Source of the DNA: Lysinibacillus agricola
GTDB taxonomy: Bacteria; Bacillota; Bacilli; Bacillales_A; Planococcaceae
Length of the DNA stretch: 64,000 bases
Assembly: GCF_016638705.1 (NCBI RefSeq)
Contig: NZ_CP067341.1
Coordinates: forward strand, 3,599,501 to 3,663,500
Direction of reading: 5' to 3'
Notes under the pieces: model-generated
Seen by the model: only the letters and a program-made list of their open reading frames with translations
The model's database searches: none
Told to the model about the DNA's origin: nothing
Shown here: in pieces, positions 1 through 64,000 of the stretch
How the letters are laid out: every line of letters begins with the position of its first letter
Numbering within the stretch: position 1 is the first letter of the stretch
Made by a program: the position numbers and the translations under genes

Positions 1-187
1 CTACTGTACGGTGTGTAATGAATGGGTTAATCTCGAAAAAAGTACCTTCGTCTAGTAATAATTCAATACGCTCACGAGCTGTTAATTTCCCTTTTTCATG
101 TTGCTTCTCGATGCGCTCATAGCCACCGCCAAGTTCAATTACCGTCTTACGGTCATACAAGTCATTAATTTTGTCGAACATATCCAT
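1..187 (-). CDS. Acyl-CoA carboxylase (propionyl/methylmalonyl-CoA) beta subunit, partial at window edge
   Basis: Only the first 62 codons are in the window. The product begins [20 protein letters not shown] and contains [20 protein letters not shown], the usual N-terminus of the carboxyltransferase beta subunit of biotin-dependent acyl-CoA carboxylases (PccB/MmdA type). The start is 5 bp after the mce stop, so the two are co-transcribed. With the epimerase and MutAB nearby, the likely reaction is propionyl-CoA to (S)-methylmalonyl-CoA. The exact acyl-CoA specificity cannot be told from this fragment. Confidence 0.85.
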
Positions 188-192
188 ATTGA

Positions 193-606
193 TCACTTAT
201 CCCCTTTTCCACTTTTATCGCATAATTCATATAACACACCGAAAGATGATTTCGGATGCATGAAAGCAACCTCTGCACCACCAGCACCTGGTCCTGGCTC
301 TTCCGATAAAAGACGTACACCTTTTTCACGAAGCTCTGCCATGCGCTCACGAATTCCTGTCACACCGAAAGCTACATGGTGAATACCTTCTCCACGTTTC
401 TCGATGAATCCATGAATAGCACTTTTTTCACTCATCGGTTCTAATAACTCAATTTTTACGTTGCCAGCATCAATAAATGCAACACGAACCTGTTGAGATT
501 CTACCTCTTCCACTTTCAGTAACTTTAAGCCTAAAGTTTCTGTATAATATGTAATGCGTTCATCAAGATCGCGTACCGCAATCCCGATGTGATCTACTTT
601 CTCCAT
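193..606 (-). CDS. mce: Methylmalonyl-CoA epimerase (VOC family)
   Basis: This 137-residue, single-domain glyoxalase/VOC-fold protein starts [18 protein letters not shown]. The metal-ligand His is in the VDHIGIAV motif, a second His is in GIHHVAFGV, and an acidic ligand lies near the C-terminal VLYELC. Length matches the family. It interconverts the (S) and (R) forms of methylmalonyl-CoA between propionyl-CoA carboxylase and the B12 mutase. It lies directly upstream of the carboxylase beta gene, and mutAB is a few kb away on the same strand. The product assignment is strong from sequence and context together. Confidence 0.9.
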
Positions 607-731
607 GGTGACATCTCCTTCTGTTATGGTACATAATCTATTTTACAGACTTTTTCGTCAAAACTCTACTACTTGAGAAATTTTTCAGATTTGCTAAACT
701 ATTTATAAGAAAAGAAGGAGCGAACGAGCAT

Positions 732-827
732 ATGAGTAATAAAAAATTTCAAAAAATCGTTGTTTATACTATGGTCGCAATCATGGTAATTTCATCTCTA
801 GCATTCGGCTTATCAATGCTAGTGTAA
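732..827 (+). CDS. prli42: Stressosome-associated membrane miniprotein Prli42
   Basis: This 31-residue ORF reads MSNKKFQKIVVYTMVAIMVI followed by SSLAFGLSMLV. A basic N-terminus is followed by one transmembrane helix, matching the Prli42 family that anchors the stressosome to the membrane in Listeria and Bacillus. An AAGGAG ribosome binding site lies about 12 nt upstream, and a strong terminator follows at once. It is transcribed opposite to its neighbours. The identification rests on length, topology and the NKK/SSL pattern, so a different single-span miniprotein is possible but less likely. Confidence 0.8.
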   Translation: MSNKKFQKIVVYTMVAIMVISSLAFGLSMLV

Positions 828-838
828 TGAAAAGCTAG

Positions 839-869
839 GCGTCCGCATTACTGCGGGCGCTCTTTCTTT
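839..869 (+). terminator. Terminator of prli42, overlapping the end of yqjA
   Basis: The stem GCGTCCGCA/TGCGGGCGC has a TTAC loop and is followed by a T-rich tail. The TAA stop of the convergent yqjA gene lies in the loop/stem, so the two genes end inside the same hairpin. Confidence 0.75.
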
Positions 870-1825
870 ACCTTTAACCCCTTGAAAGACTGCTTAATTT
901 CTAAATATCGATCCATTTCCTCTATAAATTGATAGAGTGCCGCTTGCGCTAGAAATTGCTCATGGTTTTTCGGTAAAGGTAATTGGGCGAAATCTCGTTT
1001 TACCTGCTCTAACTTCTCTCTAAAATGACTAGCCGTATTTCCTGAATGAACGTGTTTCCCGAGATCTTGTAAAAAGTCAGCAACGATAATTCCCTCTTGT
1101 ACTATAACAGGAAGTGCCGTTATTTTTGGAAGTACCCTATCTATAATTTCTAGCTGTTGTTCTCGCATATCAAAATACAAATAGTAGTCATTTTTTCGTC
1201 TCATAAAATGATTTTCAACATCTTTAAATGCTAGGGATTTCGCATTATTTAATGCTTTGATTGCTTCAATAATTTCTTGTCCATCCCACAACGTATCGCC
1301 TTCTCTTAAATAATTGGCAATTTCTAAAAAAATCTTACTGTAAAGTTCCTCAATTTTAACTCGATAGTAATTTAATTCCTTTTGAATGTCTGGCATATAC
1401 ATATTTATAGCTATTCCAGTCCCATAACCAATAGCCATCAATGCGAATTCATTATAAACAAGTGCTAATGAAAAACTCTTAGCTGCGTATATATGCATGA
1501 TAATAACCGCACTAGAGACAAAGCCATCTGCTACCTTCAACGACACGATTGTTGGTATAAAAATGATAAGCATACCTGCTAATGTCAGTGGGTGATAGGA
1601 AAATAGCTCAAAGCTCAAAAATGCATAAAGCATACCGATAATACTTGCGACGAATCGTGTATAAGCAGCATGAAGGGATTTTTTCTTCGTTGGCTGTACA
1701 CATAATATTGTTAGAATACCAGCAGATGCATAAGAAGCTAATTGAAAATATTGGGCAATGGCAATAGCGATTGCTGCACCAAATGCCGTTTTTAATGTAC
1801 GATAGCCGATTGAAAACTTCTTCAA
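848..1825 (-). CDS. yqjA: YqjA-like aromatic acid exporter-family (UPF0421) membrane protein
   Basis: A 325-residue protein with an N-terminal half of several hydrophobic helices (for example GAAIAIAIAQYFQLASYASA and an ILTILCVQPTKKK loop) and a soluble, charged C-terminal half. This is the ArAE/UPF0421 layout, and B. subtilis YqjA is about the same length. In that family the first half forms the membrane part and the second a cytoplasmic domain of unknown role. No substrate can be inferred. Its end overlaps the prli42 terminator hairpin. Confidence 0.8.
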   Translation of the reverse strand: MKKFSIGYRTLKTAFGAAIAIAIAQYFQLASYASAGILTILCVQPTKKKSLHAAYTRFVASIIGMLYAFLSFELFSYHPLTLAGMLIIFIPTIVSLKVADGFVSSAVIIMHIYAAKSFSLALVYNEFALMAIGYGTGIAINMYMPDIQKELNYYRVKIEELYSKIFLEIANYLREGDTLWDGQEIIEAIKALNNAKSLAFKDVENHFMRRKNDYYLYFDMREQQLEIIDRVLPKITALPVIVQEGIIVADFLQDLGKHVHSGNTASHFREKLEQVKRDFAQLPLPKNHEQFLAQAALYQFIEEMDRYLEIKQSFKGLKVKKERPQ

Positions 1826-1860
1826 GTCGACTGCCTCCTATCCTTCAGTACTCTAATTTT

Positions 1861-2270
1861 ACAAACATATTGATTAGCTTATTTCACCACAAACATAGAC
1901 ACATCACCATAACGTGTAGTTGCTTTCCGTTCCGACTGGGCGCTTTGTAGCTGCCGCTTTGCTTTCGCTACAGAAACATTTGTTGTTGCTGTCGCTACGC
2001 TTTCGCGCAGAGCAGAGCTTCCTGGGGGCGTCCGATGAGCCGCTTCGTTGCCACTTTCGCACAGAAAACATCCGCTTCGCTCCAGGGTCTTATCTGTGAC
2101 GCTAATCCCAAGGAGTCTCCCAGCCTCCACTCCAATCAACTTATATTCATTGAATACGTTTTAACAAATATCATCCATAACTTTCGGTGATGAGCCACAA
2201 TATGGTAGTTCTAGAAAAATAACAGGTTTCACCACAAATAATGCCCGCTATTTCTAATCAACACACCTGT
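1861..2270. mobile_element. MITE-like repeat with 16-bp inverted ends and 7-bp target duplication (copy 1)
   Basis: The right end TAATCAACACACCTGT is the exact reverse complement of the left end of the copy at 59911 (ACAGGTGTGTTGATTA). The left end here (ACAAACATATTGATTA) is decayed to 11/16. TAATTTT flanks both sides directly (1854-1860 and 2271-2277), which looks like a target-site duplication. The interior is GC-rich, with modules such as GTTCCGACTGGGC and CTTTCGC seen in the other copies. An 86-codon open frame inside it has no credible start signal and is not called as a gene. Confidence 0.7.
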
Positions 2271-2379
2271 TAATTTTATTTATTTCGAACTTTAGGTTAT
2301 TCATTTAGCCAATATTTCAAATATTTCGAACGTCAATTGACTAGTATAATGAAGATAAAATAAAGTTATCTATAAAATC

Positions 2380-2454
2380 ATGCTAATCGGGGATCAATTA
2401 GCATAGTCATGTAGTAAGCCTCCGCAGATATTTTGTAGCTGCGGGGCTTCCTAC
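2380..2454. other. Two consecutive hairpins between yqjA and brxB
   Basis: Hairpin 1 pairs ATGCTAAT (2380-2387) with ATTAGCAT (2397-2404). Hairpin 2 pairs 2411-2427 with 2439-2454, with CCGCAG/CTGCGG and AAGCC/GGCTT blocks. Neither strand has a clear T-run after hairpin 2. A TATAAT sits at 2345-2350 on the plus strand, without a clear -35. This could be the end structure of brxB mRNA or a small RNA; the sequence does not decide. Confidence 0.4.
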
Positions 2455-2491
2455 TTATAGAATAGCTTCTCTTTTAACTCTATGAATAAAA

Positions 2492-2932
2492 TTAAAGTTC
2501 GTCGCAGTATTCCTCAAAGTTTGCTTGTAAGTTTGTCACTACTGACATTGGGTCATGACCTTCAATTTCATAGCGTCCAACTTCTGCTACTACTTGCCCA
2601 TCCTTTAATAACACAAATGATGGGGAGGATGGTAAATGATCTTCACCGAAGTGATAACGAGCAGCTGCAGTTGCTTCCTTGTCTTGACCAGCAAATACCG
2701 TTACAAGATGGTCTGGACGTTTATCGTAATGTACACTTTGTGCTGCCGCAGGACGCGCGATACCCCCTGCACAGCCGCATACTGAGTTCACCATGACTAA
2801 TGTTATACCTGGACGAGCAAACGCCTCTTCAACAGCTTCTGGCGTGCGAAGCTGCTCATAACCAGCACCCTCAATTTCTGCACGTGCTGTTTTTAAAATT
2901 TCTTGCATAAATAAATCGTAATCCATATTCAT
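2492..2932 (-). CDS. brxB: Bacilliredoxin BrxB (YqiW/YphP family)
   Basis: A 146-residue thioredoxin-fold protein with the bacilliredoxin active site NSVCGCAGG (CxC) near residue 52 and the family C-terminal stretch FVLLKDGQVV...IEGHD. Bacilliredoxins remove bacillithiol from S-bacillithiolated proteins in the cytosol. B. subtilis has two paralogs, YphP (BrxA) and YqiW (BrxB). The neighbourhood beside yqjA and the bkd genes matches yqiW. It is monocistronic by appearance. Confidence 0.9.
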   Translation of the reverse strand: MNMDYDLFMQEILKTARAEIEGAGYEQLRTPEAVEEAFARPGITLVMVNSVCGCAGGIARPAAAQSVHYDKRPDHLVTVFAGQDKEATAAARYHFGEDHLPSSPSFVLLKDGQVVAEVGRYEIEGHDPMSVVTNLQANFEEYCDEL

Positions 2933-3059
2933 ATAGCGATAGCTCCTTTCAAGTTCGCGTCATCCTAGACTTACCCTTAGATATTCGACGCTAATACATC
3001 TCCTATCATAGCAGTTAGTGACGAATTTGTGCACCTACTTGCTCACATAAAAGATTATA

Positions 3060-4157
3060 TTATTTCTGTGATTGTTCATCGCTAAATAAACGATCTACAC
3101 CTTGTGTTACTGTCAACTGTCCATTTAAAATTTGACGTTCTAAAAGTTGCACTTGTGCTTTACGTTCTGGATTACCATAAAACATATCGATTAAATGGTC
3201 GGTAATCATCGATTGGAACCAATCTCGCGTCTGATTTTGGCGTCTGATCGACCAGTAATTATTTGCCTCAACGATTTGTCTGAATTCCCCTATTGTACTC
3301 CATACTTTGTCGAGGCCACGTTTTTCCCATGAACTTACAGGCATTGCTGTCGACATCCAACCCGGAGTTGCAGGCTGTAAAAAATGTAAAATTTGCTTGT
3401 ACTCAGATACCGTTTTTTTCGCCAGGCGAACATTATCGCCATCAGCTTTATGGACAACGATGGCATCTGCTAACTCCATAATCCCCTTTTTCATGCCTTG
3501 CAGCTCGTCTCCGGCACCTGTTAAAACTAACAGCAAGAAGAAATCAACCATACCGCGGACATACGTTTCACTTTGTCCAACACCGACCGTTTCTATTAAA
3601 ATGACATCATAGCCAGCCGCTTCACAAACAAGCATCGTTTCACGTGTCTTTTTATGAACACCCCCTAGGGTACCAGCTGATGGAGAGGGACGAACGAATG
3701 CATTAGGCTTTTTCACGAGCTCCTCCATTCGAGTTTTATCGCCTAATATACTTCCTCCCGATAAAGAAGAGCTTGGATCAATCGCAAGGACTGCCACTTT
3801 TTTCCCCATCTCACAAAGCATCGTTCCGAAAGCCTCAATGAATGAACTCTTTCCTGCACCAGGAACGCCAGTAATCCCAATACGGACACTGTTTCCTGTA
3901 TGTGGTAGAAGCTCTTGTAGAAGTTCCTGTGCATGCGCTTTATGCGTTGCATTTGAACTTTCAATGAGTGTAATAGCTTTTGACAACTGTGTACGAGAAC
4001 TTGCACGGACTTCTCGTGCAAGCTCCTGTATGTTTAAATTGTCTGCTTTTTTCTTTCGGAATTTTTTCGGTGTACCATATTGCATTCCGTCGTGAGTTGC
4101 CTCTACTCCGTCCATAACAAATAGCGCACTTTCTGGCATTCCTTTGTTTTTGTCCAT
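3060..4157 (-). CDS. meaB: Methylmalonyl-CoA mutase-associated GTPase MeaB
   Basis: A 365-residue G3E/SIMIBI-class P-loop GTPase with Walker A GVPGAGKSSF, the LAIDPSSSLSGGSILGDKTR block, IETVGVGQSE and the base-recognition motif HKADGDN. MeaB gates adenosylcobalamin loading and protects methylmalonyl-CoA mutase from inactivation. The start overlaps the mutB stop by one base (TAATG), so translation is coupled in a mutA-mutB-meaB operon. An unusual N-terminal tail of about 45 residues precedes the GTPase core. Context makes MeaB more likely than a generic ArgK-type protein. Confidence 0.95.
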   Translation of the reverse strand: MDKNKGMPESALFVMDGVEATHDGMQYGTPKKFRKKKADNLNIQELAREVRASSRTQLSKAITLIESSNATHKAHAQELLQELLPHTGNSVRIGITGVPGAGKSSFIEAFGTMLCEMGKKVAVLAIDPSSSLSGGSILGDKTRMEELVKKPNAFVRPSPSAGTLGGVHKKTRETMLVCEAAGYDVILIETVGVGQSETYVRGMVDFFLLLVLTGAGDELQGMKKGIMELADAIVVHKADGDNVRLAKKTVSEYKQILHFLQPATPGWMSTAMPVSSWEKRGLDKVWSTIGEFRQIVEANNYWSIRRQNQTRDWFQSMITDHLIDMFYGNPERKAQVQLLERQILNGQLTVTQGVDRLFSDEQSQK

Positions 4158-6310
4158 TATTCAGACACTTCCTCATAGCCTAAACGTTTGTAAATCTCTT
4201 CAATAATCTTTTGTGCCGATACAGGAATTACTGTACCAGGTCCAAATATCGCTACAGCTCCAGCTTCATAAAGGAAGTCATAATCTTGTGCTGGAATAAC
4301 GCCTCCAACAATAATAATGATATCTTCGCGGCCCAGTTTTTCTAGCTCTGCTATTAATTCTGGAACTAGTGTTTTATGACCAGCAGCTAATGAAGATACA
4401 CCAATGACATGAACATCGTTTTCCACAGCCATTTGAGCTGCTTCAGCAGGTGTCATAAACAATGGTGAAATATCTACGTCAAAGCCTAAGTCAGCATAGC
4501 CCGTTGCCACTACCTTTGCACCACGATCATGTCCATCTTGTCCCATTTTCGCTACTAAAATACGTGGGCGACGACCTTCATTTTCAAGGAACTCCTCTGT
4601 CATTTGTTTCACTTCAGTAATTTGCTCCTCATCAGAGAAGTTTGCAGAGTATACGCCAGAGATTGAACGGATTACTGCTTTATGACGACCTGAAACAACT
4701 TCAATTGCATCGGAAATTTCACCTAATGAAGCACGAGCACGCGCTGCATCTACTGCTATTGCTAATAAGTTTTCTTCGCCATCTTGCGCCGCTTTCGTTA
4801 ATCGGGCTAAATGTTTTTGTACTTCTGCTTCATCACGAGCTGCCTTCATTGCTTCTAAACGCTCAATTTGCTTTTGACGAACTAGCGTATTATCAATATC
4901 AAGAATGTCGATAGGTTCTTCTTTTTCTAAACGATATTTGTTTACACCAACGATCGTTTCTGTTTTAGAGTCGATTTTCGCTTGACGTTTTGCCGCAGCT
5001 TCCTCAACTTTCATTTTTGGTAGACCTGTTTCAATCGCTTTCGCCATACCGCCCAGTTCTTCGATCTCTTCAATTAATGCCCACGCAGATTTTGTAATTT
5101 CGTCTGTTAATTTTTCCACATAGTACGAACCGCCCCATGGATCAATTACTTTTGTCATTGCCGTTTCTTCCTGTAAGAATAGCTGTGTATTACGTGCAAT
5201 ACGTGCAGAGAAATCTGTTGGTAGAGCAATCGCTTCATCAAGTGCATTTGTATGAAGAGATTGCGTATGCCCCATTGATGACGCATTAGCTTCGATTAAT
5301 GTACGTGTCACATTATTAAATGGATCTTGCTCTGTTAAAGACCAGCCAGACGTTTGTGAGTGTGTACGAAGTGCTAATGTCTTAGGGTTTTTTGGATTAA
5401 ACGTCGACATCATTTGTGCCCAAATTCGGCGTGCCGCACGCATTTTTGCAACTTCCATGTAATAGTTCATACCGATTGCCCAGAAGAATGATAAACGGGG
5501 TGCAAAGGCATCAATATCGATTCCAGCTTTAAGACCTGTACGAACATATTCAAGACCATCTGCTAATGTATAAGCAAGCTCAATGTCATTTGTTGCTCCC
5601 GCTTCTTGAATATGGTAACCAGAGATCGAAATTGAGTTAAATTTTGGCATATATTTCGCCGTAAATTCAAAAATATCTGCAATAATTTTCATAGACATTG
5701 CTGGCGGATAAATATATGTGTTACGAACCATGTATTCTTTTAAAATATCGTTTTGAATCGTACCAGCAAGCTTGTCTGGTGTAACTCCCTGCTCTTCAGC
5801 AGCAACAATATAGAATGCAAGAACTGGTAACACAGCACCATTCATTGTCATAGAAACCGACATTTGATCTAAAGGAATTTGGTCAAATAAGATTTTCATA
5901 TCTTCTACTGAGTCAATCGCAACCCCAGCTTTACCAACATCCCCTGTTACACGTGGATGGTCTGAGTCATAGCCACGGTGGGTTGCTAAGTCAAAAGCAA
6001 CGGAAAGACCTTTTTGACCCATTGCTAAGTTACGCTTGTAGAATGCATTTGATTCTTCAGCTGTTGAGAACCCAGCATATTGACGAACTGTCCAAGGACG
6101 AGCTACATACATAGTAGGGTATGGACCACGTGTATTTGGCGCAATACCTGCAACATCATTTAAATGTTTTGCCTCTTTAATATCTTCTTTTGAATAAATA
6201 TCTTTAATTTCGATACCTTCATTTGTCATAAATTTTTCTTCTGACGCTTGAGGTGCTTCGGCTGCTAATACTTTTTCGATTTCAACTGCACTAAAATTTG
6301 GCTTGCTCAT
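4157..6310 (-). CDS. mutB: Methylmalonyl-CoA mutase large (catalytic) subunit
   Basis: A 717-residue subunit with an N-terminal TIM-barrel domain ([20 protein letters not shown]) and a C-terminal B12-binding domain that carries the base-off ligand motif [12 protein letters not shown] (DxHxxG). It isomerises (R)-methylmalonyl-CoA to succinyl-CoA with adenosylcobalamin. It overlaps mutA by 4 bp and meaB by 1 bp. Length and domain order match bacterial MutB/MCM alpha chains. No cobalamin riboswitch was found in the short gap upstream of mutA. Confidence 0.97.
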
Positions 6311-8010
6311 CGTTGGACCTCCTTCATGCTAGCGAACACTGAATTTAATTTTTCAATGATGTTCTGTCCTGCGAAAATAAAGCCGTTTAAGCCATTTGCT
6401 AACCAAGCTTCTTCTTCGTCGTTAAATTTACCTGCAACGTCAACAATTACGTTAGCTGGTTTGCCTGCTAAAATTGCTGGTACTAATTCTTTTGTATCGT
6501 CATCATTACCTGCCATCACCACATACGTTGCTTCTGTAGCGTTTAACCAAGCCAATGCTTCTTCAGCTGTTGCAGCTGGTTCACTTTTTTCTGGTACTAG
6601 GCCTACAGTGTTTAAGAAACCTGATACGAAATCGGCACGTGGTTTTGAGCTTTTCAGTGTACCTAATGCTAAGATTCCTGTTTTCGCATTTGTCGCTGTC
6701 ATTTCCGCTCGTAATTGCTCAAAAGGTATAGCAATTCGCTTAATTTCTGCAAATAGCGGGTTTGTTTCGCTTTCATGAACATCTGCTGGATTGGCATAAA
6801 TATTTGTACCGATTAATGATTGCTTACGTGTTTGTACCGATTTGATACGAGCTTGATATGATTTTTCAAGTTCCTCAGTAAGCTTTCCTGATGCAGTGTA
6901 AGCATCAATGCCTCCAGCTGCTTCAATTTCTAAGAATAATGCCCAAGCTTCTTTCACAAAATCTGCTGTTAATGACTCAATAAAGTATGAGCCACCAGCT
7001 GGGTCTATAACTTTTAAAACATTTGTTTCTTCTTTTAAGATTAATGATACATTTCGTGCAATACGAATCGATTGATCTGTTGGCTTCGTTATTGCATCAT
7101 GAGGGTGAACTGTAAAGACATCCGCACCGCCAATTAAGCCAGAAAGCGCTTCATTTGCTGAACGTAATAAGTTTACATAAACATCCAGCTTCGAGAAGCT
7201 TCTTAATGACGTCTCAGCAATAGTTGGAACTTTTACGCTGTCAGACACTCCATAAGCGGATGAGAACGCTTTCCAAAGTACTTTAAAAGCACGGAGTTTT
7301 GCGATTTCTGTAAAGAACTGTGTATCAATAGCAAAGGATACATAAAATTTCTTCGCGAACGCTTCAAAGCTTTCTTCTTGATTTGCGTATTTTGCCGCTA
7401 ATGCAAGCGCATATGCTAATTCTTGCACAGCGTTAGCTCCTTCATTATGATAAACCGTTGTGTCTGCACCGATTGAGCGCACGCTCGGGAAATCAATTAA
7501 AGAGATAGGGCTTTTCGATACGATGAAACCTTTTACCGTTTCTCGCTGATCAACTGCTATTTTGTCGAATACTGCTAATAATGGGTCATTTGAATTTACA
7601 ACCGTAATTTTAAACGAATATTCTGAGAAATAAGTCGCTAATTGTGCTAGTACTTCTTCAGTCCATTCAAAATTTACACGGCTATCAATTGTTACTACTT
7701 CATTGCCTCGAGCTAAGCTATCATCAAGCTGTGCAAAAAATGCCTCGCTTGTATCAGCATATAATTGCTGTGCCACTCGAAATGCTTGATTATTTTGTAG
7801 GGAACGGATTGTGGCAACTTGTTTATCAAGTTCTTCACCAAGTTTTGCTACTAAACTTTCTTGAGTGTAAAGAGGTTCTAATGTAACACCTTCACTTGTT
7901 TTCGTTAAAAGAGACTCGAATGGTTTCCCTTTTAAAGCCTTGATTGCTGCATCTTGCCATTCTGAATAGGATGGCTTTTCAAATTCAATATTTTTCATGT
8001 TGTTTGACAT
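6307..8010 (-). CDS. mutA: Methylmalonyl-CoA mutase small subunit
   Basis: A 567-residue paralog of the barrel domain of MutB, with shared motifs such as [15 protein letters not shown] and [13 protein letters not shown]. It lacks the DxHxxG cobalamin ligand in its C-terminal domain, as expected for the non-catalytic subunit of the heterodimer. It is the first gene of the mutA-mutB-meaB operon and is separated from bkdB by a strong terminator, so it probably has its own promoter in the 75 bp upstream. Confidence 0.95.
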
Positions 8011-8085
8011 GCGGACGCTTAATCAGCTTCCCCCCTTAGTAGTTTCTATTTGTTATTCTACATGACAAATTGCGACTCGAAAAGC

Positions 8086-8124
8086 ATAAAAAAATTCGGA
8101 AACCGTTATACAACAGGTTTCCGA
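8086..8124 (-). terminator. Terminator after bkdB
   Basis: Perfect 9-bp stem TCGGAAACC/GGTTTCCGA followed on the minus strand by a run of Ts (8086-8095). It separates the bkd operon from mutA. Confidence 0.9.
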
Positions 8125-8131
8125 CAAGTCA

Positions 8132-9466
8132 TCAGTAGACTGACGTTGAAGATTTATTTGTATTTTCGAGTATTTCTTTCACTCTATTTAGGAATTTACC
8201 ACAAACAAGTCCATCCAGAACTCGATGATCTAAAGATAAACATAAATTCACAATATCTCGTGCAGCGAACATTCCACCAGGTAAAATAACTGGTTTTTTT
8301 ACAATATTTTCCACTTGTAAAATTGCTGCTTGTGGATAATTAATGATGCCCATCGACTGAACAGAACCGAATGCGCCGGTATTATTTACAGTAAATGTAC
8401 CACCTTTTATATCATCCATCGTCAGTTTTCCAGCACGTACTTTCATTGCAAGCTCATGAATTTCCTTCGCGATACCTTTTATCGATTTTTCATCAGCGTG
8501 TTTTATAACAGGAACAAATAATGCATCGTCTGTTGCTACTGCAATGGAAATATTTATGTCATGCTTTTGGATAATTTTGTCCTCTGCCCACATGGAATTC
8601 ATCATTGGGAACTCCTTTAAAGCTTGAGCGACAGCCTTTATAAAGAAAGCAAAATACGTAATATTAAAGCCTTCTTTTTGCTTAAATTCTGTCTTAATGC
8701 TATCACGATATGCTACTAAATCTGTAACATCTACTTCCATCATCATCCATGCATGTGGCACTTCATGAACGCTTCGTACCATATTATTAGCGATGGCACG
8801 GCGCACCTTTGTTACTGGAATTTCAATATCACCAGCTTGAATAGGTTGTATAGATGTTGCTGATTTAGTATTCTCCTGTGTTGCAGGTGCTGACTGTTGA
8901 ACAGCTGTATCGACAGCAGACGTTGTTTCAACCTGAGAAGTTGGAACATTTCCTGCTTCAATCAGTTTCATAAGGTCTTTTCTTGTAATACGTCCCCCTT
9001 CACCTGTTCCTGTAACTTGATCAAGTGCAATATCATGCTCTTGTGCAAGTCGAAGAACAGCTGGTGAATAACGTACTTTATCCTGTCGAACTGTTTTTTG
9101 TGTAGCTATCGTAGCTGTCGTTGGCTGCTGAGTCTCCTGTTTCTTTTGTACGCCTGCATTTAAGATAGCCGTACTTACCGCGGATTTTTTCGCTGGAGGT
9201 GGAGGAGGCAACTCACTGTCACCTGCTATTTCAATGGAACAAACGACTGCTCCAACCGGCAACGTTTGCCCTTCCTGTGCAAGTAGCTCTGTAATGACTC
9301 CTTCAAAAGAAGACGGGATTTCTGCATTTACTTTATCTGTTACAACTTCTGCTAGTGGATCATATTTTTTTACCGTATCACCTGGCTTGACAAGCCATTT
9401 TTCAATCGTACCTTCTGTTACACTTTCGCCGAGCTGTGGCATTGTAATATTTTGAATAGCCATCAT
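8132..9466 (-). CDS. bkdB: Branched-chain 2-oxoacid dehydrogenase E2 (dihydrolipoyl acyltransferase)
   Basis: A 444-residue protein in the classical order. An N-terminal lipoyl domain has the lipoylated Lys in VTDKVNAE (residue 45). An Ala/Thr/Gln-rich linker and a peripheral-subunit-binding domain (about 133-166, SPAVLRLAQEHDI) follow. The C-terminal catalytic domain ends with the SLDHRVLDG active-site motif. It transfers the branched acyl group to CoA. GGGAGG lies just before two adjacent ATGs, so the start may be one codon later. It is the last gene of the bcd-lpdV-bkd cluster. Confidence 0.95.
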   Translation of the reverse strand: MMAIQNITMPQLGESVTEGTIEKWLVKPGDTVKKYDPLAEVVTDKVNAEIPSSFEGVITELLAQEGQTLPVGAVVCSIEIAGDSELPPPPPAKKSAVSTAILNAGVQKKQETQQPTTATIATQKTVRQDKVRYSPAVLRLAQEHDIALDQVTGTGEGGRITRKDLMKLIEAGNVPTSQVETTSAVDTAVQQSAPATQENTKSATSIQPIQAGDIEIPVTKVRRAIANNMVRSVHEVPHAWMMMEVDVTDLVAYRDSIKTEFKQKEGFNITYFAFFIKAVAQALKEFPMMNSMWAEDKIIQKHDINISIAVATDDALFVPVIKHADEKSIKGIAKEIHELAMKVRAGKLTMDDIKGGTFTVNNTGAFGSVQSMGIINYPQAAILQVENIVKKPVILPGGMFAARDIVNLCLSLDHRVLDGLVCGKFLNRVKEILENTNKSSTSVY

Positions 9467-9481
9467 CTATTCCTCCCATCA

Positions 9482-9515
9482 ATTATGCCTAGGTGTAATT
9501 GTATCTATCGAATTA
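9482..9515. repeat. Degenerate copy of the ATTATGCC...ATAATTG repeat
   Basis: AATTATGCCTAGGTGTAATT followed by GTATCTATCGAAT resembles the conserved module at 11790 and 45792 (ATTATGCC-GGCATAATTGC-TCCGGATTCG). It lies in the 140-bp gap between bkdAB and bkdB. Confidence 0.45.
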
Positions 9516-9606
9516 CTATAATCTGTTGATTCGTCCGTGGTTAAAATTTCTTTTCACTCGTTGAAAAAATTCCTAATACCCCTATTTAGAAATAAGCTCT
9601 TCTATA

Positions 9607-10590
9607 TTAGAATGCAGCAAGTTCTCGCATCGCACGCTCTACTTTTTCAGGGTTAATCATAAAATACTTTTCCATCGTTGGTGCATACGGCATCGCTGGA
9701 ACATCTGGTCCCGCTAGGCGTTGAATTGGTGCATCGAGTTCAAATAAACAATGCTCAGCAATAATTGCTGCAACCTCACCCATAATGCTTCCTTCTTTAT
9801 TATCCTCAGTAACTAGTAAAACTTTACCTGTTTTACTTGCCGCCTCAATGATTGCTTCTTTATCAAGAGGATAAACCGTGCGTAGGTCAAGAATATGCGC
9901 TGAAATACCGTCTGCCGCTAGGCGTTCTGCTGCCTGTAATGCAAAATGGACGGCTAAACCATACGTAATGACAGTAACGTCTTCCCCTTCGCGCTTAACA
10001 TCTGCCTTACCAATCGGTAATGTGTAATCATCTACTGGTACTTCACCTTTAATGAGTCGATAAGCACGTTTATGCTCAAAAAATAGTACTGGATCCTCAT
10101 CACGGATTGCTGCTTTTAACAAACCTTTTGCATCATAAGGTGTTGACGGAATAACAATTTTTAAGCCTGGAGTTCCTGCAAAAAGTGCTTCTACAGATTG
10201 CGAATGATAGAGTGCTCCGTGAATACCTCCGCCAAATGGTGCACGTATAACCATTGGGCAAGACCAGTCATTATTTGAACGGTAGCGGATTTTTGCTGCC
10301 TCAGAAACGATTTGGTTAACGGCAGGCATAATGAAATCAGCGAATTGCATCTCGGCAATTGGGCGCATCCCATACATCGCAGCACCAATACCAACACCTG
10401 CAATAGCACTCTCTGCAAGAGGTGTGTCAAGTACCCGATATTCACCAAATTGCTCGTAAAGACCTGTTGTTGCTTTGAAAACCCCGCCTTTGCGACCAAC
10501 GTCCTCTCCTAAAATGAAAACACGCTCATCACGTTCCATCTCTTCCTTCATCGCTAATGTAATCGCATCAATATAAGACATCACTGCCAT
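9607..10590 (-). CDS. bkdAB: Branched-chain 2-oxoacid dehydrogenase E1 beta subunit
   Basis: A 327-residue transketolase-like beta subunit with FILGEDVGRKGGVFKATTGL near the N-terminus, IRAPFGGGIHGALYHSQS in the middle and the C-terminal EHCLFELDAPIQRLAGPDVP. It forms the E1 heterotetramer with BkdAA, which decarboxylates 2-oxoisovalerate, 2-oxoisocaproate and 2-oxomethylvalerate. The start overlaps the bkdAA stop (TAATG). Position next to leucine dehydrogenase favours the branched-chain complex over acetoin or pyruvate dehydrogenase. Confidence 0.93.
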   Translation of the reverse strand: MAVMSYIDAITLAMKEEMERDERVFILGEDVGRKGGVFKATTGLYEQFGEYRVLDTPLAESAIAGVGIGAAMYGMRPIAEMQFADFIMPAVNQIVSEAAKIRYRSNNDWSCPMVIRAPFGGGIHGALYHSQSVEALFAGTPGLKIVIPSTPYDAKGLLKAAIRDEDPVLFFEHKRAYRLIKGEVPVDDYTLPIGKADVKREGEDVTVITYGLAVHFALQAAERLAADGISAHILDLRTVYPLDKEAIIEAASKTGKVLLVTEDNKEGSIMGEVAAIIAEHCLFELDAPIQRLAGPDVPAMPYAPTMEKYFMINPEKVERAMRELAAF

Positions 10591-11606
10591 TACACGTCAC
10601 CTCCGTCCACTGGTGCATATACGTACTTCAAAGCATGCTCTGGTGTTGCATACGGAGCAGCTTCTGCATAATCTGTTGCTTCATTCACCTCTGCCATGAT
10701 ACGCTCTTCTATTTCAGCACGGAGCTTTTCTGTCATAACTCCAGCATCCATTAGATACTTTTCAAATAACAGAACAGGATCCTTTGCTTTGCCTTCTGCT
10801 ATATCCTCGGCAGTTCGATATTGACGATCATCATCATCCGAAGAATGTGCCGTTAAGCGATACGTCACTGTTTCTATTAAACTCGGCCCTTCACCACTAC
10901 GTGCACGATCAGCTGCTTCTTTTACAACCTTATAGACTTGTAACGGACATTTTCCATCAACAGTAACACCTGGCATACCGTAGCCAATGCCGCGATCTGA
11001 CACTTTCGCACAGCCTAATTGACGTTCAACTGGCACGGAAATTGCGTATTGATTATTTTCTACCATTATAATAACGGGAAGCTTATGAACCCCTGCGAAA
11101 TTCGCACCTTCATGGAAATCACCTTGGTTAGATGAGCCTTCACCGAGTGTAACGAAAGTAATAAAATCTTCTTTTTGCAGACGCCCTGCTAAAGCTACTC
11201 CCACCGCGTGTGGAACTTGTGTAGTAACTGGCGAAGAGCCTGTTAGAATACGATTTTTCTTTTGTCCAAAATGACCTGGCATTTGACGTCCACCTGAGTT
11301 TGGATCCTCTGCTTTGGCAAATGCGGATAACATCAGTTCTCTTGGTGTCATTCCAAAATGTAAAACAACACCCATATCACGATAATACGGCGCAATATAA
11401 TCTTTGTTATGATCAAGAGCAAAGGCCGCTCCTACTTGTGCTGCCTCCTGTCCCTGACATGAAATAACAAACGGAATCTTACCAGAACGGTTTAACAACC
11501 ACATACGTTCATCTAGTCTTCTTGCCATTAACATCGTTTCGAACATTGCAAGTACATCTTCATTTGATAAACCTAAATCCTCATGCTTGATTTGAACATC
11601 TTGCAT
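10590..11606 (-). CDS. bkdAA: Branched-chain 2-oxoacid dehydrogenase E1 alpha subunit
   Basis: A 338-residue ThDP-binding subunit. The ThDP/Mg motif starts at GEGSSNQGDFHEGANFAG and ends in VENNQYAIS. The phosphorylation-loop-like TYRLTAHSSDDD follows. It decarboxylates branched 2-oxoacids and acylates the E2 lipoyl group. It is separated from lpdV by about 550 bp that holds a repeat element, so the cluster may be split into two transcripts or depend on read-through. Confidence 0.93.
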   Translation of the reverse strand: MQDVQIKHEDLGLSNEDVLAMFETMLMARRLDERMWLLNRSGKIPFVISCQGQEAAQVGAAFALDHNKDYIAPYYRDMGVVLHFGMTPRELMLSAFAKAEDPNSGGRQMPGHFGQKKNRILTGSSPVTTQVPHAVGVALAGRLQKEDFITFVTLGEGSSNQGDFHEGANFAGVHKLPVIIMVENNQYAISVPVERQLGCAKVSDRGIGYGMPGVTVDGKCPLQVYKVVKEAADRARSGEGPSLIETVTYRLTAHSSDDDDRQYRTAEDIAEGKAKDPVLLFEKYLMDAGVMTEKLRAEIEERIMAEVNEATDYAEAAPYATPEHALKYVYAPVDGGDV

Positions 11607-11785
11607 ACGAACACCCCTTTCGTATTGTAGAGAAATAACTAAAGCATTTTATGGCTCTTCACCAAATATGTACTTGACTGCACATTATGTTCCATGTGCT
11701 TTCATACCAATTTACTTTTTTAATCAAGAACAGATTTTAGTATTGATCCCATATTAAATCCCCATACTTTAGTGAAATTATAAAT

Positions 11786-12125
11786 CATCAATTATGCCTC
11801 AGCATAATTGCGTCCGGATTCGGCTTTGTGCTTAGGCCTACACGACGCAGGTCAGTTAGCCGTTATCGCATGGATGCGATGATTTTTAGGCTAACATCCT
11901 ATATTGCACTCCTTTCCGAATCTGTGACATCCACCGGAGGCTTTAGGCCAACAGATGTTTTTTGCGCGAAAGCGTAGTGCTAACGCAACGGCAGCACATG
12001 TTTTTGTCTGTGCGAAAGCGAAGCGACAGCAACAGCACGATATTGGTCACTCAGTCGTTGCCACAGGACGTGGCGTTCTTAGACTGAGTTCCTCTATTTC
12101 AGCTGATGTTTGGACCCGCTAAAAA
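11786..12125. repeat. Interspersed GC-rich palindromic repeat between lpdV and bkdAA
   Basis: It begins with ATTATGCCTCAGCATAATTG and CGTCCGGATTCGG, has inverted modules (GGATTCGG/CCGAATC), and contains GCGAAAGCGTAG and GCGAAAGCGAAGCGACAG boxes seen in other repeats of this window. A large hairpin at 12049-12089 pairs ACTCAGTC with GACTGAGT around GCCAC-AGGAC-GTGGC. Base composition is clearly richer in GC than the surroundings. No coding frame or transposase is seen. Confidence 0.65.
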
Positions 12126-12159
12126 GTAATTTAAATCCGCATTCATTAGCTGAAAGAAG

Positions 12160-13587
12160 TTAAAAATGAATGGCACGATTATCGACTGCTAACGCTGATT
12201 CCACTAACACCTCATTCAGTGACGGATGTGGATGAATGGCCTGACTAACTTCCCACGGCGTTGCATCTAGTAACTTAGCAAGTGATGCTTCACCAATTAA
12301 ATCTGTCACATGTGGTCCTACCATATGAATACCCAAAATATCATTCGTTTCTTCATCAGCAACAATTTTTACAAAGCCATCTGTCTCTCCATTAACTAGC
12401 GCTTTTCCAATCGCCTTGAATGGAAACTTACCGACCTTCAATGTATAACCTTGCTCTTGTGCAGCACTTTCTGTTAAGCCAATACTTGCAACCTCAGGGT
12501 AAGAATAAACGCATTTTGGTACCTTTAGAACATCAAGTGCCTCTGTTTTACCCGTTGCAATATGCTCAATAGCAGATAACCCTTCGTGAGAAGCAACATG
12601 CGCTAATTGTAAACCACCGATAACATCCCCAATAGCATACATATGTGATTCCTTCGTTTGATACGAATCATTGACTTTGATAAACCCATTTTCAACTTCT
12701 ATTTCTGTATTTTCTAAACCTATACCTTGCGTATTTGCTTCACGCCCTACAGAAAGCAATAATTTATCAGCCTCAAATAATTCTTCCTTATCACTAACTT
12801 TTGCAGAAATGAAAACGTTATCATTTTCAATTTTGATGGTTCCTGTATCTAAGCGAGCGTTTGTCACGATACGGACGCCTCTTTTTTCAAGCTGTTTTGT
12901 CACTTCTTTTACAATATCTGTATCCTCTGTAGGCAAAATTGATGGTCCATATTCAATGACCGTTACGTAAACCCCAAAATCACAAAGCATCGAAGCCCAT
13001 TCTATGCCAATAACTCCTCCGCCAACAATTAACATTGACTTTGGCAGTTCTTTCATTTGCAGTGCATGATCAGAGTTCATCACATATTTACCGTCGACCG
13101 TTAGTCCTGCCATTCCTCTTGGCTTAGATCCTGTTGCAATAACAACATTTGTAGGGACAAGCATTTCATTTTCATCACCATTACTCATTTCAACTGAAAT
13201 AGTACCCGGCATTGGTGAGAAAATGGACGGTCCTAAAATTCGCCCTGTTCCCTGATAAACGTCTATTTTGCCTTTTTTCATCAGTGTATTCACACCTTGG
13301 CTCAATTGCTCAACAATCGCTTGTTTCCTTGCCTGCACTTTGTCGAATTTCAATGTAACTCCTTCAATATCTACACCATATTCAGTGGCTGTTTTATTTG
13401 CCATACGATACACTTCTGCACTTCGAAGTAGGGCCTTGCTTGGTATACAGCCTTTATGCAAGCATGTTCCACCTAGACGCTCACGTTCGACAATAGCTGT
13501 TTTTAAGCCCAACTGTGCAGCTCGAATTGCTGCAACATAGCCACCTGTACCTCCGCCTAAAATGACAACATCATAATTTTGAGCCAT
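12160..13587 (-). CDS. lpdV: Dihydrolipoyl dehydrogenase (E3) of the branched-chain complex
   Basis: A 475-residue flavoprotein disulfide reductase: FAD-binding VVILGGGTGGYVAAIRAAQL, the redox-active disulfide in GGTCLHKGCIPSK, an NAD-binding GGGVIGIEWAS segment, and the C-terminal His-Glu pair in HPHPSLNEVLVE. It reoxidises the lipoyl groups of BkdB. Its place between bcd and the bkd genes matches lpdV of B. subtilis. The ptb/buk phosphotransbutyrylase and kinase genes usually found with it in B. subtilis are absent here. Confidence 0.95.
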   Translation of the reverse strand: MAQNYDVVILGGGTGGYVAAIRAAQLGLKTAIVERERLGGTCLHKGCIPSKALLRSAEVYRMANKTATEYGVDIEGVTLKFDKVQARKQAIVEQLSQGVNTLMKKGKIDVYQGTGRILGPSIFSPMPGTISVEMSNGDENEMLVPTNVVIATGSKPRGMAGLTVDGKYVMNSDHALQMKELPKSMLIVGGGVIGIEWASMLCDFGVYVTVIEYGPSILPTEDTDIVKEVTKQLEKRGVRIVTNARLDTGTIKIENDNVFISAKVSDKEELFEADKLLLSVGREANTQGIGLENTEIEVENGFIKVNDSYQTKESHMYAIGDVIGGLQLAHVASHEGLSAIEHIATGKTEALDVLKVPKCVYSYPEVASIGLTESAAQEQGYTLKVGKFPFKAIGKALVNGETDGFVKIVADEETNDILGIHMVGPHVTDLIGEASLAKLLDATPWEVSQAIHPHPSLNEVLVESALAVDNRAIHF

Positions 13588-13774
13588 GTTAATTCCCCCC
13601 TTATGAGAAAAATGCTAAAGCATGCTATCCGCTACTGGTAACCGTAAGAAATTCTTTAAATTGGATGCGCTTGCAGAAGTGGTAGGGCTTTAGCTTAACT
13701 TCATTAAAGCTATTAATTTACTATAAAGTTAGAAGAAGTCGACAATGCGACTTCTTTAAACGAATTTGCGGTTT

Positions 13775-14869
13775 TTAACGACCGTGTAAAATATTTTTTT
13801 CATTTTTTAAGAATTGGCTACGAGACTTTGATACTCGAGCAATACGTTCTTCTGCTAAACGATTAGCCGCTACATATGTCGGGATGCCGTCACGTTTAGA
13901 AATAGCGAAGATTTTTTCGATACTATCGTAAATACCTTCAACTCGCTTCATTGCACGCTCACGGTTATAGCCGTATAATTCATCAGCTACATTAATTACT
14001 CCACCTGCATTAATCACATAATCCGGTGTATAAACTATCCCTAATTCATGTAAATAATCACCATGACGAGAATCTTGTAGTTGGTTATTAGCAGAACCAG
14101 CGATAACCTTTGCTTTTAGTTGCGGGATCGTTTCATCATTTATTATCGCTCCTAATGCACAAGGTGAGAAAATATCAACTTCCTGTGAATAGATTTCCTC
14201 TGGTGCCACTGCAGTCGCACCAAATTCATTCACAACTCGATCAATTGCCGCCTGATTAATATCTGTAACAACAAGTTTTGCACCCTCATTATGTAAATAC
14301 TCGCAAAGCTTGTAAGCTACATTTCCTAGCCCTTGGACAGAAATTGTACGTCCCTCTAGTGAATCAGATCCAAATGCTTCTTTTGCTGCTGCTTTCATAC
14401 CAAGGTAAACGCCGTAAGCAGTTACTGGAGATGGATTTCCGGATGAACCAAAAGCCGGAGAAATTCCCGTAACATAATTTGTTTCCTCATGAATTAAATC
14501 CATATCTGTCACTGTAGTTCCAACGTCTTCTGCTGTAATATAGCGGCCATTTAGCCCTTGGATGAAACGTCCTAGTGCACGGAACATTTCTTCATTTTTA
14601 TCTTTAAATGGGTCACCGATAATGACCGTTTTTCCACCGCCAAGGTTTAAACCAGCAGCTGCATTTTTATAGGTCATCCCTCGTGCTAAACGTAATGCAT
14701 CCTCTATCGCATTTTCTTCTGATGCATATGTCCACATACGTGCCCCGCCTAGTGCTGGCCCAAGTGTTGTGTCATGGATAGCGATAATCGCTTTTAACCC
14801 TGATGCTTCATCTTGGCAAAATACCAATTGTTCATAATCATACTTTTCCATATACTTGAAGATTTCCAT
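13775..14869 (-). CDS. bcd: Leucine dehydrogenase
   Basis: A 364-residue Glu/Leu/Phe/Val dehydrogenase starting [17 protein letters not shown]. It has the PALGGARMW substrate loop, the catalytic Lys in [13 protein letters not shown] and a Rossmann GLGNVAY motif. It oxidatively deaminates Leu, Ile and Val to 2-oxoacids with NAD. A longer frame begins 17 codons upstream, but AAAGGGG just before this ATG and the family length favour the start given. It heads the cluster and is divergent from yqzF. No bkdR activator gene is present. Confidence 0.95.
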
Positions 14870-15040
14870 GAAAACTCGCCCCTTTGCTTTGGAAAGTGCA
14901 TCCCCAAATGCCCATCCCAATTAAATAATAATTAACAAACAAAAATTGTTTAGTAATGGATAATATTGCTCCATTTAATTTTACAATACTGACAATTTCA
15001 CAATTTCGCAACTATTATTACACTTTCTTGTTTAAGTAAG

Positions 15041-15055
15041 AATTTTCTAAACATT
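15041..15055. promoter_or_regulatory. Candidate CodY box between bcd and yqzF
   Basis: AATTTTCTAAACATT differs at two of 15 positions from the CodY consensus AATTTTCWGAAAATT. CodY control of branched-chain amino acid catabolism is known in B. subtilis. Site function here is inference. Confidence 0.5.
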
Positions 15056-15124
15056 CAGTTACAGATACTAGTTTATATTTTACTTACTGCGAGGTTCATC
15101 AGTTACATAGTTTTATAACCTTTC

Positions 15125-15152
15125 TTGACATTCCATTTTCCACAGGTAAAAT
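15125..15152 (+). promoter_or_regulatory. Sigma-A promoter of yqzF
   Basis: TTGACA (15125-15130), a 16-bp spacer and TAAAAT (15147-15152), 28 bp before the start codon, with an AAGGAGGG ribosome binding site between. Confidence 0.75.
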
Positions 15153-15179
15153 TAAACTTAGGAATAAGGAGGGACATGC

Positions 15180-15416
15180 ATGGCTCGTTTAGCTGCATTT
15201 ATTGTAATGCTTATTCCAGGTCTTATGGCTGCAGGTGGCATTAAATTCATGCGTGATACATTATTTGGTAAGCTTATTTCACCTTTCCCATTTTTATGGC
15301 TACAATTCGTCGTTGGCATTATTCTCTTTGTTATTGGCTTTGGCTTTTTCGCAGGATTCTTACTTCACCGCGATCGAAAAAATGGAAAAATAGCTCCACG
15401 CTTCCAAAAAAAATAA
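15180..15416 (+). CDS. yqzF: DUF2627 membrane protein (YqzF-like)
   Basis: A 78-residue protein with two hydrophobic segments, the first near residues 3-20 and the second in FVVGIILFVIGFGFFAGFLL, and a basic C-terminal tail. It matches DUF2627/YqzF, which sits upstream of the bkd cluster in B. subtilis as well. Function is unknown. It has its own promoter and a strong terminator, so it is monocistronic. Confidence 0.85.
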   Translation: MARLAAFIVMLIPGLMAAGGIKFMRDTLFGKLISPFPFLWLQFVVGIILFVIGFGFFAGFLLHRDRKNGKIAPRFQKK

Positions 15417-15465
15417 AAATAGCTATCCTATTAAGTCTCAACAGACTTATTGGATAGCTATTTTT
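15415..15465 (+). terminator. Terminator of yqzF
   Basis: AAAAATAGCTATCC pairs with GGATAGCTATTTTT, with a nested AAGTCT/AGACTT stem. The A/T-rich outer arms let it act in both directions. A GCGAAAGCGTAGCG module of the interspersed repeats lies just beyond, near 15504. Confidence 0.85.
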
Positions 15466-15548
15466 ATATTCATTCAAAAGCATCAGCTACATTGTTTATC
15501 TGTAGCGAAAGCGTAGCGTCAGTAACGATTTCGCCAAGGTGAAATTGA

Positions 15549-16274
15549 TTAACGTTGTTGTCTCTCAATTACTTTATCCGGAAAATCAGTAATCCAACCA
15601 ATTACAGAAGGATGCGGATTCGTTAAAAATGTTTCATCCCCATCAATTGCATAAAAACGACATGCTTTATCACTCGCTACACAAGCCTCTAAATATCTTG
15701 GTTTATAATACCTTTTATGCATATGAACACTATCAATCGCTTTGTAATCACTAAGCAAATCCCATTTTATTTTTTTCGTTGCTATAAGTGCTGTTTCATA
15801 TTCTGGCCTATATTGTTTCACAATCTCTAGAAGCTCATAGTGAAACGATGAAAAATGACTGCCAATAGGCAAAGTTAGCCCATGAAGCATTTGAATAAGT
15901 GCGCTTTTATTATCAAGGATTGTTGATTTTAATTCGATATTAAGGGGTAGTTGTTGTGAATTTGCCCATGCTAAAACTGCATCAAACGTTGGAATTTTAT
16001 ACGTTGAAAATAATCGTCTCCACGGCTTCCCAAGTTTAAATCTTTGTAGCTCCTCTATCGTACATTCATTCACAAGCTTATTGATGCCAACCAATCTTGA
16101 TAGCTGTGAATCATGATATACAACGGGAATTCCTTCTTTTGAAAGCTGGATATCTAATTCAATCCCATCTGCTCCCAGCTCTAATGCCTTTTCAAAAGCC
16201 TTGAAGCTATTTTCAAGTGCATACGCTGAAGCCCCGCGATGTGCAAATACAGGAATGAAAGATTCACTAGACAT
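15549..16274 (-). CDS. Glycerophosphodiester phosphodiesterase
   Basis: A 241-residue GDPD TIM-barrel protein with the conserved FAHRGASAYALENS, metal-binding GADGIELDIQL and the VYHD catalytic His. It hydrolyses glycerophosphodiesters to glycerol-3-phosphate and alcohol. No signal peptide is visible, so it is probably cytosolic. It corresponds in place to B. subtilis yqiK, downstream of spo0A. The start overlaps the end of the FapA-like gene by 8 bp, indicating one transcript. Confidence 0.9.
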   Translation of the reverse strand: MSSESFIPVFAHRGASAYALENSFKAFEKALELGADGIELDIQLSKEGIPVVYHDSQLSRLVGINKLVNECTIEELQRFKLGKPWRRLFSTYKIPTFDAVLAWANSQQLPLNIELKSTILDNKSALIQMLHGLTLPIGSHFSSFHYELLEIVKQYRPEYETALIATKKIKWDLLSDYKAIDSVHMHKRYYKPRYLEACVASDKACRFYAIDGDETFLTNPHPSVIGWITDFPDKVIERQQR

Positions 16275-17838
16275 TTAACTCACCGAATTCGAGAAGAAAT
16301 TTACCATTTGTCATTTTACCTAACAAGGATGATTTTTTTCCAATTTGAATATAGGTACCAGGATAAGCTTCCTTGGTCACAATAATTTCCTCTTTCCCTG
16401 CATGACGCATTTCATCCATCATTAGCTTAACCTCACGATCAATTGTCATTGCTTCCGCTTTCAATTTCGTTAAGCTATGCTTTGTTTGCTCAAATGTAGC
16501 TATCTGCTCCTTAGACATTTGGCTCAGGAGTGATAGTAAGCTTTTAATTTTTGCTTCGTGCTCTGAGATTTCTAATTGCAGTTGCTTAAGCTTCGTTGCC
16601 TTTTCTTGCATAATCGAATAACTTTCCTTTTTATTGACGCTTTCGATGATTAAATCAGTTCGACGCTCTAAACGATTTCCTGAGATGGCAGTGACGATTG
16701 TATTTTTGGCAACTGCACGGCCCCCAATAATTTTACCTTTTCGTTCGTCCACAAAGATAGAATGTGCAGAGAGCTGTGATCCCAATGCATAAAATCCTAT
16801 ATGAATACTGTCATTTGCAACTAAATTCGACTCATTGACATGCTTGACAAAAATATTGCCGCCTGCCTCTACAAGAGTTGAGCCCAGACCAAAAATTCCT
16901 CCGCGAATATAGACATCCCCTTCAATGGATTTAATAAGTTTGGCACCGCTTACACCTTCAGCACCTTCGATGGAAATATCTCCAGTAGCAATGACTGTAT
17001 AGCCAGATGAAACTGTTCCTTTAATGCTTAGGGATCCATTAAATTCTAGATTACCGGTTTCAACGCCAACATCTCCATTAATAGGTAAATGTCTATTTAC
17101 ACCGATCATGCCTTTGACATCATCTAATACACCAGCTATTTTCGAACGGATGACAACTTTCCCATCCTCTTCCACTTCATAAGCTGATTTTTTATCGTAT
17201 CGTATAGGAAAATCACGACCTGGTGCAGCAGCCATAATTTCGCCTAGTACATTTTTCCCAGGTTCACCTAAAGTCGCAGGGATTTTTTCGCCTAGCCACG
17301 AACCTTCGGAAATTTCAGAAATAAAGTTCATGTCATAATAATCAGCTTTCCCATCTTCGCGAATTACTGGCTTTCTCTCTGGTTTAGGTAAGTATGTAAT
17401 TTGTGCATCTATTCCTGCCACAGGTGGTGTTCCTTGTGCAATTAAAAATGCTTTTCCTGGCTCAATCTTGGAAATATCAAAATCCAAAACCCCATAAACA
17501 ATTCCTTCGTTTTCAAGTGTTTCTAGAATTTGTTGAGTTAATTTTTCTTTATTCTTTAGAATATAATCATGTGTTTCATATATAAATATAGAGGTAGACA
17601 TTTTGTCTCGTGCAATTTCCGCTTCAACATTTGGAAGCCAGCGTCCAATTTCAACAGGGCTTGAGCTTTCTGTTGCTAAAACATTTTTTAATATTGAAAA
17701 ATTAGACAATTTAAGTCGCGGATGACTACGTAAAATACTATCAAATTCTTTTAATGGAAAACTGGCACTGTAAGTAAGCATAAATACCTTGCCATTTTCT
17801 TCAGATATTTCGAAGTTATCATTTCGAACTAGAATCAA
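16267..17838 (-). CDS. FapA family (DUF342) polymer-forming protein
   Basis: A 523-residue protein with the FapA N-terminal region, a central beta-helical repeat region (repeating short Gly/Val/Ile segments, about residues 170-380) and a C-terminal coiled coil of about 90 residues (LKQLQLEISEHEAKIKSLLS). The start is TTG, supported by GGAGGAG 7 nt upstream; no ATG fits as well. The DUF342 family is linked to envelope or flagellar assembly, but no flagellar genes are nearby, so its role here is unknown. Confidence 0.85.
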   Translation of the reverse strand: MILVRNDNFEISEENGKVFMLTYSASFPLKEFDSILRSHPRLKLSNFSILKNVLATESSSPVEIGRWLPNVEAEIARDKMSTSIFIYETHDYILKNKEKLTQQILETLENEGIVYGVLDFDISKIEPGKAFLIAQGTPPVAGIDAQITYLPKPERKPVIREDGKADYYDMNFISEISEGSWLGEKIPATLGEPGKNVLGEIMAAAPGRDFPIRYDKKSAYEVEEDGKVVIRSKIAGVLDDVKGMIGVNRHLPINGDVGVETGNLEFNGSLSIKGTVSSGYTVIATGDISIEGAEGVSGAKLIKSIEGDVYIRGGIFGLGSTLVEAGGNIFVKHVNESNLVANDSIHIGFYALGSQLSAHSIFVDERKGKIIGGRAVAKNTIVTAISGNRLERRTDLIIESVNKKESYSIMQEKATKLKQLQLEISEHEAKIKSLLSLLSQMSKEQIATFEQTKHSLTKLKAEAMTIDREVKLMMDEMRHAGKEEIIVTKEAYPGTYIQIGKKSSLLGKMTNGKFLLEFGELNV

Positions 17839-18213
17839 GCTATCTCCTCCTTCCCTCTAACTGTAAGTATATACAATCTATTTACATTTGTTTAGAGACA
17901 ATTGTCACTACTCAGAAAGAATATACACGTACTTTATAAGCAATATATATATCCACCTTTTTTATTTTCACATCATTATTAGTCGATTTATACTATAAAA
18001 AAGCAAGGATTTTCTCAGTCTTCAAAATCTCACTGTCCACATTGATACATTTCACTGTTAACAATTAGGAAATTTACTTATTTTTCAACCAACTTAAATA
18101 ATAAATAATATTTCTGTCATAATTTTCATAATCATACTTAGGCCTTCAAGACTAAATAAACATGCCTTGGAAACCGTTTATACAGGTGTTCGAATAAAGT
18201 TGAATGTTGGCTA
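17839..18213. other. Intergenic stretch with no feature seen
   Basis: About 375 AT-rich bases lie between the FapA-like gene and a small ORF. I see no open frame with a credible start, no strong hairpin and no repeat. Confidence 0.6.
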
Positions 18214-18405
18214 CTAGTCCTTCTCTAGAATAACCTCAATGTGAAGATGCGCACCTAATTGATCAAAATTTAGGAGCTGCTCACGTGTCATAAAGTAAAC
18301 GCTAATGCTTCCATTCATTCCAAGCCGCACTTCAAATAAATTATCTTCTATCTGTGTTATTTCTAACGAGTTTTTTTCGTCAAGCTGTATGTTTACGCTT
18401 TTCAT
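18214..18405 (-). CDS. Small hypothetical protein
   Basis: A 63-residue acidic, soluble-looking protein beginning MKSVNIQLDEKNSLEITQIE, with a GGGTGA ribosome binding site 6 nt upstream. Hydrophobic and polar residues alternate as in a small beta-sheet. I do not recognise the family. It lies beside the IS-disrupted PH-domain gene. Confidence 0.55.
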   Translation of the reverse strand: MKSVNIQLDEKNSLEITQIEDNLFEVRLGMNGSISVYFMTREQLLNFDQLGAHLHIEVILEKD

Positions 18406-18428
18406 ATGTTATCACCCAATTAAATTAT

Positions 18429-18456
18429 AAACGATCAACAGCATTGTTGATCGTTT
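18429..18456 (-). terminator. Hairpin after the PH-domain gene remnant
   Basis: Perfect 12-bp stem AAACGATCAACA/TGTTGATCGTTT with a 4-nt loop, just after the TAA of the 3' gene fragment. The T-tail is weak. Confidence 0.65.
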
Positions 18457-18462
18457 AATTTA

Positions 18463-18512
18463 TTACTTTCCTAATACATGTTCCGCTAACACACTTTGAA
18501 TTTTATATATGT
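18463..18512 (-). pseudogene. 3' fragment of the PH-domain gene cut off by the IS element
   Basis: On the minus strand this encodes IYKIQSVLAEHVLGK and a stop, the expected C-terminus of the PH-domain protein whose 5' part is at 20067-20408. Joining the two at the ACAT duplication restores an open frame (NKSTN-IYKIQS). It is separated from its 5' part by the 1561-bp IS. Confidence 0.85.
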
Positions 18513-20073
18513 GAATCAATTTCATAAATCACTTTTTTCAAGAGCTTAGACTGCTCCTATTAAGATAAATTACGTTTTTAAAAATTATGCTGCTTGAGTT
18601 TGTGTTTCAAATAAAGCATTGAGACGATCCACTGCTAATTTACAGGCATTATAAATAAACGTCACCAGGTTGAAATGAAGTTTTGCTTTTCTTCCTGTTC
18701 TGTGACGGACATTGTTTAACTGAAAATATTGCTTTAAGTATGCATTTACACGTTCAACGGCTGTGCGCTCTTTATATAGTTGTTTCCAAAGTTCAGAGCC
18801 TCGTGCTGGATACGTGAATTTTCGTAAATCCGTGTCACATTTGATTTTGAAAACCTTCTGACAGAGGGAATCATTACGTAACGGACAGGTTGCACATTCT
18901 TTTGGTCTTGTGAATTTTAGTGTTCGGTACTTTTCATCGAAGCTGTCGTAACAGTAGCTGTGTTCACGTACACAGGCTGGCCTGAAATGCTCATCAAATC
19001 CAAGATACTCGCCTTCATTACGGACATTATAGGGAATAACTGCACGCATTTGATACGCATGTAATTGACGGTAAATAGGCTCATAATCATACCCTGCATC
19101 CAAAATAGCGGTCTTAAAATGCCCTTGAAATAGGTCTTTTCCTTTCTTTAAAAGAGGAATCGCTGCTTTACTATCCGACAAATTGGCAGATGTCATGAGG
19201 CGTCCAACAATATATTGACTCTTTGTGGTCACCGCGAGATGTCCTTTAAAGCCAAAACCAAAAACGTATTTTTGCCATCACTGTTCTTTTTGATGCCCCA
19301 ATTTGGTTCGATGGGTACATCTTGCCACAGTGTCTCTAGTGGTGTATCAAGTTGGTCCTTGATTTCTTTTTCATAAGTTGACTGATTGGCTTTTGATTTC
19401 TGCTTGTTCCGTAAGCCAGCTGCTTTTCGTTCTTCTTTTGATTTTCGTCCACGTTTTTTTTGGGTGGTGCAGGCTCTTTTTTTCTCCGAAGGTTTCGCTG
19501 CATCGCGTGACTCAAAATGAGTGGCATCAATCGCGAGGTGTTCATCACAAAGGAAACCTTCTATAAAGGCTGTTTGAATCAATGTATCTTGCATGTGATC
19601 GAGCACATCTGATTGACTAATGACGTCGATCATACGCGAATAGGACGCTTCAGAGGGCACAACATCAGAAACAAGAAAACCGCAATCCAAGCGGAATAAA
19701 GGATCATTGACCAAACGTTTGATTAAATCCTTGATTGTTGGAATTCGTTCGACAATACGAATAATGAGTGACTGTATCATAGCACCGTAATTTAATTCAC
19801 GTGGGGCACCACGTAATGTCTTTTTTGAAAACAACTGAAAAATAGGTTGCACGTCGAAAGTGGCAAAAATCGTATCAAAACGACGAGAACTTTCCATTTC
19901 CAATAATTCTTGGATGTCAAATAGGCTCATTTGTTTTACAATAGTCATAGGGCATTCACCTCATTCAGTATGTTAGTTTCGTCGCTACCATTATACCGAA
20001 TTTGGGGAGGTGCCCGTTTTTTATTGTTTTAGAACCCTTGATACTAAAGGGACTAGAATTATGAAATTAACTC
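18513..20073 (-). mobile_element. IS1182-like insertion sequence, 1561 bp
   Basis: The ends are GAATCAATTTCATAAATC (left) and, on the opposite strand, GAGTTAATTTCATAATTC (right), matching at 15 of 18 positions. A 4-bp ATGT duplication flanks it (18509-18512 and 20074-20077). It interrupts a PH-domain gene near its 3' end. It carries one frameshifted transposase gene. Boundaries are read directly from the sequence; the family name rests on protein motifs and the 4-bp duplication. Confidence 0.85.
18585..19948 (-). pseudogene. IS1182-like transposase, frameshifted
   Basis: The 5' part (19229-19948, 239 codons) has the N-terminal InsH-like/DUF772 domain (RGAPRELNYGAMIQSLIIRI) and the first catalytic Asp region (LAIDATHFESRD). 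The 3' part (18585-19232, 215 codons) has the ILDAGYDYEP second-Asp region and the TAVERVNAYLKQYFQ Glu region. The frames meet near 19255-19270 in a T-rich stretch, where TFWFGFKGH would be expected but an out-of-frame reading occurs. Removing two Ts restores a continuous 450-residue product. A -1 programmed shift is possible but no canonical slippery heptamer is present. Confidence 0.8.
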
Positions 20074-20408
20074 ATGTTAGTTGATTTATTAAAGTTTTTC
20101 TGTATCGGTAATTCACTACCGGAAACCCAAATTTTTAACTCTGCATCTAGATCAAATGTTCCCGCAGTTTCAACTGAAAAATGAAGAATACTCTTATATG
20201 GAATTGAATGATATTGCGTTTTCTTTCCAGTGACTCCTTGTTTATCGATTAAGATAAGTCTTTTATCCGTAAAAATAAACGTATCTCTTATAATTTTATA
20301 GGCATTCTTAATTGTTTCATTAGGTGTTAGTAAATCTTTAACTTCTTCCTGTAATTTTTCTAGATTAACTTCACTTGCATTACCTATTATCCCATCAAAT
20401 AACCCCAT
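20067..20408 (-). pseudogene. PH-domain (YvbH/bPH-like) protein, 5' part truncated by IS
   Basis: It encodes MGLFDGIIGNASEVNLEKLQ and a PH-fold core with FIFTDKRLILIDKQGVTGKK and FDLDAELKIWVSG, typical of short bacterial PH-domain proteins of about 124 residues. Native sequence stops at codon NKSTN; the last residues M-S-stop come from the IS end. The missing 15 residues lie at 18463-18512. A truncated product could still be made, but the C-terminal helix is lost. Function of the family is unknown. Confidence 0.85.
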
Positions 20409-20732
20409 CTTAACTCCCCCTCCAAATGTCCATCCTTCATTTAAAATATGAGATTATTTTTCCATAAATTCAACACCACTCCGTTAAACGATACTATTTA
20501 AAATTTCGAATAAGCAGTAATTTTTAATTGATTAAATACTAAAATAGGGTAAAATTACACTAAAATAGATGTTCATTGGATAAATTGAGCAAATGGTTTG
20601 TAGCTTCAATAATAGGGGGGATTTTTATTTTTCAATAAGATAAACAAAGCTTATCACACATCAATCAAGGACTTGTGCGTAAAAAATGAATATTGTTAAG
20701 AAGAAAGCAACAATAAAGAAGGGTGACGTAAA
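20409..20732. other. Intergenic stretch before the DUF3139 gene
   Basis: AT-rich. It holds a partial copy (CACACATCAATCAAGGACTTG near 20656) of the left arm of the terminator found after the next gene, which suggests a small local duplication. No other feature is seen. Confidence 0.45.
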
Positions 20733-21152
20733 ATGAATAAAAAAAAGATATATATTACAATTAGTATCCTAATTGCTGTTATTGTCATTGCTATTCCAAT
20801 GGGTTTTATTTATGTGCTAAACAATGGTAATCCGTATACAAAATACATGGCTAATAAGTATGTTCCAGAATACTTAGAAGTGAAGGGATATACAGACGAA
20901 GAAATTGAAAAATCACATTATATTGAGCCAAAGTACTTAATAAATAAAGATTTTTATCACGGACATTATATGGTCATTTTTAAAGATGAGCCGAATACAA
21001 CCTATTATTATGGAATAACTAAAAAAGGAAAACAAGTTCAGCAATTTTGTGAAAAAGACATACTTTCATCGGATGGTGTTACTGACATATTTGAGGGTGA
21101 GACAAAATATAGTGAGAAAGAATGTAAAAATTCTTTAGATAATAGAGATTAA
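20733..21152 (+). CDS. DUF3139 family secreted/membrane protein
   Basis: A 139-residue protein with a basic start and one hydrophobic segment (IYITISILIAVIVIAIPMGF) as signal anchor. The extracytoplasmic domain has NPYTKYMANKYVPEYLEVKG and ends with Cys residues. This matches the DUF3139 layout of small Bacillus proteins of unknown role. The ribosome binding site AAGGGTGACG precedes the ATG, and a strong terminator follows. It lies in the accessory segment between the IS and spo0A. Confidence 0.7.
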   Translation: MNKKKIYITISILIAVIVIAIPMGFIYVLNNGNPYTKYMANKYVPEYLEVKGYTDEEIEKSHYIEPKYLINKDFYHGHYMVIFKDEPNTTYYYGITKKGKQVQQFCEKDILSSDGVTDIFEGETKYSEKECKNSLDNRD

Positions 21153-21214
21153 CGTTAACAAAGACTATTATCTCCTTTACCAATAGAAACAATAACCATC
21201 ACACATCTATCTAT

Positions 21215-21250
21215 GGGCTTGTGCGTAAAATTACACACAAGTCCTTTTTA
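21215..21250 (+). terminator. Terminator of the DUF3139 gene
   Basis: GGGCTTGTGCGTAA pairs with TTACACACAAGTCC and is followed by TTTTTAT. Confidence 0.8.
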
Positions 21251-21594
21251 TGCTACCTCTATCCCTATCCACATTGCTACGCAAAGAGCATTAAAGTTAG
21301 TTCATATGACTTCAAGATCTCTGGTGATAAATATTTAGCGTCACAGCGTAACATAATTCAGTAATCGTACTCTTTTTGAACACAAAAAAAGACACCCTTC
21401 CACTTTTGATTTTCAAGGAAATCAATAAATGTAGGCGTGTCAAATTCATACGTTCGTATTTAGTTCTTATAAATTATGACATTATTGAAGCTGATCTATC
21501 ATCGACTAACGTTTATTAAACACCTAATTGCTGAATAGGCGAGAGTCTACATACCATGCTTCTCACTTTATTAACTTATATCAATTATGTAGTT
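21251..21594. other. Non-coding accessory stretch
   Basis: No open frame with a start signal is seen, only an AT-rich sequence with a weak inverted motif near 21390-21440 (GACACCC...GGCGTGTC). It may be decayed DNA. Confidence 0.4.
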
Positions 21595-21756
21595 TTACTG
21601 TCTCTTTTCCACAAATAACAAAATTAGTGTTGCCAATGGACCTAATACAAGAGAAAGTAAAAACCAATTTAACCCCGTTCTATTCTTCCCTTGTGCAAGG
21701 GCAGCATTTATCAACGCCAATGTACCCCAACCTACGAAATATTGGCTATCCATCAT
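21595..21756 (-). CDS. Small membrane protein, hypothetical
   Basis: A 53-residue product MMDSQYFVGWGTLALINAAL..., with a hydrophobic helix in NWFLLSLVLGPLATLILLFV and a basic tail. A GGGGG ribosome binding site lies 5-6 nt before the first of two adjacent ATGs. The pattern resembles small immunity-type or antiterminator-like membrane peptides, but I cannot place it in a named family. Confidence 0.6.
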   Translation of the reverse strand: MMDSQYFVGWGTLALINAALAQGKNRTGLNWFLLSLVLGPLATLILLFVEKRQ

Positions 21757-21966
21757 TCCGACCCCCTATCTATTTAACAATACGGTACTGTTAGTGTACA
21801 TTTCTTCACAAATTTGATTATAACACATCCAAATAACACGCTTCATACAAGGTGTAAACACTGTTAAGTTATGACACAATCAAAAAAGCCCACTCCATTA
21901 AGTAATCACCTTTGCAAATCACAAATTATTAATTTCAATATCTTCTGCTTTCGGAAGATTGCAAAT

Positions 21967-22000
21967 AAAAAAAAACAACCTACTCAAAAGAGAGTAAGCT
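21967..22000 (-). terminator. Terminator after the lipoprotein gene
   Basis: On the minus strand AGCTTACTC/GAGTAGGTT form a stem and a run of nine Ts follows. Confidence 0.8.
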
Positions 22001-22001
22001 G

Positions 22002-22565
22002 TCATTCTTCAATTCCTTTTGCTCTAATATCAATCATCTTTAATGCAATATCAGAAACTAAAACTGTATTAGCCTTAATAATTTCTAACTCATAATCATT
22101 AGGTTCATCTATATACTTTTTAAGTGCTTGAAACCTTATATCTTGGTATTTTTTCAGTTCCTCAAATAGGTATGCAATCTTTTTATCTCCTTCAGTAATA
22201 GTATTTAATTTGATACTATTCATACTTTCTTCAACTGATTCACCAGTTTCGAGTAACTCTTTCATTTGATAATCCTCTAATGGCAAATTGGAAGTGAATA
22301 ACAAATATTTATTCAAGTTTACTTGATGCTCAACTAAGATGATATTGAAATCTTTCATAATTATATCGACTTCTGCACTTAAATCATTTTTAGGTTGTGG
22401 GTCAATAACCTCTTCTTCCATTTCCTTTTGTGCTACTTCAATTTTCTTATTAGGTTCAGTTTCTGATACATTATTAACATCAGCCTTCACAGATTCATTC
22501 TTACCGCACGCCCATAGAATCATTATAATACCAATAATTAGAGATAATCATTTAATCTTTCTCAC
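22002..22565 (-). pseudogene. Lipoprotein gene with an in-frame stop inside its signal peptide
   Basis: From a GTG at 22565 with an AGGGGTG ribosome binding site the frame reads MRKIK-stop-LSLIIGIIMILWACGK, a typical lipoprotein signal with the lipobox Cys but with TGA at codon 6. The rest (about 170 residues) is open, acidic and helical (EEEVIDPQPKNDLSAEVDII). A product could start at the ATG of MILWAC (22523), but it would lack most of the signal peptide and has no good ribosome binding site. I do not recognise the mature domain. Confidence 0.6.
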
Positions 22566-22648
22566 TTCACAACACCCCTATTTTCACTACTCACAGTTAT
22601 ATATTACCAACGATATAATTGTAAGGGAATACCTATTTTTTTATGATG

Positions 22649-23050
22649 TTATGGTAGCGTACAAAATAAACAGATAGGGGTACCCGCCGCTTCTTGTAAA
22701 TACTTTTCCAATCTAATTCGAATTAATCTTTGTTTGCTATAGTCCACATTAATAATGCGATAAGTCACATCGTAAACAGTTACATTACCATATGTATCTT
22801 TATTTAGTCCAAAATACTCCTTAATTGCTTCATTATCACGAACTGTTATCTCATAAATTGGTTTATTTAGATTAATCGCTTCATTAGATGAGATTGAAAA
22901 ATCTTTGCATTTTAATATTGCAGGAAAATCGCCTATCTTCGTTAACTACGTCTCATAAACTGGACGTCCTAACTTATCGTTCCCTAAAATTGAAAGGATT
23001 GAGGAATCGATTCTTCTTTTTTTATGTTTGAGGAGAGGATAAAAGAAATC
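22649..23050 (-). pseudogene. Decayed ORF of unknown function
   Basis: One minus-strand frame is open over most of this stretch. It encodes IDSSILSILGNDKLGRPVYE, T, an in-frame TAG, then LTKIGDFPAILKCKDFSISS and a soluble stretch ending RIRLEKYLQEAAG. No start codon with a ribosome binding site is seen, and the end runs into low-quality coding. I read it as the remnant of a gene broken by a stop and by loss of its ends. The family is not recognised. Confidence 0.45.
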
Positions 23051-23060
23051 AATAAATATC

Positions 23061-23097
23061 AAAAAGCATAAGCTTTTTACGCCTATGCTTTTTCAAA
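23061..23097 (-). terminator. Terminator after the 113-aa hypothetical gene
   Basis: AAAAAGCATA pairs with TATGCTTTTT around a 13-nt loop. Confidence 0.75.
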
Positions 23098-23105
23098 AAT
23101 TAATG

Positions 23106-23447
23106 TTAAGACATCGTTATTCTTTTACAAGCTACTTTTGCTGCTGGAATTCCAACACCAGCATCAAGTGCTGCATCTACTGATTCTCCCCAAGAACCAC
23201 TGCTAGCCTTTATTTCGTTCCCTGCTGTAAAAACTCCCTCTGCTACAATGTTAATACAATCATAATAGTCTGGATTATGATTACTTTCAAGATAATGTGC
23301 AGCTAATTCGTCTGCTTTCTTTTGTATTGAAACTCGACCTTGTTCAGCCAATGAACTAAAAACACTCTCAGCTTGCCCGCCAAGATGTACTATTCCGTCG
23401 TTAATGTCTCGACCAGTACGATGTATATCTCCCATTTCAGATGACAT
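23106..23447 (-). CDS. Hypothetical protein, possible secretion-system or toxin-associated small protein
   Basis: A 113-residue protein starting MSSEMGDIHRTGRDINDGIV, with helical, Gly/Ala-rich content and two Cys (YDCINIV and KVACKR). The start is chosen because TTGGGAGGAC lies 7 nt before this ATG; a longer frame begins 11 codons upstream without such a site. Size and helical make-up recall small proteins encoded beside WXG100/LXG toxin genes, but no WXG motif is present. The link is a guess. It sits between a decayed ORF and an integrase fragment. Confidence 0.5.
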   Translation of the reverse strand: MSSEMGDIHRTGRDINDGIVHLGGQAESVFSSLAEQGRVSIQKKADELAAHYLESNHNPDYYDCINIVAEGVFTAGNEIKASSGSWGESVDAALDAGVGIPAAKVACKRITMS

Positions 23448-23583
23448 ATTTAGTCCTCCCAATCCTTGAAATTTGAACATGTTCTTAAGTTCACAAATAT
23501 TTTCTCCAACTGAGATTGATCTTATCCATCAACAACTGTCCTAAATAATCCTCAATTTCCACTAGGGTAATTTAACTCCCCAA

Positions 23584-23820
23584 CTACTTCCAATCCCTGT
23601 ACTGATCAAACTTTGTCACATCAAACGCTTTAAAGAGTTGTAGAAGTTCATTATCCTCTAGCATTACCTTCATTTTATGCTCTGGCTTGACGTTCTTAAC
23701 GTTTTTCAGTGGATTAGTATGAATCACTTGTTCTTGATACAAGTAAGCGGAAAACACCTTTATATTGCGTGTATAGTTTGCAATTGTAGTCTTGTCTATT
23801 TCAATATCGAAATCAGTCAT
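23584..23820 (-). pseudogene. Tyrosine recombinase/integrase, N-terminal fragment
   Basis: It encodes MTDFDIEIDKTTIANYTRNI followed by KVFSAYLYQEQVIHTNPLKN and ...ELLQLFKAFDVTKFDQYRDW, the SAM-like core-binding domain of phage/transposon integrases. The frame stops just where the catalytic domain should begin (RDW then stop), so the Arg/His/Tyr active site is missing. The start has GGAGGTG 9 nt upstream. This marks the end of an old integrated element beside spo0A. Confidence 0.75.
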
Positions 23821-23979
23821 AAAAAAAAACACCTCCATGAACGGGAATTCCCCATAAATGAATGTGTTTCATAATTTAATTCAATTAATTAACATTAGTT
23901 ATATGAAATCAGTAGTTAGTCGGTATAAATTCAATGAATTCTCTCTAAATAAGTCCTGTAATCCCTTGTAGCTCTAAAC

Positions 23980-24771
23980 TTAGCTCGCCATCATATCAAT
24001 ACGAATCTTGTCAGCGATCATGGCGATGAATTCGCTATTTGTCGGCTTCGATTTTAAATGATGTACTGTATACCCAAACATCGACGAAATCGATTCATAA
24101 TTGCCACGATTCCATGCGACTTCAATCGCATGACGAATCGCACGCTCAACTCGTGATGGAGTTGTATTGAACTTTTTGGCGATTTCTGGATATAAAATTT
24201 TCGTCACAGAGCCTAATAACTCGATATCTTCGAATACCATTTGAATTGCCTCTCGCAAATAAGAGTACCCTTTAATATGTGCAGGAACGCCGATTTCTTT
24301 AATAATGGCTGTGATCGTGCTATCTAATTGATGTTGATTTAATTTTTGAGGTGCCGCAGGTTGTAAAACGCTTGTCTTTTTAGGAAGCATTGCCTTCTGT
24401 CCAGCACAATGTAAAATCTTTTGAACTAACTGATCGAATTCAAATGGCTTTAGCATGAAATAGGAAGCACCTAAGTCTACAGCTTGTTTCATGACATCTT
24501 CTTGACCAAAAGCAGTCAACATTATAACTTGAACGGATGACATTTGTTCATTTTGATACATTGATTCTAATACAGCTAACCCATCAAGATGTGGCATTAT
24601 TATATCTAGAAGTAAAATATCAGGTGTAAATTCCTCCAACATTTGCAAACAAACTTTCCCATTTGAAGCAGTTGCAATTATTTCAATTTCAGGATGCCCT
24701 TGAAAATACTGCTCCATCGTTTTTAATAACTCACGATTATCATCTGCAATCGCTACTTTAACCTTTGTCAT
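23980..24771 (-). CDS. spo0A: Stage 0 sporulation response regulator Spo0A
   Basis: A 263-residue response regulator. The receiver domain has acidic DD at residues 10-11 (IADDNRE), phospho-acceptor Asp in LLLDIIMP and Lys in MLKPFEFD. A linker and the Spo0A-specific DNA-binding domain follow ([20 protein letters not shown]). It is the master regulator of entry into sporulation. Three candidate 0A boxes lie upstream, consistent with autoregulation. It follows spoIVB as in other Bacilli. Confidence 0.98.
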
Positions 24772-24856
24772 TTCAATTCCTCCTTCTGAACTATGCTTTG
24801 AATCATCTCAAAGCGTTTCCCTACCCCTTATGCGTTTTTTAGCACACTGTGGAATT

Positions 24857-24964
24857 TTCGACATTTTTGTTTTAAAAACCTTTTCTATTTCCAAAAATGA
24901 GTATGTAGTCCGATACTTTCTTTTTATATCGACAAGTTACGATAAATACCAGCAAATTGTCGAA
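24857..24964. promoter_or_regulatory. Three 0A boxes upstream of spo0A
   Basis: TGTCGAA on the minus strand at 24857-24863, TGTCGAT on the minus strand at 24928-24934, and TGTCGAA on the plus strand at 24958-24964. The 0A-box consensus is TGTCGAA. They lie 85-195 bp before spo0A, where autoregulatory boxes are known in B. subtilis. Sigma-A and sigma-H promoter elements were not resolved. Confidence 0.65.
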
Positions 24965-25085
24965 TGCTTATATTATTTATTTTAGTGAATAAACTGAGAT
25001 AAAACTACAGTTTTTTTAAAGTATCGCTAATCCCTTCATAAATAAATGAAATACTTCCAAATAATAAATAACACTTCCATGAAAG

Positions 25086-25119
25086 AATGGAGCCGCCAAA
25101 AGGAAGCTCCATTTTTTTA
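25086..25119. terminator. Hairpin between spoIVB and spo0A
   Basis: AATGGAGC/GCTCCATT with a 12-nt loop. The T-run is on the plus strand, but the hairpin also follows spoIVB on the minus strand within a few bases. Confidence 0.6.
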
Positions 25120-26082
25120 TGATGATTTTTTTAACATTTCCGCTACTGTAATTGCAGCTCCCTTTTTAGGCTCCTCCACAAACATATGTGTAACTGCACC
25201 CACAAAACGACCGTCTTGAATGATAGGACTGCCACTCATCCCCTGCAAAATACCACCTGTTTTTTCAATGAGCTTTTTGTCAGATACTATGAATTCAAGG
25301 CGTTCATTTTCGACCTTTGTAATTTCAATAGAAAAAGTTTCCACCTTACTGCCCTCTATCGCCGTGTAGATTTCAGCTTTTCCTGTTTTTATATCCTTTT
25401 CATGCATAATTTCAATTGCTTTAGGCAATCTTTGTTGATAACCGTCTTCCCAACGGCCAAAAATTCCATAAACTGTATTTTTATCTATACTCCCTAATCG
25501 TTCCTGATGTTTTTCAATGGAGGATATTTTATAGCCAGGTTGGCCAGGTATACTTTTACGAATTTGTTGAATCGAAGCTAAAAAAATGGAGCCAGCATGG
25601 AAAATAGGGGCTTCTTGTAAGGTTGAATCAACAATTTGATGGCCTAATGCACCGTAATTTTTTGTCTCTGGATCAATGTATGTCAATGTTCCTACTCCAT
25701 CTGTTTCATCTTTTAAAAAGGAAATAACATGTTCTGCTTCTTGCTCCTGTAACTCAAGGGTTACTTCTTTTCCTTCATTTTTTATCGTCCATTTCTGTTG
25801 CCCTTGCTTAGCAACAGCTTGTTTGGCATCCGCAAGCGTTTTTACAGTGATATCATTTATTTTTTCAACAACAGCGCCTCCTTTCATCCACTGATTGGAA
25901 GCTAATAGCACATCATGCGCTACAAATACATGTGATAGCTGAAGTTGAATTCCAATTGCTTCGCCCATCGGAATAAGCTTTTTTGCAGCAAAAACCTTTA
26001 CGGGCATGAACAATAAAACGATGAGCATAGGCAAAATGACAAATTGACGCCAACGACGATACATACGACACCTCCTTTTCAT
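25117..26082 (-). CDS. spoIVB: SpoIVB serine peptidase (stage IV sporulation)
   Basis: A 321-residue protein with an N-terminal membrane segment (FVILPMLIVLLFMPVKVFA), a PDZ domain (about 55-105, GGAVVEKINDITVKTLADAK) and the S55 peptidase domain. The likely catalytic His is in GALGHQIVDS and Ser in GMSGSPIIQDG. It is shorter than B. subtilis SpoIVB (about 426), mainly before the PDZ domain. It is secreted from the forespore and triggers pro-sigma-K processing. Confidence 0.95.
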   Translation of the reverse strand: MKRRCRMYRRWRQFVILPMLIVLLFMPVKVFAAKKLIPMGEAIGIQLQLSHVFVAHDVLLASNQWMKGGAVVEKINDITVKTLADAKQAVAKQGQQKWTIKNEGKEVTLELQEQEAEHVISFLKDETDGVGTLTYIDPETKNYGALGHQIVDSTLQEAPIFHAGSIFLASIQQIRKSIPGQPGYKISSIEKHQERLGSIDKNTVYGIFGRWEDGYQQRLPKAIEIMHEKDIKTGKAEIYTAIEGSKVETFSIEITKVENERLEFIVSDKKLIEKTGGILQGMSGSPIIQDGRFVGAVTHMFVEEPKKGAAITVAEMLKKSS

Positions 26083-26140
26083 TTTTGTCTTTTTACTATG
26101 TGTTGTTGTGGCATTCTTATAAGCGGTAAATATTTGTGCA

Positions 26141-26177
26141 AAAAGAAAAAACCCAGAAACATCAGTGCTGTTTCTGG
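26141..26177 (-). terminator. Terminator of recN
   Basis: CCAGAAACA/TGTTTCTGG stem followed by TTTTTTC on the minus strand. Confidence 0.85.
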
Positions 26178-26185
26178 ATTCTTTG

Positions 26186-27877
26186 TTATCTCATTTGTTT
26201 TTTTCGTTCATTTGCCATTTTTAAAAGCTCTGTTGCGTGCTGCAACGTTAAGTCTGTAATCTCTGCACCGGATATCATGCGACTCACTTCTTCAATACGA
26301 GCATCCGTATCTATTTCCAACAATGACGTAAATGTGCGATCATGCTCGACTTCTTTTTTGATAAAATAATGATGATCTGCCATCGCAGCCACTTGTGGTA
26401 AATGCGAAATACATAAGACTTGGGAATTAACGGATACCGCTGCAATTTTTTCTGCGATCGCTTGCGCCACGCGTCCACTTACACCTGTATCTACCTCATC
26501 AAAAATAATTGATGTTATGCCGTTAGAAGAAGAGAAAATCGTTTTAAGTGCAAGCATCATTCGCGATAATTCTCCACCAGAAGCAATTTTTGGTAAAGAT
26601 TTTGGTGGTTCGCCCACATTCGTAGAAATATAAAAAATTACTTGGTCTTTACCATTCGCATCAAAGTAAGGCAATTCATCAAAATTAACAATAAATTTGG
26701 CTTTTTCCATATGTAATTCGCGTAGTTCGGCCATAATAGCTTCACTTAGATTATGCGCAGCTGCCTTTCGTACAGTAGAAAGTTCTGCAGCAAGCTCATT
26801 TAGTACTGATTCCATTTCCAGTACTTTTCGTTCTTTTACTTGCAAAATTTCGTCACGATTTAAGAGCTCATTAAGCTCTGTTTTAATTTTTTCGTAATAC
26901 GTTAAAATCTCTTCGACTGTTGAGCCATATTTGCGCTTCAAATTTTGTAATAAGGCTAAACGCTGCTCAACCTCATTTAAACGAGCAGGGTCAAATTCTA
27001 ACTCATCTAAAACATTTTTGACCTGATATGCAGCATCTTGTAACGCATAAAACGCAGTTGTGACTGATTCTGATGCCTCTTTAAATTGCTCGTCAATGGT
27101 CGCAGCATCCTCTAAGGCACCCATAGCATTGCCAATCCAGTCAAGGCCTTTTGATTCACCTTGAATAGCTTCATATGCTGCACTGGAACGTTCGAAAATC
27201 TTATTGAAATTCATAAGACGGCGTCGTTCATCAAGAAGCTCATCTTCCTCGCCAAGCTTTAAATTGGCATCCTCTAGCTCTTTCATTTGGAATTGGTACA
27301 AATCAATACGCTGCGCCATTAACTGTTCATCAATCGAGATAGAAGCTAATTCTTTTTTAAGCGAACGATATTCATCATACTGGGAACTGTACAATTCTTG
27401 AATTGATATAAGTTGTTCCTCAGCAAAGTGGTCAAGTAAAAAGATATGCTGTTTCTCATCCATGAGTTCTTGATTTTCATGCTGCCCATGAATATCGATG
27501 AGGCTAGCACCAATATCACGTAGTACAGATAATGGCACAAGTTTACCATTTACTCTACAAACACTTTTTCCAGAATCATTTAAATCACGGCGTAAAATAA
27601 TGGTATCTTCTTCGATTTCAATGCCGGCCTCTTCAAGTTTCTTGTGAACAGGATGTCCAGAATTTGAAATTTGAAATAAACCACCTAATTCAGCCTTTTT
27701 AGTCCCATGTCGAATGAATTCGGAATTTCCTCGACCGCCAGCAAGTAAATGAACTGCATCAATAATAATTGATTTTCCTGCACCTGTTTCACCTGTTAAA
27801 ACAGTTAAACCATCTGAAAAGCTAACTGTCAAATCTTCAATGATGGCAAAGTTTCGAATACTAAGCTCTCTTAACAC
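26186..27877 (-). CDS. recN: DNA repair protein RecN
   Basis: A 563-residue SMC-like ATPase: Walker A GETGAGKSIIIDAV near the N-terminus, a long central coiled coil, the ABC signature ASGGELSRMMLALK and Walker B IIFDEVDTGVSG near the C-terminus. RecN gathers at double-strand breaks early in recombinational repair. It is preceded by argR and followed by spoIVB, the standard Bacillus order. Confidence 0.97.
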   Translation of the reverse strand: MLRELSIRNFAIIEDLTVSFSDGLTVLTGETGAGKSIIIDAVHLLAGGRGNSEFIRHGTKKAELGGLFQISNSGHPVHKKLEEAGIEIEEDTIILRRDLNDSGKSVCRVNGKLVPLSVLRDIGASLIDIHGQHENQELMDEKQHIFLLDHFAEEQLISIQELYSSQYDEYRSLKKELASISIDEQLMAQRIDLYQFQMKELEDANLKLGEEDELLDERRRLMNFNKIFERSSAAYEAIQGESKGLDWIGNAMGALEDAATIDEQFKEASESVTTAFYALQDAAYQVKNVLDELEFDPARLNEVEQRLALLQNLKRKYGSTVEEILTYYEKIKTELNELLNRDEILQVKERKVLEMESVLNELAAELSTVRKAAAHNLSEAIMAELRELHMEKAKFIVNFDELPYFDANGKDQVIFYISTNVGEPPKSLPKIASGGELSRMMLALKTIFSSSNGITSIIFDEVDTGVSGRVAQAIAEKIAAVSVNSQVLCISHLPQVAAMADHHYFIKKEVEHDRTFTSLLEIDTDARIEEVSRMISGAEITDLTLQHATELLKMANERKKQMR

Positions 27878-27911
27878 AAAATGTCACCTCTGTATCAAAT
27901 TACCCTGTTAT

Positions 27912-28370
27912 TTATAGCATTTCTAATAAGCGATTTTTTGTATTTTCACGCTCATTTTCGTCTCGACAAATAATTAAAATAGTATCGTCTCCAGAAATAG
28001 TACCTAAAATTTCAGGCCAATCTAAATGGTCAAGCAGTGATGCAATAGCATTTGCATTACCAGGAAGAGCTTTCATTACTAAAAAGTGAGATGCACCGTC
28101 AATGCTGACAAAAGCATCAGTTAACGCACGGTGTAATTTTTGTATAGGATTGAAACGTTGGTCTGCGGGCAAGCTATATTTATAGCGTCCATCTTGTAAA
28201 GGTACTTTGACAAGATGAAGTTCTTTAATATCTCGTGATACTGTTGCTTGTGTCACATTATAGCCTGCATCTTTTAAAAAATCGACTAAATCATCTTGTG
28301 TCTCAATTTCATGATTGGCAATAATATCCCGAATTCGTATATGTCTTTGTCCTTTGTTCATGTTGGTCAC
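27912..28370 (-). CDS. argR: Arginine repressor/activator ArgR (AhrC)
   Basis: A 152-residue regulator: an N-terminal winged helix ([36 protein letters not shown]) and a C-terminal arginine-binding, hexamerisation domain ([30 protein letters not shown]). It represses arginine biosynthesis and activates catabolism in Bacilli. It is separated from tlyA by a terminator. Confidence 0.97.
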
Positions 28371-28430
28371 CTCTTATAAATAGTTAGATATTTGTATATT
28401 TACACTACCATTTTCAGCATAAAAGCACAA

Positions 28431-28463
28431 GAAAAAACACGGCTCTGTAGACGAGCACGTGTT
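28431..28463 (-). terminator. Terminator of tlyA
   Basis: AACACGTGCTC pairs with GAGCCGTGTT and is followed by TTTTTTC. The tlyA stop codon overlaps the upstream arm. Confidence 0.8.
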
Positions 28464-29280
28464 ATTTTAGTGTACTATGCGCTTCTTCAACGAGTGCATT
28501 AAAAGCTGTATATGCAGGAATTTCTTCATCATCAAAAGGATTCACTAAATGGAATAAAAATTCAATATTTCCTTCGCCTCCTGTAATTGGAGAAAACGAA
28601 GCATCCTTAACGACAAAGCCAACCTTTGTCGCCATTGCAGCTGTTTTTTCTAGAACTTCTAGATGTACTTTTTTATCACGAACAATGCCTTTTTTACCAA
28701 CATTCTCTTTACCAGCTTCAAACTGAGGCTTTACTAGCGCCATCACATCGCCGCCTGGCATTAACAGTGTTTTTAAGACAGGTAAAATAAGCGATAACGA
28801 AATAAAGCTAACATCAATTGTTGCGAAGTCTGGTAAGCCCTCTGTTAAATCTGCCGCTGTCGTATAACGGAAATTTGTTTTTTCCATCACCGTTACACGT
28901 TCATCAGAGCGGATTTTCCACGCTAGTTGGTTGGAGCCAACATCCAATGCATAGCAATGTCTTGCACCATGCTGTAATGCACAATCCGTAAAGCCCCCTG
29001 TAGAGGAGCCAATGTCAAGCATTAGCTTCCCTTCTACAGACATATCAAAAATTTGTAGTGCTTTCTCTAGCTTCAAGCCACCACGACTTACATATTTTAA
29101 ATCAGAGCCTTTTACTTGCAGTGGTGCATCTATAGCTATTTTTTCCCCCGCCTTATCGATGCGAGTTTCATTAGAAAAAACTAGCCCTGCCATAATAGAG
29201 CGCTTTGCTTTTTCTCGCGTTTCACATAGCCCACGTTCTACAAGTAAAATGTCTACACGTTCTTTTGGTTGTTTTGTCAT
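28462..29280 (-). CDS. tlyA: TlyA family rRNA (cytidine-2'-O)-methyltransferase (YqxC)
   Basis: A 272-residue protein: an N-terminal S4 RNA-binding domain (RVDILLVERGLCETREKAKR) and an FtsJ-type SAM methyltransferase domain with DIGSSTGGFTDCALQ and LVKPQFEAGKE. TlyA proteins methylate rRNA at cytidines (known in Mycobacterium); the Bacillus YqxC target is not settled. The start overlaps the dxs stop (TAATG). Confidence 0.9.
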   Translation of the reverse strand: MTKQPKERVDILLVERGLCETREKAKRSIMAGLVFSNETRIDKAGEKIAIDAPLQVKGSDLKYVSRGGLKLEKALQIFDMSVEGKLMLDIGSSTGGFTDCALQHGARHCYALDVGSNQLAWKIRSDERVTVMEKTNFRYTTAADLTEGLPDFATIDVSFISLSLILPVLKTLLMPGGDVMALVKPQFEAGKENVGKKGIVRDKKVHLEVLEKTAAMATKVGFVVKDASFSPITGGEGNIEFLFHLVNPFDDEEIPAYTAFNALVEEAHSTLK

Positions 29281-31214
29281 TATTTATTCAAACCTACTTG
29301 CTGTTTTTGTTGAAGTAACACGTGCATACGTGCCACTGTATCCTCAGCTGTCATATGGATTTCAGCGAGTAGCTGATCTACATTTCCATGCTCAATAAAT
29401 TGATCTGGGATACCCATACGATCAATCAGTGCACTTAAATAACCATGGTCATGGGCAAACTCTAGTACCCCACTACCAAAGCCACCTTGTAGAACTGCCT
29501 CTTCAATCGTTAATATTGGTTTACGATTTGATAATATACGGTGCAGCATATCCTCATCCATTGGTTTAATGAAACGAGCATTGACTACTTCTATCTCTAC
29601 ACCTTGCTGGGCTAGAATACTGGCTGCTTCCATTGCCATTGGAATCGTCGTACCAAAGGTTAAGATCGTAGCATCCTTACCTTCACGTAATACTTCCCAA
29701 CTTCCAATTGGTAAAGTCTTAAGTTCATCGTCTAACGGAACGCCTATACCATTACCTCGTGGATAACGCAACGCAATTGGGCCACCATCATATTCAATGG
29801 CTGTTTTCACCATATGTTGACCTTCATTTTCATCCTTTGGCATCATAATTGTCATATTTGGTATATGACGAAGGAAAGCAATATCAAATACACCTTGATG
29901 TGTTTCACCGTCTGCGCCAACTAAGCCTGCACGGTCAATCCCAATGAAGACATTCAAGTTTGGACGAGCGATATCATGCAGTACTTGGTCATAGGCACGT
30001 TGAAGGAACGTTGAATAAATGGCTAAAAACGGCTTCATATTTTGTGTTGCTAGGCCTGCCGCCATCGTAGCTGCATGTTGCTCAGCAATCCCCACATCAA
30101 AGAAGCGATTTGGGAAATCCTTTTGGATACCTTGTAATTTCGAGCCTACTGGCATTGCAGGAGTTATAGTGACAATTCGTTTATCCTCATGAGCAATTTT
30201 GCGGACAGTCTCAGCAATCAAACTACTCCAAGCTGGACCTTTCGCTTCGGACTTTACAAAGGCACCGTTTTCAATTTTATAAGGACCTGTCCCATGCCAA
30301 TTACCGATTGTATCATCCTCAGCAGGTTTATAACCTTTGCCTTTTTTCGTAATAACATGAACGAGTACTGGGCCATTTACTTTTTTAGCTTGTGATAATG
30401 TTGTCTCAAGAGCATCGAAATCATGTCCATCAATCGGTCCAAGATATTTAAAGCCTAGCTCTTCAAAGAACACACCTGATACCACTAAATATTTTAAGCT
30501 GTCTTTTAAGCGCTCAGCAGTTGAAGCAAGCTTACCACCTAGCACAGGAATCTTATTGATGAGAGATTCCACTTCTTCTTTTGCTTTTGAATATTCCTTG
30601 GCTGTACGAAGACGTCCTAGTACGTTGTGTAACGCTCCGACGTTTGGAGCGATTGACATTTCATTATCATTTAAAATGACAATCATATTTGTTTCTGCAT
30701 GGCCTATATGGTTTAATGCCTCAAGTGCCATACCGCCAGTTAACGCTCCATCTCCAATAATTGGTATCACGAAGTTCTTTTCTTTTTTTATATCACGTGC
30801 TGCCGCCATACCCATGGCTGCTGACAAAGATGTCGAGCTATGACCTGTTTCCCACTCATCATGTTCACTCTCCACACGCTTTGGAAAACCACAAAGCCCT
30901 TTGAACTGACGTAATGTGTCAAATTGACTCGCACGACCTGTCAAAATTTTGTGCACGTAAGCTTGGTGGCCAACATCCCATAAAAACTTATCTTGTGGAC
31001 TGTCAAACACTTTATGGAGCATGATCGTTAGCTCCACAACACCTAGGTTCGGTCCGATATGACCACCTGTGACAGAACATTTTTCAATTAAGAAAGTACG
31101 AATTTCTTGTGCAAGTTGCTCAAGATCCTTCTTATCTAAGTTTTTTAAAAAGGATGGACTAGTTATCTTATTTAAATCCACCTTTCTCACACACCTTTTC
31201 AATAAATTATTCAC
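29280..31214 (-). CDS. dxs: 1-deoxy-D-xylulose-5-phosphate synthase
   Basis: A 644-residue thiamine enzyme: ThDP motif [17 protein letters not shown], the central [18 protein letters not shown] motif and a transketolase C-terminal domain. It makes DXP from pyruvate and glyceraldehyde-3-phosphate for the MEP isoprenoid pathway. Homology begins at about residue 14 ([10 protein letters not shown]). The true start may therefore be the GTG at 31181 rather than the GTG at 31214. Confidence 0.97.
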
Positions 31215-31345
31215 CGTAATTGTGTTTCCACCATTATAACAGTGTTATCAATATGCTAAAAGTACGAACACTTTATTGTTTGCACATCGGCAAACGCCCT
31301 CACCTATTCTAGCATATTCTTTGCCTTTAACGCCTTGTTTTTCTC

Positions 31346-32227
31346 CTAGTTTTTACGATGAACAATATAGGCTGCAAACTCACGTAATAAGCTGACATTT
31401 ACTTGCAATTTATCTAGTGCGTTAATGGCATGCTGATAATGCTCAGCTAGCTTTTCTTTTGCCCCATTTAAAGTTAACAGGGCTGGGTATGTGCTTTTAT
31501 CACTCGCTACATCCTTACCTGCAGTTTTGCCCAGTTCTTCTGTAGTTCCCTCAATATCTAAAATATCGTCTTGAATTTGGAAGGCAAGGCCGATATGATG
31601 CGCATATTCCTTTAAAGTTGCGCGATCCTCTTGTGTTACATCAGCTAATACGGCTCCCGCTTCAATACTAAATCGTAATAAAGCGCCCGTTTTATTGACA
31701 TGGACATGCTCAAGTTCAGCTAAGTTTAGCTGACGTTGCTCACCTTCCATATCGAGTACTTGACCACCAACCATACCTTCTGCACCGGCTGCTTCACTTA
31801 AAAGATTGACAAGCTCAATGCGTTTTTCCGCTGACACATCCATGCGTGCTAAAATGCCAAACGCAAGTGTATTTAATGCATCTCCTGCAAGTGTCGCTAA
31901 TGCCTCGCCATATACTTTATGATTTGTCGGCTTACCTCTACGGAAATCATCATTATCCATGCTTGGTAAATCATCATGGATTAACGAGTACGTATGGATG
32001 ATTTCAATGACTGATCCTACAGTTAAACCATCCTTCAAATTCTTATTGTATAGCTCGAGTACGGCCAATACGAAAAGAGGACGAATACGTTTACCTCCAG
32101 CTTTTAATGAATAAAGCATCGATTCTTTTAAATCGGCTGGCGCATCAATTTTCTCAACAAGTGCAAACATTTCAGCTTCAACTTGTGGTATGTTGCTTTC
32201 AATAAAATGTTTTAATTGCTCGTTCAT
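31346..32227 (-). CDS. ispA: Polyprenyl (farnesyl/geranyl) diphosphate synthase
   Basis: A 293-residue trans-prenyltransferase with both aspartate-rich motifs: LIHDDLPSMDNDDFRRG and FQIQDDILDIEG. It condenses IPP onto DMAPP/GPP to make FPP. It is translated right after xseB, in the usual xseA-xseB-ispA-dxs order. Confidence 0.96.
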   Translation of the reverse strand: MNEQLKHFIESNIPQVEAEMFALVEKIDAPADLKESMLYSLKAGGKRIRPLFVLAVLELYNKNLKDGLTVGSVIEIIHTYSLIHDDLPSMDNDDFRRGKPTNHKVYGEALATLAGDALNTLAFGILARMDVSAEKRIELVNLLSEAAGAEGMVGGQVLDMEGEQRQLNLAELEHVHVNKTGALLRFSIEAGAVLADVTQEDRATLKEYAHHIGLAFQIQDDILDIEGTTEELGKTAGKDVASDKSTYPALLTLNGAKEKLAEHYQHAINALDKLQVNVSLLREFAAYIVHRKN

Positions 32228-32230
32228 TTT

Positions 32231-32464
32231 TTAATTCTCTCCCTTTAGTGGATCAAATGCTGTAGTCTCTCCTGTCTCTTGGACAATTGAAATTAACTGC
32301 TCTTCAGCATGTTGCAACTTACTATGGCAAAATTGTGATAGCTCCATTCCTTGCTTATATAGATCAATCGCATTTTCTAGCGGCACATCACCTTGCTCTA
32401 GCTGGCGGACAATTTCCTCAAGTGCCGTCATTGCTTCTGCGAAAGTTTGTTGTTTCTCTGCCAC
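32231..32464 (-). CDS. xseB: Exodeoxyribonuclease VII small subunit
   Basis: A 77-residue helical protein with the family core TFAEAMTALEEIVRQLEQGD and PLENAIDLYKQGMELS. It lies 2 bp after the xseA stop, giving coupled translation with the large subunit. Confidence 0.95.
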   Translation of the reverse strand: MAEKQQTFAEAMTALEEIVRQLEQGDVPLENAIDLYKQGMELSQFCHSKLQHAEEQLISIVQETGETTAFDPLKGEN

Positions 32465-32466
32465 AA

Positions 32467-33819
32467 TTATTCCCCCTCATTTTTCGGCAAGATCTTTTTC
32501 ACATCAGCAATAACCTTTCCATCATGGAAGGAAAGTGTTAATTGATCATGCGGTTTTACATCAGCTGATGATTTTAACATTTGATTATCTTTATAAGCTA
32601 CCGTGAAGCCCCTTGTTAAAATGGCTAATGGATTCAATGCTTCTAAAGTTCTGACAGTTGCCTCAAATTGTTGTTTTTGCTTCGTTACATAATGCGTTGC
32701 AGCACGAGTTAATTGTTGGACGTTAGTTTCTAGCTCTCGTTGATGGAAAGCTAATGCCTTTTTCGGCGAGTGCTGTTCTACCGCACTATGTAATTGTTGA
32801 AACTGCGCTGTTTTCTTCATCAAATCGACTTGCATTGCTTTTTGTAATCCCGATTCAAGTTGTGCTAGCCTTTCCGTAAATGGTCGATATAGGCGTTCTG
32901 GCATTGACAACGGATAAGATTGTTGGAGCTTATTTAGACGCTGACGTTCTGCCATAAGTTGCGCTCTTACGATTTGATGCAGTTGTGATTTTTGTGTAAG
33001 CACCCGTTGAAATAAATCTTGTTGATCCGGTACAGCCATTTCAGCAGCTGCTGTTGGTGTCGGTGCGCGCAAATCAGCTACATAATCCGCTATAGTCGTA
33101 TCGGTTTCATGACCCACTGCACTAATAATTGGGATGCGACTTTCAAAAATTGCTCGTGCGACAACTTCCTCGTTAAATGCCCATAAATCCTCAATCGATC
33201 CACCGCCTCGCCCAACAATCAGCACATCGCAATTCGCTTCGATATTTGCTCGCTCAATATTGTGAACAATGTTTGGCGCTGCTTGTGCTCCCTGTACAAG
33301 GGTTGGATAAATAAAAACTTCAGCAAGTGGATAGCGTCTCTTTAATGTTGTACAGATATCTCGAATGGCGGCACCTGTTGTCGACGTTAAAACACCGATT
33401 TTTTCTGGAAACCTCGGAATTGGTTGTTTCCATTCAGGTTTAAAAAGTCCTTCTTTTTGTAACTGTTCTTTCAACTGGTTAAAGGCAACAAACAAGCTAC
33501 CAATCCCATCTGGCTGCATTTCCTGTACATATAATTGATATGTACCATAGCTTTCGTAAACGTTTACATCTCCACGGATAAAAACTTGCATACCTTCCTT
33601 GGGTTCAAACGCTAATTTTGATGCTGCCGTTTTAAACATTGTAGCCGCAATTCGTGCTCCATCGTCCTTTAATGTAAAGTAAATATGCCCTGATTGATGT
33701 ATCTTGACGTTGGATAGCTCTCCCTTTACATAGACTTCACGTAAATGCGGGTCGGCATCAAATTTTCGTTTAATATATTTCGTTAATGCTTTTACAGTTA
33801 AATAAGAAGCAGATGACAT
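32467..33819 (-). CDS. xseA: Exodeoxyribonuclease VII large subunit
   Basis: A 450-residue protein: an N-terminal OB domain (VYVKGELSNVKIHQSGHIYF), a catalytic core with GVLTSTTGAAIRDI and VGHETDTTIADYVADLRAPT, and a long C-terminal coiled coil. It degrades single-stranded DNA together with XseB. Upstream lies a 480-bp gap before uppP that is not present in B. subtilis. Confidence 0.96.
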   Translation of the reverse strand: MSSASYLTVKALTKYIKRKFDADPHLREVYVKGELSNVKIHQSGHIYFTLKDDGARIAATMFKTAASKLAFEPKEGMQVFIRGDVNVYESYGTYQLYVQEMQPDGIGSLFVAFNQLKEQLQKEGLFKPEWKQPIPRFPEKIGVLTSTTGAAIRDICTTLKRRYPLAEVFIYPTLVQGAQAAPNIVHNIERANIEANCDVLIVGRGGGSIEDLWAFNEEVVARAIFESRIPIISAVGHETDTTIADYVADLRAPTPTAAAEMAVPDQQDLFQRVLTQKSQLHQIVRAQLMAERQRLNKLQQSYPLSMPERLYRPFTERLAQLESGLQKAMQVDLMKKTAQFQQLHSAVEQHSPKKALAFHQRELETNVQQLTRAATHYVTKQKQQFEATVRTLEALNPLAILTRGFTVAYKDNQMLKSSADVKPHDQLTLSFHDGKVIADVKKILPKNEGE

Positions 33820-34027
33820 TTTTTCGGCTCCTTTACTAAAATCAAGTTTTTCAAAAAACTACAACTATCATAACATTTTTTATTGCACCTGACGTGCCAA
33901 ATTGCAGTTTCGCTATAAAAAACGACTGTCTTTCATACAATTGAAAATCTTACTATAACATAACTTTTGAATAGTGAGCTGAATAAATTCCTTTAAATTA
34001 ATATGAATTCATTGAAGTAACAAAGCA

Positions 34028-34060
34028 AAGCCTCATAACTAATTATAGTTATAAGGCTTT
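34028..34060 (-). terminator. Hairpin, first of two near-identical copies
   Basis: AAAGCCTCATAACTA/TAGTTATAAGGCTTT. Its sequence and 5' flank closely resemble the hairpin at 34263, which suggests that the terminator was duplicated around the palindromic repeat at 34116-34195. Confidence 0.6.
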
Positions 34061-34115
34061 AATAGAGTTAAAAAAATGATTATGGAAATCTTTATGAATA
34101 TAGTGGGTACTTAAT

Positions 34116-34195
34116 GAGGGTGATTTCCATTCCAGGCTACTCGCTTTCGCACGGACAAAAACAAAGCGCTCAGTCGGAACGGAAATCACCCCCTC
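34116..34195. repeat. 80-bp palindromic-ended repeat
   Basis: The ends GAGGGTGATTTCC and GGAAATCACCCCCTC are inverted copies. Inside are GGCTACTCGCTTTCGCACGG and CAGTCGGAACGG, modules shared with the repeats near 1910, 59970, 60320 and 62400. It sits between the two copies of a terminator-like hairpin. Confidence 0.65.
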
Positions 34196-34262
34196 GTTTT
34201 GCCGAAGAGCTATACTTATATATCCTTTAATTTCATTGAATTAATATTTGTTCAATAACAAG

Positions 34263-34298
34263 AAAGCCTCACAACTAATTATAGTTATGAGACCTTTT
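34263..34298 (-). terminator. Terminator of uppP
   Basis: AAAGCCTCACAACTA/TAGTTATGAGACCTTTT directly after the uppP stop codon. Confidence 0.7.
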
Positions 34299-34300
34299 AA

Positions 34301-35116
34301 TTAATAAAATATTAATAAGAGCGTACCTACTAAAAAACAATAATATGTAAAGTAGCTAAGCTTGCCACTTTTCATTATCCCCATAAACCAACGCATTGCA
34401 AAATAAGTCATAAACAATGTCGCAATAAATGTAGCTGCGTAAGGAACTGCTAATGCACCTTTATTTGGCTCGTTTAAAAAATCTGTAATCCCAAGGACAA
34501 CCCCACCGAGACTTACAGGAATATAAAGCATGAAGGAAAATCGCAGAGCGGTTTCCTGCTTCATTCCAACTGCAATGGCTGAAATAATTGTTGCTCCTGA
34601 ACGGCTAATGCCAGGCGTTAGCGCTACAGCTTGACCAAGACCTACGATGATAGCATCTTTTGTAGTCAAATCTGCATCCTTTTTCGTACCACGCATATTG
34701 CGAATTAGCCATAAGGCAATACCTGTCACAAATAGCATAAGTGCAATCGTAGTCATACTAACATTATCCGCAATAACATCGCTTAATAAGACCCCTAAAA
34801 CACCTGCTGGAATAGAACCAATCACAATAAATATAGCAAAACGAAAATCTGCTTTATAGCGACTTTCACGTGTCTTAAGATAAAGGAAAAAGTTTGTGAT
34901 GAGTCGGACAATATCCTTTCGATAAATATAGACAATGGCGAGTAAAGAAGCTGTGTTCGTTAAAATAGCAAAAGTAAAACCTTGCTCACCAAGACCAAGA
35001 ATTTCACTTGCAATCATAACATGTCCACTCGATGATACAGGAATTGGCTCTGTAAACCCTTGTACAAGACCGATAATAACATGTTTGATGATAAGTATAA
35101 AATCTATGTTTTCCAT
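34301..35116 (-). CDS. uppP: Undecaprenyl-diphosphatase (BacA/UppP)
   Basis: A 271-residue, multi-span membrane protein with both BacA motifs: TEPIPVSSSGHVMIASEIL near the N-terminus and TPGISRSGATIISAIAVGMK in the middle. It dephosphorylates undecaprenyl diphosphate to recycle the cell-wall lipid carrier and gives bacitracin tolerance. The enlarged motif starts TEP rather than TEF/TEW. In B. subtilis no bacA-type gene lies between folD and xseA, so this is an insertion into the conserved block. Confidence 0.94.
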   Translation of the reverse strand: MENIDFILIIKHVIIGLVQGFTEPIPVSSSGHVMIASEILGLGEQGFTFAILTNTASLLAIVYIYRKDIVRLITNFFLYLKTRESRYKADFRFAIFIVIGSIPAGVLGVLLSDVIADNVSMTTIALMLFVTGIALWLIRNMRGTKKDADLTTKDAIIVGLGQAVALTPGISRSGATIISAIAVGMKQETALRFSFMLYIPVSLGGVVLGITDFLNEPNKGALAVPYAATFIATLFMTYFAMRWFMGIMKSGKLSYFTYYCFLVGTLLLIFY

Positions 35117-35233
35117 AAAAACCTCCCTATTAGTACGTATGCCCCAAACGTTACATTAGACGTTATGAGCAGCTTAAAAGTTCGCAAAGAATCCCCAGAA
35201 AAAATAAATTTTACGGTTTCAGTAAAATTATCT

Positions 35234-35263
35234 AAAAAACCACCTCAATAAATATTGAGATGG
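35234..35263 (-). terminator. Terminator of the nusB-folD operon
   Basis: CCATCTCAAT/ATTGAGGTGG with TTTTTT following on the minus strand. Confidence 0.88.
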
Positions 35264-35291
35264 CTTCTAGCTAACGAAAGAGTCATTCAAA

Positions 35292-36158
35292 TTATAGCTT
35301 AACTTTATTCGCAAGCTTATTTTCTGCTGCTTGAACTGTATTGAAAAGTAACATAGTAATTGTCATGGGTCCTACACCGCCTGGTACAGGTGTAATATGA
35401 GACGCAATACCATCGACCTCACTAAAGTTTACGTCACCGCAAAGCTTGTTGTTTTCATCACGATTAATTCCGACATCTATAACAACTGCGCCCTCTTTAA
35501 CATGCTCCTTCGTAATAAAGTTTGCACGTCCAACTGCCGCAATTAATATATCCGCTTGTTTTGTGAATGAAGGTAAGTCTGGTGTTTTTGAATGCGTATA
35601 TGTAACGGTTGCATCCTTTTGAAGTAGGAGTTGTCCCATTGGTTTCCCAACGATATGACTACGCCCCACGATGACCGCGTGCTTTCCTGCGATTTCAATT
35701 CCTGAATACTCAAGAAGCTTCATCACGCCAAACGGTGTACACGGTAAAAATGTTTCTTGGCCAAGCATCATTTTCCCAACACTTACTGGTGAGAAGCCAT
35801 CCACGTCTTTTTCAACAGCGATTGTGGCAATAACAGTATCCTCATCAATATGTTTTGGAAGTGGTAATTGTACTAAAATACCATGAATATCTTCACGATT
35901 ATTTAATAATTCAATTTGTGCTAATAATTCTTCCTGTGTAGTTTCTTCCGGTAGTTTAATTAGTTCTGAAAACATACCAATTACTTCACAAGATTTTTGC
36001 TTATTTCTCACATATGTAGCTGAGGCTTGGTTGTCTCCTACTAAAACAACCGCTAAGCCTGGTGTTAAGCCTTGCTCTTTTAAAAGCGTTACTCGCTCTG
36101 CTACAGAATTACGAATTTCTTGACCAATTTCTTTACCATTAATAATTGCACTTGACAT
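35292..36158 (-). CDS. folD: Bifunctional methylenetetrahydrofolate dehydrogenase/cyclohydrolase
   Basis: A 288-residue FolD with the catalytic Tyr/Lys motif in [13 protein letters not shown], the [13 protein letters not shown] block and the NADP-binding [14 protein letters not shown]. It interconverts methylene-, methenyl- and formyl-tetrahydrofolate. It lies 34 bp after nusB in the same direction. Confidence 0.97.
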
Positions 36159-36192
36159 AAACCTTAGTTACTCCTTCCAATTCAACACATTT

Positions 36193-36573
36193 TTATTGTT
36201 CTGTAAATTTAGAAAGTACGCCATTGACAAATTTAGACGAGCTTTCGTCGCCAAATGTCTTGCATAACTCGATCGCTTCATTAAGTACTACTCTTTTTGG
36301 TGTTTCTGGCATGTATAAAAGTTCGTATACAGCTAGACGTAAAACCGTTCTTTCAATTTTGGGTAAACGGGCAAGTGACCACTTTTCAAGATGCTTCTCT
36401 ATAGTAGCATCGATTTCCTCCAAATGTTCAGCTGTTCCAGTAACAATCTTTTCGTAGAAGACATTTGTCGGTTGACCTTTAATATGACCCATTGCTTCTT
36501 CAATTGTTAGATCGGTATTGTCTAGCTGAAACAAAACTTGCAACGCTTTTTCGCGTGCCTCATGTCGTTTCAT
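36193..36573 (-). CDS. nusB: Transcription antitermination factor NusB
   Basis: A 126-residue all-helical protein with REKALQVLFQLD at the start and the family signature LNEAIELCKTFGDESSSKFVNGVLS. It acts in rRNA antitermination with NusE/S10. In B. subtilis it follows yqhY directly; here a 2.7-kb module intervenes. Confidence 0.95.
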   Translation of the reverse strand: MKRHEAREKALQVLFQLDNTDLTIEEAMGHIKGQPTNVFYEKIVTGTAEHLEEIDATIEKHLEKWSLARLPKIERTVLRLAVYELLYMPETPKRVVLNEAIELCKTFGDESSSKFVNGVLSKFTEQ

Positions 36574-36814
36574 GTAAAGCTCTCCTTCTTAAGTGGCATT
36601 AAGGTTTATAATAGCATAAATTCGTATGAGAAACACGAATTCAAGCAAGTTTTCAATAATCTGATACCTTTTTCAAGCAACTTTTTGCTTATTTTAACAC
36701 CCTTCAATCAACTTTATTAAGCTGGATGTCAAAAATGAAAAATCCCCATTATTGTTTAATTGGCAAGAATGCTATAATGAAGGGAATTAAAGAACATTTT
36801 CTGAGGTGTTCATT

Positions 36815-36982
36815 ATGCATTATGAAGTTACATGTATAAGCTGTAAAAGAACATTCAAGTTATATGAAGGAGAGGAACAATACAAGCAATTAAAAGAGCG
36901 TAAATCCCGCCTATTTTACTGTGAGGATTGTAAACATAAGATAAGATTTGATGCCATACGAAACTTCTTTAGCTATTACTAG
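36815..36982 (+). CDS. Small zinc-ribbon protein (DUF2197-like)
   Basis: A 55-residue protein with two Cys pairs, VTCISCKR and FYCEDCKH, separated by a charged helix, forming a likely four-Cys zinc site. It resembles the DUF2197/YlaI type. A TATAAT lies at 36773-36778 and GAGGTG is 9 nt before the ATG. It ends 13 bp before the merR start and may be co-transcribed with it. Role unknown. Confidence 0.7.
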   Translation: MHYEVTCISCKRTFKLYEGEEQYKQLKERKSRLFYCEDCKHKIRFDAIRNFFSYY

Positions 36983-36995
36983 TGGAGGCAATTTT

Positions 36996-37835
36996 ATGAA
37001 AGAACACTATTATACAATTGGTGAGGTAGCCAAGCTATCTAATCTGTCCGTGCAGACATTGCGCTATTATGACCAAATTGATTTATTTAAGCCAGCCTAT
37101 ACCGATACCTTTACAAATTATCGTTATTATAAAGATAATCAGATTTTCTACTTAGATATTATTAAATCACTCAAGTATATTGGTATATCTCTTGAAGATA
37201 TTAATAAAGCACTCGATTTAACTTCGGAAGAATTGCTAGGTTTTTTAGAACAACAGGAGCAACGTATAGTGGAAAAAATTTCACGTTTAAACGAAGTAAA
37301 ATATACTTTGCTTAAAACAAAAAAACAAATACAAGAACAGATTGATATCCCTGTCTTTGGGGAGGTTTATGTTCAAGTCGAAGAAGAAATGCCCATTTTA
37401 CAGGTGACTACTACAGAACTTACTCCTATTTCTAACGCGAATACTTACTATGCAACACTAACGAAAATTATTGAAAATGAAGGAAGTGTCCTAAATAGTC
37501 GTTACGGTTGTATTTATCCACTTGCTCCTTATACAAATGTGAATGAAATTATTTATGATGCTCTTTTTACACCGCTATTAACCGAACGTACATTTCCTCA
37601 GCTTTCACCTAATATAAAGCAAACAATTAAACCTGCAGGTATATATGTTTGTATTGCCTTTACCTATCATCCTGATACATATTTTTCATTTTATGAAAAA
37701 TTGAGAAATTATGTAGAGGCACAACAAGAAACCTTTGAATCGAAAGTTTATGAACTATACATGCCTGCTACATTGACTTTGGAGCTTGAAAAGAAATTTA
37801 TTGTTGAATTAAAAGTAAGACAAAAAACATCCTAG
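36996..37835 (+). CDS. MerR family multidrug-efflux regulator (BmrR/BltR-like)
   Basis: A 279-residue regulator: an N-terminal MerR winged helix (YYTIGEVAKLSNLSVQTLRY), a dimerisation coiled coil (about 80-120) and a C-terminal GyrI-like drug-binding domain. The start is set by GTGGAGG 8 nt before MKEHYY; an open frame extends 16 codons upstream without a site. It lies upstream of an MFS exporter with a classic MerR-type operator between them, so it most likely activates that exporter on binding a drug. Confidence 0.88.
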   Translation: MKEHYYTIGEVAKLSNLSVQTLRYYDQIDLFKPAYTDTFTNYRYYKDNQIFYLDIIKSLKYIGISLEDINKALDLTSEELLGFLEQQEQRIVEKISRLNEVKYTLLKTKKQIQEQIDIPVFGEVYVQVEEEMPILQVTTTELTPISNANTYYATLTKIIENEGSVLNSRYGCIYPLAPYTNVNEIIYDALFTPLLTERTFPQLSPNIKQTIKPAGIYVCIAFTYHPDTYFSFYEKLRNYVEAQQETFESKVYELYMPATLTLELEKKFIVELKVRQKTS

Positions 37836-37927
37836 TCTAGCTGTGCCATTTAATTGCGTCAACTTGTATAACTGCTCACTAATACTTCCACACTTATAAA
37901 AAAACTAAAAAAATTAAAACAAATCTT

Positions 37928-37958
37928 TTGACCCTATAGTTACTATAGGGTTTATTGT
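37928..37958 (+). promoter_or_regulatory. MerR-type promoter/operator of the MFS exporter
   Basis: -35 TTGACC (37928-37933), a 19-bp spacer and -10 TATTGT (37953-37958). The spacer holds the perfect dyad ACCCTATAG-TTA-CTATAGGGT. Over-long 19-bp spacers with a central dyad are the hallmark of MerR-activated promoters. Confidence 0.88.
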
Positions 37959-38022
37959 AATACGTGGAAGTATTCTAGTAGATTTAGATTTCATGTATCG
38001 TGAAAGATTGAAGGAGAACAAT

Positions 38023-39192
38023 ATGAATAAGCAACAAACTTTAACCTTAAGTATTTTATTATCGAATCTATTCATTGCCTTTTTAGGTATTGGTTTAGTT
38101 ATACCAGTGCTACCAACACTCATGAATGAGCTAAACATTTCAGGCTCTGTTGTTGGTTATATGGTGGCAGCATTTGCTATTACTCAACTTATCGTATCAC
38201 CGATTGCAGGTAAAATGGTGGATAACATTGGCCGAAAAATTATGATCGTTGCAGGTCTTTTTATATTCGGCTTTTCAGAGCTATTATTCGGGCTTGGACG
38301 CTCTATTGAAATACTCTTTATCTCACGTATGCTAGGTGGTGTGAGTGCTGCCTTCATCATGCCGGCGGTGACTGCATATATCGCTGATATTACAACATTG
38401 TCACAACGTCCAAAGGCACTGGGTTATATGAGTGCAGCAATTAGTACGGGCTTTATTATCGGACCTGGGATCGGTGGATTTTTGGCAGAATTCGGAACAC
38501 GCATACCATTCTATGCTGCGGGTATACTTGGATTTTTAGCAGCTATCTTGTCAATTATATTGTTAAAAGAACCGACACGTGCTTCAGATGATGCGGAGTC
38601 TGCACCATCAATTGTAGGCAGTATGAAGCGTATTTTTAGCCCGCTATACCTTATTCCATTCGTGCTTATTTTCGTACTATCATTTGGTTTAGCTGCATTT
38701 GAATCGTTATTTAGTCTATTTGTAGATCATAAATTTGCATTTACACCTTCAGATATCGCGATTATTATTACTGGAAGCGGAATAGTTGGGGCCCTTGCTC
38801 AGCTCGTGCTATTCGATTGGCTTACAAGAAAAATGGGCGAAATCAATCTTATCCGTTATTCGCTCGTCCTATCTGCTGTTTTAACTTTGGCTATGACATT
38901 TGTTAGCCACTATTTCGCAATATTATTCGTTACATTCTTTATTTTCGTCGGCTTCGATTTAATACGTCCTGCCGTTACCTCGTATTTATCGAAAATTGCT
39001 GGTAATGAACAAGGCTTCGTTGGTGGCATGAACTCTATGTTCACAAGTCTTGGTAACATCTTTGGACCTATTTTAGGTGGGATTTTGTTCGATATTAATT
39101 TGAACTATCCATACTACTTTGCGACAATTGTTTTAACACTTGGCGTTATACTTGCTTTGTTCTGGAGAAAACCAAAGCATATTGAAATATAA
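38023..39192 (+). CDS. MFS multidrug efflux transporter (NorA/Bmr/Blt-like, DHA1)
   Basis: A 389-residue, 12-helix transporter. Motif A is GKMVDNIGRKIMIVAGL between helices 2 and 3, and antiporter motif C is in GFIIGPGIGGFLAE (helix 5). The start follows GAAGGAG. It resembles the Bmr/Blt/NorA group, which exports fluoroquinolones and cationic dyes by proton antiport; the substrate here is unknown. It sits behind a MerR operator and the MerR gene. Confidence 0.88.
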   Translation: MNKQQTLTLSILLSNLFIAFLGIGLVIPVLPTLMNELNISGSVVGYMVAAFAITQLIVSPIAGKMVDNIGRKIMIVAGLFIFGFSELLFGLGRSIEILFISRMLGGVSAAFIMPAVTAYIADITTLSQRPKALGYMSAAISTGFIIGPGIGGFLAEFGTRIPFYAAGILGFLAAILSIILLKEPTRASDDAESAPSIVGSMKRIFSPLYLIPFVLIFVLSFGLAAFESLFSLFVDHKFAFTPSDIAIIITGSGIVGALAQLVLFDWLTRKMGEINLIRYSLVLSAVLTLAMTFVSHYFAILFVTFFIFVGFDLIRPAVTSYLSKIAGNEQGFVGGMNSMFTSLGNIFGPILGGILFDINLNYPYYFATIVLTLGVILALFWRKPKHIEI

Positions 39193-39260
39193 TAAAGTAG
39201 CGATACAAATCACTGCTGATAAATTTCCTTTACCAACTTATTATTATAAAAACACTCAAA

Positions 39261-39308
39261 AGAAGGGTTGCCCCTTGATGAATGAATCATCATATCGGCA
39301 ACCCTTCT
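39261..39308. terminator. Bidirectional terminator between the MFS gene and yqhY
   Basis: AGAAGGGTTGCC/GGCAACCCTTCT, a perfect 12-bp stem with a 24-nt loop and T-run, placed between convergent genes. Confidence 0.85.
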
Positions 39309-39310
39309 TT

Positions 39311-39763
39311 TTATTCTTGTACAGGTACAGCTATCTCATCTTTTTCAAAGAGAATACCAGTAATGTGTACATTCACCTCGGCTGTTTCAAGTGCTGTCAT
39401 ATTAAAAATCGCTTGGCGAATTTGAGTTTGTACTTCCTTCGCCACCTTTGGAATAGCATAGCCGTATTTCACAGAGCAAAATACATCAATGGCAATCTCA
39501 CCAGTTTCAGTGACACCCGATTTAATGCCTTTATTGTGTACTTTTTTACCGAAGCGTTCTACTACGCCTGTTGCAATATTCCCTCGAGTCGCAGCGATTC
39601 CTTCCACCTCATTCACTGCGATTCCAGCAACAACCTCGATTACTTCCGCTGCTACTTCAATTTTCCCAAGTTCTTCTTTTCCAGAAGGCGTTGGTTGTAC
39701 GAAAGATTGTCCTACTTTCTCTGCCATACAAATATCATCCTTTCCCTTACACATCACAAACAA
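39311..39763 (-). CDS. yqhY: Asp23/Gls24 family protein YqhY
   Basis: A 150-residue Asp23-family protein with GKIEVAAEVIEVVAGIAVNEVEG and DVFCSVKYGYAIPKVAKEVQ. YqhY is encoded next to accBC in Bacilli and has been linked to control of acetyl-CoA carboxylase activity in B. subtilis. Here about 1.1 kb with two repeat arrays and two small genes separates it from accC. Confidence 0.92.
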   Translation of the reverse strand: MFVMCKGKDDICMAEKVGQSFVQPTPSGKEELGKIEVAAEVIEVVAGIAVNEVEGIAATRGNIATGVVERFGKKVHNKGIKSGVTETGEIAIDVFCSVKYGYAIPKVAKEVQTQIRQAIFNMTALETAEVNVHITGILFEKDEIAVPVQE

Positions 39764-39824
39764 ATGCTGTACTTACGCTTATTATACTATAAAAAGGAAA
39801 GTTTGGCTTCAGTAAGGTTTATGT

Positions 39825-39929
39825 CGATAAATTTAAAAAGTTGAGCGATAAACTTAAAAAGTTAGGCGATAAATCCAAAATTTTATTCGATAAATCAACA
39901 ATACTTATCGATAAAAATAAAAAGCGAAG
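39825..39929. repeat. Tandem array of five 21-bp units with CGATAAA core (copy A)
   Basis: Exactly five units of 21 bp, each starting CGATAAA (39825, 39846, 39867, 39888, 39909), preceded by TTTATGT. The last unit, CGATAAAAATAAAAAGCGAAG, is identical to the last unit of the array at 40789. An 80-codon frame that begins inside it is only repeat translation. Confidence 0.9.
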
Positions 39930-39938
39930 AAATAGTCC

Positions 39939-40271
39939 TTATTTTATACCCCTATTTGCTTTCAATTTCAAAATAATAGTATTGTATTTATTTAAACTGA
40001 TCTTTTTTACCACAATTAATAAAAATATCGAAATAATACAAACTCCAATAGAAATGAACATCATTAGTCTGAAAATTTTTTGATATGTTAAATAATCCGG
40101 AGTTAACATTATTACAATGCTACTTGAAATCATTAGTAAAATCCAACCGGGTAAAATTTGCACAATGAAATCAGAACTTTTCCGTTTCATAAATTTCGTT
40201 AAAACCCCAAAAAGATAATACATAAACCTAACATAAACAATAACTAGTAGAACACTAAGAAGAATATTCAA
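39939..40271 (-). CDS. Hypothetical four-helix membrane protein
   Basis: A 110-residue protein with four hydrophobic segments (start MNILLSVLLVIVYVRFMYYL; later PGWILLMISSSIVIML and SIGVCIISIFLLIVV). A GGAGGA lies 8 nt upstream of the ATG. I recognise no family. It lies between the two 21-bp repeat arrays that separate yqhY from accC, so it is probably a lineage-specific insertion. Confidence 0.6.
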   Translation of the reverse strand: MNILLSVLLVIVYVRFMYYLFGVLTKFMKRKSSDFIVQILPGWILLMISSSIVIMLTPDYLTYQKIFRLMMFISIGVCIISIFLLIVVKKISLNKYNTIILKLKANRGIK

Positions 40272-40611
40272 AATAAATCATCCTCCTAAACTAATTTGCT
40301 ATTGTCAATAATGTAGGCGATGCCACTGTAAAAAAAGCAAAAACAGCGCTACCCCACAATTAAATATTTTATCTTTTTCTCCCTCCCTCTTTGCAAATTA
40401 ACCAATACAGAAGACTGAATCCTCCTATTAGCCATTACGCTTGGAAACCTGACGTTGATTATGTCATGCACAAAAATACTTCCTGTTCCTATTTTAATTT
40501 CCAAAAACAAGATTATACGCTACAATTCTTGTATAGATGGAATTTACAGCTAATTTGGAAATAGATAACTTATCTTAGTTAGATAAATGTCAAAAAATAA
40601 GGAGAAACGAA
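40272..40611. other. Intergenic stretch with no clear feature
   Basis: No open frame with a start signal and no strong hairpin are seen. A GGAGAAACG ribosome binding site for the next small gene is at its right end. Confidence 0.5.
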
Positions 40612-40773
40612 ATGAATACATGGTATTATTTGTATGCCTTGATTTTAGGAGTATTTTCATTTTTTACAGGTGAGATTGTTACATTTATAATGCTAGGCTT
40701 TATACTAATTGCTCTACAAAATATACATTCAACACTAAAACAAATTCTAGCAAAATTAAATAAAAAGCAATAG
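40612..40773 (+). CDS. Small hydrophobic protein, hypothetical
   Basis: A 53-residue product MNTWYYLYALILGVFSFFTG, then a second hydrophobic stretch EIVTFIMLGFILIALQ and a basic tail ending KLNKKQ: two short helices, likely membrane-embedded. AAGGAG lies 9 nt before the ATG. It is transcribed opposite to accC, inside the segment bounded by repeat arrays. Function unknown. Confidence 0.6.
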   Translation: MNTWYYLYALILGVFSFFTGEIVTFIMLGFILIALQNIHSTLKQILAKLNKKQ

Positions 40774-40788
40774 AGTATATCTTTATGT

Positions 40789-40893
40789 CGATCAATTTAA
40801 AAAGTTAGGTGATAAATCCAAAATTTTATTCGATAAATTAACAAAGCTTATCGATAAATTCAAATAATCTCTCGATAAAAATAAAAAGCGAAG
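40789..40893. repeat. Tandem array of five 21-bp units with CGATAAA core (copy B)
   Basis: Units start at 40789, 40810, 40831, 40852 and 40873, with the same 21-bp period, the same leader TTTATGT and the same final unit as copy A. The last unit runs straight into the accC terminator and supplies its T-rich tail on the minus strand. Confidence 0.9.
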
Positions 40894-40915
40894 AAATCTT
40901 AATAGATTTCTTCGC
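40880..40915 (-). terminator. Terminator of accBC
   Basis: GCGAAGAAATC/GATTTCTTCGC with a 6-nt loop. The minus-strand T-rich tail lies in the last repeat unit. Confidence 0.85.
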
Positions 40916-40924
40916 CATAATCAA

Positions 40925-42283
40925 TTACTTGCTTGTCCCCAAAACATCATTCTCTTCTAGGAACTTCGTATTGAATTGTGCTGATTTGAAAACGTCATTG
41001 TTCATCAATGCTTGGTGGAATGGAATTGTTGTATTGATACCAGGACCAGATACTTCAAATTCGCTAAGCGCACGATTCATTTTCGCAATCGCTTCTTCAC
41101 GTGTATTGGCATGAACAATTAGTTTTGCAACCATTGAATCATAGTATGGAGGGATTGTATAGCCTGCATAAACAGCAGAATCAATACGTACACCATAGCC
41201 ACCTGGCGTTACATAAGTATCTACAGTACCAGCTGATGGCATAAAGTTTTTATAAGCATTTTCTGCGTTAATACGGCATTCAATTGCCCAACCATTTAAT
41301 TGAATATCATCTTGAGCGAAAGGAAGTTTTTCACCAGATGCAATTTTTAATTGTTGTTGTACAAGATCTACACCAGAAATCATTTCAGTTACTGGGTGCT
41401 CTACCTGAATACGAGTATTCATTTCCATGAAGTAGAATTTATCTTCTTGGTAGTCATAAATAAACTCGATTGTTCCGGCACCTTCATAGTTACAAGCTTG
41501 TGCAGCTTTAACGGCAGCCGCACCCATCTCAGCACGACGCTCTGAAGATAGAGCTGGAGATGGAGCTTCCTCTACTAATTTCTGCATACGACGTTGAACT
41601 GTACAGTCACGTTCACCTAAATGTACAACGTTACCATAGCCATCCGCTAATACTTGGATTTCACAGTGACGGAAATACTCGATGAATTTTTCTAAATATA
41701 CGCCAGGGTTGCCGAATGCTGCAGCAGCCTCTTTTTGCGTAATTTCAATACCTTTTACAAGGTCTTCTTCTGTACGAGCTACACGGATACCTTTACCGCC
41801 ACCACCAGCAGTTGCTTTGATGATCACTGGGTAACCAATTTTAGCAGCCCATTCTTTACCTGTTTCGATATCTGGAACGATACCAGTACCTGGAACAAGC
41901 GGAACACCTGCTGCTTCCATTGTTGTACGTGCAACGTCTTTAATACCCATAATTTTAATGGAGTCAGATGATGGTCCAATGAACTTAATACCTGCGTTTT
42001 CACAAGCTTCAGCGAAGTCAGCGTTTTCAGATACAAAACCGTAACCTGGATGGATACCGTCTGCACCAGTTTTTTCTGCTACGCTAAGTAAAGCCGGGAA
42101 GCTAAGATATGAATCTTTTGATAGCTTTGGTCCGATGCAATATGCTTCGTCTGCTAATTTCACATGTAATGCGTCTGCGTCTGCTTCTGAATATACGGCA
42201 ACAGATTGAATGCCTAACTCTTTACAAGCACGAATAATACGCACAGCGATTTCGCCGCGGTTTGCAATTAAAACTTTTTTCAT
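40925..42283 (-). CDS. accC: Acetyl-CoA carboxylase biotin carboxylase subunit
   Basis: A 452-residue ATP-grasp enzyme: [16 protein letters not shown] (ATP loop), [20 protein letters not shown] (metal/bicarbonate site) and the N-terminal [20 protein letters not shown]. It carboxylates biotin on AccB in the first step of fatty-acid synthesis. It lies 14 bp after accB. Confidence 0.97.
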
Positions 42284-42297
42284 AGGTTGTGCACTCC

Positions 42298-42792
42298 TTA
42301 CTCAGCTTTTACAAGGAATAATGGTTGTCCGTATTCTACTAACTCACCGTCTTTAACAAGTACTTCAACGATTCCCCCTTGAACTTCTGCTTCAATTTCG
42401 TTGAATAGTTTCATAGCTTCTACGATACATACAATTGTTTCATTACCAACTTTGTCCCCCACTTTAACGTAAGCTGGTGAATCTGGGTTCGGCGATTGGT
42501 AGAAAGTACCAACCATCGGAGAGACAATTTTATGTAACGACGGGTCGTTATTTGTTGGTGCCTCAGATGCAACTGGTGCTTCTTCAGCTTTTGCTGGAGC
42601 TGGAGCTGCCGCTGGTGCAGATTGTTGTACAACAGGTGCCGCTACTTCTTTTTTAGTTGCTACAGTTTCAGTAACAACAACACCATTCTTTTTTAACTTA
42701 ACTTTTGCGCCATCTACTTCATAAACGAACTCGTCAATTGAAGAAGAATCTACTAATTTAATGATTTCACGAATTTCTTGAATTTTGAACAT
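42298..42792 (-). CDS. accB: Biotin carboxyl carrier protein
   Basis: A 164-residue protein with an N-terminal domain, an Ala/Pro-rich linker (about 60-90) and a C-terminal biotinyl domain with the biotinylated Lys in [10 protein letters not shown]. It shuttles carboxybiotin between AccC and AccAD. It follows the spoIIIA operon but is isolated from it by a terminator. Confidence 0.97.
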
Positions 42793-42898
42793 TTCTCTAA
42801 CTCTCCTTATGAAATAAAATCTACTACAAGCCCTATTTTATATTTTTTTCGAACAATTTGAAATACTTAAATGCAAATTAAGTAAATATGGACAAAAT

Positions 42899-42931
42899 AA
42901 AAGGCTTTCTTTTACTAAACGAAAGCCTTTT
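42899..42931 (-). terminator. Terminator of the spoIIIA operon
   Basis: AAAAGGCTTTC/GAAAGCCTTTT, an 11-bp perfect stem between spoIIIAH and accB. Confidence 0.88.
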
Positions 42932-42993
42932 CATTATGCTGATATATAACAATGTTAATAAATTAATAGAATATTCCTTTTTTTCTTTATCTT

Positions 42994-43551
42994 TTAATAG
43001 TTATTTGCACTAAATTTTACTTGTACGTCATTTGCGCCTTCCATCTCTGTTCTTACCAAATAAATAATTTCATTCGCTTGAGCTTTTGATAGCTCCTCAG
43101 CCATAACAGTTACCGATACTTTATCACCATCCGCTCGTACAAACGCATCGGAGTAACCTAAAGATTTAATAAGCATTTCTAACATTGCTTCAGAGGATTC
43201 TTGTTTTATAAGGTTATCCATCTCGTTATAAGCCTTACTTTTATCTTCTGCTGAGTATTCTTGTGAACCGATTTTCTGTGTTAATTGTTGACGAAGTTGG
43301 CTTCTTTCATCACTAACTTGCATGCGCATTTCTTCAAATAAGTGACTTGGAGAAGATACTTCCTGTGTCACACCATCTTTCGTTGCTTCTTGATCTGTTA
43401 CACCAGTTACTGCAGTTTGCTGTAATGCATCATCTGTGAAAATAGTTAGACCATTAAATTGCTTTGCTGGATCAACCAAATAATACACTGAAATAACTGC
43501 TACTAGACTTAATAATGTCATAAACCAAACTGTTCTTCTACGTACGCGCAT
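42994..43551 (-). CDS. spoIIIAH: Stage III sporulation protein AH
   Basis: A 185-residue protein: an N-terminal membrane anchor (VWFMTLLSLVAVISVYYLVD) and an extracellular domain of the YscJ/FliF-like fold with the family region SSEAMLEMLIKSLGYSDAFV. It pairs with forespore SpoIIQ across the intermembrane space of the engulfed forespore. It is shorter than the B. subtilis protein (218). It is the last gene of this operon, one base after spoIIIAG. Confidence 0.93.
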   Translation of the reverse strand: MRVRRRTVWFMTLLSLVAVISVYYLVDPAKQFNGLTIFTDDALQQTAVTGVTDQEATKDGVTQEVSSPSHLFEEMRMQVSDERSQLRQQLTQKIGSQEYSAEDKSKAYNEMDNLIKQESSEAMLEMLIKSLGYSDAFVRADGDKVSVTVMAEELSKAQANEIIYLVRTEMEGANDVQVKFSANNY

Positions 43552-44013
43552 TTACTTTTCCTCCTTATTTTCCATTGGAACGATAATAATTCGATGAATC
43601 GGCAATTGCATTACTTGACTAACAACCGCACGAATTTCATTTTTAACAAAGATATCTGATGCTCCTTTTGAAACAATTAGTATCCCTGTTACTTCTTTCG
43701 TGCCTTGTTCAGTTCCTCGAAAATATTGACTGAATAGTTGATTGTCATCCTTCGTATCTGTCATATCTCCGTAATAAAAATAGACTTTTACCTCCCCAAC
43801 ACCTTTCATAGCCTTCAATGTCTGTTCAAGTTTTTCTTCATTGGTTTTCGGTGTTACTTGCCCATTCGTTGTATTCGTTTGATACATTGGTAAAATGATG
43901 AAAATTCCCACGGAGGCAGCGATCAGCATTAAGACTAAAAATGACGTTGTTTTTTTTGGTTTCTTTTCCACATCACTTGTACATTGCCTCCTTTCATCTC
44001 TTCTCTTTTTCAA
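43552..44013 (-). CDS. spoIIIAG: Stage III sporulation protein AG
   Basis: A 153-residue protein with an N-terminal transmembrane helix (SFLVLMLIAASVGIFIILPM) and the ring-building motif of SpoIIIAG with ...GVGEVKVYFYYGDM and GILIVSKGASDIFVKNEI. It is well short of the B. subtilis 229 residues, mainly in the cytoplasmic tail and linker. The frame starts at a TTG with AGGAGG 18 nt away; a GTG 13 codons later has AGGAGG at 15 nt. The start is therefore uncertain. Confidence 0.88.
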   Translation of the reverse strand: MKKRRDERRQCTSDVEKKPKKTTSFLVLMLIAASVGIFIILPMYQTNTTNGQVTPKTNEEKLEQTLKAMKGVGEVKVYFYYGDMTDTKDDNQLFSQYFRGTEQGTKEVTGILIVSKGASDIFVKNEIRAVVSQVMQLPIHRIIIVPMENKEEK

Positions 44014-44035
44014 GTGTATGTACGCTTGTTTCCTC

Positions 44036-44179
44036 CTATGAATTGATAAATGGAATCTTTAATAGCATTTGCAAAAATACTAACGCAATGACAAGTTTTG
44101 TGAGCGAGATTATTTCTTTATCTTCTGTTAGAAAAACAAATATCTGACAGATAAAGAGTATTGCCAATAAAAGAATCAA
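44036..44179 (-). CDS. spoIIIAF: Very short SpoIIIAF-like membrane protein
   Basis: A 47-residue product from a TTG start with GGGGGGAG 6 nt upstream, 1 bp after the spoIIIAE stop. It has two hydrophobic helices (LLLAILFICQIFVFL and LVIALVFLQMLLKI) joined by TEDKEIISLTK. Its place between AE and AG and its two-helix layout fit the N-terminus of SpoIIIAF, but the soluble domain that makes up three quarters of the B. subtilis protein (about 206 residues) is missing. Identity is by position and topology only. Confidence 0.6.
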   Translation of the reverse strand: MILLLAILFICQIFVFLTEDKEIISLTKLVIALVFLQMLLKIPFINS

Positions 44180-44180
44180 T

Positions 44181-45092
44181 CTATCTCCCCCCGGCCATAA
44201 CTTGCACAAAAATGATGAGGAAAAAACAAGAAAACATAAATGAAAAAGCAATTAGAAACGATACAGCACATAATGTAAATAGAGATTTACTAATATGATC
44301 TAGTAATCTACAAATATCATCAAAAGCAATTGGCTCTAAAATAGCTGCTAACAGTTTCAACGAATACGCACTGACAACAAGCTGAACTGTTGGAATGAAC
44401 GATACTGTAATGACCGCTATAAACGCAGTAATACTACTAATAGAAGAAGAAAATTGTGTCATATGTTGGAACATCGAAAAGCTATCTACTATAATGGAAC
44501 CAACAACCGGAATATTTTCCTCTATTAATTTCTTCACAGGCTCTGCAACAGCTGCGTTAACACTAAATGCCGCAACACCACTTGCTGACATTAAGATGAC
44601 ATAACAAATAACAGATGCAGAGACAATGCTCATAATAGTAAAACGAATCAATTCGGCAATTCTCGTAAACGAAATTTCTTTGACAATGACACTGCAAACA
44701 TCAAAAACAATGGCAAAAAGCACACCTGGAATAAGCCACTTACTACTAATAATCGTTAAGACTTGTACAAAAAAAAGCAAGAAAGGCTGCCAAGAAGCAA
44801 TCGCTGTAATACTGCTTGATAGAAGAAAGCTTGAAGTAAGAATCGGATAAAATGCAGTGAATATATGGGCGAGTCCCTGTGCTATTTCGTCTATTAATTT
44901 AAATGAATTCACAACTACAGGCCCTATTGTGGCAAGTACAATAAGAAAAAAAAGTATTCTTGTCCCTTTTTCAAATTCTGGTAACATCATATTAACAATC
45001 AAAATAATGATGACATAGCCACTCAAAATGAGCGTCATCTTCAGCAATAGAAAGAATGGATCAATTAAAAACGAAAGTATTTGCTCTTGCAA
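44181..45092 (-). CDS. spoIIIAE: Stage III sporulation protein AE, N-terminally short
   Basis: A 303-residue polytopic membrane protein that matches the membrane domain of SpoIIIAE (for example GVAAFSVNAAVAEPVKKLIE, ENIPVVGSIIVDSFSM and SAYSLKLLAAILEPIAFDD). B. subtilis SpoIIIAE has 399 residues. The signal peptide and extracellular helical domain of about 95 residues at its N-terminus are absent here, with the preceding spoIIIAD gene ending only 12 bp upstream, so there is no room for them. Confidence 0.9.
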   Translation of the reverse strand: MQEQILSFLIDPFFLLLKMTLILSGYVIIILIVNMMLPEFEKGTRILFFLIVLATIGPVVVNSFKLIDEIAQGLAHIFTAFYPILTSSFLLSSSITAIASWQPFLLFFVQVLTIISSKWLIPGVLFAIVFDVCSVIVKEISFTRIAELIRFTIMSIVSASVICYVILMSASGVAAFSVNAAVAEPVKKLIEENIPVVGSIIVDSFSMFQHMTQFSSSISSITAFIAVITVSFIPTVQLVVSAYSLKLLAAILEPIAFDDICRLLDHISKSLFTLCAVSFLIAFSFMFSCFFLIIFVQVMAGGR

Positions 45093-45104
45093 TGTCTTCG
45101 CCCC

Positions 45105-45482
45105 TTAGTTTAGCCGTTGTAAAATGGCCGACACCTCCTGTAAAACAGCCAAAAATTCCTTAAACCAATACAACAAAATGACAATCTTGACCCCATCATA
45201 GACAATGTTCCCGAGTACTTTATAGTTTTGTTCTACAAGTAACATAGACATCCATTGCCCTATATAAAAAAGGCTAGCACTTACCACAATGGCTTTCGCA
45301 TAAGGCAAAAAAGCTAACGTCTCTAGCAATTGCTTGATGAATGGCAATAGGAGTGTCGAGAACAACATGCCGAACAACAAAAACGAAAACATTACACTAA
45401 TTAGCGCATGGAGTGGTTGTATGACTTCTTTTATAAGCAATAATAAAAGCAGCATGATAACAGCTATGATGACAATTTCCAT
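45105..45482 (-). CDS. spoIIIAD: Stage III sporulation protein AD
   Basis: A 125-residue protein of about four transmembrane helices, with the family's LPYAKAIVVSASLFYIGQWM and NIVYDGVKIVILLYWFKEFL. Length matches the B. subtilis protein (133). It is part of the membrane complex of the SpoIIIA-SpoIIQ channel, 5 bp from spoIIIAC. Confidence 0.9.
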   Translation of the reverse strand: MEIVIIAVIMLLLLLLIKEVIQPLHALISVMFSFLLFGMLFSTLLLPFIKQLLETLAFLPYAKAIVVSASLFYIGQWMSMLLVEQNYKVLGNIVYDGVKIVILLYWFKEFLAVLQEVSAILQRLN

Positions 45483-45487
45483 TTACA

Positions 45488-45697
45488 CTACCCGGAAGAG
45501 GTCAGCCATTGAAAGAATGTAAGGATCTCGTTGAAAAATAGACGTAAAAATCGCAGTAATTCCGCTGTCATATATAAGTAGGCAATGAAAAATAGGAAAA
45601 ATGAAAATTCTTTCTTTCCTGTTTGATCAAAGAAAACATGAAGAAGCGCAACTACTAGTCCCACTCCAGCGACTCTTAATACGTCTTGTAATTCCAT
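45488..45697 (-). CDS. spoIIIAC: Stage III sporulation protein AC
   Basis: A 69-residue, two-helix protein (DVLRVAGVGLVVALLHVFFD and FFLFFIAYLYMTAELLRFLR) of normal length for the family (68). GAGGGGG lies 7 nt before the ATG. It is the first gene of the operon. Upstream there are only about 40 bp and then the terminator of the next gene, so spoIIIAA and spoIIIAB are not at this locus. Confidence 0.92.
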   Translation of the reverse strand: MELQDVLRVAGVGLVVALLHVFFDQTGKKEFSFFLFFIAYLYMTAELLRFLRLFFNEILTFFQWLTSSG

Positions 45698-45738
45698 TCA
45701 TACGCCCCCTCGTGTACAGCAATATATGTTGCTAACCT

Positions 45739-45773
45739 AAAAAAAGACCTCCATACATATGTATAGAGATCTT
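45739..45773 (-). terminator. Terminator of the nitronate monooxygenase gene
   Basis: AAGATCTCTATACATATGTATGGAGGTCTT palindrome (arms 45744-45757 and 45760-45773) followed by TTTTTTT on the minus strand. It isolates the spoIIIA operon from the gene upstream. Confidence 0.85.
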
Positions 45774-45791
45774 GGATATTAATGAAATTAA

Positions 45792-45830
45792 TTTATGCCT
45801 TGGCATAATTGCATCCGGATTCGACATGAA
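45792..45830. repeat. Copy of the ATTATGCC...GGCATAATTGC repeat module
   Basis: TTTATGCCTTGGCATAATTG then CATCCGGATTCGACATGAA. This matches the start of the repeat at 11790 nearly base for base. Confidence 0.65.
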
Positions 45831-45835
45831 AGAAG

Positions 45836-46852
45836 TTATAGTAATTTTTCAACGATGCTTTTCACAGAGCCTGTTTGTTTCACTAAATAGCTATTTTCGC
45901 CCATCCACATCGATAAATATTCGGCATTGCCCCGTTTTGCACTTTCTTTACGAATAGTTGTAGTTAAATCATTTTGCAATGGATATGGTGCGACAATAGC
46001 ATCCTTCATACGTTCCGTAAAATCATTGGCTAAGCCTCTTGCTGGTTTACCCGAAAAAGCACGAGTAATCGTCGTCTGCTGAGCTTTTGATTGGAGCACG
46101 GCATTTTTATAGAGCGGGGAAATTTCACACTCATCAGCCACAAGTAAAGCTGTACCAATTTGAACTGCCTGTGCACCCATTACTAGTGCTTTTTCGACAG
46201 CCTCTTTTGTGACAATTCCTCCTGCCGCGATAATTGGAATGGAGATTTGTCCTACTACTTGCTGAAGTAAATCGTATAAATCGATTAATTGCATAGGTTC
46301 AGTGAAAGAACCGCGATGCCCACCAGCTTCGCCACCCTGTAGAACAACAGCATGCATCCCCGCTTGTTCTACACGCTTTGCTTCCTCTAATGTAGTAGCT
46401 GTGCCAATAACATAAACATCGTTGTCCTTTAAGCGAAGAATGATATCTGCTGATGGAATGCCAAATGTAAAGGAACAAATAGCTACATTTTCATCAAGAA
46501 CAGCTTGCACTTGTCCTTCAAATACTTCCTTGGACATAACACTTTGCACAGGTGAAAGTCCTAGCTCGTCGTAAAATGGTTGTAAAGCCATTCGAGCCTT
46601 CTGAAGAACATCGATATCAATACGTGGCTCTTCCTGTACAAATAAGTTAACTGCGAACGGTTTTTTTGTTAGTTGTTTAACTTCCTGAATAAAGCTTTTC
46701 GTTCGCTCCCCATCTAAATAGCCCGCTCCAATTGAGCCTAAAATACCTGCCTCTGCGCAGGCAGCCACAAATTTTGGCGATGTTACACCAGCCATTGGCG
46801 CTTGAATAATTGGGGTTGGTATTTCAATAATTGTTTGTAGCATAGTATTCAC
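45836..46852 (-). CDS. Nitronate monooxygenase (NMO/2-nitropropane dioxygenase family)
   Basis: A 338-residue FMN TIM-barrel protein. IIQAPMAGVTSPKFVAACAE is at the N-terminus, the active-site His is in VLQGGEAGGHRGSF, and the phosphate-binding IPIIAAGGIVTKEAVEKALV is followed by GAQAVQIGTALLVADE. It oxidises nitronates such as propionate-3-nitronate. It stands where spoIIIAA/AB or yqhV would be expected between efp and spoIIIAC. A second, broken NMO gene is at 50768. Confidence 0.88.
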   Translation of the reverse strand: MNTMLQTIIEIPTPIIQAPMAGVTSPKFVAACAEAGILGSIGAGYLDGERTKSFIQEVKQLTKKPFAVNLFVQEEPRIDIDVLQKARMALQPFYDELGLSPVQSVMSKEVFEGQVQAVLDENVAICSFTFGIPSADIILRLKDNDVYVIGTATTLEEAKRVEQAGMHAVVLQGGEAGGHRGSFTEPMQLIDLYDLLQQVVGQISIPIIAAGGIVTKEAVEKALVMGAQAVQIGTALLVADECEISPLYKNAVLQSKAQQTTITRAFSGKPARGLANDFTERMKDAIVAPYPLQNDLTTTIRKESAKRGNAEYLSMWMGENSYLVKQTGSVKSIVEKLL

Positions 46853-46991
46853 TCCTTACTTTTATTGTAAACATTTCTTCCAGGTATGACCATCTATCAG
46901 ATGATAGAAACAAATGTAACGCTTATAAAAAAAGCTACTACCCTTCTATCTATTGTCACAAAGTTCGATTGATTAAGCTTTATATGTATAA

Positions 46992-47029
46992 GAAAAAAAT
47001 AAAAACCTACCCTTCAGAAAAGAGTAGGC
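46992..47029 (-). terminator. Terminator of efp
   Basis: CCTACTCTT/AAGGGTAGG stem followed by TTTTTATTTTTTT on the minus strand. Confidence 0.85.
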
Positions 47030-47045
47030 CGTATATTTTTAATCA

Positions 47046-47603
47046 CTACGCACGAGAAACGTAAGAAGCTTCTTCTGTATTGATGATTAACTTATCACCT
47101 TGGTTTACGAAGAATGGCACTTGTACAATAAGACCTGTTTCAAGAGTTGCTGGTTTTGTACCACCAGAAGCTGTATCACCTTTAATACCAGGCTCTGTTT
47201 CTGTTACTTCTAGCTCAACAGTGTTTGGTAATTCAACACCTAGCATTTCACTTTGGTATGATTGAATATGAACTTCCATGTTTTCTTTTAGGAATTTTAA
47301 TTCATATTCAATGGCATCTGAAGCAAGTTCAGTTTGCTCATATGATTCTAAGTCCATGAAAACATGCTCGTCACCTTGTGCATAAAGGTATTGCATTTTA
47401 CGGTTATCAATTTGTGCTTTTTCAACTTTCTCACCAGCACGGAAAGTTTTTTCGTTTACTGAACCGTTACGTAGGTTACGTAATTTAGAGCGTACGAACG
47501 CAGCACCTTTACCTGGTTTAACGTGTTGGAAATCTAACACGCGATATAATTGGCCATCTACAATAATAGTTAGACCTGTACGGAAATCGTTTACTGAAAT
47601 CAT
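47046..47603 (-). CDS. efp: Translation elongation factor P
   Basis: A 185-residue three-domain protein starting [20 protein letters not shown]. The modified Lys lies in the loop [12 protein letters not shown] (residue 32). EF-P relieves ribosome stalling at polyproline; in B. subtilis this Lys carries 5-aminopentanol. It lies 17 bp after the Xaa-Pro peptidase gene. Confidence 0.98.
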
Positions 47604-47620
47604 TTGTGTTCCTCCATAGT

Positions 47621-48682
47621 TTACAAAATAATAAGTTCTTTTGACGAATGAGTTAGTAGTTCATTACCTGTCTCTGTGATTAAAATATCGTCCTCGATAC
47701 GTAAACCACCGATTCCTGGTAAATACACTCCTGGTTCAATCGTTACGGCCATACCTGGCTCTAGCACCACTTCAGAACGCATCGATAAGCCAGGACCTTC
47801 ATGTACTTCAAGACCAATACCGTGTCCTAAAGAATGACCAAATGCCGCGCCATAGCCTTTTTCTGTTAAGTAGTTACGTGCAATCGCATCTGCTTGAATC
47901 CCTGTTAAGCCAGGGCCTACCTTTTCAAGTGCTAAAAGCTGGGAAGCAAGTACTGCGTTGTACATATCCACTAATTTTTCAGACGGCTCGCCAACTGCCA
48001 CAGTACGTGTAATATCCGAGATATAGCCATTGTACAGCGCTCCATAATCTAATGTAACAAAGTCGCCTTTTTCAATCACTTTATTCGTTGCAACGCCATG
48101 TGGTAAAGCTGAGCGAAGACCCGACGCAACAATTATATCAAACGAGGACTGAGTTGCTCCTTGTTTACGCATGAAAAATTCTAATTCATTCGAAACCTCA
48201 AGCTCTGTTTTACCTGGCTTGATGAAGTTTAAGATATGTGTATATGCGTGATCAGCAATTTCACACGCAACCTTAATAATATTAATCTCTTGTTGCGTCT
48301 TAATCAAGCGAATTTTTTCAATTAGCCCAGAAATCGGTACTAAATCAGCTTGAATTTTAGTTTTATACAGCTCATATGTGCCATAACTAACAGTTTCTTT
48401 CTCAAAGCCCAATAATTTGATGCCCATGTTGTTTACTTGCGTTGCAATTTCTTCGATGATTGTTGCCTCATGCTTCACAATTCGGAAGTCCTGTACTTGC
48501 GCAGCTGCTTGCTCTGTATAACGAAAATCTGTGATAAACACAGCATCATTTTGAGAAACAATCGCTACGCCCGCTGTACCTGTAAAACCAGTCATATAAC
48601 GACGATTGTACCCGTTCGTAATTAAAATGCCATCGATATTTTGTTCTTGAAGTGACTTACGTATCTTTTGTAATTTCAACAT
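47621..48682 (-). CDS. yqhT: M24 family Xaa-Pro dipeptidase/aminopeptidase (YqhT)
   Basis: A 353-residue pita-bread metallopeptidase. Metal ligands are in [18 protein letters not shown] (two Asp), [17 protein letters not shown] (His) and the Glu of [10 protein letters not shown] and RIEDD. It cleaves N-terminal residues before proline. The aroQ-yqhT-efp order is conserved in Bacilli; its start overlaps the end of aroQ by 7 bp. Confidence 0.94.
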
Positions 48683-49119
48683 AATCCATTCTCCTTCTCA
48701 ATAAATGTGCGTAGTGCCAGTTCATAGCCTTTCGTACCTAGTCCACAAATTTGACCAAGGCATGCCGGAGCAAGATAGGAATGATGACGGAAAGCCTCAC
48801 GTTTATGGATATTTGAAATATGTACTTCTATAACCGGCACAGAGATTCCTGCAATTGCGTCATGTAACGCTATGCTTGTATGGGTATATGCACCAGGATT
48901 AAAGATAATACCATCATATTTTTCGTCTTCTGCTTCATGCACCCAATCAACAAGTACCCCTTCATGATTAGATTGACGAAACTCGACAGTGGCACCTAAA
49001 GACGCCGCAAGATTCTGAACATTCTTCTTCACATCGTCTAGTGTCTCATGACCATAAATATGTGGCTCACGTTTACCTAGACGATTTAGATTAGGTCCAT
49101 TCAAACATAATAACTTCAC
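48676..49119 (-). CDS. aroQ: Type II 3-dehydroquinate dehydratase
   Basis: A 147-residue flavodoxin-like enzyme with LNGPNLNRLGKREPHIYG (catalytic Tyr), FRQSNHEG and IEVHISNIHKREAFRHHS (catalytic His). It makes 3-dehydroshikimate in the shikimate pathway. Confidence 0.97.
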   Translation of the reverse strand: MKLLCLNGPNLNRLGKREPHIYGHETLDDVKKNVQNLAASLGATVEFRQSNHEGVLVDWVHEAEDEKYDGIIFNPGAYTHTSIALHDAIAGISVPVIEVHISNIHKREAFRHHSYLAPACLGQICGLGTKGYELALRTFIEKENGLC

Positions 49120-49180
49120 GCATATTCGCCTCTTTCTATGTACTTGCCATTTATTTTATCATACAAGATCCAGACAGCAA

Positions 49181-49606
49181 CTAATTTCCTTTTTGTGCTG
49201 TGTGCTCTTTCTGATGAAAATTCGCTGTTTCAAGCAAGAATCGTAATAGACAAATAACAATGACCATGAAAGGGATCGATAGTTTTTTAAAGGAAGAAGA
49301 TTGTAAAGGCAAATCAAGAACAATCCATTCTAATGTGATTGATAAAAAAAGGCCGAGCAAAAAAGAAGTTAGAACAGCCGGGATAATATAGACGTATCTC
49401 AATGTAATAAATAATAAAAATCCAATGATAAATAAGACGAGGATGAGAAAGCTCCATTGAAATAGTTTTGAGCTACCTTCAAACATCTCCCACTTTTTAT
49501 AAAAACCTATCGGATTCCATTTAATGAGATGGAAGTAATGTAGTCCCTTTAAACACAATGCTAAAACAAGTGCACTGACGAGTGATGTAATACTAGCTAC
49601 TTTCAA
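49181..49606 (-). CDS. yqhR: YqhR-like membrane protein
   Basis: A 141-residue protein with four hydrophobic segments (ITSLVSALVLALCLKGLHYF near the N-terminus; WSFLILVLFIIGFLLFITL; IIPAVLTSFLLGLFLSITLE; and a C-terminal one). Size, position between aroQ and yqhQ, and topology match YqhR of B. subtilis. Function is not known. Confidence 0.85.
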   Translation of the reverse strand: MKVASITSLVSALVLALCLKGLHYFHLIKWNPIGFYKKWEMFEGSSKLFQWSFLILVLFIIGFLLFITLRYVYIIPAVLTSFLLGLFLSITLEWIVLDLPLQSSSFKKLSIPFMVIVICLLRFLLETANFHQKEHTAQKGN

Positions 49607-49776
49607 GCAAAACCCCCCTAACCTGTACCACGAATTTATTTTCTAACGTTAATCATTTCCTAATTTGTACGATTAGTGTAGCCATATAGAAATTTTACTA
49701 TGCGTAACTCTAGAGGTTTTTCACTAAATTTAGTACAATGGTACAGTTGAAATATATAAAGAGAGTGGTGTTAGCC

Positions 49777-50709
49777 TTGAGCAATTCACCTGTTTACGGG
49801 GGACAAGCACAATTAGAGGGTGTAATGTTCGGAGGAAAGGAACATACGATTACAGCTATTCGCCGTAACGATGATTCCATTGATTATTATCATTATAAAA
49901 AAGTTCAAAATCCTATCTTACAAAAGCTTAAAAAAATTCCATTAGTACGAGGCGTTGTAGCACTGATTGAATCAGCTGGTTTAGGCTCTCGTCATATGCA
50001 ATTTTCAGGGGATCGTTACGATATTACTCCTGGTGAGGAAGAGGAGCATAAAGAAGAAGGCTCAAGGCTTCAAATGATTTTAGGCGTTGCAGTTGTAGGT
50101 ATTCTTTCCTTTTTATTCGGTAAATTCGCCTTTACATTAATACCAGTATTTATTGCGGATTTTTTCTCTAAATGGATAGAGGGCAAAACCGGTCAAATTT
50201 TACTTGAAAGTGGCATTAAGCTATTTTTACTACTTACCTATTTATATTTTATATCTTTAACGCCACTAATTAAACGAGTATTCCAATATCATGGTGCAGA
50301 ACATAAGGTTATCAATTGCTATGAAGCTGGTATGGACGTAACAGTGGAAAATGTACAAGCACAATCACGCTTACACTATCGTTGCGGTAGTAGTTTTATG
50401 CTGTTCACTGTCTTTGTAGGCATGTTTTTATATTTCTTCGTGCCAACTGATCCACTTTGGTTACGCATTTTGGACCGTATTCTATTAATTCCAGTTGTTC
50501 TTGGTATATCGTTTGAAGTACTTCAAGCGACAAATGCATGCCGTAATATTCCCGTATTACGCTTCCTTGGCTATCCAGGCTTATGGCTACAATTACTGAC
50601 AACACGTGAACCTAAGGATGACCAAGTAGAAGTAGCCATTGCATCCTTCAATATGCTGCTTCAAGTTGAGCAACAACCAGAAATTGCAGCTACTTTGAAT
50701 CATGATTAA
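49777..50709 (+). CDS. yqhQ: DUF1385 membrane protein YqhQ
   Basis: A 310-residue protein starting at TTG: MSNSPVYGGQAQLEGVMFGG, with the DUF1385 signature YGGQA..EGVMF, a middle membrane region and FQYHGAEHKVINCYEAG. GAGAGTGGTG lies 6-15 nt before the TTG. An ATG 13 codons upstream (49738) is also open but lacks a ribosome binding site, and related proteins begin near SPVYGG. It is divergent from yqhR. Function unknown. Confidence 0.88.
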   Translation: MSNSPVYGGQAQLEGVMFGGKEHTITAIRRNDDSIDYYHYKKVQNPILQKLKKIPLVRGVVALIESAGLGSRHMQFSGDRYDITPGEEEEHKEEGSRLQMILGVAVVGILSFLFGKFAFTLIPVFIADFFSKWIEGKTGQILLESGIKLFLLLTYLYFISLTPLIKRVFQYHGAEHKVINCYEAGMDVTVENVQAQSRLHYRCGSSFMLFTVFVGMFLYFFVPTDPLWLRILDRILLIPVVLGISFEVLQATNACRNIPVLRFLGYPGLWLQLLTTREPKDDQVEVAIASFNMLLQVEQQPEIAATLNHD

Positions 50710-50716
50710 AAATTAA

Positions 50717-50760
50717 AGAGCAAGTCCAACTGATGCATTTAGTTGGACTTGCCCTTTTTT
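50717..50760. terminator. Terminator of yqhQ
   Basis: GCAAGTCCAACT/AGTTGGACTTGC, a perfect 12-bp stem, followed by CCTTTTTT. Confidence 0.9.
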
Positions 50761-50767
50761 ATAGTTT

Positions 50768-52123
<1,356 letters not shown>

Positions 52124-52238
52124 TAACTGAATACGTCAAGTTAAAGCCACTGTCATAACGGACGGCATTAAATGCAACCTGTCATGGATAAAAGGACGGT
52201 TACCCTATTACCAGACGCGTTTATGTAGTAACGAAAAA

Positions 52239-52279
52239 AGCCAATTTCTCGATTTTAATGCCGAGAAATCGGCCTTTTT
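52239..52279 (+). terminator. Terminator of the Rph/Pps-like remnant
   Basis: AAAAAAGCCAATTTCTCG pairs with CGAGAAATCGGCCTTTTT. Confidence 0.85.
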
Positions 52280-52555
52280 ATATTAGAATTTCCTTAAGTT
52301 GTAAATCCTCATTTTCCTGACGCTCCCCCTCATCGCAGAGTAAAACAACATCAAAATTGCATTTACGTAACGAAAAAAGTAATGAACAAGGCAATAGTTT
52401 TTTCTATTATTAAATCGAATATCATTATTAAAGTTACTTAACATAAAAAAACATTTTTAAAGTACGTAAACACGATTTTTATACTATCTCTTATTCCAGA
52501 AAATGGCCCGATTGCTGAACAAGAAAAAATTCTGCATTATCACATCAGGATTTTG

Positions 52556-52634
52556 ATCAAACTTTAATATAAATTATCAAACTTTAATATAAATTATCAA
52601 CCTTTATTATAAACAATCAGACTTTTTATAAATT
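52556..52634. repeat. Tandem array of four 20-bp units (ATCAAACTTTAATATAAATT type)
   Basis: Units start at 52556, 52576, 52596 and 52616; the first two are identical. Read on the minus strand each contains TAAAGTTTGATAATTTAT-like sequence, resembling in period and core (A-TAAAG-T) the TnsB-site-like units at 54211. It may be an end of a Tn7-like element or a relative of it. No terminal TGT is seen next to it. Confidence 0.6.
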
Positions 52635-52954
52635 ATCATATCTGCGTGAAAAATAACTTTGGGCTCTTCGCATGCCTGGTCAATCCGCACTTCAATATCA
52701 TCATAGTTCTTTCATTCGTTTTCACCATGGATTTTTCCATTATTTATGCGAATAGATTTTCGACGACTGGTCGTTTACACGGGATAAGTGGTTTGGACAA
52801 CCATCTCCTCCCTAAAGGTGTGAGACTTCCGTAACTGGCGTTTGTCTAAATGAAGATAAAAAAGTACCTATCCGTCTTGTTGACGAGATAGTTTAGATTT
52901 GTAATAAAGTTTGATTAAATTAACGATATCAATCTTGATATGAGAACAAAACTA

Positions 52955-52996
52955 AAGAGCATGTTTTGAAAAAATGATTGATCAAAACATGCTCTT
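52955..52996. terminator. 14-bp perfect inverted repeat
   Basis: AAGAGCATGTTTTG/CAAAACATGCTCTT around a 14-nt loop. No gene ends next to it; T-tracts are weak. Possibly a leftover terminator. Confidence 0.5.
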
Positions 52997-53092
52997 ATTT
53001 AATGTGATAGATTAAATTCTTTATAAAAAAGTTCGATTATTTTTGAAACCCTCGTTGCACTAAAGCACCCCGTTAGCTCAATTAGTAATACA

Positions 53093-53362
53093 TTATTTAA
53101 GCAACGTTTGAAGACTTATTAACAAAGGGGCGTACACAATTAGTGGAATAAGCAAAATTACTGCACCAATTTTTTTATTCCCCTTTTGTAATAATAAAAG
53201 AGAAGTCAAGAAAAATAATGGATAAATAATAAAAGTAATTATTAATACACCATCAACTAATTGATACAGTTTTCCTGTAAATGCATTTATGAATGGGATT
53301 GAAATCCATTCTAGTACGCAAAACGCAATAACCAATATCCACAACCATTTAAGTGTCATCAC
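53093..53362 (-). CDS. Small hydrophobic membrane protein, hypothetical
   Basis: An 89-residue protein with three hydrophobic segments: LKWLWILVIAFCVLEWISIP, DGVLIITFIIYPLFFLTSLL and IGAVILLIPLIVYAPLLISL. A weak AGGGGTGATTAGTG precedes the ATGs. I recognise no family. It lies in the decayed region left of the Tn7-like remnant. Confidence 0.55.
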   Translation of the reverse strand: MMTLKWLWILVIAFCVLEWISIPFINAFTGKLYQLVDGVLIITFIIYPLFFLTSLLLLQKGNKKIGAVILLIPLIVYAPLLISLQTLLK

Positions 53363-53553
53363 TAATCACCCCTAAATTTTTGATTGGTCAAAAAAGTAAA
53401 AACTCTTTTTCCACTTTATCATCAATTACATTTCAATTTCTTGTGTTAATTTTACCAAATATACCCAATTCTTGATCTATCCTTTTCCCCTTTTAGACAA
53501 TTGATTACTATAATAAATCACCTCTTAATCTAAGCAACCAAGGAGATTCTAAA

Positions 53554-53652
53554 ATGAACGACTTTCAATCATTAGATATTGATATAGTTTTAGCAAATAG
53601 ATTAAATGAGACACAAAGTACGCACACTCTTAGTTTAAATCGAAAAACTTAG
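53554..53652 (+). CDS. Short ORF with a good ribosome binding site, possibly a broken gene start
   Basis: 32 codons, MNDFQSLDIDIVLANRLNET..., preceded by AAGGAG 8 nt upstream. The beginning resembles the Q-motif leader of DEAD-box helicases, but the expected PTPIQ does not follow, so this is speculative. It stops inside a palindrome (AAACTTAGACACTAAGTTT). Confidence 0.35.
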   Translation: MNDFQSLDIDIVLANRLNETQSTHTLSLNRKT

Positions 53653-53661
53653 ACACTAAGT

Positions 53662-53877
53662 TTACACAGTTTGTAATAAGGTATGACATTTTACAAAATA
53701 CATAATCATTAACTGATAATCCAAGCTCTTTTCTTTCTTTTCAGCAGAGCATTGACAACAAATGTTTTTAATCTTACCTTTACTCATAGTAAAATCCTTA
53801 TAATATTTTATCTTTTTACACTTTGAACATTCTTTATATAGATGACAAATAAGCCTCTCATGTTGGATTGGAATAAA
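53662..53877 (-). pseudogene. Zinc-finger fragment, possibly of a TnsD/TniQ-type protein
   Basis: A minus-strand frame reads FIPIQHERLICHLYKECSKC then KKIKYYKDFTMSKGKIKNIC and CQCSAEKK before a stop. The H...C.H...C..C...C..C spacing recalls TniQ/TnsD zinc fingers, fitting its place right after the truncated tnsA, but HNH-type zinc knuckles look similar. It has no start of its own. Confidence 0.4.
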
Positions 53878-54172
53878 GTTTTGTAGGATGTTTAAGACCT
53901 AATTCATCTGCAATGACAATTGTTTCTTCCAACGGCAATAAAGGAAATTGTTCTCGAATATCAACAACGAAATCAGAATATTCAGTTAAATAAAAGTAGT
54001 TTCGTTCCAATTCTGATAGAAATTCATGCTGTCTATTTTTTTTAATACCTTTTAAACGTGTAGACCGACCTTTAGAAGACACATCTTGAATGTTTAACCA
54101 TGGTCCAACTCCAGAGCCACGACCTTCTTTAATCCACTTTTCTATTTTAGATGTTCTAGTTCGTTTTGACAT
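53858..54172 (-). pseudogene. tnsA: Tn7-like transposase endonuclease TnsA, N-terminal fragment
   Basis: 104 codons match the start of TnsA: KIEKWIKEGRGSGVGPWLNI, QDVSSKGRSTRLKG, LSELERNYFYLTEYSDFVVD, IREQFPLLPLEETIVIADEL and GLKHPT. Full TnsA proteins have about 270 residues; this stops just as the catalytic core continues, so the Glu/Asp/Lys active site is incomplete. The sequence after GLKHPT is foreign and overlaps the zinc-finger fragment in another frame. A good AAAGGGGTG ribosome binding site remains, itself paired in a hairpin. Confidence 0.85.
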
Positions 54173-54178
54173 GAAAAC

Positions 54179-54209
54179 ACCCCTTTAGATTAATATTATC
54201 CAAAGGGGT
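54179..54209 (-). promoter_or_regulatory. Hairpin sequestering the tnsA ribosome binding site
   Basis: On the minus strand ACCCCTTT pairs with AAAGGGGT, which is the Shine-Dalgarno of tnsA 6 nt before its ATG. It could limit transposase translation. Confidence 0.5.
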
Positions 54210-54210
54210 A

Positions 54211-54299
54211 AAACGGTGCAACTTTTTTACAAACGGTATAACTTTATTTTAAACGATACATCTTTTTTATAAACGGTACGACTTTATTTCAAATCAACA
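54211..54299 (-). mobile_element. Tn7-like transposon end with four TnsB-site-like 20-bp repeats
   Basis: Units at 54211, 54231, 54251 and 54271 (AAACGGTATAACTTTATTTT type). Read on the minus strand from 54299 the end is TGTTGATTTGAAATAAAGTC. The spacing from TGT to AATAAAGTC (11 nt) is the same as in the Tn7 end as I remember it (TGTGGGCGGACAATAAAGTC). The end is 20 bp after the nrdJ stop, and tnsA follows in the same direction, as at attTn7 after glmS. The 5 bases outside (GATAG) have no clear partner. Confidence 0.8.
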
Positions 54300-54319
54300 G
54301 ATAGACACTTTTTATTATT

Positions 54320-56098
54320 TTATAAGCCACATTTTAACTGTGCAGCACAGTTTGTACATGTATTACAGCCACCGATTTCTTCGACCGTTCCTTTACGGCA
54401 TACAGGACAAGTATTTCCTACATCCGAACCAACAACTGTTGTCGATTCTAATGCTTGAATCGTATCTACTAATACAACAGGACGCTTCGTTGGTACTTCT
54501 ACTAACTCTTCCTCAAATGATAGTTGATCCATATCATTTTCTTCAGCTTTCAGTGTAAGTACTTGTGAATCACGGCTACCATCTACATAGACCGTACCAC
54601 CTTTAGCGCCACCGCTATATAAGCGCTCGTACACTTTTTCAACTTGTTGTACTGTATAACCTTTTGGTGCGTTTACAGTTTTTGAAATTGATGAATCAAT
54701 CCATTTTTGGATGATACATTGTACATCAGCATGTGCTTCTGGTTTTAACTCCATCGCCGTAACGAACCATTCAGGAAGTTCATTCTCATTAGCTTCCGGA
54801 TGACGTTCTAAATATTCTTGTACGATTTCTGCTTTTACCTCGATGAATTTACCTAGGCGACCAGAACGGTAATATGTGAATGAGAAGTATGGCTCAAGAC
54901 CCGTTGCCACACCAACCATTGTACCAGTAGAACCAGTTGGAGCTACTGTCAGTAAATGCGAGTTGCGAATACCTGTTGTTAAAATTTGCTCTTTAATGTG
55001 TGCAGGCATTTTTTGCATAAAGCCTGTTTCAGTAAATGCTTTACGTAAACGTGCTGTTTCTTCCTCTGTTGCTCCTACAAGGAATGGGAAGCTACCGCGT
55101 TCTTTTGCAAGCTCTGTTGACGCCTCATAAGCAGTTTCAGCAATCGTTTTAAAGATTTCATCAACTAGCTCATTACCCGCTTCTGAGCCATATTCTTTCT
55201 CACAATAAATTAGTAAGTCCGCTAAGCCCATTACGCCTAAGCCAACACGACGCTCTCCTAGAGCTTGTACACGGTTTTCTTCTAAGAAGTATGGTGTAGC
55301 ATCAATAACATTATCTTGCATACGAACACCAACACGAACTGTTTCACGCAGTGCTTCGTAATCAATTGTTTGATTTTCTTTATTCGCAAACTGTGCTAAG
55401 TTAACAGCTGCTAAGTTACACACAGAATATGGTGCAAGTGGTTGTTCCCCACATGGGTTTGTCGCTACAACGCTTTGACCATAAGCTTTTGCGTTTGTCA
55501 TGTCATTGGCGTTGTCGATGAAGAAAATACCTGGCTCTGCAGAGTACGTTGCACAAACGTTGATTAAATTCCATAATTCCTGAGCTTTAATCGTACGATA
55601 TGTGCGTACTTTATAGCCCATTTTCTCCCATTCGCGCACATCTCCAACTTTATGCCACTCACTGTTGTAAATAGCCATCTCTTCTTTTGTATATTCTTCA
55701 ACAGCTGGGAAACGTAGCTCAAAGTCAGCGTCATTTTCTACAGCTTGCATAAATTCTTTTGTTAATGTTACAGAAATATTTGCACCAGTTAAAAACTCTG
55801 GATTGTGAACAGTATACGTACCACCGTCGCGTAATTTGTTTTCCGCTTCACGAATAATACCCGTATCAAAACCGCCTAAGCCTTCGATATTTTTATAGTT
55901 CACAATGCCTTGATACATAGCTTCCTCTTGGGATGAAAGAGGCTTAAAGTTTAATTTTTCTTTTGCTAGACGAATAATTGTTTTATCCGTTGTATTTTCG
56001 ATTAGGTATCGTAGAATACGTGGATTTTGCATTTTTGAAATAATAAATTCCACGATATCAGGATGCCAATCTGCCAGCATAATCATCTGTGCCCCACG
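54320..56098 (-). CDS. nrdJ: Adenosylcobalamin-dependent ribonucleotide reductase, exon 2 (C-terminal part)
   Basis: 593 codons starting RGAQMIMLADWHPDIVEFII. It has the catalytic NPCGEQPLAPYSVCNLAAVN region, RRVGLGVMGLADLLIYCEKE and TVAPTGSTGTMVG, and a C-terminal Cys tail (CPVCRKGT and GCNTCTNCAAQLKCG) for reduction by thioredoxin. It joins exon 1 exactly in frame across the group I intron (GGSR|RGAQ), giving an 855-residue class II enzyme. It reduces ribonucleotides in the cytosol and is independent of oxygen. Unspliced reading would begin with intron residues, so the open frame that starts at 56155 is not the true start. Confidence 0.94.
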   Translation of the reverse strand, partial: RGAQMIMLADWHPDIVEFIISKMQNPRILRYLIENTTDKTIIRLAKEKLNFKPLSSQEEAMYQGIVNYKNIEGLGGFDTGIIREAENKLRDGGTYTVHNPEFLTGANISVTLTKEFMQAVENDADFELRFPAVEEYTKEEMAIYNSEWHKVGDVREWEKMGYKVRTYRTIKAQELWNLINVCATYSAEPGIFFIDNANDMTNAKAYGQSVVATNPCGEQPLAPYSVCNLAAVNLAQFANKENQTIDYEALRETVRVGVRMQDNVIDATPYFLEENRVQALGERRVGLGVMGLADLLIYCEKEYGSEAGNELVDEIFKTIAETAYEASTELAKERGSFPFLVGATEEETARLRKAFTETGFMQKMPAHIKEQILTTGIRNSHLLTVAPTGSTGTMVGVATGLEPYFSFTYYRSGRLGKFIEVKAEIVQEYLERHPEANENELPEWFVTAMELKPEAHADVQCIIQKWIDSSISKTVNAPKGYTVQQVEKVYERLYSGGAKGGTVYVDGSRDSQVLTLKAEENDMDQLSFEEELVEVPTKRPVVLVDTIQALESTTVVGSDVGNTCPVCRKGTVEEIGGCNTCTNCAAQLKCGL

Positions 56099-57237
56099 CT
56101 TTTTGTTACAAAAAAATATTTTAAAATACTTTTTTGATGTGGTCATTTCTGCCACATTCTTATGCTTTCACATAAGATCAGACTATATCATCAAAGAAGG
56201 ATTTGATTTTTTCATATTTTCTATTGAGTTGTAAGGAACCATGACCGTATAACTTTCGAACAATCTTTAACACATCAGCTTTTCGATTAATGAATAAGTC
56301 AACGCATCCTTGTTTTGGGTAAACTTTATGGACGGTTAAAGCTAGTTGTTGATTATGCAAAAATTGGAGTAATGATAAAAGCATTTGACGATTACCTGTA
56401 AAACCTATTCTCCCACGCTTGGAAAAATGACCATCTGCATCAAAAAAACCTCTTAAATAAGTCCATTGCAAATCCTCATTTTTAAAATCAATCCAACTTT
56501 CAAAACCTGTTTTTCGAGGTGTAATACCCAACCTCATTAAATCATTGCACATTTCTGTTGAATTAATTATTAAAGAGTATTTGTTTTGTTCATTTGGTGC
56601 ACGGCGTTTACGGAATTTAATCGCTTCTTGCATAGACAGTTCTTTTGCGATATCTTCAAGCAGTTGCCGGTCCTGTTCAGCAAGTGATAAAACTATACGT
56701 TTCGATTTACCACGATCATATATAGTACCATCACCTGTAATATAACCTACTAAATAAGCCTTATTCGCTGTATTGATATTTTTAAAGTAGTGTTCATCAT
56801 AATGATACTTCTTATTTTTCAGCTTTCCTGCTTGCCCAGGCTTTCTCGCTTTAAAAAGCTCTAGCTCTTTATTCCATCTAAGGATTGTTCCTCTTCCTAT
56901 GTGAAGTGTTTTTGCAATATCAACTTGGCTCATACCATTTTCATGCAACTCAATAATTTTTTTAATCAATCGTTCTTTGTCTCGCGCCTCGTAAGGACGT
57001 CTCCGTACAATACGATTTACTTCTTCCATGCTTCCACCTCCGATGTGGTTCAAAGTTTAGGAAGGTTCAATAGTCGTTGAACGTTCAACTACGTTTCCAT
57101 AGATGCTTCGCTGCTGATTGCCCAATCTTTTCTTTTTTCAAGCATTCACGCCTAACTTCACAGTTTACGTTGTAGCAAGAAAAGCTCTCAGGGTGTTCCA
57201 GCAATTCACGAGATTTTAATCCCGCCGTTTTCGGTTA
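56099..57237 (-). ncRNA. Group I intron in nrdJ, 1139 nt
   Basis: The 5' exon ends in ...TCCCGT and the intron begins TAACCG. The internal guide GCGGGA (57220-57225) pairs with TCCCGT, with the required U-G wobble at the splice site (P1). P7 forms from GACTAT (57070-57075) and ATAGTC (56181-56186). The stretch GGGCAATCAGCAGCGAAGC matches the conserved P4/P6 region of group I introns. The intron ends in G (56099). P9-type hairpins CTTATG/CATAAG and ATGTGG/CCACAT follow P7. The endonuclease gene fills the P8 loop, and its last codons form the 3' strand of P7. Confidence 0.92.
56178..57029 (-). CDS. LAGLIDADG homing endonuclease encoded in the nrdJ intron
   Basis: A 283-residue protein: an N-terminal helix-turn-helix (ENGMSQVDIAKTLHIGRGTI) and two LAGLIDADG motifs, YLVGYITGDGTI near residue 95 and YLRGFFDADGHF near residue 195, each with its catalytic Asp. 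A two-motif protein acts as a monomer that cuts intronless nrdJ alleles and so spreads the intron; some also help splicing. GGAGGTGG lies 4 nt before the ATG; a longer frame begins 8 codons upstream. The last codons overlap P7. The frame is intact. Confidence 0.9.
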   Translation of the reverse strand: MEEVNRIVRRRPYEARDKERLIKKIIELHENGMSQVDIAKTLHIGRGTILRWNKELELFKARKPGQAGKLKNKKYHYDEHYFKNINTANKAYLVGYITGDGTIYDRGKSKRIVLSLAEQDRQLLEDIAKELSMQEAIKFRKRRAPNEQNKYSLIINSTEMCNDLMRLGITPRKTGFESWIDFKNEDLQWTYLRGFFDADGHFSKRGRIGFTGNRQMLLSLLQFLHNQQLALTVHKVYPKQGCVDLFINRKADVLKIVRKLYGHGSLQLNRKYEKIKSFFDDIV

Positions 57238-58026
57238 ACGGGAACCACCTTGTTCGACAAGATGAGTCAGTTTAGCAATATCATCTAACCATGAAACGGA
57301 ACCAGATGATTTACCATTTACACCACGTGCTAAAGTGTTACGTGGACGCAATGTTGAACCATTTGTCCCTACACCACCACCGCGGCTCATAATTTCCATC
57401 ACTTGCTTACGGTGATCACTTATTCCTTCACGTGAATCTGCTACAAATGGCATTACGTAACAGTTGAAGAAAGTTACATCTGTTTCAGATCCTGCTCCGT
57501 AAATAACTCGTCCAGCTGGAATGAATTTTAATGATACTAGCTGCTCATAAAACTTCTCAAACCATTCTTGGCGTTTCTCTGGTGTTTTTTCAACAGCAGC
57601 AAGTCCTGTTGCATTTCGTTTTGCGATTTGTTCATAAAATATTTCAAGAGGCTTTTCTAGCACGTCAATTGAACGCGTAATCACACCCGTTTCTTGCTCT
57701 TTCGGATCATCTAAAGCACTACGGTAATCTTCCTCAATCAAAATTTCTGCTGTTTTCGTAGACATATCAAGCTTTTGGATTGTCCCTAAACCACGTGCAG
57801 GGAATTTTGGATCTGACTTCACTGTTAATACGACAAAATCACCGGCTTTTAACGTTTTCTTCTCCGTATCCTTAAACGAGTAGCGATCGATCATCACAAG
57901 TCTTGATACACCTTTATGCGTAATGTGCATTTCAGATGTTACAGGATGAACCTGCGGAAATTGTTCAATATCTTTGTTTAACTGTTCAAATTTGTTTACT
58001 TCGGGTTGATGATTTGTAAGTACCAT
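57238..58026 (-). CDS. nrdJ: Adenosylcobalamin-dependent ribonucleotide reductase, exon 1 (N-terminal part)
   Basis: 263 codons, starting MVLTNHQPEVNKFEQLNKDI with GGGAGG 8 nt upstream and ending ...HLVEQGGSR at the intron. It includes the NCYVMPFVADS and GGGVGTNGSTLRPRNT segments of class II reductases. Without splicing, translation would stop at the TAA formed by the first three intron bases. Two NrdR boxes and a promoter precede it. An open frame continues 14 codons further upstream but without a ribosome binding site. Confidence 0.93.
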
Positions 58027-58064
58027 CGTTTTGCCTCCCTTATTTTCTGCCTTACATAATAAAT

Positions 58065-58154
58065 ACACAATATATCGTGTCGCTAAACACTACATATTGT
58101 GTATGTTTCTTTAAAAAAGATACTATATATAGTTTTTTAATGCAACTCTTGCAA
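58065..58154 (-). promoter_or_regulatory. nrdJ promoter and two NrdR boxes
   Basis: -35 TTGCAA (58149-58154), 17-bp spacer, -10 TATATA (58126-58131) on the minus strand. Downstream of it are ACACAATATGTAGTGT (58087-58102) and ACACGATATATTGTGT (58065-58080), both close to the NrdR-box consensus and 22 bp apart start to start. This implies repression by NrdR-ATP/dATP. Confidence 0.8.
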
Positions 58155-58227
58155 TTTCGAATAGAATCCGAACTGCTTGTTATCACAAGGGTTGAACGAT
58201 AAAAAAATATTTTTCTTATACCATTTT

Positions 58228-59058
58228 TTATTTTTTGAAGTTCCAATCATCACATGCATATTTTTTTTCTTCAAGTGCATGCACATATTCTAATTGCTCC
58301 TCAGAAAGTGTAAATGGTTTTAAATCAATTTGCAACGATTTTGCAAAACCATCACGAAAAGCTGTCACACATTGTTTAATAGTCACGGGTTCTTTTACAA
58401 GGCTATTGATAGCAACTGCTTTTTCCGGTAGCTTTCTACGCATACGTTCTTTAGCTTCTTCACTTGAAAAATTGAAAACAGACAATAATTTCTCTTGATC
58501 TAAATCTAGTAAAATGGCTCCGTGCTGTAAAATAACACCTTTTTGACGAGTTTGTGCACTACCAGCTATTTTTTTACCTTCTACGACAAGCTCGTACCAG
58601 CTTGGCGCATCAAAACAAACTGCACTTTTAGGTTTCTTTAAGTCTGCTCTTTTTTCATCTGTATCAGGCACACTAAAATAAGCATCCATGCCTAGATTAT
58701 GAAAACCTTGCAATATACCTTCACTTAACACTCTATATGCCTCTGTCACTGATTCAGGCATATTTGGATAGCTTTCTGTAACAATGACGCTATATGTCAA
58801 CTCATGTTCATGTAAAACGGCTCTACCGCCTGTTGGTCGACGAACAAAGCCTAGTCCTTGTTTTCGCACTGCCTCTAAATTGATATCTCTTTCCGCTTGT
58901 TGAAAATAACCAATCGAAAGAGTTGCTGGCTCCCACTCATAAAAACGAATGACTGGTGGAATTAAACCTTCACTATGCCAATCAAGTAATGCCTCATCTA
59001 ATGCCATATTAAAAGAAGGGCTACATTTCCCTGAATTTAGAAAATACCAAGTTGTCAT
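58228..59058 (-). CDS. lipM: Octanoyltransferase LipM (LplA/LipB family)
   Basis: A 276-residue lipoate-protein ligase fold protein: [20 protein letters not shown], the [20 protein letters not shown] signature, the likely catalytic Cys in [18 protein letters not shown] and [20 protein letters not shown]. LipM moves octanoyl from ACP to GcvH in Gram-positive lipoate synthesis, needed for the E2 subunits such as BkdB. GGAGATG precedes this ATG; an open frame extends 21 codons further up. It is adjacent to yqhL as in B. subtilis. Confidence 0.92.
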
Positions 59059-59339
59059 ATTTTCATCTCCTACGAATATTAAATTAACCTTTGCGAACGT
59101 GTACAAAATAATGCTTCTCAAAATTTTGACACTCTGCGTTTAGTTCTATTCTTTATTGAAGTAATCATCCACCCAAGTCTATGAATGGAGTGGAATGATT
59201 CTGTGACCTTTCACTAATAACATCCATACATATAGATAAATTAATTCTAGCCACAATCTAATTAATTTTATCAAACTCATTGGACTATCGCTAGCGCATC
59301 TTTTATAATAATAAAGAAGATAGAAAGGGGTAAGAAATT

Positions 59340-59726
59340 TTGTTGAACATACTTATCACAATCGGTGTTATTTTAGTAGTTGTCATTGCATATATCGGCA
59401 TCAATGCCCTACGACTAAAAAAAGCCGTAACAAACCTAACACAAGAACAATTTATTGAAGGCTATCGTAAAGCACAGCTTATCGACGTACGTGAACAAAA
59501 AGAATTTGATGCTGGTCACATTCTTGGTGCACGTAATGTTCCTTCGACTACTCTACGTCAACGTTACAAAGAAATCCGCCCAGATTTACCAGTATATTTA
59601 TACTGTCAAAATACAGGCCGTAGCTCACGTGCTGCTCTATTTCTAAAAAAACGTGGCTACAACCAAATTTACCAACTTCAAGGCGGCTTCCGTACTTGGA
59701 CAGGTAAAATAAAGTCCAAAAAATAA
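59340..59726 (+). CDS. yqhL: Membrane-anchored rhodanese-domain protein (YqhL)
   Basis: A 128-residue protein: an N-terminal transmembrane helix (ILITIGVILVVVIAYIGINA) and one rhodanese domain with DVREQKEFDAGHILGARNVP and the active-site loop YCQNTGRSSRAA (Cys present). It is probably a sulfur-carrier protein at the membrane. The start is TTG (two in a row) after GAAAGGGG. It is divergent from lipM and has its own terminator. Confidence 0.9.
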   Translation: MLNILITIGVILVVVIAYIGINALRLKKAVTNLTQEQFIEGYRKAQLIDVREQKEFDAGHILGARNVPSTTLRQRYKEIRPDLPVYLYCQNTGRSSRAALFLKKRGYNQIYQLQGGFRTWTGKIKSKK

Positions 59727-59838
59727 TTAATGAAACAAAAATCGATAAGGCAGTAGTGACTAATATAAATTAATTCATTCATAGAAACTAAATTAATTTA
59801 TTTATATTTGCCTATGTCGCTTTGTTTTACACAGAAAG

Positions 59839-59876
59839 AAACCATCTCAAATGACTATGAGATGGTTTACTTTTTT
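59839..59876 (+). terminator. Terminator of yqhL
   Basis: AAACCATCTCA/TGAGATGGTTT with an 8-nt loop, followed by ACTTTTTT. Confidence 0.88.
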
Positions 59877-59910
59877 GCAAAAAATTCTGAGTTTCTACTA
59901 TATTATATTT

Positions 59911-60150
59911 ACAGGTGTGTTGATTAACCACTTTTATCCACCCTAATTAATTAGAAGGCGCTGATTTCCGCTACGGGCTACTCGCTTTCCCGCGGGAAGC
60001 TTTGCTCTGCGACGAAAGCGAAGCGACAGGAGCACTCGAGTATCCCTACGCTACAATCAGTTAAAAATGGGAATATATTAGCAAAATAGCAACAAAAAAT
60101 CCTTTTATCGCTCAATAATAAACCTATTTTTTCCTAATCAACACTCCTGT
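59911..60150. mobile_element. MITE-like repeat with 16-bp inverted ends and 7-bp target duplication (copy 2)
   Basis: The ends are ACAGGTGTGTTGATTA (59911-59926) and TAATCAACACTCCTGT (60135-60150), inverted with 15/16 identity. TATATTT flanks both sides (59904-59910 and 60151-60157). The GC-rich interior has GGCTACTCGCTTTC and GCGACGAAAGCGAAGCGACA modules. It encodes no protein. Confidence 0.8.
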
Positions 60151-60299
60151 TATATTTATTGTTTAACGTCTGATAAGTTCGTTTTACAGAAAAAGGTAAA
60201 GTAACGTGAGTTAATATACTTCTCACATTCACATTCCCTAGCCAAAATGCAAGATGCCTCCCTCGTATTTCCAATAACCCACCTACTTTAACACTTTAT

Positions 60300-60476
60300 A
60301 AGCTCATCACCATAATGTGTGGTTGATTTTCGTTCCGACTGGGGCTTCGCTGCAGGGTCTATCTGAGACGCTGATCCCCAAGGAGTCGCCCAGTTGGAAC
60401 GAAGATCAATTATACAAAAGGCATACATTTTTAAAAATTTCATCCATAATTTTAGGGAATGCGCCATTTTATACCA
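60300..60476. repeat. Fragment of the MITE interior
   Basis: ATCACCATAATGTGTGGTTG and the following GTTCCGACTGG match copy 1 (1902 onward). The internal ends TTGATTTTCGTTCCGACTGG and CCAGTTGGAACGAAGATCAA are inverted. TTTCATCCATAATTTTAGGG also matches copy 1 (2169 onward). The 16-bp outer ends are not found here. Confidence 0.65.
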
Positions 60477-60669
60477 CAAATTAAATATTATCCATATTTT
60501 AACGTATGTCTAAAAATACTATTTTTCGTAAAGTATTTACCTAGACGAGCTCCAATCTTCTTTTTTTCTGAAAATGACTGAAATTTATCCTTGAATAATT
60601 AGGAAGGCACTGATAGGATTTATAATATCTTAAAATAATGTCATCAAGACATACAATACAAGCTATGAA

Positions 60670-60889
60670 TGCTATGGATTACACTATAGCAGGAGCAGTT
60701 CTGGAGAGAGCGCAATTTGCGTCGCCGAAGGGTTCACTATCTCAGGCAAAAGGACAGAGGAGTAATATTAACTTTCATCATGAAAGCTATACCACGCGAT
60801 GTTTAACTTTTTATATCCGACATCCACAATTGGTATTTGTTATTCTGACGTTTACGAGACTAGTGTCACTACTAGTCTCTTTTTATTTT
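60670..60889 (+). promoter_or_regulatory. Single-aptamer glycine riboswitch with terminator, upstream of cycA
   Basis: The aptamer core CTGGAGAGAGCGC ... GTCGCCGAAGGG ... CTCAGGCAAAAGGACAGAG (60701-60759) matches the glycine aptamer consensus. Only one aptamer is present. It is preceded by a GCTAT...ATAGC helix (60671-60690) that may serve as the ghost partner of single-aptamer types. A terminator, GAGACTAGT/ACTAGTCTC plus TTTTTATTTT, is at 60856-60889. Glycine would be expected to switch this terminator; direction is not proven by sequence. Confidence 0.88.
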
Positions 60890-60927
60890 CCAGTCATAGT
60901 TTTTACTCATCTTTGAGGGGGATTAAC

Positions 60928-62277
60928 GTGGAACAACCACAATTAAAACGTGATTTAAAAAATCGCCATGTACAGCTCATTGCTATTGGCGGAACAATAG
61001 GTACCGGTTTATTTTTAGGATCAGGTAAAGCCATTGCCTTAGCGGGTCCTTCCATCATTTTTGCCTATCTAATTGTCGGAACTGCCCTATTTTTTGTCAT
61101 GCGTGCATTAGGTGAACTGTTATTATCAAATGCTGGCTATACATCATTTACTGATTTTGCATCCGAATACATAGGACCTTGGGCAGGTTACATCACTGGC
61201 TGGACTTACTGGTTCTGCTGGATCATGACCGCTATGGCAGATATTATTGCTGTCGGCGTTTATACACAATATTGGTTTGATATACCTCAATGGGTGCCAG
61301 CAATTGGCTGTTTAGTATTGTTATTAACTTTGAATTTATTAACTGTAAAACTATTCGGTGAGCTAGAATTTTGGTTTGCCCTTATAAAAATCATCACAAT
61401 TGTTGCACTGATTATTATTGGACTAATCATGTTATTTACAGGCTTTCAAACAAGCACTGGCACGGTTACAGTTGAAAATCTTGTGGCACATGGCGGGTTA
61501 TTCCCGAACGGCCTATACGGCTTCCTAATGGCATTCCAAATGGTTGTTTTCGCTTTTGTTGGTGTCGAATTAGTAGGAGTTTCTGCTGCAGAAACGGCTG
61601 ATCCTAAAAAAAATATTCCTTCTGCCATTAACAAAATTCCCATACGCATTTTATTATTCTACGTAGGTGCGCTATTTGTTATTTTATGCATTAATCCTTG
61701 GCATGAAATGTCTGCCTCAAGTAGTCCGTTTGTACAAGTATTTACACTAGCTGGCATACCAATTGCTGCAGGTATTATTAATTTTGTCGTTCTAACATCT
61801 GCTGCTTCGGCGGGTAATAGTGGTTTATTCTCTACAAGCCGCATGCTTTTTAATCTTGGCAGCAACAAGCAAGCTTCGCCATCGTTTGCAAAGCTAAATA
61901 AAAACAGTGTACCAAGTAACGCACTCGTTATTTCTGCAATTGTTGTATCCGCAGGGGCGTTATTAAGTAAATTGATGCCTGAGAACGCCTTTAGTGTTGT
62001 TACAACGATAAGCGCTATTTGCTTTATTTGGGTGTGGAGTATTATTTTAATCTCTCATATCATTTATAAACGAAAAAATCGTGCACTTCATGAGGCGTCA
62101 ATTTTTAAAGCACCTTTTACTCCGTTCGTAAACTATTTAGTACTTGCCTTCTTTGCATTTCTATTAGTAGTTATGTTCATTTCAGAGGCAACACGTACAG
62201 CATTACTTTTAACACCAATTTGGTTTATTATACTAATGTTTATTTATAAAATGAAAAGAAAGAAACCAATAGACTAA
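60928..62277 (+). CDS. cycA: Glycine/D-alanine/D-serine transporter (CycA-like amino acid permease)
   Basis: A 449-residue, 12-helix APC-family permease: NRHVQLIAIGGTIGTGLFLG, SGKAIALAGPSIIFAYLIVG, TGWTYWFCWIMTAMADI and FAFVGVELVGVSAAET, closely following E. coli CycA. The start is GTG with GAGGGGG 7 nt upstream; an open frame extends 43 codons upstream through the riboswitch terminator and is not translated. The glycine riboswitch in the leader supports glycine as a main substrate. Confidence 0.92.
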   Translation: MEQPQLKRDLKNRHVQLIAIGGTIGTGLFLGSGKAIALAGPSIIFAYLIVGTALFFVMRALGELLLSNAGYTSFTDFASEYIGPWAGYITGWTYWFCWIMTAMADIIAVGVYTQYWFDIPQWVPAIGCLVLLLTLNLLTVKLFGELEFWFALIKIITIVALIIIGLIMLFTGFQTSTGTVTVENLVAHGGLFPNGLYGFLMAFQMVVFAFVGVELVGVSAAETADPKKNIPSAINKIPIRILLFYVGALFVILCINPWHEMSASSSPFVQVFTLAGIPIAAGIINFVVLTSAASAGNSGLFSTSRMLFNLGSNKQASPSFAKLNKNSVPSNALVISAIVVSAGALLSKLMPENAFSVVTTISAICFIWVWSIILISHIIYKRKNRALHEASIFKAPFTPFVNYLVLAFFAFLLVVMFISEATRTALLLTPIWFIILMFIYKMKRKKPID

Positions 62278-62287
62278 GAAGGACTGT

Positions 62288-62335
62288 CCTGGATAGTGAC
62301 ACTTTAAAGAAAGTGAAACTATTCAGGGCTTTTTT
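62288..62335 (+). terminator. Terminator of cycA
   Basis: CCTGGATAGT...ACTATTCAGG with an inner CACTTT/AAAGTG stem, then GCTTTTTT. Confidence 0.88.
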
Positions 62336-62385
62336 ATTGCAAATTAACGAGTATAATCAAATTATCGGTCATTACCAGAACATGG

Positions 62386-62540
62386 AATGGAGTTGATTTA
62401 CGTTCCGACTGGGCGCTTTACTGCGCTCCAATCAAGTTATATACATTGCATACGGTTTCATAAATATCATCCATTAAGTTCAGTGATCAACTAATTTATT
62501 GGAACAGATTCTCTTTATTTTCCTAAATTAACATGCCTGT
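62386..62540. repeat. Shortened copy of the MITE family
   Basis: It contains TTGATTTACGTTCCGACTGG and GCGCTTTACTGCGCTCCAAT followed by flanks parallel to copy 1 (CAAGTTATATACATTGCATA; AATATCATCCATTAAGTTCA). It ends in a decayed right end, AAATTAACATGCCTGT. The GC-rich middle is largely deleted, and no left inverted end was found. Confidence 0.6.
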
Positions 62541-62569
62541 TATTGTAATTTGAAAAAGGAGGGAATTTT

Positions 62570-62932
62570 ATTAACAATAAAGTAGTTATTTCTATCACCC
62601 TATTGTTTACCGTTATCTTAGTTCTAGTATTATTTTGGTTTGACAACATACTATTAGAGGGATATGTCTTAACAAAGAAAGACGATAACGGGTTACAAGT
62701 GTTAATTAGCGAAAATTCACCAACAAAACTAGAGAATTTAGACAGCGACACAATCAATGAAATGGCCACTAAAAATCGCACGATGATGTGGGTTCCAGTA
62801 GACAAATCTATGTACATACAAATTCAATTAGGACATAAGCTGAATGTTGAATACGATGGTATCTTACTAGAATCATTACCGCCGATTATAGCTAATGTGG
62901 AATCTGTAAAAATTGCTTCTAAACATAAATAA
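62570..62932 (+). CDS. DUF3221-like secreted/membrane protein, probable ATT start
   Basis: The frame is open from 62570: ATT AAC AAT AAA GTA GTT, giving a basic-hydrophobic leader VVISITLLFTVILVLVLFWF, then EGYVLTKKDDNGLQVLISEN, a DUF3221 (YobA-like) pattern. AAAGGAGGG lies 7 nt before the ATT, the expected spacing. The alternative start, TTG at 62603, would cut the leader and has no site. Use of ATT is inferred. The protein is about 120 residues, and its role is unknown. Confidence 0.65.
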   Translation: MNNKVVISITLLFTVILVLVLFWFDNILLEGYVLTKKDDNGLQVLISENSPTKLENLDSDTINEMATKNRTMMWVPVDKSMYIQIQLGHKLNVEYDGILLESLPPIIANVESVKIASKHK

Positions 62933-62940
62933 AATCACAA

Positions 62941-62980
62941 AAAAGATGACTTCGTCTATTTACTGAAGTCATCTTTCTTT
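62941..62980. terminator. Bidirectional terminator between the DUF3221 gene and glsA
   Basis: AAAGATGACTTC/GAAGTCATCTTT with an 11-nt loop and T-runs on both sides, between convergent genes. Confidence 0.88.
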
Positions 62981-62986
62981 GATTGC

Positions 62987-63955
62987 TTAAAAAATATTCA
63001 TATTCCACTCGGTAGCGATATGCTTTAGTAAATTCACTCCTGCTACACTGTTCCCGATTGTATCAATCGCCGGTCCATAAATGCCAATACCGCAGCCAGC
63101 AGGAAAAGGTGAATCTAAGCCTGCGTGACTTGGTACAGCCACAAGAATTGCTCCAGAGACACCACTTTTAGCAGGTAACCCTATAAATGCTGCAAATTTA
63201 CCAGAAGCATTATACATACCGCAAGTAACCATCAATGCCTTCGCTAATTTTGCTACTTGCTTTGGAAAGAGCTGTTTATTTAATAGAGGATGATAGCCAT
63301 CATTGGCGATTACTAAACCAATCATCGCCAAATCCGAAACATTTACTTCAATAGCACATTGTTTCAAATAAACCTCCAATGCCTCTTCTACAGGACAGTC
63401 TAAAAAGCCAGAATCCATTAAATAATAGGCTAATGAACGGTTTCGATTAGCAGTTTGCCACTCGGATTGATAAACCTCTTCATTAACCTTTAATTCCTTG
63501 CCCACGATTTGTTCTAAAAATTGAAGGATTTTTGAAACCTTCTCTTGCGGAGAATTTCCGTCAAGCATAGAGGATACTGTAATTGCTCCTGCATTAATCA
63601 TTGGATTAAAAGGTTTTCCAGGCTGATGACTCTCTAGACGAATGATTGAATTGAAGGTGTCACCTGTAGGTTCAACATCTACTCGTTCTAAAACATAAGG
63701 TAATCCTCGTTCCATACACGCTAAAATAAATGTAACGACTTTTGAAACACTTTGTAGAGTAAATAGTTCAGTTGTCTCTCCGGCTTTCATTTCATCATTA
63801 TTAGTACCGATAATCGAAATCGCTAATTGATTTGGATCTTTTTCCGCTAAAGCGGGAATATAGCTTGCGCATTTCCCCTCTTTAGCATAAGGACGAAACT
63901 GTTTCACCCATTCTGCCGTAAGGTGATTATTATGATTGATATGATCTGTCGGCAT
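62987..63955 (-). CDS. glsA: Glutaminase A
   Basis: A 322-residue serine-dependent glutaminase with the S-x-x-K catalytic pair in LQSVSKVVTFI, NPMINAGAITVSSM, and a C-terminal SGVSGAILVAVPSHAG segment. It hydrolyses glutamine to glutamate and ammonia in the cytosol. The start is chosen at MPTDHI because GAAAGGAG lies 10 nt upstream; an open frame extends six codons further. Length is normal for the family. Confidence 0.95.
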   Translation of the reverse strand: MPTDHINHNNHLTAEWVKQFRPYAKEGKCASYIPALAEKDPNQLAISIIGTNNDEMKAGETTELFTLQSVSKVVTFILACMERGLPYVLERVDVEPTGDTFNSIIRLESHQPGKPFNPMINAGAITVSSMLDGNSPQEKVSKILQFLEQIVGKELKVNEEVYQSEWQTANRNRSLAYYLMDSGFLDCPVEEALEVYLKQCAIEVNVSDLAMIGLVIANDGYHPLLNKQLFPKQVAKLAKALMVTCGMYNASGKFAAFIGLPAKSGVSGAILVAVPSHAGLDSPFPAGCGIGIYGPAIDTIGNSVAGVNLLKHIATEWNMNIF

Positions 63956-64000
63956 TTTGTGATCTCCTTTCAAAAAACGGCATCTTACGCCATAGCTACT

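Follow-up and report, generated by a model that had tools for sequence, protein, structure and literature searches.

With moderate confidence, we propose from sequence comparisons that the spoIIIA operon of Lysinibacillus agricola would encode a remodelled, minimal SpoIIIA-SpoIIQ (A-Q) complex, most likely of single origin in the Lysinibacillus/Sporosarcina family and kept since, which would be ATPase-free and probably a passive conduit. Judged by sequence comparison, the ATPase SpoIIIAA, the GspF-like SpoIIIAB, the soluble domain of SpoIIIAF and the N-terminal domain of SpoIIIAE are gone, and SpoIIIAG has lost most of its beta-collar insertion. SpoIIIAC, SpoIIIAD, SpoIIIAE, a SpoIIIAF stub, SpoIIIAG and SpoIIIAH remain by the same comparisons, and an M23 protein occupies the place of spoIIQ in this genome. 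That the domain losses match one another speaks more for coordinated rebuilding than for decay. We take the family to be the Planococcaceae, since named Lysinibacillus fall within its genus and SpoIIIAG relatives are annotated as Sporosarcina and Viridibacillus.

In the window (the whole stretch of 64,000 nucleotides that was analysed), the operon spans positions 42994-45697, all on the minus strand, in the order AC-AD-AE-AF-AG-AH. The genes considered here are the following:

45488-45697, minus strand: spoIIIAC, 69 aa, opening the operon, with no spoIIIAA or spoIIIAB ahead of it
45105-45482, minus strand: spoIIIAD, 125 aa, strongly diverged
44181-45092, minus strand: spoIIIAE, 303 aa, without the N-terminal domain of about 100 residues
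44036-44179, minus strand: spoIIIAF stub, 47 aa, two hydrophobic helices, soluble domain missing
43552-43971, minus strand: spoIIIAG, 139 aa, membrane helix and ring-building motif, beta-barrel insertion mostly gone
42994-43551, minus strand: spoIIIAH, 185 aa, normal size
42298-42792, minus strand: neighbour downstream of spoIIIAH, which we take to be accB from its position and sequence
45836-46852, minus strand: nitronate-monooxygenase / FabK-like gene, flanked by efp and spoIIIAC (match below the cut-off of TIGR03151, E 1.8e-54)
23980-24771, minus strand: spo0A, intact (TIGR02875, 360 bits, cut-off 200)
25117-26082, minus strand: spoIVB, 321 aa (TIGR02860, 234.6 bits, below the cut-off of 305; profile positions 82-398 of 402)

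The initial annotation had placed spoIIIAC first, about 40 bp from a terminator, and this is what we see: about 42 bases lie 5' of spoIIIAC, then a hairpin with a T run (minus strand), which is the terminator of the nitronate-monooxygenase-like gene behind which the operon lies (about 45738-45775). It had also stated that spo0A and spoIVB are kept, which is true of an intact spo0A and, with the reservation that it is diverged, of spoIVB. The spoIIIAF stub starts with TTG, preceded by GGGGGAG, and an alternative earlier TTG start of spoIIIAG would give a protein of 153 aa.

Gene identities were established with family models and with profiles. SpoIIIAE exceeded the cut-off of PF09546 (E 5.1e-24) and stayed below that of TIGR02829 (51 bits), and SpoIIIAH exceeded that of PF12685 (E 2e-27, 96.8 bits, cut-off 30.6). 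SpoIIIAC was matched below cut-off by TIGR02848 (E 1.2e-7, 32 bits, cut-off 56.65) and PF06686 (E 2.4e-4), and SpoIIIAG only below curated cut-offs. In these model searches SpoIIIAD, taken by itself, had no credible family match, its match to FliQ (E 0.26) being treated as chance, and the SpoIIIAF stub, taken by itself, had no family match. We therefore rely on a comparison of profiles from the own family with those of an outgroup set, composed of operons taken from 20 further families in the class (17-18 usable rows per gene; L112 and L115 were excluded for a misread gene chain, and L105 yielded no AF-AH). Each of the six proteins pairs best with its positional counterpart (E 5.6e-12 for AC, 2.6e-5 for AD, 1.9e-21 for AE, 6.3e-5 for AF, 1.5e-18 for AG and 8.4e-37 for AH). 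For AD, the match covers 117 columns with an HH probability of 75% (next best partner, E 0.0078); for the AF stub, it covers 48 columns at the N-terminus of the outgroup AF with an HH probability of 64% (next best, E 0.048). As these HH probabilities are moderate, the identity of AD and AF rests partly on position and exclusivity. It follows from these counterpart-specific matches that SpoIIIAD, at the level of profiles, is present in this operon and that SpoIIIAF survives as a stub made of its two N-terminal helices. One notable cross-match, between the C-termini of AG and AF (E 1.6e-9), fits the ring-building motif ascribed to both in the literature.

The absence of spoIIIAA and spoIIIAB from the operon, already stated in the initial annotation, extends to the whole genome, a single contig of 5,285,903 bases (96% complete). 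The best match to TIGR02858 in this genome reaches 24.7 bits against a cut-off of 281 and is Rho, not SpoIIIAA; the best PF09548 match (14.4 bits) lies in a stretch with seven stops and the second reaches 11.4 bits, so that no credible SpoIIIAB was found. The alternative that the ATPase is encoded elsewhere thus received no support from the genome-wide searches. Within the GTDB order, SpoIIIAA was found in none of 261 genomes at E 1e-20, the B. subtilis control being positive in this search as in that of the own genome. None of the 261 genomes has a SpoIIIAB over cut-off, and of three weak PF09548 matches in relatives, one looks on reading like a tape-measure-like protein and another like a histidine-kinase-like protein, the third being an unassigned stretch. 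The P-loop motif, by the pattern used, was absent from the available sequence within 4.5 kb upstream of AE in all 58 family loci. The own genome encodes three T2SSE-type ATPases, presumably PilB-like, PilT-like and ComGA-like, two of them beside a gene we take to be PilC-like and one beside a gene we take to be ComGB-like; no fourth was found in this genome at E 0.001. A type IV pilus-like cluster (PilB-, PilT- and PilC-like by reading) is located at 1453698-1457098 of this genome, besides the ComGA/ComGB-like pair.

The losses within the remaining proteins were measured against the outgroup operons. Columns 24-290 of the family SpoIIIAE profile align to positions 122-393 of 413 in full-length AE, in agreement with the initial annotation, according to which a 95-residue N-terminal domain is lacking (about 100 residues are missing). 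The AF stub measures 40-59 aa in the 36 rows used and only the N-terminal 48 columns of full AF were matched; the soluble ring-building domain was not found in the family stubs by profile comparison, as had been proposed from the 47-residue protein. SpoIIIAG and SpoIIIAH had both been described as short. This holds for SpoIIIAG, whose beta-collar insertion spans 22-33 residues in 26 family rows and 65-67 in 14 outgroup rows (the pattern failed to measure 6 family and 3 outgroup rows), the ring-building motif being kept. It does not hold for SpoIIIAH, for which shortening is ruled out by the lengths of 172-193 aa in 39 family rows and 179-214 aa, plus one of 305, in 17 outgroup rows. Several genes and domains being affected at once, the suggestion of a simplification going beyond a single lost gene is well founded. 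AE frames of 440 aa in G058 and G060 were rejected as full-length AE, the ORF itself having only 299 aa, and the predicted AE model (pLDDT 68, best Foldseek E 0.13) allows neither fold nor pore to be inferred. For these profiles identical rows were collapsed, AE ORFs below 286 aa were left out (L052, L100, L089, L090, L139), as were L094, L098 and L130 for AF (script frame missing or wrong, stubs present by eye) and, for AG, ORFs of 110 aa or less plus L089, L122 and L139, whose AG was read separately.

The reduced operon is a fixed state of the family and not a quirk of one species. SpoIIIAE was detected in 193 of the 261 genomes of the order and in 13 of its 19 genera (all 213 rows listed belong to one family). 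All 58 family loci carry AE, the AF stub and AH, reduced AE and AF being common to the family; AC was recognised by a strict pattern in 52/58 and AG by pattern in 53/58, the remaining loci having a suitably sized ORF in that place, and two of the six pattern-missed AC loci (L083, L084) were confirmed by reading. In 18 loci the complete arrangement was followed one ORF at a time. An accB pattern lies behind AE in 55/58 loci; upstream of AE, the nitronate-monooxygenase-like pattern was found in 27/58 and the efp pattern in 53/58. The 58 loci represent fewer than 58 genomes (L052 and L100 share a genome, as do L042 and L099, and L084 and L085 belong to one). This recurrence makes a misassembly, which the initial annotation had considered as a possible cause of the missing segment, very unlikely. 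In a sample of 200 genomes of the class, SpoIIIAE occurs in 146, namely 11 of this family (67-102 bits) and 135 outside it (221-375 bits), and SpoIIIAA in 136, namely the same 135 AE-bearing outsiders and G301, with none of this family (lists compared by eye). In this class sample, no AE without AA was found outside the Planococcaceae.

Some individual loci deserve mention. In Lysinibacillus piscis KH24 (L052, L100), AE is split over two reading frames, with ORFs of 55 and 252 aa. Two different reduced spoIIIA operons (L084, L085) occur in genome G060 (87% completeness), either as a second copy or as mixed DNA. The family's most divergent AE is that of L121 (G015, genome of 2.7 Mb), which matches the AE of the window at E 4.7e-11; among the genomes listed for the genus of L121, three lack an AE match. 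Outside the family, SpoIIIAA of G437 (C1:3423311-3424131) was read in two pieces, owing to a break or an assembly error.

In the AE tree, the family forms one clade (support 100/99) separated by a branch of 4.19 + 1.03 changes per column, and in the AH tree it also occupies one side of a branch (98/88); only this one-clade result was used, the trees carrying long-branch warnings. The remodelling most likely goes back to a single event at the root of the family, which is the simplest reading and not a proven one. For AC, median identity is 0.72 within the family, 0.57 within the outgroups and 0.23 between them; the corresponding values for AccB are 0.64, 0.57 and 0.58, though AccB was represented by just five rows from the outgroups and EFP by one. 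SpoIIIAC, 72% kept inside the family versus 23% to other Bacilli, thus looks as if it had been re-specialised once for a new partner. AD and AE are more diverged within the family (0.27 and 0.32) than across the outgroups (0.60 and 0.48); AH, unlike AD, AE and AG, shows more identity inside the family (0.50) than among the outgroups (0.28). Within Lysinibacillus, the median dN/dS is 0.014 for AC, which is nearly invariant (17 rows, 135 pairs, after correction of L044 and L045, first taken in the wrong frame), and, over 19 rows, 0.090 for AD, 0.041 for AE, 0.095 for AF, 0.178 for AG and 0.058 for AH. Pairs with saturated or near-zero dS are omitted from these medians, and the ratios for AE and AH, whose median dS exceeds 1, are rough. 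These ratios indicate purifying selection on all six genes of the operon in Lysinibacillus, which are hence maintained.

SpoIVB, a signalling protease secreted between the two membranes, is strongly diverged in this family too. In the class sample, all 11 family matches fall below the TIGR02860 cut-off (142-250 bits) and all 134 genomes outside the family lie above it (334-590 bits); the unmatched N-terminus is by itself unremarkable, since some outgroups also begin at profile position 51-89. The M23 protein (231 aa) stands at the spoIIQ position, between spoIID-like and spoIIID-like genes and ahead of an mbl-like gene (neighbours named by reading). This putative SpoIIQ and a SpoIVFA-like protein (184 aa) of the same genome appear short next to their B. 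subtilis counterparts. No PF10646 (GerM) match was found in the own genome at E 0.001. Within the order, 59/261 genomes have a PF10646 match, 44 of them over cut-off (best 31.8 bits), some in genomes without AE (e.g. G022, G103, G105); the two that were opened among these 59 (L141 and L143, about 400-440 aa) look like anti-sigma factors, and L141 adjoins a sigma-factor-like gene. SpoIIM, SpoIIB and GerM have been reported as lost in Planococcaceae (main text of PMC7924749).

Part of this reduction is in print. In 2012, L. sphaericus C3-41 was described as lacking AA, AB, AD and AF, in a genome judged insufficiently reliable (PMC3533761, main text). In 2021, the absence of AA, AB and AF was extended to the Planococcaceae, the mechanism being left for elucidation; the Sporosarcina signature given there retains AC, AD, AE, AG, AH and SpoIIQ, AD was recovered in L. 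sphaericus, and the discussion also lists AG as absent in Planococcaceae (PMC7924749, passages of the main text). Unlike in the passages of these two papers, which both score AF as absent, AF survives here as a two-helix stub. To the question raised in the initial annotation, whether the reduction was already described, the answer is thus yes for the loss of genes, whereas the domain level was not found in those passages. The AF stub, the loss of the AE N-terminus, the loss of the AG collar and the stem-branch pattern were not found in the literature either, within our searches and main-text passages, nor was the SpoIVB divergence in the passages of PMC3533761 or PMC7924749. Against these passages, the gene-level absence is known and what appears new is the AF stub, the domain losses of AE and AG and the SpoIVB divergence.

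Compared with the B. subtilis A-Q complex, the operon keeps the order AC-AD-AE-AF-AG-AH beside accB, with homologous AC, AD, AE, AG and AH, and an M23 protein beside spoIID/spoIIID-like genes (named by reading). Unlike B. subtilis, L. agricola has no SpoIIIAA, SpoIIIAB or GerM match, its AF consists only of membrane helices, its AE has no N-terminal domain and its AG is without most of the beta-collar insertion. The predicted reduced AG is a bare ring-building motif like those of SctJ/PrgK (type III secretion) and FliF (flagella); indeed, PrgK, EscJ and FliF domains are among the best structure matches of its model.

In the arrangement that we propose, the mother-cell membrane part would consist of AC, AD, AE and the AF stub, and AG and AH, via their ring-building motifs, would form a thinner ring or tether meeting the forespore SpoIIQ. 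Small metabolites would cross by diffusion or an ion gradient, with no ATP hydrolysis at the complex. With the ATPase gone and, besides it, the GspF-like SpoIIIAB, the soluble part of AF, the N-terminus of AE and most of the AG collar, a passive or gradient-driven conduit, or a mere tether, would be simplest. The 'ATPase-free feeding tube' suggested in the initial annotation is compatible with the data, transport itself being hypothetical. The B. subtilis complex has been described, from dye passage, as a likely passive channel (PMC11695771, in part), and the Walker B motif of C. difficile SpoIIIAA is dispensable (PMC6934232). On the other side, mutants of the ATPase motifs in B. subtilis block sigma-G activity and spores, which counts against an ATP-free reading (PMC2703783, in part). 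Going further, a second stable design of mother cell-forespore channel, a family-wide ATPase-free and collar-less A-Q complex alongside which SpoIVB was re-tuned, is possible and we put it forward only tentatively.

Other explanations deserve to be weighed against the remodelled conduit. The complex might serve only as a tether or ratchet, an AH-SpoIIQ zipper with an AG ring, the forespore feeding itself or relying on other transporters for its supply; the disappearance of the parts for transport (ATPase, AB, AF domain, AG collar, AE N-terminus) would then follow from the loss of transport itself. The lost parts do include those closest to a secretion-system motor (AA and AB; PMC2703783, in part), AH, the zipper protein, is better conserved within the family than across the outgroups, the need for an intact channel is doubted even in B. 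subtilis (PMC12720343, in part), and purifying selection would fit a purely structural complex equally well. However, the membrane proteins AC, AD and AE, not obviously required by a pure zipper, are retained at the low dN/dS given above, with AC nearly invariant, and we regard this explanation as rather unlikely. We find it harder still to believe in a non-orthologous replacement, in which the complex would be driven in trans by another ATPase, for instance of a type IV pilus or competence system, or by a protein from some unrelated family. Three T2SSE-type candidates are encoded, presumably PilB-, PilT- and ComGA-like, but all three adjoin their own T2SSF partners with no fourth at E 0.001, and since AA disappeared in company with AB, the soluble domain of AF and the N-terminus of AE, the contacts for a motor have probably gone as well.

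Finally, the operon could be a degenerating remnant in organisms that are losing sporulation, or the gap an assembly artefact. This would be in line with the 68/261 genomes of the order without an AE match (6/19 genera have none), with the split AE of L. piscis KH24 and with the fast divergence of AD and AE inside the family. Against it, AE, the AF stub and AH are found in 58/58 loci with dN/dS well below 1, L. sphaericus 2362 (L044) carries AE, and L. sphaericus C3-41 is known to form spores (PMC3533761, main text), so that decay seems highly improbable.

The cargo of the A-Q complex and the purpose of its ATPase are still debated (PMC12720343, in part), and a natural family keeping the operon without the ATPase offers a direct comparison, in which the kept parts are candidates for the essential conduit. 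The parts lost together (ATPase, AB, AF domain, AE N-terminus and AG collar) may have made up a single physical module. An absence once blamed on an unreliable genome (PMC3533761, main text) becomes a family-wide state with domain detail. If this family does possess a second channel design, ATP hydrolysis in the B. subtilis machine would be a booster that can be dispensed with and not its principle, and the minimal conduit would be AC-AD-AE-AF(helices)-AG(ring motif)-AH with SpoIIQ.
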